Shown here piece by piece: positions 1 to 64,000 of a stretch of 64,000 bases of DNA. Location: positions 7,688,001-7,752,000 of the forward strand of contig OY783217.1 of assembly GCA_963678705.1 (NCBI GenBank), in the 5' to 3' direction. The stretch's first letter is position 1, and each line of letters begins with the position of its first letter. Below the pieces are notes generated by a model, which saw nothing but the letters and a program-made list of their open reading frames with translations, was not told the DNA's origin and searched no databases. A program made the position numbers and the translations under genes. This DNA comes from Panorpa germanica (lineage: Eukaryota; Arthropoda; Insecta; Mecoptera; Panorpidae).

Positions 1-766
1 GCACAACCTTGTAGTCAAACAAAACATTTTATGAATATAATTAACTCTAATTAAATAAATATTTGATTTTGTGAATGTTAAATCCGGTTGACCATTTCCA
101 GGATCCAGATCACAGCCAAAATTGGAAGCTGCCATTTGATGATGACATCCAAAATAGAATTTATAAATTAATACAAATTGATAGTAATTAAAAGTTATTG
201 TTCATTACCAAATTCGTGCAAATCTTGAGGTTGTTATAATAAACATGGTCATTTTTATTCTTACAGCTAGACAACTGCGAAATGTACGAGTGTGGTCACA
301 TGGTGGATAATTTCATCTCTAATTCGAAACTAATCTATTCATAAAGCTTCTTAAGTAGACTTTTTTAAAGATTAGTAGATTAAATACTAACAGGTTTCGC
401 AGGTAAGGTAACAGCGATATTAAAGAGAAAACTTCATCAATTTTTTCAAAGTTACTTTATTATATTGTAAACGGAATGGTATACACCTAAAACCCATTTT
501 TAACATTTAAATTTGAGTATGACTGTAGCTGCGCCAACAAATATTTGTAACTGAAATACATAGTCATATAACTAAATGCTGAAATCTACTAATTAACCAT
601 TAATTAATGCAGAAAACAACAAAACTCATTGATATTAAATATGAGTTTTGTTAAACCACGTTCAGTTACTTTTTATGGTTATGCAAATAGCAAATTATTT
701 TACGAGCAAAAACCTTTCAGACGAATAATGCAGAAAGTTTCAAGATGTGTTTGGTTTAACTGCTGA

Positions 767-913
767 CAGGGCCGACCAAGGTGTGGTGCAGCGCACAAAG
801 CCCTACAAATCAAAATGACTCCATTTTGTCTTTTTAAGGTGTCCCTCGGGAGTAAGGGGAGACACCACAAGTTAATTTTGCACTGTGTCCCTTTCTTATA
901 GGAGCCGGCCCTG
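767..913. mobile_element. Non-autonomous hAT element (MITE)
   Basis: A 147-bp element starts CAGGGCCGACC and ends GGCCGGCCCTG-like (reverse complement CAGGGCCGGC), giving short terminal inverted repeats that begin with CAG, as in hAT elements. It is flanked by 8-bp direct repeats with one mismatch (actgctga at 759-766 and actgcgga at 914-921), the target-site duplication length of the hAT superfamily. It encodes no transposase, so it depends on an autonomous relative. Confidence 0.7.
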
Positions 914-1287
914 ACTGCGGAACACAATTCAAATACAGCACTGAAAATGTGAAACGACACATAAAATTCATTTTATTATTTAAAATCTTATAGTGATATT
1001 AATATTTCCAAAATAAATTTGGTTTGGGGCTACATTTTCACATTTGACTTTGAATAAGTGATGATTATTGCAACAAAGCGTCTTGTGTTATTGTATATTT
1101 ACTTCCAGTGACTTTTTCAGGTGTTACCACAAGTTAAATTTAACCATCGACAAAATTTTTATTGAACTGCATCTACACATTAAGGGCTAACAAAAAATAT
1201 TTTTTTTGTTTGCCCTTTCCATCATCACGCAAAATTGTAATTCTTCTTCGAGTCTCTTCGCAACTTTGGTAGTCTAAACATGAATAT

Positions 1288-1452
1288 TACCTTACATTCA
1301 TGTAATATTTTATTTAAGCAAATATTTAGTCTGTAAATGTCTTATTTTATTAACCTATAGCTTTAATAAAAACATTTAATCTTTGATAAGAATTTCTTAT
1401 GGTCTCATAATACTTAAAAAGGAGTTCTTAACTAGTTTTTTGAGTATGCTAA
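1288..1452 (+). repeat. Dispersed repeat, copy 1
   Basis: This stretch matches the reverse complement of 12732-12892. Shared blocks are TTCATGTAATATTTTA at the left, GTCTTATTTTATTA in the middle, GAATTTCTTATGG, and GAGTATGCTAA at the right end, in the same order. A partial third copy begins near 2118 with TTACATTCATGTAATATTT. It is an unclassified interspersed repeat; no target duplication was identified. Confidence 0.5.
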
Positions 1453-2759
1453 TCTATTTACCAAAAAGCAGTAAAATAGGTTAGAATATGTTGTATATTA
1501 GGTAAAATCGTTTACGTAATAGTTAACTTTGGTTACGTTTAGCGGGAAAGATATACAAGAAAGTAAAAATTACAGAGCTAATTTACTAAATAAGAAAAGT
1601 AGATTAGGACGAGTATATGATGAAACATACGAAAATGATATTGAGCAAAAAATATTATAAATACAGTAAATGTTATTAAAAAGTAAGGAAATATAAATTG
1701 TTGATATAATTTGTTACATGAATGCGGCCATGTCACGTACCTACGTGTTACAATCTCTATAAAATATTTATTCTGTAATTCAACCAACAAGAACTTTTAA
1801 TTTAAAACAAACATGTAAAACATAACCTCACTCTTTTTATTAGTTGGTTGTACTGCAACAGGATCCTGTGGTTGAAACCCATGTTCTCTTTTTGTGTGGG
1901 TAGTACTTCCACGAATTTGCAAAGAACGTGGAATATACTCCTATTAGTTGTCTACATCTTAAGGATAATAATACCTTTTCCCCATTTTGAAGAATGGTCT
2001 CCACTTACATAAATTATAGATCACCGTATAAGGTATTTTAAAAGTCACATGACTCATATTTTGCTTAAAGTATTATTAATTTGAAAACAAAATCCGTTAA
2101 AAACACTAATTATGCATGTTACTATTACATTCATGTAATATTTAACTTAAATGAAAACTAGTAATATTTAATAAAAACGGTCTAGATGAAGATACTTTCT
2201 ACCACTTTAGCCCTTAAAAAGGACTACTTAAAATATTATAATCCCTAATTTGAAGGTGTTCCTGACAAATTTTATTACTACGTTACCGGGTAGATTGATT
2301 CATTTTTCGAAATACTAAATCGTAGTCACAAAACGTAGTGTTTTAGTTATCGTTGTTTACATCAGATAAATCTTAGTGGCGGTACAAATTATAATTGCGT
2401 CTGTGCTGTGACCAATATATTTCAGGAGTACTAGCCGCAACTTATTGAATTATTATAATTGATAGTTGCCTTTTTAGGTATTTGTAGGCGTACTAGAAAT
2501 ATCAAATATCTAACCCCAATCATATTTAAGTGATTATCATTTAGAATGCTTAAATGAATAAAAATTAAAAATTATGGGACGAGTGAATAATTGAATAATG
2601 CAATAAAATTTATGTCATTCGAGAGTAACATAAGAACGAATGAATGTGCGGAACACACAACGAGAATGATTGTGTAATGATGAAATGAATTATGAAGAAG
2701 TAGCTGTGTTTAGTCGCATTGTAAAAACAAACTTAAACAAACTATAACTATAAGGAATG

Positions 2760-3400
2760 TTTTCAGCTACAAGAAAGGATGGCGAAAATAGATCAAGCGA
2801 AATCCAATGAAGAGTACGAGAGAATTTGAGAGAAGGAAGTTTCAGCTGATTTACCTAAAGGAAAAAACAAGATACACAACGCAAATATTAAGATTCAGTA
2901 TGGGGAATAAATAGATAGGTAATAGTTATTGAGAAGAAATAGAGGAAAGGGATTGCAGAATGTATAAGCGAAAAAAGGAAATGTTGGAGCATACAAGGGA
3001 GGAATGCGAATTCAGGATTATCAGTGAAAAGAAGATAGAGAAGAAAGGGGCGGAAGGACGTGCATGGCAGAGGTACAGTGAAGTAGGAAGAAGAAAGAGG
3101 AAAACGGTTAAAAATGGTTAAGTAGAGAACAGAAAGAACAACACGAGGAGAAGAAGAAAAAGAATAATTAGAATCTATGAAGAGATTTAAGTTGAAATGA
3201 ACCGTAATTAATGATTTACCGTGTGAAAAATGCAAAATTATTATTGCATACGATGCCATCCAAGAAAAGGACAACATCAAACGACAATTGAAGGATATAA
3301 AGTCAGACAATCTGGTTAATATTACAGCATGAGAGTTTTTCTCATTGAGACGTACTTTATTAACAAGGTATAACAGAACCTTGAACAACAAACATGATCT
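2760..3400 (+). pseudogene. Decayed coding-like stretch, possibly transposon ORF
   Basis: The + strand is strongly purine-biased here. One frame gives short peptide runs between stops, for example CKIIIAYDAIQEKDN and then IKRQLKDIK, ending near 3331. The charged, coiled-coil-like composition resembles the nucleic-acid-binding ORF1 of retroelements, but I cannot place it in a family. The 167-codon open frame on the - strand is best explained as a shadow of the purine bias. No intact gene is claimed. Confidence 0.25.
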
Positions 3401-6275
3401 GGTAGTTAAAATCGACGTAAAACAATCGAATAAATAAAACCTTTATTTTTCCTTTTCTAACACAATTTTCTTGTGGCTATAGCGACAAGATAATTTATAA
3501 AAAAGTGAATATCTCATATAATCATGATGTTCGTTTTAGTCATTGTGTTTATTTTTATAAATGACAACTACATTTTTTTTATTATCAGTAAAACCTGTAA
3601 TCATTTGTTATATCATCCGACATCTTTCTGTTTTTATATATGTGTTTCTATTTCTGTACCAACTAGTATATTGTCAATCACAAGAGCATCCGTCTATTAC
3701 ATGGCCATCTAATTAAAGTAATGTTTGAATTCTTAATATTTATTTAATTACTTCAACTCAATTTAAGTGTTATTAAAACTGTAAATTTACATTAGTTTAG
3801 TTTTTCATCTTTCTGTTACAACCATGATTTGCAAACTACAGTCCACATATCTTTCGTATCTGCAAAAGAATTTTATGACTTCTTATTAGTGAAGATCAAC
3901 TAAAACTTGCTAGAGTTTCAATCAACGATGAGACGAATGGATAACGGTACGGTAACCAAATGATGTTACTGACCGAAACTTGAACATGACCTTAGCCACA
4001 AACTAGAACGATTTTATTTTTAATGATATTAGAAAACGGAATTATACTATTACACTACATTATTGATTATTGATTTTTATTAAATATTGATTGGTCATTG
4101 ATTGACGATAATGCTAATTTCCCTCGGCAACACCACTTGTCTTCCAACACGGTTCCACTTATTGATCGACCCTCTATATATTACAATTTATCACGATATA
4201 GAAATTCGAGTGATTACATATTTTTTAAATATGTGTTTGCCAAATTGATATTTAGAATACAATAGAATTTCATTGATTTGTCATTAATTCAAAAACAAGC
4301 GCTAATTCTTAGCAATATAATTTGTCATTTTCCAATAAACTGTTTTATTAGACAGTGAATCTAGGTCATAGGTTTATCAAATGGTGTAAAAACCACAAAT
4401 TATCATAATAAACAAATTGATGATTATAATTATCGATGCGGTTCCGACCTACAGACTACACAGTGCGTAGTACCAGTCATTAGGAACGTAGCCGAGCCAT
4501 CCGTGCCATGTCATAGTTCAGTCAAACTGCTTCTTCAAGTATTTCATCGAATATTACTTTGTAACATGGAAAACCAAACCAGAACCTTCAATAAATTTAT
4601 ATTACACATATAAATGTGTAAAGAGTTCTTTGAAATAAAATACAAAATCATGTCGTTTTATTTTTTAAAGTCGCCAATTTGATTGACCAATATGTCGGGT
4701 CATTGAATTCATCACATAAACATTTATATAAAAAGTTATTATAAGTTTTAACATTATTGTAATTTATTTAGTCTTATTAGTTTAAATAACTAGGTAATTT
4801 AATGATTTATGAGAAGTAGGTAATATTTCGAAGTAGTACTTGAAGGATTTAAACTAATCTTAAACCTTAGGTAGAAATACCAATACTGATCGATGAACTT
4901 TTGTGACCGAAGCCAATCGTTTGAAAAGAAAAATGTCTAAGAAATAATGCAATAATAAAATATTGAAATAATTATGTTAATTATTTGTAATTATATTTTT
5001 GAATTAAGTATATTTACGAAGGTGGGTGAAAAGTAGAAAAAAATCGACTTTTAATTATGACTAAAAGTTATGATTATTAATTATGACAAACGGATGCAAT
5101 ACATTAATAAGTAGACTCTTTAATCTGATTGTGGTTCCCAACAAAAAGTTAAATTTCCTGTTTGACCGAATTACCACAATTACTATCACAAAACCGTCAG
5201 GCTATTGTTTAAATTTCACGTAGTTAACCACAAAATTTGTTCAATAAGCCTTGGAAAGCAAAATATGCAATTGTTGTACAAACCTGCATATACATTAAAT
5301 ATAATAGAATAGATGTAATATAGGATAGATGATCTTAGTAATTACAATATCCTAAAATTTACATTAAAAAGTTTGATAATGAAATATACGAATATATTAA
5401 ATTTTATAGAAATAAGATATAAATGTTAAGCAATATTAACTAATTTTTATTATTAATAACAAATAATTGTATAGTAAAAGAATTTCTCTTAAAATTAATT
5501 AGGCTCAAAAGTATTAATTTTTTTGTTCTCGGGCTTTTTCATTTCACAGAACTAATCAATACCCTTGGAATCTTAGATTGCGACGATGTGAAATAAGTGT
5601 AAGTTACTAAAGACGTTACCCTCTCTAGCCTTATATAATTTCTTAAGTATCTTTTAATTCGTTTTAAGGCATAGAAGGATCTATCGTACAGACATAGCTA
5701 AATAAATTCTTAACAGCATTTCGATATTAAGAAAGGAAGTTACATTTGTTACGTTTATAAAGTGGTACATATCAATCGAGGTTTGTTAATTTTGTTTGTT
5801 TGTTATTTCTCTTTTATCGCGAGATACTGAATCTGGGCCTCTCCAGATTCCAGGCCTACGAGATTTGTCTTACTTGTCTATTGGTTAATCGGGGCTTGAT
5901 TGTAACAAATGGGTATCTAATCAAAAGTACTAAGCAAAAATTAATAATTTGTGTTTTAAAAGAAACTTCAGACTTCATTGACTGGTCCAGTATGACACCT
6001 ATGACACACACACATAGATAGAAGTTGGCCGAATTGATACCGCTGCGCTGCGAGATGTTGGACTACGCGAACGCGATATGACCTATCCCCCTCCATAAAT
6101 ACCTACCTCATACCAAAGTACCTTATGGTGCCATAATACCACGGTACGGTACGTTACGATGCGAGTCATCGAATGCCATTAAGTATTATTCCAATTGAAA
6201 CGGATTCAAGTGAATCTTCGCTGATTCTGGTGATTCTGCTGATCTCCTGATTCGACGCACTACTCGCGGGTAAGG

Positions 6276-6311
6276 TATATAAGCCTGGTCTTGTTTACCA
6301 ACACATCATTT
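6276..6311 (+). promoter_or_regulatory. TATA box plus initiator of scarface-like gene
   Basis: TATATAAG lies at 6276-6283 and an arthropod initiator, TCATTT (consensus TCAKTY), at 6306-6311. The presumed start nucleotide is the A at 6308, 32 bp below the TATA start, which is the standard spacing. A 5' exon follows directly and ends at a strong donor, GTAAGTG, at 6428. Promoter assignment is inferred from motif spacing and the downstream splice signal. Confidence 0.65.
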
Positions 6312-6427
6312 TAGTTTAACGTTTAGCCGCGGAACAATCAGCAAACATTTGTTTTTTATAGTTCATTGTTTGTTGTATTTGTTTTTTTAGTTTAATATCT
6401 ATTTATTTTATTGGATATCAAAAAAAT
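6308..6427 (+). other. 5' non-coding exon of scarface-like gene
   Basis: The segment runs from the predicted initiator to a GTAAGTG donor at 6428. It has no useful start codon; the ATG overlapping the donor is cut by the splice. It would join, over a 3.4-kb intron, to the acceptor ending at 9829, five bases before the coding start at 9835. No transcript evidence is available, so the 5' limit is a prediction. Confidence 0.55.
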
Positions 6428-9400
6428 GTAAGTGATTATTTTATTCATATTTTATAATTTAGTGTGTGTGATATTTAAGTGATATTGTGTTTTTATTTTG
6501 TGGAATTTTGTAAAAAAAATAGTGTTGAATTTTAGTGCTACTTATTATACTTGCAAATTTTGAAAATGTGGTTTTACGAAAACATATGCGAAATTTTTAC
6601 TAACGAAACAAATTTCTGCATTTTTAAAAATGCATTTGCAAAAATACTCCTATTTCTAAGGAACCATAAGTTTTATTTTCTAAACTATATAAAAACAATC
6701 CGTTATACATAATATGTAAAAATTACATAAAATAATCTACCGCATTATATAATTTTATAAAAATGTAATAAATTTTTCATTACAATTATAAAAGATTGAA
6801 ATTTAATATTTTTTATGTATGAGTCCAAATTTTGCCTGCATTATAATTACAAAAGGTATCGATTTAAATTGCAGTAGTAAATTCTTTCTTATTTTTATAA
6901 TATCATAATGTAAATTTTTTAATTTAATTTATAAAATTAGTAAATTTTAAAAAAAATTTAAACTTTTTTTGTGAAACTCATTAAAACTTATTTTATTGAA
7001 TGCACATTTTAAAGAAAAGCAATCATTTTCTGTCGTAGAGAGAATTTTTAATAACTAAGCTTTAACTTTTACTTTCATCTGAGCTTTCCTTTATAAATAA
7101 ATAAAAATCAGACAGAAATCTAGACTATCGTAAACGAAATTTTGCAAAATATACATGATAATCAAAATCAACATTCATTTACATTTCTTGTGTTCTTCCT
7201 ATTCTTTTTTAAAGTTCTTTTGTTGTGTTATTTCTTAAAAATATTTTATAGTGTTAATAATATTGCGTTCAATCTACACTAATACTATTTTTTACACCTG
7301 TAAAACAAATAATTATAACGTTAAGTTTTAATTTGACTTCTCATCCACAGAATTCACATTGTAAAATTTTACATAAAACATTTGAAATTTTTTATTTTAC
7401 TTAATACGAATATTTCATCACAGTATAAACGATATTTAACAAAATATGGAAATGAGGAAATGTTTTCAGTTTCATATTTTAAATTAGTTTTTAACCACAC
7501 TGTTAAAAAAGTTCTTAAAGTTAATAGGTAAATGCATATTAAACTTAAGAACCGGGTATATTAATTATAATTTAAAATGTATTAGTTAGCATTTATTAAA
7601 ATTAATATAACTTTACAAAACAATTCTATTTTATGCGCTTATGAAAATGAATCTTCTTTTTCCATGCACTAGTTATAAAATTAGCTTCAAATATGTTATT
7701 TTTTAATATCAGAAAGTTTTTTTTAAGAGTTAACAAGTTTTTATATCTTCTTATCATAAAATTTTAGAGTAACATTTCTGAGTTCAAATCTCAGACCAGG
7801 TATGTTGTAGATATATAAAGTGCTTCTGTCGTACCTGGATAATATTATATAATGCACATTTGTCTATAGAAACAAATATCAGTATTTAAGTTTATCTAAC
7901 ATAACAAAAGTTACCTGTTACGTAACCAATTTTGCACCAAGTTCTTTTTAAGGATTACTAGTTTTTATAATAGCTATAAAATAAAACTCTTCTAGATTAT
8001 ATATTACTACTGTTGCTTAAGTAACAGATAATGTGAATGTAGAGTAACATCCTTATTTTACGGGGATGTTAAATATATGCTTTTAACGTAAAAGAAAGGG
8101 AAACATATTTGCATGGTCCAAACGCCTCTAAAAATTATAAAAACTCAGATTACATAAAACTTCTCAAATCAGGAAATATACGTACTACTAATTAAGAAGC
8201 TTACACAATTACCTAAACAATTAACATTATTAAAATATTATATCGATGTTTTAAGCCATTCCATTCTAGAAAATCCTTATCTTATATAAATGTAATTTAC
8301 ATGAATCTACTAAAATTAGCAAATGGATATTTTTTTTAAAAGTTAATTATTATTATTTAATAACTGTTAATGAACAATTTACAGTAGCTTAGAGAAAATA
8401 ATTACCTATTGATTATATTTTTAGCAAACATTGATTTATTTGCAAACAACATTTAATAATTAGACATTTATAAAGGAGCGTTCGTGCTTTGTACAAATTT
8501 AAAATAAAATTATTGACAGTGTCGTATTAGGATCATGTAGGCCTTCTGACACCAGGTGCTTTGAAGCCCCAAAAATATATTCAAAATAATTGGATTTTTT
8601 TAAAATTTATTTTTTAATGATCAGAAAGTGTTTCTCACTGTTACAAATATTCCACAAACGTAGTTACGATTTGTAAGGTTTAATTAATATAAAAAGTTAC
8701 CCTTATTAGTTAATATAATGTAAGATGTTACCTTCCGACATCAGTTTATATCATCTGACGTCAATTAAGTTTTTTATGCAAGATAATATAAAGTTACTTA
8801 TAAAATTAATATATTGGTAAGAAATTCTGAATGTCTTTTGCATTTATTTAATGATAACGTTGCAGAAAGTTGCAAGTGCAGTTAGGTAAAAACTATTAAC
8901 CTAAATAATACATTAGTATTAATGACAATAGAATTGCCACTTTAATTTGTTGCCATTATGTACAAGTCATACTTTGACATTTAAAATTTGATAATACATA
9001 CTTTTGAGACATAGAAATACTTTGCAGTACAACATCGCACACAAATCGTACTTATTAATAAAGCTTATTAGCTTATTAAGAAAATAATATTCTCATATCT
9101 GAATATGCCCTTAATGCAGCTCTGACTACCAGAATGAATCAAACATATCTATTTAGGCGTGATCAATCGATTTTAATTAAAAATACTCTGTTTAATTTGT
9201 TTAAAACGTAAATCACACATTGAAACGCTAATTGATGTGTTATTGAGAAATAACATTAATACGTATGTTTCTTCATCACGAAGAGATCAGAATTTAAATT
9301 TACCTTCAAAATGAGGGCCAAGAATTTACGCAAGATTATATATTACCTATTAAACAGTTTGTTAATATAACCACGTTTCCAATGAAATGGATTTGGTGGG

Positions 9401-9829
9401 AAAAAGCTTACGTGCAGGTGTAAGTTATAAGCGTTATAATACATTAAGATTCCGATATCGAAACACGATATAAACTATAATATCAAGTTATGTTTATTCA
9501 TTTTTGTTACTTTCTTCAATAAGCTGCTTATGCCAACAAGTGAACTTTACTTCTCAAATTAAACATTATTAGGTCTCTAGCAATTGTCATTTATTGATCC
9601 AAAAACCACTTATAATAATAAAAGAGCAATTACTAATGTATGAAACAACTAGCACATTCATGGAAACATTTAGTAATAAATTTATACTTAACATATCAAT
9701 TACATAAATATTACGCTAAAACTTTGTGTTTACAGTGTGAATAAAATTAGGATAATTATTTTGCACCTTATTTTCAATTTCCTTCACTTATTAAAAACGA
9801 ATCTAATAATATGTTTTCTTTGCTTTCAG
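6428..9829 (+). other. First intron of scarface-like gene
   Basis: A 3.4-kb AT-rich intron between the predicted 5' exon and the first coding exon, ending in the acceptor TTTGCTTTCAG. No gene, clear transposon or conserved-looking element was seen. Its large first-intron position is where developmental enhancers often lie, but no specific site is claimed. Confidence 0.5.
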
Positions 9830-9834
9830 ATAAA

Positions 9835-12800
9835 ATGGCTCCGCTAAGATTTGCGGTTTTAGCGCTGTGTATTTTAGTAGCAAAGTCCCACGATGCTCAA
9901 ATATCCGAAAATTACGCTTTCAACAAAGCAGGTAGTTCAAGTTTCAGTTCAAGCTTTGCGTCAAGCGGATCATATTCAAGTGGCTCAAATTCAGTATCAG
10001 ATTCCCCTCCAATAATCAGTAATTATCACAGTAGCCAAAACAGTGGCTACGGATCCCCAGCGGGCATTTCAATAACTCACTCTGGTGTAAAGCCAGTAAG
10101 TGCAGCCAGTTTTCCTTCTGTTGGAGGAACATTCAGTTCTTCATTTAGTACTGTAGATGGTAAAATACCTGAAAATTTACCAAGCAACGTACCATTCTGG
10201 TGGTTGTCGAATGACTCACCCTTCAAACACGTCTACCAATCATTCGTAAGCACCACTCACGATCACCAAAACCAACTTAACCAATTCATTTCCGGACAAA
10301 AAGTTCCTCATAACGGATGTAACGATAATGGTTGCAGTTTTACTGGAAGCTTTAATGCCCATGATTCCAAAGGACATAAAAATGGAGCCGCTATTGATAT
10401 ATCCAAAAATCCGTTCTTAAATGGTGAAATCCATTCCGGATCTTTCTCCAGCTCTGGATCAGCATCTGGAGCAAGCTCAGGATCAGTATCTGGATCACAC
10501 ACTTCCTTCGGAGTAGGGTCTGGCTCTAGCAAACCAATCGATGTCTCATCCAACCCATTCCTAAATAACGTAAAACCAGGAAGTTCTATTAGTGGATCTT
10601 CTTCTCAAGGATCTCAATTCGGTTCATCTTCTGGCAGTCACTCTGTTGGAGGAGGTTCTAAGCCCATTGATATTTCTAGCAATCCTTTCCTAAATAAGCC
10701 AGGTGGATCCGGTTCTTACACAGGATCCGGATCTTTCCAAACAGGAGCACAAATCGGAGGTTCCCAATCCGGATCATATTCTGGTAGTATTCAAACTGGA
10801 ACATATCCAGGATCATCAGGATCTCACTCTACTGGCTCGTATCCCGGATCCTCTCAAGTTGGCCAAGTTGGAAGTTCTATTTCCGGTAGCTTACATAATT
10901 CTGGTTCTCAAAGTGGATCTGGATCCTACCAAAGTGGTGGTCATGTAAGCGGTTCATCTGGTAGTTCTCAACAAGTGGGTACCTATCCTGGAAGTTCTCA
11001 CCAACAACAAGGAACATTCCCTGGTAGTTCCCAACAGCAAGGATCATTCCCAGGCAGTTCTCAACAGTCTGGATCTTTCTCCGGAAGCTCCCATCAAAGT
11101 GGTTCAGTTTCTGGAAGCTCTCAATTTAGCGCATCTACATCCGGTAGTTCACACCAATCTGGATCGTACTCCGGCAGTTCTCAACACACCGGATCTTTCC
11201 CTGGAAGCTCACAACAAACTGGAACTTACCCAGGATCAAGTTCTGGATCATACCAACCTGGAACCAAGACCCCTGGCTTCCAAATTAAATGCTCAAGTGC
11301 ACAGCGAAAATTATGCGTTGAAAAACATCTTTGCTTGAACGGAGTTGTCAATACTAACGGTGAAGGACTCTTCCAAGTCAGAAGTCAGGTAAGAAAAAAT
11401 GAATTATGTTAACATAAACTTGCTATTGCTTTATTGGTATTTTATTTTATTGACATTTTGTACAGTTGGCGAAACTGTTATATAATAAAATGCAGTTGTG
11501 TCGTAATAAACTGACATTAGTGTAAGACGTAATTGCCATTTAGTGTAGGCTCCTGTAATAAAACTCTCTTAATTATGGTCATCATTCAAAATCGCGGTAA
11601 TTAGAGAGATGTTTATGCGGCCCACTCGAATAATAATGCATATAGACAGAGCCGAAGTGATGGGGTACGCTTCGGGCAATTTGCAGATGACTCATTGACG
11701 CTTTACTCAACTTAACGATTGTTTTGTAATTGAAAACACATTTTATTTATTTGGGACTCAAATTCGACAATATATATGCGTTCCAATACTTTTCTGCAAA
11801 ACATAACATCGAAATTACCTCATCAACATATTAAGGCATCACACTTTATATTTAAATATGCTATATTATTATAGAGATGCTAATAACAAAAACAAAACTT
11901 ATCAAAATGACATGTATTTTATTACGTAAGTCATCGACAAACTGTCGGTCCGTGGTCCACGACCTCCACCTCCACCTCACCATCAATATCATCATCATCG
12001 GTAACAAGACTTTTCTTTATTTCTTAACATCAACACTCAACTATTGAGTTTAATGAATTTATTATTTTCAATGTTGTTATGATTATAAAAAGTTGTATTC
12101 GAATTGATCTCATATGAAAGAAATTAAATTATTTAACAAAATATATAATTAAAAAATCTGGATAATTATAGATAATATGAAATATAACCTTAGTAGTTGA
12201 AATCATTACACAAATAAAAATAACAAATTTTTTAACTTTTTTGACTTTGTGTATAAATAAACATTTGCTGTTATTTAATAATATTAACAATGGCTAAAAA
12301 TAAACGGATGTGAAGTTTCATTAATAATTACATATAAATATGTAATCACTATAATTATAAAAGTTACGTAGGAAACGTATATAACTTCTGGTACATGAAT
12401 AAAATTAATTTTCAAACGAAATGTCAAAAAAGACTAAGATGTCAATAATAGATTCAACCAAGGTTAAATATTATTGGCAAAATTAATTTATTTAGTAATT
12501 TTTAAATATTCGTATATATGCATATGAGCAGTTAACTTTGAAACCGAGGCAAGTCTCGTATTGCAGACTGTGTAATAAATCAAAAAAATTAAATTAACAG
12601 AAAAGTTTAAAGTATCCACCCACTGAGCACAGTTACGTGTATTTAGCGTAACATAAACGATTTCACGTAATTTACAAGGTTTTGTGACCCAACTTACTGC
12701 TTCTTGAAAAAGAAATGTACCTTTTTGCATATTAGCATACTCATAAGAAATTCCTTTTAAAATTATGAAATTTTAAGAAGTTTCTTATGGATTATTGAGG

Positions 12801-15800
12801 ACCTTTGGAATAGTCAGAAAATAATAAAATAAGACCCTTTTTGTTTTAATATTATTAAGTTTTGCTAAAGTAAAATATTACATGAATTCATGTCTTACAT
12901 CACTTTCAAAATAAACATTTCATATATTTAGGTGAACAATTCGAGCACAACAACTAACTACTATCGAATAAGATTGCTTATTATTTAAATTACATATAAA
13001 TGTACAAAAAAAGAGTAGAGCAATAAAACGATATTACGAATAACTTCGAAATGTCAAAATTCCATCTAGAGTGAAAGGATGGTCCATTTGCTGACACAGC
13101 CACTGAACCTGTTGGCCCAGGTTACGAATCTTCTTTAGGCTCGCACATGAGATTTTAAATGGAATTCAATTCGTGCTACTTGACCTTTAGTTTTTTTATT
13201 TCGGAATAATGTAACAGTTCGATCTTCGGAGATAAACTAGTGGATACGAGTTATGAGATATGATTACTGAGTTGAATAACACAGCTCTAATAAAGTTTTG
13301 TTTCTCAATAACGTTTTATCATTTTTTTATTCGTATGTTTATATTAATTGCTCTAAGCCGGATTTCCTTATTTTATTTGCATACAAATGATATGTAATAA
13401 TAATAATTTGAATGACACGATAGCCGAGAGCGTTAAAACATCTTCGGGTTATCAGTCTTCGCGGGCTTGATTCCCAGATGAACTGCATATGGGAAATTAA
13501 TTTATTCATATCATTGATCATATCAAAAGATACCAGATACCCCACACACAACTAGGCGCTTAAAAAATATACAGATATCTTGTTTGATATCAGATTGCTT
13601 TTGCGTGTAACCTTAAGTACGGTAATTTCATATAGGCTAGAAGGCAATTGTGACTAGAACAATTAATTTAGCGTGGTAACTAAAAAAAAAAGAACAAATT
13701 CAGTATTCTGAATATCCAAAAACTGGCCTAACATGACCTAAGCATCATTCCTACTCACTGTTTTGATATTTTATTTTTTTTTAAATTAATATTTGAATTT
13801 CTGAATATATGAATATTTGATTTCAAGTTTACAGAACAGGCATTCCTTGTTACATTCGTGTTTTAATTTGAGTTTAGTTAATTTAGTTCATGTGCTTTCC
13901 AGTTGAATAAATTTGAATGTGGAATAATAAAAATTGTTTTTACTTCTTTATTTTTGACAAACTGTCATTGAACTTGCTTTAAAAATATCATACTGAATTT
14001 TGACAGATTATCACATTTACTTGAACAAACTATTTATCGGAATCAAAATGTAAAACCCTCTTAAAAAAACATCGTTTTTTATTCATTTATTTCAATTCAA
14101 AAATAGTTTTTCAATTAACGGTTTCAAATATAATATTTAACCGTTACATTTTAAAAAAATAATTAATCTTCAAATCAACAAAATCAATCAAACAAAACTT
14201 TCTTTCACTATCATAATTTATTTTTAATGATGCCATTTCGCCTCTAGTTATTACCAACACAAAAAAACTAATTTTTAAATAACTACTTTTTTGCTTATTG
14301 ATTTATAAAAAAAATTAATAAATCACGATTTTATTTAAATAATATGACTAACACGAGATGAGATATCGAGTCGACTTGGAGTCTGAAACGCACGGGCACG
14401 CTGGACCTGATTCCGGATGTTCAGCTTCATTGCTGATGCAAATTATATGCACACACACACACACATGGGAGACTAATCAGAGACCGGCTAGTTTTACGCA
14501 TTGGATTAAAAATACATTTGTTTGAAATATTCTTGTATGGAACAGATAGAATCAAGACAGATATTATCCATATAGTACATAATTTGGAGATTTTAGTATA
14601 TTCGCTGTTTAATTGAATTGTAACATTTATGAGTTATCTGAGTATTAAATCAGATACAGGGTATAATTTTACATATAATGGCATACAAACTCAAAATTCG
14701 ATTTCTTACGAATTGAATGGAAGGTTTTTACAAGTTCTACACGTGGTATAAACCGAACGTTAATTACAATGTAATTTTATAATAATTCGCAGAACTTTCT
14801 ACTGAAGTAAGTTCAATGGTCAGAGAGAAAAGCAACCCCAAGCTTTCTATTTTTTTTAATGTTTGGCATCTAGTTTTGACGGAACAGTTCATCTATACCG
14901 GCAAACCGAAACGTGTTTGTGATAAAACTGTTCGTTGTACCATATATTTACCGTATTGCTCCGGTATACCTGTTCCAATAAAACTGTCCGGAATATCGTT
15001 ACGTGTATGCCCTGCATAAGCTTTTATAAAACAGCTTTTGCATGAAAATTGTTATACATTTTTTAAAGAACAAAATTTACTAAAATATATCTTAGTTTTA
15101 TCAATCAGTTCTTAACTTATGCTACGCTATTACAATCTTAAGCCGAAATTCATACAAAAGAAAAAGCTCAATCATATTATACATATGGTTTAAGAGTTTT
15201 CAGTTCTTATTTTTAATTATTAACTACATATAAGTAAGTAATTATATATGTTTGTAATAAAATTTGACGAAAACTGTAAAATTTTAAACATTTAAAGTGC
15301 GAATCATGCGGTAGTAAGTCGTAATCCATTTGATAACATGACATAATCGCGCTCTTCAAATGTTAATGCCCTGACAGAAACATGCTTTGATTATTGACAC
15401 CACCTCGCTAACCAAACAATTGAAATCACGGCTTTATATAATTAATTGCACAAAGAGAATGTTTGGTGAATTTTAGATTCAAATAATTAAATTTTAACAT
15501 TTCATTATTATATCACCACCTTTCAATTTGTTTCTTACTAATTACAATGTAAAGTTAATTGTTCCCTATTCTCGTCAATAACACAAAATTTTAACAGTTC
15601 TGTTCGACTATTCTATAAATAACTATGATATCGTTGCCAAACTTATTTATGCTAGATGGTATCGTCGTCTTCTTGTCTACTAAACGCATAAAATATCTCA
15701 TTTTTAACAATTTATTTGCATATTTTAATTCCATATTTTATGATAAGTTTTTATGTAATTTCATAGGTCAAACGTTGAAATATTCTCGTAAATAAAGAAT

Positions 15801-18800
15801 ACGTGTTTACTGTATTGCCTCGGGCAAGGACTTATCGAGAGAACGCTCAAATCAGCATCAAACGTCTGCAATAAATAAAAATATCTTAAGGATTTAATAC
15901 AGAAGTGTACAACGCTGAGCACGCGTGTCAGTTTATAATATTTATGTCTCAAAGATAAATCTGAAACAGTGCGTGGGAATGCAGTTTTAGAACCCTTCTA
16001 ACTATATTATTTATTTAGAAAATTGAAAGTGTGATCTCTAAGAAACTTTTTAAATAATTTTACATTACTTTAAACTAAAAGTATAATGTACTCATAAGAA
16101 CGGAGTCCTCTGCAGTCAAAATTGTAAAATGATTGACGGTTTTAATCGTTCAAAACTTTGTTGTTGTTAAAAGTATAATTAAAAAAGATTATGATTAGAA
16201 AAAGAAGGATACCAAAAGGTTAAAAAATAATTATTTATACTGCGACCTATTCCTATAGACTTATAAAAAAAGTAAATAATAAATACATATTCTATGGTAT
16301 ATGTTCAGTGATAATAATAATAACAGCCTGCTGAACACAAAACCTAAAATGAAACATAATAATATTTAATCTACAAAAGGATACTTTATTATAATTTACT
16401 ACGAGAAATACCTTCTTAAGATTTTATATTCCTTAAAAAAAACTACTTAAGAAATTGTTTAAATACATACGTTAATGCACAAAGTAATAAAGTAGGTTAC
16501 AAAAAGGTTTATTTTAAAGATCATTGTTTACGTGACATATAATTTTTGTTATGTTAGATCAATTTTAAATACGTGTTTAGAGAAAAATAAGAATTAATGT
16601 TTATGAACAATTAGTGTAAATATAAAGAATATTTTTATTTATATACAAAGCTAATACATTCTCAAAAAAAAATTCATTTAAAAAACCATTTACCTAAAAA
16701 AGTAAAACTTAAAATTTGATTATATTTTGCCTTGTAATGACTTTTTTCCTCCGCAATTTAATTTTCTGTTGTTTGAAATCCCTGCATTCATAACCTAGAG
16801 ACCACACTACCGGATCCAAAAATACCAGCCCGGCTGCAGCTACCGAACCTTATGACTTTTAAGTTTGAATGAATATTTTAATCAAATTTTTTATCATCTT
16901 CAAAATTAGAGGTGTATATATCTTATATACACATATATAATAACAAATAATGTATGTATATATAATTTATATCCATAAAAGATTATAAATTGTCAAATTC
17001 CGTCCTTAAAATAATAATGACCGAATCGCTTTGCAATTCTAAAAATATTCAAATTTGTTCATTTTAATTTAATAGCCATAACCCAATAGAAATTAATTAA
17101 TTGGCTGATTATTAATATTTGCATTAGAAACATAGAAGATAACGTATAATGATGTTAGTATGTTGTGGCCAGCTTTATTTAGCATTCTGGTTATACAAAT
17201 TGTAGCCAGCTACAAGCAAATTTTCTATATTTCTATTTTCGTATAGAAAATTGTAACATAGTGCTAGCTCGCTACAAAGTCATTCCTAGATTCTTTTTCT
17301 ACCTGTACATTTGTTTTAACGGGTAACTAAATTATTATTTAACTATTTGTTTTTCAGAATTTACATATAGAAAGTGCATTTGACCAAATTACTTTTTCTA
17401 TAATTCTTTATTATTTCAATTGCAATCTTAATGCCTGCTAAAAGAAAATCTTCCTTGTTCGTTGCTATGAAATTATTAAATGAATATTTTAAGAATATTT
17501 AGCCACGAAATAACCTTTTTATAATCTTCACTATAAGACAAAGTGTAAACCTTGTAAATATAATTATCAGAATTTAATGTAAGACATACATTTTATGTTC
17601 AACAGGTATTTTATAAATTAATTTATTTAACGTCGGCCTATTTTCGATACTGAGTCTATACTTCTACTATGTTGGCAGCTTTTGTGGTTTCGTGGAGTCA
17701 TATATGTTTACTAACAAGCTTATAATTATGAAACTATAAGTTTGATGCGGGAATCGAACCCGCAGACACAGCAGTCAGCGTCAAGCATCATTGCTCTCTC
17801 CCGCTGAGTCGTCTAAGGATTTTAACGTTAGTCTTGATCCTCAAGTTTATGCAGTAGCTGCAGGCAACAAGAAGTCAATTTCTTCTTGAACTCTGAATAA
17901 CTCCTTGAAGTCATATTTCATGGTCTTGTTACAAGACAACGATTAATCAAAATAATTATAATAATTCAAACATAACTCAAAACATAAAAATAAAAATAAT
18001 AATAAATAAAATATTCAATCGCAGTTTTATGCAAGACTAATGCATTGCCACAAATAATATTTAGTTAAATATAAAACAAATTAACATAGTATTTACATTA
18101 TTCATTTATTTATTAGTTTGAATACATAATGAGCGAATTCATTACTTTGCAGGATCAATATTGTGAGGCCGATAGCCAGGTCTGCTGTTCTCTACCAGAT
18201 AACTATCAAACCGGTCCAAGTCCCGCAGCGGCCCAAAAGTGTGATGGCAAGACAAGCATCTGTGTGGAGAAACATCTTTGCCTCAATGGGAACGTCAATA
18301 TCCATGGCGAAGGCGTCTTCCAAGTTAGATCACAGGTATGTGGAGATATATCCATGTAGAACTAATTGAACGGAGGTGAAACGGATGTCAATGAATATCT
18401 AGGGATTCCCCAAGATCATGTTTGCTTTGAATAACTGGGAATCCCGCTGTAACATATGATTTATCTTAGAACTCCTTAATTTATGAGTATCAGTATATTT
18501 AGAATCCCGGTTTTATATTTTTAACTAGAATTTGTAATTTACTATTTATAGTAGATGATTATACATGACCCTACCTTTATGTAACTTTTATAAAGTCTTT
18601 CAACAAGAGCGGTCATTTTAAATCAATAGAAAAACTAAATATTTTCGTGAAAAGTGGTGATATTTTTATTTTAATCTAAGTACAAACTCTCGAGGTTAGT
18701 AATGAACACAATATCTGCCAAGTGTCACCGAAATATTGCGTTTTTCTATTGATTTAAAGTAACCGCTCTTATTGAAAGATCCTATATAAACAGACACGTA

Positions 18801-21800
18801 CAGACATAAATTTTACATAAATATTCGGTTCATATTTTGATTAAAAATTAAACTATTGGTATTTTATTTAAAATCTGTCTATTTTACAATAAAAGAACTA
18901 TAACGCAGGTTTTATTTTTGATATACATTCATGCAATATTGAATACAAATTTGCAAAGATTTAACTGCATAGTTTCTGTGTCTAAAAAATGGTTCGACTG
19001 CAAAAACATTGTACAATCCACTGTAACACTACAATGTGAAGAACAAAACGTGAATTACACAAGCAGTGCATTAGAGTAAAGGCAAGTGTCCTTTTAATCG
19101 CATTGGCTTCCCAATAAACAATTTGGTGAAGTTTTTTCCTGTTTTATAACTATTGCACTTCAGTTATAGTTCGCATCAACTTTATCTTCATTTGTATTCC
19201 GACAAGTGGAGTGTTTTCGCCGATAAAATAAACATTTTATATTTGTGAATGATTTGTAAATGAACTATTTCATGACAAGAAAATCATACGCATCTTCATT
19301 ATAATGGCAAAGCGACTCCAAAATGTTTACTGAGTTTATTCAATAAAAGGTGGAAGAGAAAGAACGCTTGAGGAAGGCGTATGCAGCGACAGCTACGGTT
19401 CCTATTATTATTGTATGCTTTAGCCTTGTAAATGAGCTATCGTTGGAAGAGCAACCCTTAAGAAGCATACCAATATCAATAGTTGTTACAGCAGATCCAT
19501 AATGCAACCGCAACATGCGCCTCCCCTCATGCTTTATTTCTCTTCCACGTCTTGTTTTATAAAGTCCTAAGATTTATGCAAGTAGTGCGGACATTTGAAC
19601 GCTTTTTAAATGAAAATATCTAATATAAACTGATTATAAATGTTGTCAGTAAAAGCAATATATAATGACTACACCAAATACAAAGACCTAAATAGAAAAG
19701 TTTGACTTATTTCGTGAAACAGTACAAATCAAGGAAGAGGCTAAAGGGACAAGGTTAAAAATATGTTTTCATAGAAGTCTCACAGTTCTAGTTACGCCAT
19801 TGCATGCCATTAACAAAACAAGCAACTAATAGTTATTATCTATATCATTACCAAAGTAAAACCCAATTTTATACTAGTGTAAAAATGCTATTGCAAAATA
19901 TCACCTTAATCTATACGCAAGTAATTAGCTGCATAACTATTAACCTGACGCAAGGTTAAGGTTATACAAATCATAGTTTATAATTACCAGCAACAAAGTA
20001 AAATTAACGTAATAAAACAGACAATTTGTAACAAATTGTAAAGAAATCCGTGACCCAACAGAGCTGACTCGTCTGACCGAGTAACAACATCCGCCAAGTT
20101 AAGGTTTTTTGCCTGACCTTGTCCGGCGGGCATGCTGTTGGCTGTCGGACGTCGTGTGACGTCACGCACTAACCGCAGACATTGTAATTGCACAAACAAA
20201 AAAACAGTAGGACTGAAGATATAAATTCTAACATTGGAATCAATGCTAAAGCCAGTGTTAAGTAAATACAAATATTGAACTACAAAGAACTTCACAATGA
20301 CATAACTGATGGAAATATGCACAGGGTGATTAAAAAACTAACCATGTGTAGAAGCACAGATAGATTCCGATTGCGAAATTCCGTTTATATGGGTGAGTTG
20401 TATGTGAATGAGGGTAAATCCGTAGACATTGCACCCTTCGTGCCATCGGTGAACAGTATTCGGTTCCCCACTATATTTCCTTTCCCCCAGGACAAACGCA
20501 CTTCATTGAACAATATTAGTTTGGGATGTATCTCCCTTTGAGATGTATGTACATATGCAGAGGTAATTTCTGTACAACACTTCGCGAGTTTATGGCCAAT
20601 ATAGGCTGGCATTGCAAAACTCTAGGAGTTGAGGGAAATCAAATTAAGATTTACTGCACACAGTATAGTGTATAACTCGTACTTCGTTTGCGGAAACCGT
20701 TGCATACAATCTGATTGATGATTTGAGTTAAGAAATACTTAAAAAATGATATCGTGGGGTGTACCGGACGAAATAATGGTCGATTATTTTTTTTCGGCCC
20801 TATAATAGCAGTTTACGATTGCATCGCTATAGCCAAGAATTCCATGCGATCGTAATCAAGTATTTCATGCGATAAAAAGTGTCTTAGATCAAGTTCACGT
20901 GGTGTTGTTTGTTGAAATTTAGCATTATCAATTATGATTTTTATTTTCTTATCACTATTTGCAGTTCGTTTTTCTTTGAAGGGTTTGTAATTAAAATTTT
21001 AAAATGGTTTTCTGACAAGTGGGTCAAAAACGTATTTCTTTATTAATGTGATGGAATTGGAAACTCCTATTATAGTACCGTGGAAATCGAACACACTCCA
21101 CGATATCATCTTTTATATCTCTATAATCTCTTTAATTTATTTTTGTCTATTTTTATTTAGGCTTTAGCTTTGTGCAGCAATTAATCTAATAACAAATTGC
21201 AAGTATTTTTTGTTGGTTTTTTTGTATTTTCGTTTATATTTAGAACCCCAACTAGTATTTATACAAACTTCTGTATCTTTTTTCTTAAGACACCCTATAT
21301 ATTATAAAGTATTATACAAACATTACTTATTACGTGTACTCATGCGTATGTAATAACACCTGAGTTATTATTGCTATCTCATTCTAACATTAATTAAAAC
21401 TATAAAGTGTGAAGCAAAAAAAATATAGCCCTTGAAATACGTTTATTTTGTAGAAATTCAACATTCGCAAATATTTTTTATAATTTCTTAATATTGGGAT
21501 TGACATTTTACGATAACATGTTAAATTTTTAGCGTAAATGAAGAACATATTACCTAAAAGTGTAGTATATGTTGAAATGATTTAATATTGATTAGTGTAT
21601 TGCGTCAACACAAAAAATGTGATTGACATTCTTCAGTTCATTTGTGCGGTACATTTGTTTACCCGAAACAAACAACAATAATTCAATTATTGATCGACCT
21701 GAGTAAATTTTTATTTTTTTTTTTAATTTTATTTTACAACTTACATAATTTACAATCTGTCCTCGAAGAACATTAATTAAATTTTGGGAATATATATAAA

Positions 21801-24800
21801 AAGTGACATGCGAGCTTGCCATCGATGACTCACCCTTTGACTTAACCTATTACATTAATATTTAGTACATATGGAACCTATTCTACACCATATTTGGTAG
21901 GTCAATTGGATTTTTACGTTTCAGTCGTCTAATCGGTTTATGCTGGAAAAGTTGTACAACTGATTCATTTGGATGAACTTCTAATCTTTTTACGTATTTC
22001 TTGCTGCTATCTTTAATTTCACTTCTTACATATGGAACCCCAAGATCTTGATGTGTTAACCAGTTTGGAACGAATCGCGGCACGTTAAGGATTTGCTTTA
22101 ACAGTTTATTTTGAAACCTTTGTAGGATCTCTATATTAGAGTTGCTGGCACTGCCCCATAGCTCTATCTCATATGTCCATAATGGCTTCAGTATGACTTT
22201 ATATAACAATAGATCCAAGATCTGAGTAAATATGATTAATAGACAAACTGCTTACGTAGCATATATCGTGAAGAATTTCCCGATGAGAAGAAAGTACCAT
22301 TTATCCATCAAACATCTCATTAAATATTCCAATATAAATAAAACACTTGAAACTTTCCGGAAGATTAAAATACATTACGCATTATATTATAACAACTAGC
22401 AATTAATTGCCGCCCCCACTGAGAAGGGAAGGAGTGGAAGAGAAGAGGAAACGCGAGTTACGTGTGTCGTTGAATCCACTACTCATATTACACGATATTA
22501 TCTGATATTAAATAATAAATATTATGTAAAAGCGAATTAATCTTTGATCTTCAGATTTAAATTATTCTTTGACGTCCTTAGAAGTTTCCTGAGTTATTAT
22601 ACACCTATGCGAATGTGTTTGTTTGTTTGTAGTTGGTAGTATGTTGTCTTGTGTTATTAGAGAAAACTACTGGTTACTACATTATTCGTTCCGTTTTGGT
22701 TCGTTTCGTTATTATATAATTATTAATAATAACTATAAATAAATAATACTTATTAAAATACAATGCGATGTTACTACAAGTTTTAAGCACTTTTCAAATA
22801 CAATATTCACGTTTATAAAAGAATGTCTGGGCACACGGCATTGTACTGCACATTTTAACAGCATTCGATTTTAAACGCATAATCAGCGGGATGTTCACAC
22901 GGTAGATTTTTATTAGTAAAATAAATGTAGTAAAATGATATTTACTATATGTTTAATTAAGACAAGTAAAGAAATAAAAAACGCTATTTGATATAGGTAT
23001 TATTCAAGTTCTATTAATTTCGTTAATTTTGAATAGGACGAATCAATAGAGTTCAAACTTTGAAGCGAAAGTATTGTTGCTAGATTTATACTGCTAGAAT
23101 TTATAGTACCCGAATTATTGTTGATTTGGAATTCTTGGATAAAATATTGTCTGTGCTCAAAGTTGCAACGCGATTTTTTTAATTTTTTTTTTTTATATTT
23201 ATTTTTTAATGCATCAACTATTGGTAGTTATTAGCACTTTAAATCAATATTACATTTTTTATAGACATTTTCGTGCGTGTAGCGGCTCCAATAAGTACGA
23301 ATATATATGCTAGTAAAAGAGTATGCTAGTAAGCTAGTAAAAATAGTATGCCATTTATAAGCACTGTACTAAATACAAGAGCTCATATCCTGCAGAATTT
23401 TCGTTCAAAATGGATGAGTACAATATTAGAAATTGATTATTAAAACAGTGTACATTTTTAACTAAAAAAAAGTAGCTAAATGTATAACATTATTACATCA
23501 GAATCAGATTCTCTTTTTTGCAACAAGCTAGCATGAGAGTTGTCTAATGTTTTTCTAGTAATTCTGTAGATTTCACCAAAAGAAAGCAGGCGCCTTGTAC
23601 TCCTAAATGCCACGTCTTCGACTAATGCATTATAGTGTATAAATTGTCAACATATAATTTTTAATTAACGCATCAAAACATTAATTGAAATAATTAGTTA
23701 AGCAATTTATCTTACATAAACGATGTAACTTATAAGATAATATTTAAATTAGCATCTAACGCAAAAATTCCAATTAGCATAAAAGTCAAGGAACAGTACG
23801 CAGTAGAAATAAATAGGAAGAAGAATCTAACGTTGTTATCTAATGTTTTGCATTTTATTAGATCAAAAGTCTTGACACTGTCGATCGACGTACACTCTAG
23901 TGTCAATTATGAATAATTAATGATCTTATTAGTCAACAAAGCGATTTTTTACATTTATTGTCTATGTGAGCTTTTCAGAAGTCTATGAGGTTAAGTCTGT
24001 AAAGCAAAATACAGAAAAAATTAATTAGTCTAAAATTCGTTGGGTTGGCAGCAATTGCATTGAAATTTCGAAGTGGTGGGCGGGTATAGAGTCTGAGATA
24101 AATAGTGACGGTTAACTTTTGAAAAAACATTCCGCCTACCCAAAATACACGGTTGATCTCTCTTTAACGACAGCTACTCCGGCTAAATTAAATATCTTAC
24201 AATTAATTAATCTTTAATTTTGGAATTCCGGGTTTTATTATTTTTATAAAAGTATATGATGGGCTATTAATATGGGTGTTAACATTTCTTATGCCCCATT
24301 CCCACTCACTCTTTTTCGTTTTAATTTAAGGTTTTAACCTTAAATGTAATTTTGAACTTGTGAAATCATGCCACATGCGTCGGTAATATACATTATTTTG
24401 TAATAGTTACTGTCCTTATTTAATATAAATAATTTTATTTCTTTATGTTTCACAAACTGAAATTTACATTTTAAGTTAAACTTTCAATAAAAAAAATTAA
24501 AAAAACATTTCTTCATTATCAGAACGTTTATATTACATATTTTATGATTGATATCTAACTTATCTTATAACACATGTAATACAAAAACAATATTCGTCGT
24601 AACTTGTGATTGAATTATTTGCTTGTGATTGAACTGAAGTGAAGTTATTTAAGGCGCTTACATTTAAATTAAAATAATTGGTTACAGAAGAGTTTTTATT
24701 TAGGGAGTATTTAAGAAATATCAGGCTGCTGTGTCTTTGGTTTGATTCTCGAATCATATCTATATTTTCTTGGTTTGGTAGTAATCAAACTGAAATTGGT

Positions 24801-27800
24801 TATGTGTTCACTTAATCAAAACACTATTTAAACTCGAAGATTTTCCAATGTTTCATGCTGGCTGGGTAGAATTATGCATATTGTAATATTCGACAATATG
24901 TATAATACTATAGAAAATAACTTGAAAAAAATCCACAATCTGTTTGGGGATAGAACGTTAGATTTTTGTCTAAGTAATACAATGCTTCAGTGGCGTAGCT
25001 ATCGCCGTATCTGCCGTATCAATGGTACGGGGCCCCCGGCATACAGGTGCCCCAAACGTGTGTAAGCAAAAATTCGTACAATGTTATCCACAATCTCACT
25101 TAAACTCTTAAGCTTAAGCTTAGTTCCTAGGACTATTAATTGTAAGTAATAAGGTATAATCAATACATAATTATTTTAATTCATTGCGAGCGTTTTTGTT
25201 CCTTTTGTGAAAAATCTTTACCCATCACTTGGGCCCCCCAACAAATTTTGAAACGGAGCATAAAAACTACCAACACAATATTATGAGATCGTTGATGATT
25301 GGAAGTAGGCGAACGTTAAATAAATTACATTATAAAAAGGGAATATTAAAAGAAATTGACTTCACCGCGTCGACTTCTGAGCGGTTCATGTCGCACGATT
25401 TGACCGCGTAATATATTTCAAGTACGTTGAAAGATAACTTCATTTATATTCTCCTCACTTTCATTGGATTTATGGAAACATTTTATGTACATACTCATAT
25501 ATTCAGGTAAATATCATGGTACTGCGTTACGTAAGGTTAAACGTAATAAGTATTATGCAGTAGGTACTAGGTAGGTGTATGAGACTCGAACCACACCGCA
25601 CCGGGATGTCTTACATTGAAGTACGTACTGAGTCGCGTGAGTGTTTTGATAACAACTTTCTTAGATGAACGCGCATATTTGTGTTTATTTTAAACTAACA
25701 ATTATGTTGATGGTAAAAATTGTCAAATTGTTTTTCTTAAAACAATTTTTTTTAAATGTATGCTATTAGTGTAGCTTGGAGCATGCTCTTTAAATAGCAT
25801 GCTATCAACATCTTTACAGCCAAATCTTTTGATTCAACTCATATAAAAGAAATATATAACTTGTTTCCTACTGTGCTATTATAATGTTCCAACTGAAAGT
25901 TTATATGTTTATATGCTCCAGCGATTTTGTATGGTGGCTCGAAAACGGCTCCATGCATCTTTTTAAAAATTTCCTATTTCATAGAGAAGAAAATTCTAAG
26001 ACTTTTAACGTCCTCGGATTTTTCCCTGAATTTCCTGGAAACCCGCAATTTTGGAAAAACTAAAAAAGAAATTTTTACTTTTTGCTCTATAACTTTTAAT
26101 TCGTAAAAGATAGAAAGTTGAAATTTGGCATGTGGATTACGGTGTTCAATGCTAACATTTTTTGAAAATTATAAATTGAACAATTGGAAAAGTGGGTGGT
26201 AAGAAAATTAGAGGGCCCGGTAGGAAACTTTGGAGAAAACTCAAATTTTGGATTAATTAATAATAATGAAATAAATCATACACACTAAAAAGACGTCGTA
26301 TTGCGACGGGGGTAAACTCTAGTTGTGCTATGTTTTGCAACTATTTTAGTTTAATATTCAATTGTATTGTAAATAAAACATACTATGTGTTTTTGTAGTT
26401 AGTATTGATGTTGTGTTCACCTTTTCACGCCCTGCAACGCGGAAATTCACAGCACAACGTAATATGCTACACAAGTTAAATCTTATCTCCTTTATGTACA
26501 TAACGTCGACTTGTTTCGTCGGCTATAACTTCACTTTAAAGAAGATTCTTATCTTGTTAAATAATTCAATGTATATTTTCAATTTTTACAACATACCTGG
26601 TAATATCTTGTATTTTAAAATTCTTTCACAAATTCTTATAAGATGTAATTTGTTATTTATATTGTGAAACATGCTAATGAATTTGTTGCTGAATATTCCT
26701 TGTATAATAATTATGTACTTACAATTTAAGTATGTATAAGCAACATTGATTATTATTTCACTGCCGCGCCGTGGGAATTTATTTCAATGCTTGCGCAAAT
26801 TATGTTTCCCTGATATTTGTTAATTTCAAATTATCTATAGTTTAGTTGCAATTATTATTCTTAGTACAACACTGAACCTGCTTGGACTTTATGTTTACAT
26901 AAACAATCTCTGAATGCCTGATAATGTGGTGTTCTATATTTCTCAGTACTTAAGGGAGTAAGTGACGTTTCCAACCCTTCGCTCATAGTTCAGCCTGAAG
27001 CAATCTCAGCCTCGAACATTCATTACATAACAGTAAAATAAGTTACATTCATTCTTTTCATTGTATCAGCATTCATTGTAAAAATATTTATTAAATTTTG
27101 AACAGGACAACATCTGTCGGGTCACCTAATTTGTTAACAAATAATATTCCGCACCAATTATATAAAAGGCTTATAAATTGAAATTAGTATATCCTAATTA
27201 TTCCTGGCATTAATTTAAACTAGGGTTAAAAATTATTTTTTACGTAAAAAGGAACAACCTCGCTATTAAAATCGTAATGTAGTCACAATCACGATAGTTG
27301 GCGGCGACTTATACTTAAAAGAGGTTATAAGAGCGGTATAATTCTATAATACGATAATGAATTTTATCTTTATATACGTTATAGAAAAATAAGTGAGTCA
27401 GTGCTTTTTAGTTATATCGGCAGTTTATACCCCACAACTTTTTTTAAGTATGAGTCGCCGCCGAACTCTCGTAATTTGAATTATACAAAGTTTTTTGGAA
27501 TAATAAAAATAATAAATATAACAAAAAACTTTCTCGATTATTAAAATCATCAGAAGAATCACGAGACCTTTTTAAGAATAATCAATGTCGTAAAGTAAAC
27601 CCTATAAGCCTTACTAATAAACCTGTTATAACATTTATACCAGGTATAAACTGATAATAATCCCGTTCGGGCGGAGTTTATACCTGATATAAATTTTATA
27701 ACATGTTTATTAGTAAGGCAGTATGTATCTTTAGACCACTCTTCTACCTTCTTATAATTTGTACTTTTTATAGATTATTTATAAGGTTCACCTCAATGAA

Positions 27801-30800
27801 AAACTCACGCAGTTCTGAAATGAACACAGTATATTTATTGGCTGTATGTACGTACACTGTACTTTGGCAAAACTTAATAATATTTTACTTAACTTAAAAT
27901 TGACTTGAAAAAGGCGATAAATGCAAGATTATATTTTGTAAATAGTCCTTAATGGACACAACAGACAAACCCTGAAAATAAAAAAACTAGTCCAGAAATG
28001 GAATCCGAGATATACCAATCTAGCACCATACGACCTTACAAACACAATTCCGAAATTAAGCTCTCTATCTAAAAATTATCCAATACTCATAATTCTTATC
28101 GTGAAATCTCATAAATACCGGTAAACAAGCCAACGATAATCACGATTATGTAAATGAGGCAAGGCGCTATATTATAATGCAGTACGGAACGAGTACGCCT
28201 GCTTCAACAATTCTTGGTTTGCTTCCACACTTTCTTCTGTTTTTTGTTAAAAAGAACAACTCTTCAATTTTACGTGTATTGTAATTGGAATAGATAAATT
28301 TTATTAATAGAGAGAGAGAGAGATATCATCAATTTGAATAATCCTGTGTCTAATATATAAATTCGTCTTGTCAACATTGTTATTAAAGATTAAGATCGTC
28401 TGCACACGGGTCGACTGATTGCAAACTCGAAGTTTCCAACAAAAACGAAAAACGAGCAATGTCGAGCCGTGTTTCGTGACTATAGAATTTTTAACAATAG
28501 CATAATAGGGGATTTTATTATGTCGTATTGTGAGGTATTATTATAATATATGTATGTATTTAAATATGTTTGAAAAGTATTTGTGCACATCTCTGCTTAT
28601 GGTGTTCACCATCAAAACCATGCAACGTAATTGCCCTGCGACCGAGAAATACAGTCGCTCAAAACCAATTTCAAATCAGTTTTTTTTCATTCGTGCCGTG
28701 TGCATTCTCTCACTCACAACACAGTTCCATTCTCATTCGGTTCGGGCAGATTCGAGGCTCGTGTTTGCAATCAGTCGACCCATGTGCGGACCGCCTAATT
28801 CAACTACCAATCGGAGGAGGTAAATAATCAAAAAGAATTGAATCATCTTCCTTAAGAAAGTAAAACAAACTTGTCTGCGAGAAGAAATCCAATAAAATAA
28901 GTGACATTAATCTTAAAGAAGAATTGCATATAATCACGAACATATATATAGGTATGTAATAATTCGACGCGCGCACGCATAATATGCAACTTATGTAGCC
29001 CAGGCCCAGCAAACGTGTTACGTAAGTAAACGTCCGTTAACATAATATGCTTCTGCCTCTGCCGGCTCCGCAACACATACCAAACTTGTTTTATTTATGT
29101 GCAAAGTATTTGCTGGAATTCGAAGTTGTACTTGAGGAAACAACATTACGTACATTAGCAACTAGTTAGCTTTATCAACAAAATTAGTTGTCGCTAATTT
29201 TCACTGTATTACATTGGAGACCTTGACCAGCTGACTTCAGGATGTGAAACTGTTGATACTGTTTTATTTTAATCAGTTTCGCGCCTTCTATTTGTAAGTG
29301 AGTCCAGTCCGCACACGGGGCGACTGGTTGCAAACCTTAGCCCCGAATCTGCTCGAAGCGAATGTGATTACAACTGTGTTGTTAGTAAAAGAACGAAGGT
29401 GTTTACGGGTGAGATTAAACACACGGCATGAACGTAACTAAACTGATTTGAAACTGGTTTTGAGCATATATTCAGCGACTATATTTCTCGGTTACAGGGC
29501 ATTGTTGGTTTCATGCTTTTGGTAATGATATCATCAACAGAGATGTTTACGAAAAGTATTTAAATACATACATACAATCAAATATAACACAATAGCAACC
29601 CCTGTTTCGCTATTGTTAAAAATTCTATATAGTCACGAAACACGGGTACTACATGGCTCGTTTTTCGGTTTCGTTGGAAACTTCGAGTTTACAATCACGG
29701 CCTTATGTGACTTACACTACTGTCTAATAGTTATATGGATTATGGTCATTTATAGGCAGTTTAGCAAAGGCGACATTTTGAGAATAATTAATGTATTATA
29801 ACATCACTCAATAAGTTCGTAGGATGCCATTATTGACAAATCTGTGAATATGATTTTTATATAGTACCAACCCTTACACGATGTGTATAACAATTTCATA
29901 ACATTCCGACTATTAATGTACAAGTTATATTGGTTTTAGTGACACTACTTTTGTAATTTTCAAAACAAAGTTTCAATTTTGTGTGTTGATACAAGATTGG
30001 TTTTTAATTAATTATTGCCCAGCCATGTTAGGTTACAACAACATTAACTGCCAACGTAGTAGGAGGTTGTCGGTGACATTAAATAAATGAAAAATAGCCT
30101 TTTAAATATTTCTCTATGAACTAATAGATTATAATTAATATCCAATACTAATAACCTAAAACACAAATTGACACAGGTCACGTGGCAACAAGATACTCGT
30201 ATTTAATTTCTTGTCATCATCACCTCTGATTTTCTCTTAATCAATAAGATTAGAATCTTAAACATCGTCGGCGCGTTGTAACATTTGTAAGATCAGTTGG
30301 TTCTGGTTGCCGCCAATGGATCAATTAAATTCAAATAATTATACTCAATAACATTTTTATATGTCAAATTATTTACATTTTTTTCCTTTAAATATTACAT
30401 CATTTATTTAAAAAAAAAAACTATAAAAATTCTTTAAACATCAACCAAAAAGAAAAAAATCAATAAGTCACTTAATGTGAATATAATTTAAAATGCTGAG
30501 ATATAAAATTATGTAATAACAAAAATGTCTAATTTGTATTAGATAGATTCGTGCGTGTGCGTGTGTGTGTGTGTCCAGACGCCTGTGTATGGCGCTCAGT
30601 TGTCGTTAAGTTATTGATAAAATGTATATTTAACATTGACATACATTGCGTATCAACGATTACGAACGTAGCTCGCATCTCTGCATAGTTTTATGAGACC
30701 TGTAGCTGCACCATTACCAATACATACAAACACCACACACTGTCAATCACCAACGTAAATACACTAATAAACTAGACAATTATCAATACTTATAATAATT

Positions 30801-33800
30801 TGTATTCGCTGTCACAGTGCTGCACTCTGTGGCCAGAAATATAAACTAGTGTCAAAAAGTAAAATTATTGTTTTACCTGATAATCTGTATTTACTATTTT
30901 TGTTGTTCATTAGAACCTAGTGTACCGAAATTTTTAACTATAGAAAACTTTGAAACCGTTGATTTCTTATGATTTACGACTAGGTGATGAACTTTTACCC
31001 CAATTTCAGAGTTAAAGTTAAGCGCTAAGTGAACACTTTTAAACACATTTCAAATAATGATAATTCATTAATTTTACATTAGAATATATAAAAATACACT
31101 TACCTTTACAGATGCAACTCTAGAAATTTCACTACAATATAGTGTTAGGTTATATTTTTTTAAATTAGTCCAATGAGTTAATATTTAAAAAATGTACACA
31201 TAATGTTGATTATAATTTAAATAATTATTTTATTTTATAGAAGCTATTATTATTTTCGTTTTGCTTGCATGTTAAATTATAACTTGGAAATAGGAGCACT
31301 TCAAAAATATATAAATCAAATACTTATCACAACAAGTCCACATTCACGTATTCGTGCATTATAAAATGTAACCTAACCTACAATATCACAACACTCTATT
31401 TATTATAAAATTTAAAGAGTTTCGCGGTAATTAAGATAATTATAAAACAAACTATTTTAATAAATGTAGTAAATGTCAAATCTTTTAAAACAAACTAAAA
31501 CTTAAAATGGCAGACATGATGCTGCGCTTGACAGACGCACTTGTTTCAACAAATAACTTATTTTAATTTGTTACCCACGTGAAACTTATTATTTCAACAC
31601 TTGTATAGTTAATTACTATTTGATATAAAGTACTTGTTATAGTTATTAGATTAATATTTTACCTAAAATTTGTATTTAAATGTGGCCCGTCTACACAAAT
31701 AACTTTTAAGACTACCGCTACGTGTAATGCACTGTGGGTAATGATATGTCGGTAAATTAGATAGCTTTATTCTGGGTTTGATTTATGGATAAGTGCCACC
31801 TGTTCAAGAATAAATTTAACTTCAATGTACTCGAAATAATAGAATTTGGAATAATTAAAAAGTAAATGTGAAATCAGGGTATAAATGAATTAAAAGGCAT
31901 TGTACAGTGAGATTTGGGCGCTGTATCTTTTACGATTCTGCCCTGTGGTATTCAAGTAGAGATTGTTCACTTTTAACGAAAGGGAAATTATTTTATTGCT
32001 GACTTCTGTGTGGTACAAGAACAACATATCTTTAACGCATCGCAACAGCACGCATAACTGTGCGAAATACCTCTCAGTTTGAGTGTGAGATAAAAATGAT
32101 TATTAAAAAATACTAATCAAATATGTTGTAATGAAAAATAAATTACATTAATTTATGTTTAATTGATAAAGTTAAATGTTTTGTGTGTGCGAATTTGCTT
32201 CTCGTTTCATACTACAAAAAAAAAACTTCTCGCAACAAATTGAAAAGAAACATGATGCTAAATAACCACGCGTTGGCATACAGGTGATTTGTTAACATTT
32301 TATACTTGTTAAATAAAATTAAATTAATTGGCACTTCTTAATATGTATGTGTACAAGTATATGTATATGGAAATAGCAGAGGTTGGAATTTAAAAGTTAT
32401 GTGGAAAGAACGTAATTTAATAGTTCCTTAGTCTGAAGTTTTTTAAAATCTCTATTATATTATTTTTACTGTCTGCGAATTTATGCTTATACATATGCAT
32501 TGGCATGGATTTTATGTTCTATGTTCATACTATGTACTACACTACATTGCTCTATCTATGTTAGCACAAACCCCCTTCAGAAGTTCATATAGGTTAGAAT
32601 CCATTTTATTAGAGCAATCTTGCATTTTTTTATTATTTTTAATGTTTGATTTACACCTTATACATTTAATTAATTTCAAGAAAAGTTGTTTAACATTTTG
32701 GTGCTAACATAATATCCTATTGATGACTAATTGATAAATTGGTGGGCGAAATTATGATGCAAAGCATTTTAAAATGTAGTGTAATATTACACAACTAACC
32801 TTAAGCAGTTCTTGTTTGATTCATTCCGATCAGATCGGTAGAAAAGAAACTGAATAACCTTGAACAATCAACATCAATATTAGGTAAATGTCACTTGATG
32901 ATAAAATTAGTTTTTATAACTGGTAGTAGTTAAACTTTTAGGTAATATTAAGACGTTGAACTAAGCGCGTGTAACTAACGCGAACAAACTTAAAACTAGC
33001 TGAAACTAAGTTAATATTTCTAGTTAAATGGTTTCAATACTTTTATACTAAAAATAGAAGTTTTCCTGTTAAGAGTAATTATTTATATTTAGAGTATTAG
33101 GTGATTTCAACATCACGGTGATATATACACCTGAAGTTATTTTGTTTTTGTTAAATTACCTATATATAAAGCATGTATGATACATACTTTTCATATTTAG
33201 CTGCTATATACAAAATATTATGAATTAAATCGTCTAATAGTATATACACAATTTTACTTAGGAAACCTAGTAATATTTAATCCAAAATAAGTCGAAACAT
33301 TATGTTTCTAAAGATATTTTATAATCCTTTTAATCCTTATACAATACCCAGTAAATATTTGGTGAAATAGAATGGCTAGGTGAAGTTTTGGTCACTGGTA
33401 CATTTCAATTCTAACATTTTACAAGTTGGAGCAACACACAGAAAATAAATTTTAGTTCAAATTCATTCCCTACCTGTCAAGATTTTATGAAATAGAATCT
33501 AATATCTGTAGTATAAGCAAGTTCGTTAACAGTTCAAAAGTGGTACACAAAAGTCGCTTTTAGTTCAAATTGATTCCCTACCTGTCACACATTTTGTGTT
33601 AGCTGTTAAAATTTTTTACATATTAATATACTTTCTTTTTCCAACATCGTTCATTAAGTAGCAGCTGTTTCTTTCACACTTGTACATATTTTTTTTAGAT
33701 CATTTTCACTCAAAAGTGAGAAAGAAATGTGCCAAGTGAGAAAGAAACGAGATTTAGTTAGACAAGTAAAATATATTTTTCACCGTTACACTTCTATAGT

Positions 33801-36800
33801 TGTATAATATTTCGTTCAGTACTGTATGTTTAAAGTATATGCTATCCTTTTTCAACAAATATTTCTTTAATGGTAATCGACAGACGCTGTCTCCCTCAAT
33901 CCCCGAATATAATGTATTTAAACGAAGATTCTAAGCAGCGGTGGAAGATCTATAGATAACTTGTAATACATTGATAATATATTATATAAACGAAAATTAA
34001 AGCATTGATATTTAATGTCAGACTGCTGTGTCTTCGGATTTGATTTCTAGGTTTATTTGTTATGAAATTTAGTTATTATTTAATAATCATAAAAGGACAC
34101 TGTGGGCCACATATATAAGGCCACAACACTGCAAAATCTGCCAACATAGTTCGATCTTGTCGCCGATCGGAAAAAGACCGACGTTAAATAAATTAAATAA
34201 AAAATCATAAATGTTAATAGGCTGACACTAGAAGAATTGGCAACAGAAATAGGTCAATGATAAACAAATTTAAAAACATAATTGTCCATTTTGAATTTAG
34301 CCATGTACTCATTCAATAAACAAATATACTTTGGAGTAGTAGTTTCAAAAACGTCCACCAACCTTTGGGGGCACTTATTGCCTAAAGTTAGAACGTGGTT
34401 AGAACTGTCTAATTCCTCATACTGGATCACGTCACTCTTATAAATTTGCAAATGTTGTACTTTTACCATTTGTCGAAAGAACAGCTATTAAAATTGTTGA
34501 GATATTGCCTAAAAATTTGCTTACATTTATCTATAATTGGAATTTAATTAAAATGTCAAAACACATTTTAATTTTTAGAGAATGTAACCCATTAAGATAA
34601 CTCAGGTCACCGTTAATGTTACCGCTATGTAATTAAAAAATATTTTAAAAAATCTTCTTAATTTGAAACGATTAATTTATGCAATATTTTTTTTTTTGCT
34701 TATAACAGAAGTCATTTGCTAAAAGAAAATAAAGATGAAACCATTTCAAATAAAATTAAATAAAAAAATAATAATAATTACGAATATAAGGTTCTGATAG
34801 TTAACTTAATCGATACTTAGTACATTTTATAGGATGTAGACCACTAGGCCATTTTTCAAAGGACTCTTTCTGAAAAAAGAAAGCAACTTACCTTACATTT
34901 GCGTTTGTTTCTATAATAGGGTCTAATATCTATATAATGTAATTATGTTATATAGAAATACCTCTATAATGGGTTTTGGAACGCTCCTGATTTAAAGCAT
35001 TTAACAAAGTTTATCAAATTTTACAACTTTATATGTAACCATCAAATATAGTTAACAAACACTACTCTAAATACTAATACTAATACAAAATATATATATT
35101 TAAATATATTAAGGAGATATATAAGTAAATATATGGAATCCAGTTAATAGATATCAATTAATTATAGGTTAGAATCCATAAACGTGTTATTGAATTTTAC
35201 AGACATAAATACTGAATATAAAACTATGTAAGCGTTATTAGCGTTAATATTATTCGTTAAAAATTAGTATATGACAAAATCAAAAGTTCAAAATACTAAA
35301 ATAATGACATAAATGTCAATGGATAGACATCACCTCGCAAGAGAACGCTATGCCAAACCGCCGTGCCGAGTCGCCGAGTCTATGTCAAGTCAGCATTATT
35401 TATTGACAAGTCACAAAGTATACAAATACTACTAAAAACTCGCTTGCAAAAATATTTCTGTGTCATTCAAACCATTTATAGAATTATTACTTTGAAACTA
35501 CCAATATTTGACGTGTCATTCATGCGATTTATCTTTTATTAATTGGAAAACACACCGCTTCCATTTGTAGCACATTTTGCAAAATTAAAAAGAGTTGGTT
35601 TCTTCAATTTCTTAACTTAGTTTACACAGTAAACTATAAAATGAAAGATATTTAAATTCTTTGATGAATCAACAATGAATTCGTAGTTAAATTGAATTCG
35701 TTATTTCCATTCATAATGAACTCCACATGTGTCCAGAGTTCACTAAATATACATTTCTATTTAATTAAAGTGACCTTCACCGTAATAGTATAAATTTTGG
35801 TTTGTCCTCGTTTTCCCCGGCTATATCACAAATGTATCATTTAGTTATATATAGTTAATAAATTAAAATTCCCAGTAAACAATTTGGTGAAGTGCCCTAT
35901 TTGGTGAAGTTCGAGTCACTCGTACAATTCTATTCTAACGCTTTACAAGTTCTCTACCTGTCACAGATTTTGTGTTAGTTATTCTTTCTTTTTCCAACAT
36001 CATTCATTAAGTATTTTTGTTTCTTTCCCACATGGATATATTTTTTTTAAGTTCAAAGTGAGAGAGAAACGAGATGCGTTAGACAAGTAAAATATATTTT
36101 TCACCGTTACACTTGTATACTTGTATAATATTTCGTTCAGTACAGATATTTAAAGTATATGCTACCCTTTTTCAACAAATATTTCTTTAATGGTAATAGA
36201 CAGACGCTATCTCCCTCAATCCCCGAATAGAATGTATATAAACGAAGATAGTACCTAGCGATGGTAAGACAGAGGTTTTAAACCTAACGCAGACCTGCCG
36301 ATCGTGGATTTTTGAATCACCAAAACAATGTAAAAAACTAATATAACGAGTATTGTTGAAGATGAATAATATTCATTAAAAAAATCGCGATCCGTACTAA
36401 AGATTACATCTATTTATTTCTTCATTTAAATATTTATATTTTGCAGACTCTAAAAAGTAGAATTCCATTAAGTTTTATACCCCTGCTATCCCTGCTAGTT
36501 TCAAGTTTATAACTCCGGTCATAAATCATAAACCTACTCCGCTTTTAATTCAGCAGTGAACCGTCGTTGCAATGTCTGTAGGTCATGAAAAGGGCCTTTC
36601 CTATGAACGACTGAATAGAAAACGAACACGTTCCAGACAAAAAATTCATAATATGTAATAGAAATTAAGTAGAATTTACTCCAAAATGTTTACTGGGTAT
36701 ATATAGTTAATAAATTAAAATTAGAAATTATCGCTATTAATTTTGATGTATATTGTACTAGCTTCTGTATCAACTTCTTCTTTTGTAAAATTTTCGATTT

Positions 36801-39800
36801 ACGTTTGAAGTTACGAAAAAGAACTTCATCATAAAAGGAGAACGTCTGTAAATATAAATGCGTATTAGCTACAAGTTTTTTTAATTTTATTTATCATTTA
36901 TTGCAGGAACAAATTTGCGCTGCAAGTGAAATTTGCTGCAGACTTGTCGATGATGGTTCCAAGAAAGACAAACCACAACCAAATCCTGCCGTTCTTATTA
37001 CAACAGGACACAATACTCTTGTTCCATCAGGTCCTTATGCCAACGCAAAACCAGGTTCCATTGTTTCCGAAGGAAAACTTTACGAATACGGATCATCTGA
37101 CTACCACAAGAAATTCGAAGGATCAAGTTCTAACAGTATCCCAATTGCAGAATCCACAAGTCCACAAAGTACCTTCATTTTGGGAGGTTCCCCTGATTTC
37201 GGTCCAAGTGTTAATGTCTTAGGTCAAGGAGGCGGACTATTCCATACAGGAAATAAACCTGGTGATAATGGATACAACCTAAATGGAGCTACAGTTTTAG
37301 GACATGGTGGATCACAGTCAGGATCTGGATTGTTCTCTCAATCAGGAAGCTTCCCATCACAAACTCAACATATCGGTTTTGGAACTGGTGTTAGTCAACA
37401 AGGTTATGAATACAAGAAACCTGAGACAGGATATTTGCCTGCTACAACAAAGAAACCTTTCAAAGCTGATGGATATATTCCTCCACCACAAGCGGAAATC
37501 GATCCTTCTGGAACTGATATATCCGGTACACAAATCTTACCACCAACACCGGAAACTAACTTCATTCCTGGACCCACTAACACACGACCAACCTTTATTA
37601 GACCTTTCAGTAAGTATACGTCATAATAGTCCATTTTACATTTTGATAAATCTACAGAATGATTCTAATAATTTCTCTTTGTTTTCTTTTAGCTGAATCT
37701 TCTGTTATTGTAAACACACCATATGCTGGTTGTGCAGCTGCCTTGAAATGTGTCGATATTAGCTTCTGTACCTTTGAAGGAGTCATTTCAAAAACAGTGG
37801 TCACTTTAAGCAAAACTCAGAACGACTATAGAGTTCCTTTAACTGTAAGTAAACTCACAAAACAGGCTATTACTGCATATACCTATTAGCTTAAATAGAT
37901 GAATTAAAAATGGTTGTTTCTTTTATAGGATTGTAGTGATGTAGGTTCAGGCAAAATTGGTAAATGTTGCCGTGATCCAGACTACGTTGACCCATGGCCA
38001 GCAAGTCAATTGGGTCAATATAACCCAGAACTTCTAGGTTTCGATACTGGCGCATACAAAGGTGAAAGATACACAAGTAAATATCGTCCATCAGTACCCA
38101 AAACACCAACATTGAATCCATCAGGAAGCATCACTCAATTTACTAAACTTCCAAGACCAGAAAATAATCCAACTTATCCAATTGGTGTAACACAACGACC
38201 ACAAGTTCAACCAACCTTCCCAACAATTTCTTTTCCAAGTAAACCACCAGTATATGTTAAACCTGTATTCCCTGAACCATCAAGACCTCAAGTTCTTCCT
38301 CCGATACCACAACAGCCTCAACCATTCCCAACAGCACATCCTTTCCCACCCAATCCTACTATTACCTACACTGGCAGTTCAAACACCCCAATCCCTACAC
38401 AATACAACCCAGTTGTACCACCATTTGGAACCTCCCCTCCAAAGACTAGCTATGAATATCAACCAGCTGGATCTGTCAAAACCGAAAGATGTGGAGTTAG
38501 AAATTTGGTGAGTAATTAAGCTCATATTATTGTTTTATTTTTTACGACCATGTTTACGATACATAACGAATTGTCTGATTTCTTAATAGAACGCTAGCCC
38601 CAAAGGACCAGGTCCAATTGATGCTGCATTTGGAGAATTCCCATGGCAAGCGATGGTACTCTTACAAACAAATAGAAGTCTGTTGTGTGGAGGAGCCATT
38701 ATTGAAAATGATGCTGTTGTCACTGCTGCCCACTGCGTTGATGGGTAACAATTTATATTATATACATTAATTACTATTGAACTAAAACATTTGATTATGG
38801 ACAACACTACAAACAATTTCTCTAAATCTCGTCCGAATATAATATGATTCTAATGCGATTCGGTTCAATCCGTTCGAATCTAATACGAATCCTATACGAA
38901 TCTTGTCAACATTGTTTGTAGGGATCCTAGTAAACAATTGGGTAAATTGTCACACTTTGTAATGTTTTTGTCACATTTTCGCATCTGACGCCATCTTTAC
39001 CATTTGAAGCCCATAAAGGTGACATTTCATATGTTCATATAATGAAATTAAAACATGTTATTTTTAATTTTCTAGATTAAATCCGACTGATATTTTAATC
39101 AAGGGAGGAGAATGGAAATTGGGAGTTGATGAAGAACCCAAGACATTCCAAATCGTTCAAGTTAAATCAATCTCCTTCCACCCAGCATATCAACCAACTG
39201 ATTTAGAATATGACGTTGCTATTCTTCATTTGACCGAAAAACTTAAATTCGATACACATATTGACACTCTCTGTTTACCGGAAGTTGAACAAAGCTTCCA
39301 AGAAACGACACACCAAGATTGCGTTACAACTGGATGGGGAAAAGAAACACTACAAGGTACAAAAAAATGTTAATTATTTTATTGGTATTATAATATAAGA
39401 GGCTATTCTTGCGTACACTGTTAGATTAATATCTTCAGTATTATATAATTTATTATTATTAATTAAATATTCAACCATATTTGGTTATAGTTACGTTATA
39501 TTTATATTAAATAAATCTATAAAGATAAGTATATATTTATGAAAATAAACATGTTTACCAATTAACTCATTCATTTAAATATAACTTAAATACTCTACTC
39601 TCACTAATCGTAAAGTTAAAAAATATATGTAGAAATCCACATATATATAACGTATTATTTATGTAAAATATTTTATTCAATATAAACAGAATTTTACATA
39701 ATTTTTTTTACATAAACTATAATATCTTTCATAATATGCAAAACTTTGTTTAGCGGGACAATTAAATTGTATTAAATATACAAATTAAAAATTAACACAC

Positions 39801-41803
39801 AAACAAATTAAAGAAAGTTTAATAAAAAATTTACATAATATACGGTACAAAATAAATCTCTATTTTACATATAGTAACATAATACTCGTAACCACAGTAA
39901 AATTTGTTTAATATAAAGAATATAACACAATATCGTAACAGTCATGTAAAATTTATATAACTGTGTATTATAGGCTCCTTGTGATAATTATTATTTTAAA
40001 TTATAATTGCATATATACCATATACACAAAATAGGCATTATGATTAAGACATAATTCTGCACAAAACAAATTAATTAATTTTCCAAAAATAATATGAAAC
40101 ACAAATAATTTACTACCCAGCGAGTAAGCCATTGTATATTACGCGTGCAGTTCGTTTTTCTATTTCAACCCGAATTCTCTAAGAACTGTAACATGAAAAT
40201 GTGTGTGGTTCATTACTCGTAGATATAATGAAGGCATAGTTCTGTGTAATATCACTGCTGCATCTTTCGCTGATATTTACCATAGTGAAAGTCTGCCCCA
40301 AATTGATGAGTGGAAACATATTCTAATATAAATAATCAGACCCGGATTGGCGAATTGATTTCGCGTAAGAACTTAAAAAAGGTCATTTCATGTAGGCTAG
40401 AAGACAATTGATAGATACAATTGATTTCGCGTAAATCTAAAAGAAATTAAAAAAGTAATTTAAAAAAATATATATTTTTAAATTTGATCATTAATTAAAT
40501 ATTAGTACGTAAGTAAATTATTGCATATTATAATCATTGTGCCATTAAGTATTTTTTTACAAATATATAATGTTATAATTTAAAAAAGAAAGTAGCGTAT
40601 TTTGATAAACTTCCTGATATATCTATTAATATTTTGAATGTTGTCGTCATTCCAAAAACTTAACATTTTGAAGTCCATTTAGATCTTTTATGAACATTGT
40701 CTACCATATCTTTAGCTCTGCAGTAATTCGAAATTTACTTGTAATTTAATATTAGTATAGTAATATATCTATATATTTGTCACATTTCTTAAATAAATTA
40801 AAAATCTATATCACATTTCACCAGTTTTATTAATCTACCTATCCCTATAATAATAATCAGTAGTGAGTAGGTTTTAGATTATCTTAGAACCATAACAATT
40901 TTTCCTTTCATCAAATCGACCTTGTTCTGGATCCCAAGCAAAGATTAGAACAACCCTGCCATTGATATTCGAAAATCGAATAAATTATCAAGATCAACAT
41001 CTCTCATTGGATTCTGCTAAAATTATTAACCATAAATGGTAAGATATCTGTTTACTAGTAGAACGTAGAATAGAAATGCAAATAGGACACACTCTTACAC
41101 TACTTACACTAATCCCCTATTAATGATCAAAACTATGAAACTATATTTAATATGTTATAAATTTTTATATTTTCAGTAAATCTTCAAGGAAGTATAATGC
41201 ATAAATTGGATGTCACTCTTCTACCGCCATACGAATGCCAGGCACGTACATCAGCCTATGGTGCAAGGTATAACGATAAGTCATCTTATTGTGGAAAAAT
41301 TACGGATGTATCAGAAAGTGTATGCGAAACTGATGTTGGAAGTGCATTAGCTTGCAGACGAGGTGATGGACACTACCAACTGCAAGGCCTTTATTCATGG
41401 GAATCTGGTAATTATATATTTCTTTGTATTTTCCATTTTCTATACATCACACATGCATTGCACAATGCACCTTTAATGCAAACCTAACAGTAGTATACGA
41501 TGTGAACGTATAACGCTTGCGCATTCTTTGTGCAGCATTATTTTGCACTACAAAGATAATGGTAATATTAACAATTCTTTGTATTATTTAGGATGTCAAC
41601 CTTCAAACCAAGTTGTCTCCTTCGTGAAGATGGATGTCCCATGGATAAAAACAGCACTGAAAAATCCACAGCCTCCAAGAATACCACAAACTGCCTACAC
41701 TCCACTACCTAGCCCACAGACGTCTGTAAATACATACGTCAATCCCGGAAACCCCTTCCATGGGTCCATTAAGGGAGGTCCAGCATACTTGCCACCAGTT
41801 TAA
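9835..41803 (+). CDS. scaf: Scarface-type inactive clip-domain serine protease homolog
   Basis: Secreted serine protease homolog, 1,349 aa. Coding exons: 9835-11388, 18153-18335, 36907-37609, 37693-37844, 37929-38507, 38590-38744, 39076-39356, 41177-41407, 41592-41803. Order: signal peptide (about 1-20, MAPLRFAVLALCILVAKS), Gly/Ser-rich region (to about 480), clip 1 (Cys 486, 494, 500, 522, 529, 530), clip 2 (548, 555, 561, 583, 589, 590), Gly/Pro-rich linker, clip 3 (827, 833, 839, 866, 877, 878), Pro-rich linker, then a chymotrypsin-like domain from about 1070 and a Pro-rich tail. His1105 (TAAHC) and Asp1155 (DVAIL) are kept, but the GDSGGP site reads TDVGSAL, so the catalytic serine is Val1256 and the protein should not cleave peptides. 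In Drosophila, Scarface is a secreted antagonist in JNK-linked epithelial morphogenesis; that role here is inference by family. ATG 9835 is chosen because 9811 lies in the intron. Confidence 0.85.
10380..11270 (+). repeat. Gly/Ser-rich coding minisatellite with NPFLN repeats
   Basis: Inside the first coding exon. The early part has three copies of an (I/V)DxSxNPFLN motif at about residues 185-195, 232-242 and 278-288 (KPIDVSSNPFLN, KPIDISSNPFLN and a diverged first copy), separated by Gly/Ser linkers. From about 10700 it becomes imprecise repeats of a GSSQQ-GSFP-like unit, encoded by a repeated ggaagctc/ggtagttc pattern. Such arrays mutate in copy number, so length may vary between individuals. 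Confidence 0.8.
12732..12892 (-). repeat. Dispersed repeat, copy 2
   Basis: Reverse-complement counterpart of 1288-1452. It begins TTAGCATACTCATAAGAAAT on the + strand and ends near TATTACATGAATTCATG. The same landmark blocks appear in the same order as copy 1 when read on the - strand. Family unknown. Confidence 0.5.
13408..13485 (+). repeat. tRNA-like fragment, probable SINE head
   Basis: Contains an A-box-like stretch (GATAGCCGAGAGCG) and a B-box-like stretch (GCGGGCTTGATTCCC) about 45 bp apart. The ends do not pair as an acceptor stem, so a functional tRNA is unlikely. It is probably an old SINE promoter region. Confidence 0.35.
13600..13680 (+). repeat. Short dispersed repeat (TAGGCTAGAAG family), copy A
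   Basis: Shares TAGGCTAGAAGGCAATTG and the following acaattaattt-agcgt pattern with about 40379-40434; a weaker relative (ttgtcactagatacaatta) is near 46218. The three copies are diverged and no termini were defined. Confidence 0.4.
14450..14465 (+). repeat. (AC)n microsatellite
   Basis: About eight perfect AC units within the second intron of the scarface-like gene. Confidence 0.9.
17741..17820 (-). repeat. tRNA-derived SINE head
   Basis: On the - strand it carries an A-box-like TTAGACGACTCAGCGGGAGA and a perfect B box GGTTCGATTCC inside a TGCGGGTTCGATTCCCGCA T-arm hairpin. The 5' and 3' ends do not pair as an acceptor stem, so it is not a working tRNA gene. The internal GACTGCTGTGTCT is shared with the fragments near 24715 and 34020, which supports an interspersed SINE family. 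Confidence 0.6.
18153..18335 (+). other. Symmetric clip-domain exon of scarface-like gene (exon 3)
   Basis: A 183-bp, phase 0-0 exon alone in about 25 kb of intron. It supplies the second half of clip 1 (CEADSQVCC) and the first half of clip 2 (CDGKTSICVEKHLC...GEGVFQVRSQ). Its 3' end is a copy of the 3' end of the preceding coding exon: both read CVEKHLCLNG, then VN, then GEG, then FQVRSQ at the splice junction. Skipping it would still join exon 2 to exon 4 in frame and restore a complete six-cysteine clip. The acceptor is TTACTTTGCAG and the donor GTATGT. Confidence 0.85.
18589..18786. mobile_element. Foldback MITE, Tc1/mariner-like
   Basis: Terminal inverted repeats of about 65 bp: the left arm contains TCTTTCAACAAGAGCGGT followed by ATTTTAAATCAATAGAAAAAC; the right arm is its reverse complement with few changes. 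The arms are separated by about 70 bp, and the ends are flanked by TA, as expected for Tc1/mariner-type target duplication. It has no coding capacity. Confidence 0.7.
19110..19334. mobile_element. CCCAGTAAACA element, short copy
   Basis: Left end CCCAATAAACAATTTGGTGA; right end ACTCCAAAATGTTTACTGAG, whose reverse complement matches the left end. These are the same termini as the 827-bp element at 35871-36697, but the body is only 225 bp. It directly abuts the palindromic element at 19331-19567. No flanking direct repeat is visible. Confidence 0.55.
19331..19567. mobile_element. Palindromic MITE
   Basis: The left arm, GTGGAAGAGAAAGAACGCTT then GAGGAAGGCGTATG from 19350, is matched by the reverse complement of the right arm ending at 19548 (GTGGAAGAGAAATAAAGCAT, then GAGGGGAGGCGCATG). 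Weaker similarity extends outward to about 19331 and 19567. No open frame of note lies inside. Confidence 0.6.
20746..21109. mobile_element. MITE with ATGATATCGTGG termini
   Basis: A 364-bp element starts ATGATATCGTGGGGTGT and ends ACACTCCACGATATCAT. The inverted similarity continues inward to CTATAATAG(C/G)AGTTT on both arms with small indels, giving arms of about 50-65 bp. The superfamily is not assigned and no target duplication was found. Confidence 0.6.
21706..22225 (-). mobile_element. Jockey-like non-LTR retrotransposon fragment (3' end)
   Basis: An open frame on the - strand (22218 to 21883, 111 aa) reads LLYKVILKPLWTYEIELWGS, then ASNSNIEILQRFQNKLLKQI, and ends with RRLKRKNPIDLPN. 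This is the conserved C-terminal region after the reverse-transcriptase core of Jockey-clade elements. The match begins abruptly near 22225, so the copy is 5' truncated, as is usual for target-primed insertions. The A-rich run (T-rich on +) at about 21706-21730 is a plausible 3' tail. It is dead: the endonuclease and reverse-transcriptase core are absent. Confidence 0.8.
24700..24760 (+). repeat. SINE fragment (tRNA-like B box)
   Basis: Contains CTGCTGTGTCTTTGG followed by GGTTTGATTCTCGAATC. It shares the CTGCTGTGTCT block and a B-box-like sequence with the fragments at 17741 and 34010. Truncated on the 5' side. Confidence 0.45.
24989..25260 (+). mobile_element. Possible hAT-like remnant
   Basis: Begins CAGTGGCGTAGCTATCGCC, a terminus common among insect hAT elements, and has a GC-rich gtacggggcccccgg stretch and a second gggcccccc near 25231. 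No matching right terminus or 8-bp duplication was found, so this is tentative. Confidence 0.3.
27608..27719. mobile_element. 112-bp foldback element
   Basis: The left arm, GCCTTACTAATAAACCTGTT continuing to 27652, is nearly the exact reverse complement of the right arm from 27675 to 27719 (ends ATGTTTATTAGTAAGGC). The spacer is only about 20 bp, so a single strand would form a long hairpin. It is probably a MITE remnant, but an inverted duplication is possible. Confidence 0.65.
28309..28323 (+). repeat. (AG)n microsatellite
   Basis: About seven perfect AG units immediately before the MITE at 28398. Confidence 0.85.
28398..28791 (+). mobile_element. 394-bp MITE, copy 1 (GTCYGCACA ends)
   Basis: Terminal inverted repeats of about 29 bp: the left end starts GTCTGCACACGGGTCGACTG, and the right end is the reverse complement of GTCCGCACATGGGTCGACTG, continuing ATTGCAAAC in both. 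It aligns over its full length, inverted, with 29307-29711. Short open frames across it are not coding. No clear target duplication was found. Confidence 0.7.
29307..29711 (-). mobile_element. 405-bp MITE, copy 2 (inverted relative to copy 1)
   Basis: Starts GTCCGCACACGGGGCGACTG. Read on the - strand it matches 28398-28791 end to end, including TCGAAGTTTCCAAC, CGTGTTTCGTGACTATA, GAATTTTTAACAATAGC and AAACCAGTTTCAAATCAGTT-like blocks. The far terminus is degraded. The two copies lie 515 bp apart in opposite orientation. Confidence 0.7.
30551..30574 (+). repeat. (GT)n microsatellite
   Basis: A 24-bp GT run with two GC interruptions in the third intron of the scarface-like gene. Confidence 0.9.
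33348..33931 (+). mobile_element. CCCAGTAAACA element, diverged copy with internal duplication
   Basis: The left end reads CCCAGTAAATATTTGGTGAA. The body matches 35871-36250, including TCAACAAATATTTCTTTAAT, then CAGACGCT(A/G)TCTCCCTCA and CCCCGAATA. It carries a tandem internal duplication, seen as two copies of TTAGTTCAAATT-ATTCCCTACCTGTCA near 33453 and 33560. The right terminus seen in the 827-bp copy is missing or unrecognisable; a SINE-like piece follows at 34010. Confidence 0.65.
34010..34062 (+). repeat. SINE fragment
   Basis: Contains GTCAGACTGCTGTGTCTTCG followed by GGATTTGATTTCTAGG, matching the internal and B-box part of the SINE at 17741-17820. Truncated. Confidence 0.45.
35871..36697. 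mobile_element. 827-bp inverted-repeat element flanked by 25-bp direct repeats
   Basis: The left terminus is CCCAGTAAACAATTTGGTGA; the right terminus, read as reverse complement, is CCCAGTAAACATTTTGGAGT. The element lies between two identical 25-bp direct repeats at 35846-35870 and 36698-36722 (TATATATAGTTAATAAATTA plus AAATT), which abut both ends exactly. Internally it has a region shared with 33348-33931 and a tRNA-like stretch near 36255-36325. It encodes no transposase. The termini and flank length do not match any superfamily I recognise. Confidence 0.7.
38926..38990 (+). repeat. Fragment of CCCAGTAAACA element
   Basis: CCTAGTAAACAATTGGGTAA at the left end resembles the terminus of the 35871 element, sitting in a short intron of the scarface-like gene. 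Only the end is recognisable. Confidence 0.35.
39357..41176 (+). other. 1.8-kb intron in the protease-like domain of scarface-like gene
   Basis: Very AT-rich intron splitting the protease-like domain between the TTGWGKE block and the following VNLQGS segment. It contains one diverged short repeat (about 40379-40434, matching 13600-13680). Nothing else is recognised. Confidence 0.6.
40379..40434 (+). repeat. Short dispersed repeat (TAGGCTAGAAG family), copy B
   Basis: Contains GTCATTTCATGTAGGCTAGA then AGACAATTG, matching GTAATTTCATATAGGCTAGA at 13620. Family unknown. Confidence 0.4.
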
Positions 41804-41933
41804 TATACATATATAATTTTTTGTGAAAAATCATTCAAAATCAATGAAATTCCGATCTCAAAAGACAATTAATTAAAACATTTAAAAAAAACATAATTTC
41901 CCTTATTTTGAATGTTTTTTCTTTTATTTATAA

Positions 41934-41939
41934 AATAAA
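41934..41939 (+). terminator. Poly(A) signal AATAAA of scarface-like gene
   Basis: Canonical AATAAA about 130 bp after the stop codon at 41801-41803, in a T-rich context. It is the first good match downstream of the stop. Confidence 0.55.
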
Positions 41940-42797
41940 ACTGAATTTTTTAAGAATTGTGATTTTTTTATACACGAAACTTAAATACTCGATCGAACAG
42001 ATTTCGAAAATTTAATAAAATGCCAGATAAAATGAATAACAAAAATGATATTAACTCATGTCAATTTATTATAAAAATTTCTGTAAATTTTTATTAATTA
42101 TTTTGTATTATAGACTAAAGCATTTCACTTAATTTCAATCTGATTTTGAAATTAACCATGATTTGATAATTAGAATAGTTTACTATTAAGATAAAATTAA
42201 TTATTTAATAAAAGTGTAATTATGATTTTTAACTAAGTAATTTTATTTAAATTAATAGAGACGTTTAAAATGGGTTGTATTATTAGAAAGTTTACTCTTA
42301 AAAACAAATTAAACTTTTAAAATTTATGATAATTTAATTAAGCTTAAAATATTTTAATTTACTTTTATATCTATGAATAATTAAAATGTACTACTGTAAA
42401 ATAATTAATTGTACGTCCTTTCTTAAGAGTTATCAATAAAAAGAATAATTAAATACAATATTTCATTTATAGTTTGAACAATATTCGTATCTATTAAAAA
42501 TTAATCGGCAAACAATTTAGAGGTAACTTCGAAACATGAAAAAAATAAATGAAACATGGTACTATCACCACACAATTAAGTAATATTCCATACAAATTAT
42601 AAAAATTAAATTATTGATATGTTGAAAAATAACTTATTTCCTTTTTAATTAAAAAGATACTTTAATTATAAATGATATAATCTCATTTAAACCACCTGTA
42701 CATTATTACTAAAACCATATGCATTTCAGAAAATAAAATATGCCATATATATTATACAATGCATTTCAATGAATAATAAAAATTAATTCTATTTTCT
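41940..42797. other. Intergenic spacer between two convergent genes
   Basis: AT-rich spacer between the 3' ends of the scarface-like gene (+) and the fucose synthase gene (-). It must hold the 3' UTR of the latter. No other feature was seen. Confidence 0.6.
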
Positions 42798-45331
<2,534 letters not shown>

Positions 45332-47589
45332 ATGTTTAAAACAATATTTTTATTTGTGATTATATTTGAATGCTGTTTCTCTCTTTGTAAAGATGACAAC
45401 AACATGGACATTGATTGGTATTAAAATTTATTATTTAAATGTTATTTACTTGTTATAACACTACCACTATAGTGCTTTGCTGGAATATACATATTTTTTA
45501 CACTAACCACTGAGCTGTACACTATATCATTTAATTTTTAATAGTTATATATTATTGCAGGTATTACGGTCTTAAACTACATAAAAGCAAAGACAATGAA
45601 AATATATTTATTAAAAAAGGTGCAGCCTATTTTATGATATCATCGGCACAACAAACTAAGCATTGGACATTTTCTGCAAGACAAATTAATAATTCCGATA
45701 GCATGATTGCAAATACAATGGCCTGCATCTATAACGTATGTACACATTTTAACAGTTATGAACAGTTTAAGCCGGAGCCGGAACAAGCTTTAGAGCCGGA
45801 AGAATAACCATTCCGTTTTCATTCTATCCAGTATAAATTTGAATAATAATCTTAAAATTATTTCTTCTTTGTAAAATTTTATACATATATCAATTTAGTA
45901 AATCTTATGATTGTATTTACAGTAATATTATATTAAAAAACTGTTTCCTTTTTATTTTTAGGGAAAATGTGATTTTTATATAACATACAATGATCAGGAA
46001 TTTAATAAAAGTATTCCGATTACAAAAGCACATGCAAAAGGAGCATTTGCTTGTGATGGCGACAACTGCTTTCATTTAATTCATTCTGTTCCTAAATTGG
46101 GCACCTGTAAGTAGATTTTCATTTTATTATGCTATAATTGCGTAAACTTTGAGACCTGCGATCTGCAAAGTCATATTAACCATGGCGCATGTAGCGCACT
46201 TACACTAGAGCTACCATTAAAGGAAATTGTCACTAGATACAATTAATTTTTTTGCCACTTGCACCTGACCACTTAATCCGTAACTGGATGTCTGTGGAAC
46301 ATATATTTTATTACTCGTTAAACAACAAAATATATTTTTAAATAGTAAACTTCAAAGAACTTTTGTAAAATTGTCTGAAGTTAACGGACGCCTGTTGAAG
46401 AGTTACAAAAGAAGCGTCTTAAGTTCATTATTTGAATTTATTACGAATTTCATACCAGTACCTATTTCTATTTAATTTAAGTTTTCATTAATTCTATTTA
46501 AAGTAGTATCGTTTACTGAAAAGTTACATATAAATAAACCATGTCTGTAACTTTCAGCTGAAAATTATACTTACCCAAAAGGTGGACTAAAAGAGGGTCA
46601 ATCAATCATGTGTACGTCTTATAACAGAAAGCAATTGAACCAAATATGTCAATGTTATTACAGTTCAAACATAAATGTATATAACTCAAAGTTTTCTGAA
46701 AAATCACTAATGCCATATTGCAATAAAATTGCAAATAGTGAATATTTAAAAACGCCTCCATATTCTAGAGATACCACAGTACTTACAGTAAATGGAACTA
46801 AAATAAGATATCTTTGTAAAGGAAGAAAATATAATGATTCTATATATGACAAAGATGCTATTGAAGCTTTACAATGTAATCTCTTAACACAGACTTGGTT
46901 GAATACAGCTTCTAAACAATCTACAAACTGTACGGGGGCTTTCAAGTAAGTAATCTCACTTCTTAAATTATTTGATGCAATTGTATATTTTTGATATCTA
47001 CATAATAAATCTTAAATAATTTTCCACTTTTGTAGGATTTATAACATTGCTAATATGCACACGGAAACCCCAAATTTAAAATGGGTGACACAGAACGATC
47101 ATTCGAAATGGGCTATTTGTGAAAAGAAAAATTGGATATGCGTTGGAGATATGAATCGTGATGTAAGTTTTTTTTACAGTTGTGGTACCTTATGCTGAAA
47201 GTTATTCATAAAGTTCGACACCGCAGTATATTATTTTGAACTAGAACTTTTATCATAAAATAGCATTCGTACGTTTTTATTGATAAAAATTACAATTTAC
47301 AATTTGCCTTCATATTTACATTTTGTGTATCAAGCAACTAATGTTAAAACCTCTTATAAATTTAATTACTAAATTTAAATAAAATCTTCTTCCTCTCTTA
47401 CACGAAATATATTCTCAAAATAATTAATTTCTAATAATTAATATCTAATTTTAGCTCAGTCAAAATAAACGTGGAGGAGGTCTGGCTTGCATGGAAAATT
47501 CTGACGTATGGAATTCGTACAAAAGTATAATTACTGATTTAGAACCTTGCTCAAATGCAGAAAAATATTATGAAGTGACACTTTTATAA
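45332..47589 (+). CDS. DNaseII: DNase II family acid nuclease (secreted or lysosomal)
   Basis: Acid endonuclease family that digests DNA in lysosomes or in the gut without divalent metal. Six exons: 45332-45417, 45561-45735, 45962-46106, 46558-46945, 47036-47162, 47455-47589; 351 aa, near the 360 aa of the human enzyme. A signal peptide (FKTIFLFVIIFECCFSLC) is followed by the DNase II start pattern (DIDWYYGLKLHK). Family landmarks: AHAKG with His111, CFHLIHSVPK, NDHSKW with His287, and WICVGDMNRD then QNKRGGG near the C-terminus. These match the two half-sites of the phospholipase-D-like HxK active site, so activity is likely. Several NxS/T sites and many cysteines suit a secretory protein. 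Identity rests on motif order. Confidence 0.88.
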
Positions 47590-48168
47590 TATTTGATAAA
47601 TCAAATTTATTTTATATAATATTTTGTATTTGTTAATTAAATATAGAAACTATAAATATGATTTTAAATTAGTCTAAAAGAAAAAGTTATTTGATGATCT
47701 CGTATAAAGATATTCTAAACTCCACCAATGTAGCATTTACGTAAAATTTACTGCTATACTTTGGACATTCAAAAAATTGAGGCAATATCATTTTAAAATG
47801 ATTTAACATTTTAATACTTTAGCATTTGAATGATCAATCATTCTAGCAAATAAGACGCTTATTCCGTAGACAAGACTGTTTTCGACAAAATTGTTAATTT
47901 TATATATAAATAGAATTAAATATAAATTAAAAGATAAGTTGTCTGTACAGGCACCATAATTAAAATATAAGATAGGTTTTGATAATTTATGCATAAAAAA
48001 CATATGGGTTTTTTTTGTTTATTTAAAATAACAGCATGCGGCTAAATAAATAACAATTGAAATAAACAATATTAGAAAATAACATTAATAAAATAACAAA
48101 CATTTAAAAATGCAATTTTAAAATTTAAATATAATAAAAAAAAAATTATTTTAATAAGTAACAACAAA
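47590..48168. other. Spacer between DNase II and aminopeptidase-like genes
   Basis: A 579-bp AT-rich gap between two genes on the same strand. It should contain the 3' UTR of the first and the promoter of the second. Nothing specific was recognised. Confidence 0.5.
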
Positions 48169-51100
48169 ATGTTAACAAAATTCTTAATCTTTAAAAATGG
48201 CATCTATCCTTCTTCCCTTTCTACAAAATACTGTGGTAAGTTGAAACAGTATTCTTTCTATTTTTATAAGATAAATTAACCGAAATTCTATCTACTTTGT
48301 AGTCTACTTTAACTTAAGACTATTTAACACCCGTGGTATGAAAAAACCGGAAGTTTCTGACATCCCTGAACCCATACCTGGAATCAAAGTTGCTGAATTT
48401 CTCGAAAGAAGAAATACGCTTATACAAGTTCTTATGCGTGATCGTACAAACTTTTCAAAAGCAGAAAATCACATGGTACGTACTTCTAAGCATAATATCA
48501 AGAATCACAAAAGATATTATCTTATATTCATATAATATTTTACCTAAACAAAACCCAGTAATATTTAAGTTGAAAACGTCTTATTCTATTATTTAATAGC
48601 CTATTTCTTTCTATTCTATTCCTATTCTAAAATCTTTTAAAGGGTCTTCTTAACACTTTCTATGATTACTATAATGTTTAGAAAGGTCATTATTTTCGAA
48701 AAGAGTAAAAGATTTACTTCTTTAAGTAAGTCACAAAACGTTATAATATTAAATTACATTGTTTATGTCATAGGTAACTTATGTTAAATAAACCTTAAAT
48801 ACACATTGTAACTGTATTTAGCGAGTAATACTATTTTAAGACACTCACAAGATTTTGAATACATATTCTTAAGCATTTAAAATCTTCAGTTGCAATTATT
48901 AGTAATTATACTCGTACGCCTGAATACCAGCAACATAAATAACACAAATTATTTATTTGTTATAACTCGGCTGTCGAAACGATTAAATACTAACTAATTA
49001 ATGTGAATAATAAATCGTATTTTATTATTAGATAATTATACCAGCTGCTGCAAATGGAGCGACTCCAAGACCTAATGCTGACTTAACGTATTTAACTGGA
49101 ATTGTTGATCAAAGCAGTATTCTGATATTGTTGTATCAGAACAGAACAGCTATAAAAGCTGTATTGTTCCACGAACCAGAAGAGTATAATATTAAACTAG
49201 TTGGAGGATATGTAAAACCTGACTTACTGAAGAAAGCACTAAAAATCGATGAAATGTATCCTTTGACAGATATATCAATATATTTAAATTCGTAAGTTTT
49301 TTATATTAGTAATATTACTCCTGGTAGCATATGCAACTATTTTATCATCAATGAATATTAAAACAAAAATTACTGGTATTGTTTGTTTCGATATTTTGCA
49401 AGACGAATTTTAAAATAAATGAGACGTCATAAAGCTTAGACGTTGCGATGACCTATAAGACGGTCATATCAGCATAGTGTGCGCTAAATCTAAATATTTA
49501 CAAATCTTAAGAATGTATCTTCCAAAATATATACTGATAGAAGTTCGACATTATTCGGACTGCTAATGCGGTTGCGATAATGCATAAACTTCGTCTCCAC
49601 TAAAGAAAACACACAATAAATTAGTAACCGATGTTTAATTTTTCATTTGCAGACTCTTTAGGTTTAATCAATACAAATTATGGTTCGATGAAGAAGGTGA
49701 TAATGCTGGTGCTAATTTTATAGTAGATCGAATAAAAACACTTCCAGGTGTATATTCAATGGGAAATCCAGCAAAACACTTGCAGAACATGAGGTTAATT
49801 AAATCCCCAGCTGAAGTCAATGTGTTAAGAAAAACATGTAATATAACTTCCCAAGCCTTTAACAGTGCAATGGCTGCAAGCAAACCAGGTACGTAGTCAT
49901 TCCAGTAATTCCTATATATTGAACTCCGATGGGTACCACTATAAAAAAGCGGGTTTTGAGAATGACAAATTTATTATGATTTTAGGCTTACCTGCTGAAA
50001 TTATTCGCACAATAATTGAAGAAGAATGTCAGGAATGTGGTGCCAACGATATGTTAGTATCGGTTAATAATAACAAAAATAATACGTTCTTGGGAGACAG
50101 GGTATCAAAAAGCAATGTAGACATGGTTGTGGCTGATGCAGGTTTGTATTTCACTGTAACTATGAAAACATAAGTATCAGGCGTAATTCTATATTTAACA
50201 AGAAATTAGTATAATTTAATTAATGTAGAGAACACGAATAAAGATAAATTGTTTTTATGTTTAATTAGGTTGTGAATATAACGGTTATACCGCCGGAATG
50301 TCGCGCACCTGGCCAGTAAGTGGAGAATTTTCACCAAGACAAAAATTACTTTACAATGGTATTTACCACACGCAACAGAAATTAATCAAAGGGATTGCGA
50401 GTGGACGAATAAGTACATTAGGACAGTTGAATGACAAAATGCGTCATGGAATAACTAAAGCTCTGCAACATATGGGATTTAAGAAAAATGCTACAGCATA
50501 TGAAATATCTCAGGTATATTAGTGTAAACTATTCTTCACATTTTTAAATAAAACCATAGGATAAAGTGGTCTTTGATGAATCAATAATGAATTCACATAT
50601 AACTCAAATTATTTGCGTGAACTCATTACGAACTTCATACGAATTCAATTTCGTTAAATATCCATTATTAATTAATTGAATTAATCGTGATTCTTTTTAA
50701 ACAATATCATTTATTATGTTAATATGTTTTAGCTTCTTCCAACAATACTTAATCGAAAGTCTGCGACATTTACTGGTATGAGAGAAAGAAAACCAATTTA
50801 TCGAAAAAAGAGCACCCCTCTGTTACCGGGAATGGTTTTATCGCTTAAGCCAGGTGAAGAAACTTTTATAAAATTCGCGTCTATCAAAATTTACGTTTAT
50901 GGTATTCCTAACTGAAAAGTATAATTTATACGTGTGTTGCTTGTAACGGAGCAGGGCAGATAATTTTAAAGAGAGATTTTATAAATCTTATATTTCGATA
51001 AAGATCATATATAATACCACTTGGAGGTATAGGTATTATTGTTGTAGATAGAGTTGAGTTATAAAAGAAGTAGATTACTACCAACGGCAATTGGCCCGCT

Positions 51101-51540
51101 GATGTCTTCAGCACATTTATTGGGATATAGTAATAAATTTATTAAAAAGTAGGCATTAATGGATATATTCTATAATATCAATGTTCTGCTCCACATATTT
51201 CTTTAAACCGTTCAAGTTAAAAAAAAGAAGAAAAAGTTTGTCTGCTTCAATTAATTATTAGACAATATGGTATTTAATAAATTTTTCTCATATTTTCTGA
51301 TCAAATCTAAATACATTCTCAGGTTTATTTATTGGAGAGAATAGATATGATATTGCTTCACATTACCGGGGACTTTCTGTTCAACTTCAAGATAATATTC
51401 TAATTAAACCTAATGGCGTAGAGGTACTTTCTAGAAGATGCGCTGAAGCACCAATTGATATTCAACAAACTGTGGGAAAAGATGCTTTTCACAGAGTACT
51501 TGATTTAAAGAGAAAGAAGAAATGTAAACAAAGTAATTAA
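48169..51540 (+). CDS. Xaa-Pro aminopeptidase 3-like protein, metal ligands lost (probable pseudoenzyme)
   Basis: Homolog of the mitochondrial aminopeptidase XPNPEP3/Icp55, which trims N-termini of imported proteins. Eight exons: 48169-48235, 48303-48475, 49032-49291, 49653-49888, 49986-50141, 50269-50513, 50733-50853, 51323-51540; 491 aa (human 507). The N-terminus (MLTKFLIFKNGIYPSSLSTK) suits a mitochondrial presequence; an N-terminal aminopeptidase P domain (LTYLTGI) and the pita-bread domain follow. Of five metal ligands only the first Asp (Asp296 in VADAG) remains. The second is Gly307 (AGMSRTWP in place of SDITRTWP), the HHVGHYLG histidine block is replaced by unrelated sequence, the IEPG glutamate is Lys418 (LKPG), and the final glutamate is Gln442 (VQLQD). 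All splice sites and the frame are intact, so it appears to be a maintained non-catalytic paralog. I chose ATG 48169 because only its frame joins exon 2. Confidence 0.88.
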
Positions 51541-51981
51541 TTTGTATTCCATTGTGTGACCATCTATTGTTAACAGTCAAAAAAATCGAATTGATTTGTA
51601 AGATATTTTTTGTGCAAAAATGTTTAATAAAAAGTATATATTGTTATTAAAATTTCTCGATATTTGCTTATGATTTATACCAGTTTAAAAAATCGTTTTA
51701 ACACATTTTTCTCACGTATTTTATTTATCTGGTTCTTTTAAAGAATCATTCATTAAAAATTTAAATCAAAATAAATGAACTTTTGCAATCCATTTTAATT
51801 TCGCTCATATATATTAGTAAAGATTAACAGATTATTGTAGAATTTGAGTCCAACGTAATTATCGTACAACTCTACGTTTTGAGATGACTCCTTTACGATT
51901 ATATAAAAAAAAAAAATTTATATTTATGTTTATATTTATCTATTTACTTAAATATATGACTACAATAATATTTAAAAAATA
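51541..51981. other. Convergent 3' spacer
   Basis: A 441-bp gap between the 3' ends of the aminopeptidase-like gene (+) and mRpL15 (-). An AATAAA near 51626 probably serves the + strand gene. No other feature was seen. Confidence 0.5.
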
Positions 51982-53024
51982 CTATGATGAATAAAATTTC
52001 TCCAATTCGTTATTTTTTGGTTTTAAAATGCATTTGTCATTCAAATTTATAACCCATCCAGGATTTAAACCAGTAAATATTTGACGGGGGTCCTTCCGCA
52101 TTGTTAACATTTCATAATCTGGAGAATCTTCAATTTTTGGTAAAACATATCCATACTTTTGTGCTAATACAAGCCTTTCTTCACTGATTTTTTCAGGATC
52201 AGCTAAATAACCACGGTTTTGTGCGGATGTATAATAGTCTATAGCATCTGCGGGAGGCATCATCCTCCTGGGGATAGGTTCTCCTTTCTTGAAAAACTTT
52301 TCTGGATTAATTACAGCCCATAAACTGTGTGGGTCGTAATAAGCAGTAGTAATGACTCCACCATTTCTTTCAACTGCTGCGATAACAGCTTCAGTTGCCC
52401 ATTGTACCTCCAAATTAACTTTACTATTAAATATATCAGCACCTTCGTCAGTTAGGTTCACTCCGAAATGATGACTATCAGGACGGATGCTGTACAAACC
52501 CGTATTAACCAATGCTGTTAAATCAATTGGCTTTGAAATATCAATACGGTTTGTATCGATCATTTTCTGAAGTTTTAGCATTGATAAAGGTGGGTACTGT
52601 CTCCGCAAACTGAAATATTAAATAGTATACATAACACTTAAAATAGTTTTAACAAAGTTGATCAGCATATTTGTAAGTTGATACATACTGGTGACCCTTA
52701 TAATAAGGTTCATATGAAAACCTTAGGTAAAATGGTGTGTTGCCTGTTTCATATCCCAGTCTCATATAGTTTTGACGTTGACCAGAACCCTTATTACCAG
52801 CACCATGTTTATCACCCCCGTGTTGTGCTCGTCCTCTTTTTTTCTATTAGAACGATTTATTAGCAAGAATATAATTAATTATAATTTAAAATAGAATAAA
52901 CTTAACATAACCTAAATCTTACGTTCATTTTAGAGCCAGGATTATCTCTTATATTTGCTAGAGACACTCTAGGCAATGCACGCATTATGTGCCAGGCTTT
53001 TTCAGCGGTGCTTTTTGATGCCAT
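51982..53024 (-). CDS. mRpL15: Mitochondrial large ribosomal subunit protein L15
   Basis: Structural protein of the mitochondrial 39S ribosomal subunit (bacterial L15 family). Three exons on the - strand: 52923-53024, 52689-52843, 51982-52609; 294 aa, against 296 aa in human. The N-terminus carries ALPRVSLANIRDNPGSK, then the rRNA-binding L15 signature KRGRAQHGGDKHGAGNKGSG, then FYLRFSYEPYYKGH; the large last exon has the mitochondrial-specific extension ending in ELEKFYSS. Start ATG at 53024 is the only one in frame with the signature. It is head to head with mib1, 516 bp away, an arrangement that could mean a shared promoter. Confidence 0.95.
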
Positions 53025-53540
53025 GTTTATTATTTATAAATTTTTCTTTAAATATTTTAAATTATATACTCTTGTTAAACAATCTGCAAACTGCTGCAAA
53101 CATTATAAACTAGGCGAAACCAGGCGAAACTGGCTGAAACTTAGCTATTGGCTATGATACACGGATACACCAGAGACACCGGACAAAGGTAAAAGAGTCA
53201 AGTATTTTTTAATAATATATTAGTTTATGATTATTTATGTGCATTGATTATTAAATTATTGATATAAAACAAGACAGTTTTATATATATAGTATAACAAA
53301 CATGAAAATTAAGTTAATCCAAAAAAGTTATAACATAATATATTTCCTATACAGTTGTATTTAAATGTGCGCCACTGACATAAGATGTCAAACGTCTTCA
53401 TGCCAACACAAAAGATTAAATACCATATCTGACCCTTTCATACTATTATAAACATGACAGTTTTGTTTACGTTGGCTGCGCCCATTGTTACATTTTAATC
53501 TTTTTTGTTATTTTTATGTTAAAACTTATATTATAATCTG
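53025..53540. promoter_or_regulatory. Divergent promoter region between mRpL15 and mib1
   Basis: A 516-bp gap between divergent start codons of two housekeeping or developmental genes. AT-rich with no obvious TATA box at the right spacing; start sites are probably dispersed. Confidence 0.45.
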
Positions 53541-58470
<4,930 letters not shown>

Positions 58471-60233
58471 TTTATAACAATTAATATATTTGAACATTGA
58501 ACGAACGTTAAGAAACTATGTTCCAATTTAAATGATTATATTTAGATTTTATATTACACATATATCAGTAAAATCTAATCTTAACAATAAATAATTTTAA
58601 TGTGTTGAATATTGAAGGCCTAAAGAAATAATATTTATTAATCGAACACTATATAATTACAATTTCTTTCAGATTAATGTAGTTATGACAATATCTTATG
58701 ACAAAATTTTAGGGAAAGGTATACTTGCATACGGATATTAGATATTCTTAAAATATAATGAAATATAGAGGAAGGTTTTAAATCCTAACATCTAAGAAGT
58801 TAACATATCTCAAGAGATTTTATTATTATCGGAATTAGATTGATGGTCAAAATAAATAAGCAAATTGTCTCAAGGTATGTAATTCTAAATTCGACATTGA
58901 CAACATGCGATCGTGTACAAATGGACTAATAAATTAAACTAGAAAAGGCAGTTATTTTCATAAATATAATTGTTTTTTTTATATATTATATATAATTATT
59001 TACTAGATACAATGTTGAACTTATTATATTTACTCAAATTATTCAAGAGTTAACTAATTAATTAGGAATTGTTTTTATTGGAATTGAAACATTGCTTCTT
59101 AATAATTGAATATACAAAATTAAAGAAATTTATATTATTATCAATCTTATTTAATCTTTAACCTGTTTATTATAGTTTATGAAATATTTTGTTATAAAAA
59201 TGATTGCACATGTATAGATAGATGAAAATACATTAAACAACATTTAAATATTTCCTTTTTTTTAATTTTGAAAACCAGATCTCTATCCCTTGACAAAGCA
59301 CAACCCTTTTTCCATTCCTTCTTTTATAAAAATAAAAATTTAATTTGATGATTTACAGAATTTACGTATTATTATATAAAGACTTACCAGTGTCGGTCTT
59401 AATAGAAAGTATAATAAACTGATTTTTTGACTTGCTAAATTAATATTTAAATAAAAAAAGATTGTTTGAGGAACTACTAAGAACTTGCTAGAAATCTGAT
59501 GAGATGATATATATAACGTGGCGAGCAGAAGGTCGATAATTAATTCCATCAGTTCATAAAGATAGTCAGTTATAAATAAATCATTATTAATACGAAGAAC
59601 ATGTCACGCAATGAGATAGTTAGATGCGCTAGCACATTAACCAGAATTTCAAATTAATTCGGATTATTTTTAATTTAATGATATATATGGGCCCCGAAAA
59701 TTATTTATGGCCCTATTGAAACTCTGCGAGCCGGTTACGTATAATAATTTTAAAAAAAATGCTTGTATTACCAATATTTTATTTATTTATGTAAGTAACA
59801 ATACATTATATATGAATGATAACAGTATGTTTTTGTTAATACATTTGTATATAATATAACAATATAGAGTACAAAGTAGTTATAAATATGTAACAAATAT
59901 CGAATGATGAATTATTAATTATATTGGTTTTATGAAATTTAATAAATATTAAGATTAATTAATAAATTATTAGAGTTAAGGAATATGTACCAATAAATAT
60001 TATTAAAATATAAAATATAATATAAAATAAATTAAGTTTGTTTAAATTAAATGTTACAATAAGTTAATATTATTATTTTATTTAAAATTATATAACTTCT
60101 AAAAATAGTATATAAAAAGCATCAATATATTTTTATAAAAAATAAAATAATTAAATAGCTATAAAAAAGTTATTGAAAATCTTGAATTATTTATACAAAA
60201 ACTAATATAAAAATATATCCATATTCCTTAAAT
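58471..60233. other. AT-rich spacer between convergent genes mib1 and kleisin
   Basis: A 1.76-kb gap between two 3' ends. An AATAAA near 58588 probably belongs to mib1. The rest is very AT-rich with no gene or recognisable element. Confidence 0.55.
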
Positions 60234-63200
60234 TTATTTACTACTTTCTTTAAATAATTGCCTTTGTTCCATTATCAAAGGACCAGGACGTATATCTATA
60301 ATTTCAGTCTGTTCGGTTTTAACTTTTATCAAACCCCCACAAATTAGATCTGAAACACAAATTAATTGAATAATAATAAATACCTCTTTATATGCATTTT
60401 AGCTTTAGCTACACTAGCTACTAACATATATTTTTGTTCTATGTTATTACCGAGAATACTTCGAAAACATGTAGCTGCCGCCAGTCTATTATTTTCCTTT
60501 GGATTGCATAAAGTATGCATATTGGTAGGGCGAACTTTTTGAATCCACAATGTTTGAAGCCTTTTCATAGTTCCTTTTTTACCCCATTGTTCTCTATAAT
60601 ATATTTCAGAATAAAAGAAAAATTAAATAACCAATTATTTTTCATTATTCCTATTATATTTGAAACGTTCTAAAAACAAACCTCATCTGATCATTATCTG
60701 CAGCATTATATTCAGTAATCTTCTCCAGAATATCAGGCCTTGGTGCTGCTTTTGGTGTTGGAGGAAGAGGACACTCCACCTAAGTAAAAATAAATTCATT
60801 ATTTGGCATTTATTATATTTGTTACATGTTCTTAAATATAAATTTACCTCTTGGACGGGTAAAGCCATTATTTCTAGAACCTCTGGTACGGTTTCCAGCG
60901 CCTCTGGTATCAGAGGAGTTTTATCTGGGACCATAGACTCAAGTCTAATATTTGAAAGTGTAGCAGAAGGTATATTTCTAGTCAATAAATATAATTATAT
61001 TATTAAATTTATTCTGCTTTACTATGAAAAAACAGTAAAATTATTATCTTTACCCAGTATTGTCGCGTAAGTTACTAGCCGTTGCTGATGCCATTCCTCC
61101 AATCGATGTTGTAATATCACTTTCTATACCCAAAATCTTATTCAATATTATCCTTTCAGAAGATGATTCTGGTTTAGCTTTGGGGGCAAATAAATCTGCA
61201 AGTTCTGTTATACGAAACCTAAAATAAATTGTTTATTTAAAAAAAAGAAAGAGAAAAATTATTTTATACAATATTAATAAAAAGCAAAATATACTTATGC
61301 GATGGTCTTTTAAACAAAACATCAGGTAATACACGTATGCGTTTTGGGACAACAATATCTTCATAAGCGGTCTAAAATATAAAAAAAATATTTAGGTTTC
61401 GTTTATATAATTATTAATCGAAATTATTGTTTCACTTGCGTGTTAATTACCTGGCATCTCAGATGAATTAAGGGTTGAATAGCTCTCTTCATATGTTCAC
61501 TAGATATTATTATCCTTTTATCAACAATGAGTTTTCTCTTAGATTTACCTTTCTTTCCTTCAGTAATATTTATTGGTGATTTTAACTGTATTTCAGAAAA
61601 TACCTGCAGATTGTTTAATTGAATTAATAAGTTTAATTAATTATATTGTTTGTTAAATTAAATTATAATTTAATCGCGTTTTATTTGTGTAATAACAAAA
61701 AAGAAAATATTGAATATGAGGAAGAAATATTAAATTTACTTGAGTTAATGGTCTGTTCCTGTTTAGAGTTTCCTCAGCAATGTTTATAGTTGGAATAATA
61801 ACAGCAGTTTCTGTAGGCATGGCTGCTTCATTTTCTGCAGGGGTACTTTGAGCTAAAGGTGCTTGCCTTACTTTATCTTCGGTAATATCACTTCGCCTGC
61901 CAATTATAGAAAAAGTATTTATTTGTTTAAAATTATTATATATATATAGACTTTGAAATGAAATAATTTTATCCAAACCTAGGATCAGCAGTGGGTGTAA
62001 TGGCATATAGTGGGTTCTGTGCATTTATATTAGTGATTGCAGAATGGACATCTCCAGCAGCAAGGTCACTGTAATCACAGTAAATATAATAAACATGTAA
62101 AACCGTAAATCTTAATTATGTATTTATTTTGAAAAATTTACATATGTTTCAAAGTGTTTTTCAAAAACATGAATTTTGCCAATAACGAATTTTTTTGAAT
62201 TATAACAAAGATATAAGTTTTGAGCGGTGATCACATTAAACATAATTAACAGTGATAAAATATTTTAAACGTAAAGTAACATTGATCTTATAAGAGTATT
62301 TTATGGCGCCTGTATTCTAGCAACATTGTGAACACAGAACTGTAAACATTGTGAGATTTATAATCTAAACTTTCTATATATCAAGTATATAAATATAGCT
62401 AATATATATGGGGTGTAAATTAAATTTAATTAGATATTTGAATCTTTGTAACAGGGTTATGCTAAGACTGCTTTCCTAAAATAAATTACTACATATAATT
62501 TTTAACTCCATTTGCTCTACCATTGAGCATTTTTCTCACAAGAGGTACCTAATATTCCATATTAGTTAATATTCGTTTCTTGTATCCTACATTAATTGAA
62601 ACCCACCAATAAAAGATTGTCTATGCTTTAATATTTTCTGTTGAAATTAATAAACTAAATACTTACTTAGATCTGCCTAAAACTGTAACTGCAGTGATGT
62701 CAGCTGAATCTCCTTTTTGTTGGTCTATTTGCTCTCTGTTATAAAATGTAAAAAAATAATTTAAAACATCAACATCTTTACAGTATAATATCTATCAATT
62801 AAATTTTACCGTGGTTGAGGTGTTTGTATTTTATCGCCATGCACAGGTGCTTCATTCTCTTCTTCAATTGGAAGCAGAACTGGGCCACCTTAAGAAAAAG
62901 TGTTTTAAAATTTATAAATGACAAATATAAATCTTCGTTGTACATATTATAAAAAATAAATTGTAAATTCTAATTCTCGGTATAGAAACAAACTTAAGTG
63001 AAAATAGTACCGAATAGACGACACGACAAAGCCTTAAAACATTAATTTTTGAAAGTATGTATCCATTTTTAGAAATTTGAAATTGCGAAGAATCAAACCA
63101 ACATAATTTGTAGTGTATTTCAACCGGGAATTTGAATTTTCTTAAATAAAGTTGAGAAATTAATATATCCATATAAACACAAATGTAGCATTTAAGTGAC

Positions 63201-64000
63201 TTTAATTTAACATATACATGATGTAAATGCAATGCATCTGTGTTTAGTGCGATAATTCTCCAATTACCAAATCCCAACATAGATTCCATTTGATTTAGAT
63301 CTAGAGGCAAATCATCGGTAACAAAGGTTTCCTGAAAATACAATTTTTGTAATATTTTATAAATTTTAAATAATTTATTCTAAAATGCAGATATTTGCAA
63401 TTTACTTGTTCCACAACATTGACAACTTCTTTCAGTGTTATAGCTTCAAAATCTTGAACAGGATGAGCTGCTAGGGCTCTCTCCATCTGTAAATTAATAT
63501 TATAAGTAAAACACATGTTTAAATGTAAACCGTTCAAACATAAATCGTTGAAATAAATTCTTTACCTCTTCCAGAGAAATAGGCGGAATTTCTATTAAAA
63601 AATGTGCAGCCTGTTCTGCAACCTCTGCTTCTTTTGCTGTTTTAGTTTTTTTGCGGGCAATATTTCCTACAACATATAAAATATTTTGTGTTATTTAGTT
63701 AGTTTAATATTTTATGTGGACTGATATGAAATCAAAATACCATTTTCGTCGTCTGATTCACCGACCCTGAAAGAAACATTACATTTATAAATAAATAAAT
63801 TGTAGTAAAGTTAATAATTTACAGGTAAATAAATATGTTACCTTTTACGAACATCTGGAAGTACTATTTTCGGGTGTTTTGGCAAAACTTGTAAAATATC
63901 AGCTAGAAAATAATAAATATGTTGCATAAATATAATTCTATAAACACAATGCCATTAATAAAACATCTTACCCCTTAAATAACTAATTTGTAATTCAAAA
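60234..64000 (-). CDS. Rad21/Rec8-family kleisin (cohesin subunit), 5' end outside window
   Basis: Kleisin that would close a cohesin-type ring by bridging SMC heads. Seventeen exons are visible on the - strand: 63972-64000, 63842-63902, 63741-63766, 63566-63666, 63406-63486, 63268-63331, 62810-62888, 62667-62735, 61979-62068, 61740-61896, 61451-61603, 61295-61371, 61218-61054, 60977-60848, 60779-60682, 60593-60451, 60349-60234 (the last five listed high to low); 545 aa seen, with the N-terminal SMC3-binding domain missing beyond 64000. The central KRKLIVDKRIIISSEHMKRA matches the conserved mid-region of Rad21/Rec8 (KLxxD...I...M). The C-terminal winged helix is recognisable: NRLAAATCFRSIL, then IKVKTEQ and DIRPGP, aligning with the AAAxxFxxxLVL...VKQE...PGP end of REC8/RAD21. 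It is diverged, and the C-terminus looks more like REC8 than RAD21, so a meiotic kleisin is possible but unproven. Confidence 0.72.

Follow-up and report, generated by a model that had tools for sequence, protein, structure and literature searches.

An 827-bp DNA transposon copy, here termed element A, lies between two identical 25-bp direct repeats in a 64,000-nucleotide stretch of the Panorpa germanica genome (assembly GCA_963678705.1, contig OY783217.1, positions 7,688,001 to 7,752,000; this whole stretch is hereafter the window), and yet the great majority of the complete siblings examined are flanked by a duplication of only 2 bp. Element A most likely belongs to a large cut-and-paste family of the TRC type (CACTA/En-Spm) as a non-autonomous copy with an internal deletion, and it looks like an outlier among its siblings rather than a new kind of mobile element. 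We consider it probable that an ordinary TRC-type element here underwent a one-off event with a 25-nt stagger, generated either by the transposase or by DNA repair, an explanation that rests on a single case among the copies examined. The 25-bp flank is accordingly not a trait of the family, and evidence for long target duplications that comes from a single copy has to be compared with siblings. Should such duplications recur at a low rate among the thousands of copies, the family would constitute a good natural record of the frequency with which transposase or repair departs from the 2-bp stagger.

The original prediction placed the 827-bp element exactly between the two 25-bp repeats, and this is confirmed by both coordinates and identity (Table 1): the 25-mers are the same in every base and abut the ends of element A without a gap. 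The inverted ends are 19 bp long and differ from each other at two positions. Immediately outside the ends stand the bases AAAATT (before) and TATATA (after), such that identical flanks exist only at lengths of 1 and 25, and the two joints fall at TA on the right and TT on the left, only one of which is the commoner pyrimidine-purine (YR) step. Shortly after element A begins a reading frame (36835-37626) that probably belongs to a clip-domain protease gene; in a Pfam scan of the window, six of eight reading frames were matched, among them frames with Scarface-type clip, trypsin, ribosomal L27A/L15-type and RING domains.

Table 1. Family members, termini and flanking repeats in the window (window positions).
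Feature	Positions	Strand	Remarks
Element A, non-autonomous TRC/CACTA-type transposon copy (most likely)	35871..36697	+	827 bp
5' terminal inverted repeat of element A, CCCAGTAAACAATTTGGTG	35871..35889	+	0 mismatches to terminus pattern
3' terminal inverted repeat of element A, CCCAGTAAACATTTTGGAG (complement)	36679..36697	-	0 mismatches to terminus pattern
Left 25-bp direct repeat flanking element A	35846..35870	.	identical to right copy
Right 25-bp direct repeat flanking element A	36698..36722	.	identical to left copy
Copy C, complete short member	19110..19334	+	225 bp; both ends; related to the ~254-bp form
Copy B, family 5' end and interior	33347..33948	+	right boundary approximate
Copy D, weak 5'-end-like match	38926..38974	+	3 mismatches in 19; membership uncertain

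At the offset of 827 bp, an abutting 25-bp repeat occurs at one of 63,060 window positions, the next longest being 12 bp, and 20 first-order Markov versions of the window had maxima of 15-18 bp for direct repeats spaced 60 bp to 4 kb apart; on these two grounds the repeat around element A is not a product of chance. The assembly to which the window belongs (464.2 Mb, 249 contigs) was searched for the exact, AT-rich 25-mer with a tool that may pass over very frequent words, and the only places found were the two flanks of element A. With two mismatches permitted, three further places were recovered, compared with 7 for a reversed control pattern; beyond the 25-mer, these three places and the flanks of element A share only short, weak matches (best E 9e-4 over 25 bp). 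No empty site holding the 25-mer with up to two mismatches was found in the assembly, the three near-matches lying in other surroundings. Two other identities for the 25-mer were considered and rejected: it is not a repeat family, its exact copies being confined to the flanks of element A, nor is it a part of the element, since copies B and C are without it.

The inference that element A belongs to a real family is borne out by the genome as a whole, in which the exact terminus CCCAGTAAACAWTTTGGWG has 10,981 matches (5565 forward, 5416 reverse) compared with 0 for the reversed control, a number that translates to some thousands of copies. In the window, the terminus pattern with at most three mismatches has 5 matches, against 0.03 expected. 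Recurring forms measure ~254, 375 and 740-880 bp, and longer ones extend up to 9.4 kb. The three additional partial copies that had been listed for the window require revision: the one at 19110 (copy C) is complete, the one placed at 33348 (copy B) begins at 33347 and has no recognised 3' end, and the one at 38926 (copy D), which adjoins exons of the clip-domain protease gene, is only a weak end-like match.

Other repeated sequences lie in the neighborhood of these copies. A 17-bp direct repeat, TATAGGTTAGAATCCAT, at 32588-32604 and 35163-35179 flanks a 2.56-kb stretch containing copy B and may represent the target duplication of another insertion. Within copy B, a mir-202-like hairpin at 33665-33750 (Rfam score 32.9, gathering score 51) is probably a chance inverted repeat; across 33200-36900, Rfam gave no structured RNA, its four matches at E values of up to 5 staying under the gathering score. 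Just upstream of copy D, inverted stretches recognized by eye, ACTACAAACAAT ... ATTGTTTGTAG (38808-38922), resemble the termini of a further small inverted-repeat element. Elsewhere in the window, a repeat of ~97 bp is present in opposite orientations at 34109-34204 and 17610-17707 with ~75% identity, and a partly self-complementary 19-bp direct repeat, TTACATTCATGTAATATTT, is found at 1292-1310 and 2125-2143, a spacing of 833 bp.

The lengths of the target duplications were compared among 38 distinct complete copies of the family (element A included, as L056), of which 33 carry an exact 2-bp duplication and, in all 33, no longer identical flank. By class, the duplications are 2 bp in 33 copies, 25 bp in one, ~15 bp in none, and absent in four. 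Element A is thus the sole copy with a long flanking repeat, in agreement with the suspicion that a 25-bp flank is unusual for such an element, and the short constant duplication in other copies that the original prediction had named as the observation counting against long duplications is what the family displays within this sample. Among the exceptions other than element A, L007 has nothing, L031 has TT/TA, and L028 and L065, each with four mismatches in one end, have no identical flank; L078 is less sure among the 33, one of its ends carrying 4 mismatches and its CC duplication adjoining CCC. The copies were collected by a script that paired opposite ends in fetched loci at lengths of up to 2.5 kb. 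A copy was left out if only one end was recognized, if an end had over 4 mismatches, if two like ends were paired, if the locus provided under 40 bp of flank, if its length exceeded 2,500 bp, or if its 20+20 flank bases duplicated those of an earlier site. Owing to the order in which the search lists places, the 37 copies besides element A all lie within the initial 16.2 Mb of contig C1, and they form a small sample relative to the 10,981 exact ends.

Copies outside this set present the same picture of short duplications: copy C is flanked by TT/TT (19108-19109 / 19335-19336), copies of 6.9 and 6.7 kb, above the script's limit and with near-identical flanks, have a TG duplication, and a 9.36-kb copy in locus L039 has TA. 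Element A's own ~0.8-kb siblings also include members with 2-bp duplications (L013, L021, L024, L044, L045, L046, L076 and L089). When folded on strands, the 33 duplications comprise CA/TG (10), TA (10), AA/TT (6), AT (4), GA/TC (2) and CC (1), so that pyrimidine-purine steps account for 20 of 33, compared with a fraction of 0.248 among the steps of the window.

Some loci bearing family ends have undergone duplication of their own. In L038 (G000:C1:5837900-5842900), a 4.3-kb stretch is an inverted duplication: the same family end bounds it at left and right, its flanks are inverted, and one reading frame occurs in identical form on either strand. Family ends recur at a spacing of 6871 bp in L040, which holds a heat-shock-70-like frame (named by eye), and at G000:C1:16137277, 16144148 and 16151019, which suggests that the element was carried along in a tandem segmental duplication. 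Finally, the same insertion site is seen twice in opposite orientation in L009-L012 (G000:C1:922932-933165) and again in L048 and L049, a sign of inverted segmental duplication.

Sequence divergence provides an estimate of how well the duplications should have been preserved. Compared with the majority of the ~0.8-kb siblings over 822 sites, element A shows 27 differences (3.3%), and nine other well-aligned members of this size differ from the majority by 3.0-5.7%; L083 aligns at only ~50% and belongs to another form. By simple arithmetic, ~4% change per copy would leave a 2-bp duplication intact in ~85% of copies, which is close to the proportion seen, and the exceptions with short flanks therefore need no special cause. 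For two 25-mers generated at insertion, the same arithmetic at 3.3% over 50 sites predicts ~1.6 differences; the complete identity observed has a probability of ~0.2 and is not remarkable.

Assignment of the family to the TRC group is supported by its ends, its target duplication and the spacing of protein motifs, and not by a domain match or a tree. TRC elements from Schistosoma (SmTRC1), Tribolium and Aedes are described as having CCC ends and 2-bp direct repeats, the latter in 7 of 14 Schistosoma copies, and their proteins as containing Asp residues 80 residues apart together with a conserved CXXC motif (PMC1636069). The inverted repeat of the present family likewise begins with CCC (ends CCC..GGG) and the end sequence CCCAGTAAACA resembles the Aedes TRC end given in the same source, CCCAGTCAAC (PMC1636069); the TRC-type 2-bp duplication is characteristic of the family but not of element A. 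The L039 copy (393-9750, 9358 bp) contains an ORF, L039:1337-2539, with a CGKC motif and two Asp separated by 78-82 residues, and it is a likely transposase ORF. Transposase_21, the domain sought in a full-length TRC-type copy, gave no match to the two L039 ORFs in Pfam up to E = 1, where the only matches were weak and below curated cut-offs (best E 0.018, to an unrelated family); NCBIfam gave no match for these ORFs and a PDB search gave one (E 0.36). Element A itself departs from TRC elements in its 25-bp flank and in that no long reading frame was found in it.

In the L039 copy, a gag-like frame is also enclosed by a pair of identical direct repeats of 623 bp, an arrangement that looks like an LTR element of 3693 bp nested in the transposon; subtraction of this stretch leaves ~5.7 kb for the transposon itself. 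A similar length, a consensus of 5,836 bp, is given for Spongebob_HMa of Hydra (PMC4298943). That element, described with EnSpm-4N1_HM as having the end CCCAGCCAACATTGAC, a 2-bp duplication and short copies in insects, resembles the present family in its end and its duplication, the comparison being one of description and not of sequence (PMC4298943). In collections of other genomes, viral contigs contained no exact match to the full terminus or to an interior 27-mer, and five matches to a version of the terminus with 16 specified bases look like chance and showed no convincing second end; no match was found to an interior 23-mer in GTDB genomes or to the whole element in phage records. In published text, CCCAGTAAACA turns up in nine papers, and the occurrence that was examined sits inside a primer.

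How might a member of such a family have acquired a 25-bp flank? The usual mode of the family is insertion with a 2-bp target duplication, and for element A we propose, as the simplest account, that the target strands were instead joined ~25 nt apart, such that gap filling of the stagger would generate the 25-bp duplication. The same outcome may also be viewed as a regular insertion at TA to which a further 23 bp, copied from the opposite side of the target, were added. The stagger could have been produced by aberrant (uncoupled or displaced) strand transfer by the transposase, or by repair capture at a break staggered by 25 nt. This second route, in which the transposase would excise the element without inserting it, and the excised element would be end-joined into a break with nicks 25 nt apart whose overhangs are then filled in, is a possibility to which we give rather less than even weight. 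Its plausibility derives from work in which Cas9 nicks in mouse and human cells, rather than transposons, gave staggered breaks whose fill-in and subsequent end-joining produced small tandem duplications (PMC8355091). Capture would also account for the absent 2-bp duplication and for an arbitrary length of the repeat. End-joining often trims or adds bases, however, and both ends of element A are base-perfect, with no filler seen. The perfection of both ends leads us to lean toward aberrant strand transfer, even though capture of an excised element at such a break leaves an identical footprint, and a single copy does not distinguish transposase from repair.

It is unlikely that the 25-mer already stood there as a tandem pair and that the element inserted precisely between its two units, a possibility also raised in the original prediction. 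That part of the idea which stands is that the resulting sequence would be the same as the one observed; yet the TT/TA flanks permit only a 1-bp, a 25-bp or no duplication, from which it follows that the element would have had to enter at the exact junction and to duplicate 0 or 1 bp. The sequence as it stands excludes the usual 2-bp insertion into such a pair. The confinement of the 25-mer to this one site in the assembly further speaks against a tandem origin. Tandem Repeats Finder detected no array at the site of element A, with the reservation that a pair split by the element would escape detection.

Retroposition of an element transcript by target-primed reverse transcription, with its long and variable duplications, would accord with the retro-DNA copies of DNA transposons described in primates. 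These copies were selected for duplications of at least 8 bp, as in element A, but also for a lack of inverted ends, and a possible polyA tail was recorded in 176 of 748 (PMC11195612). Element A retains both inverted ends and has no A-rich tail in either orientation, which makes retroposition very improbable and leaves the suggested composite of retroposed and DNA-type sequence without support. It is also highly unlikely that an assembly error duplicated the 25-mer: the evidence does come from one assembly only, but the structure spans less than 0.9 kb and the exact 25-mer was found at no further place, leaving no long repeats by which an assembler might be confused. The suggestion of an odd integrase with which the whole family makes ~25-bp target duplications has element A itself in its favor and is the least credible of all, the 2-bp duplications of the sampled copies and of copy C standing against it; it could be revived only if the rest of the genome were very different from the sample.

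A broader form of the preferred reading, in which TRC/CACTA transposases occasionally join target strands about two helical turns apart and so create rare duplications of 20-30 bp, is speculative and, in our estimate, doubtful; our literature searches found no published animal case of such rare long duplications. A parallel is IS481EU of parabasalids, for which duplications of ~4, 15 or 25 bp are described within one family, the 24-25 bp class being named for single copies, as with element A; for IS481EU-7_TV, only one copy with 24 bp is given (PMC10045372). The two systems differ in other respects: IS481EU is described from parabasalids only, belongs to another transposase group and has ends of TNT..AYA or TGT..ACA, whereas the ends here are CCC..GGG and the usual duplication is 2 bp (PMC10045372). 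Were occasional long joining to prove true of TRC-type transposases, element A would represent an animal case resembling the 4/15/25-bp mix of IS481EU.
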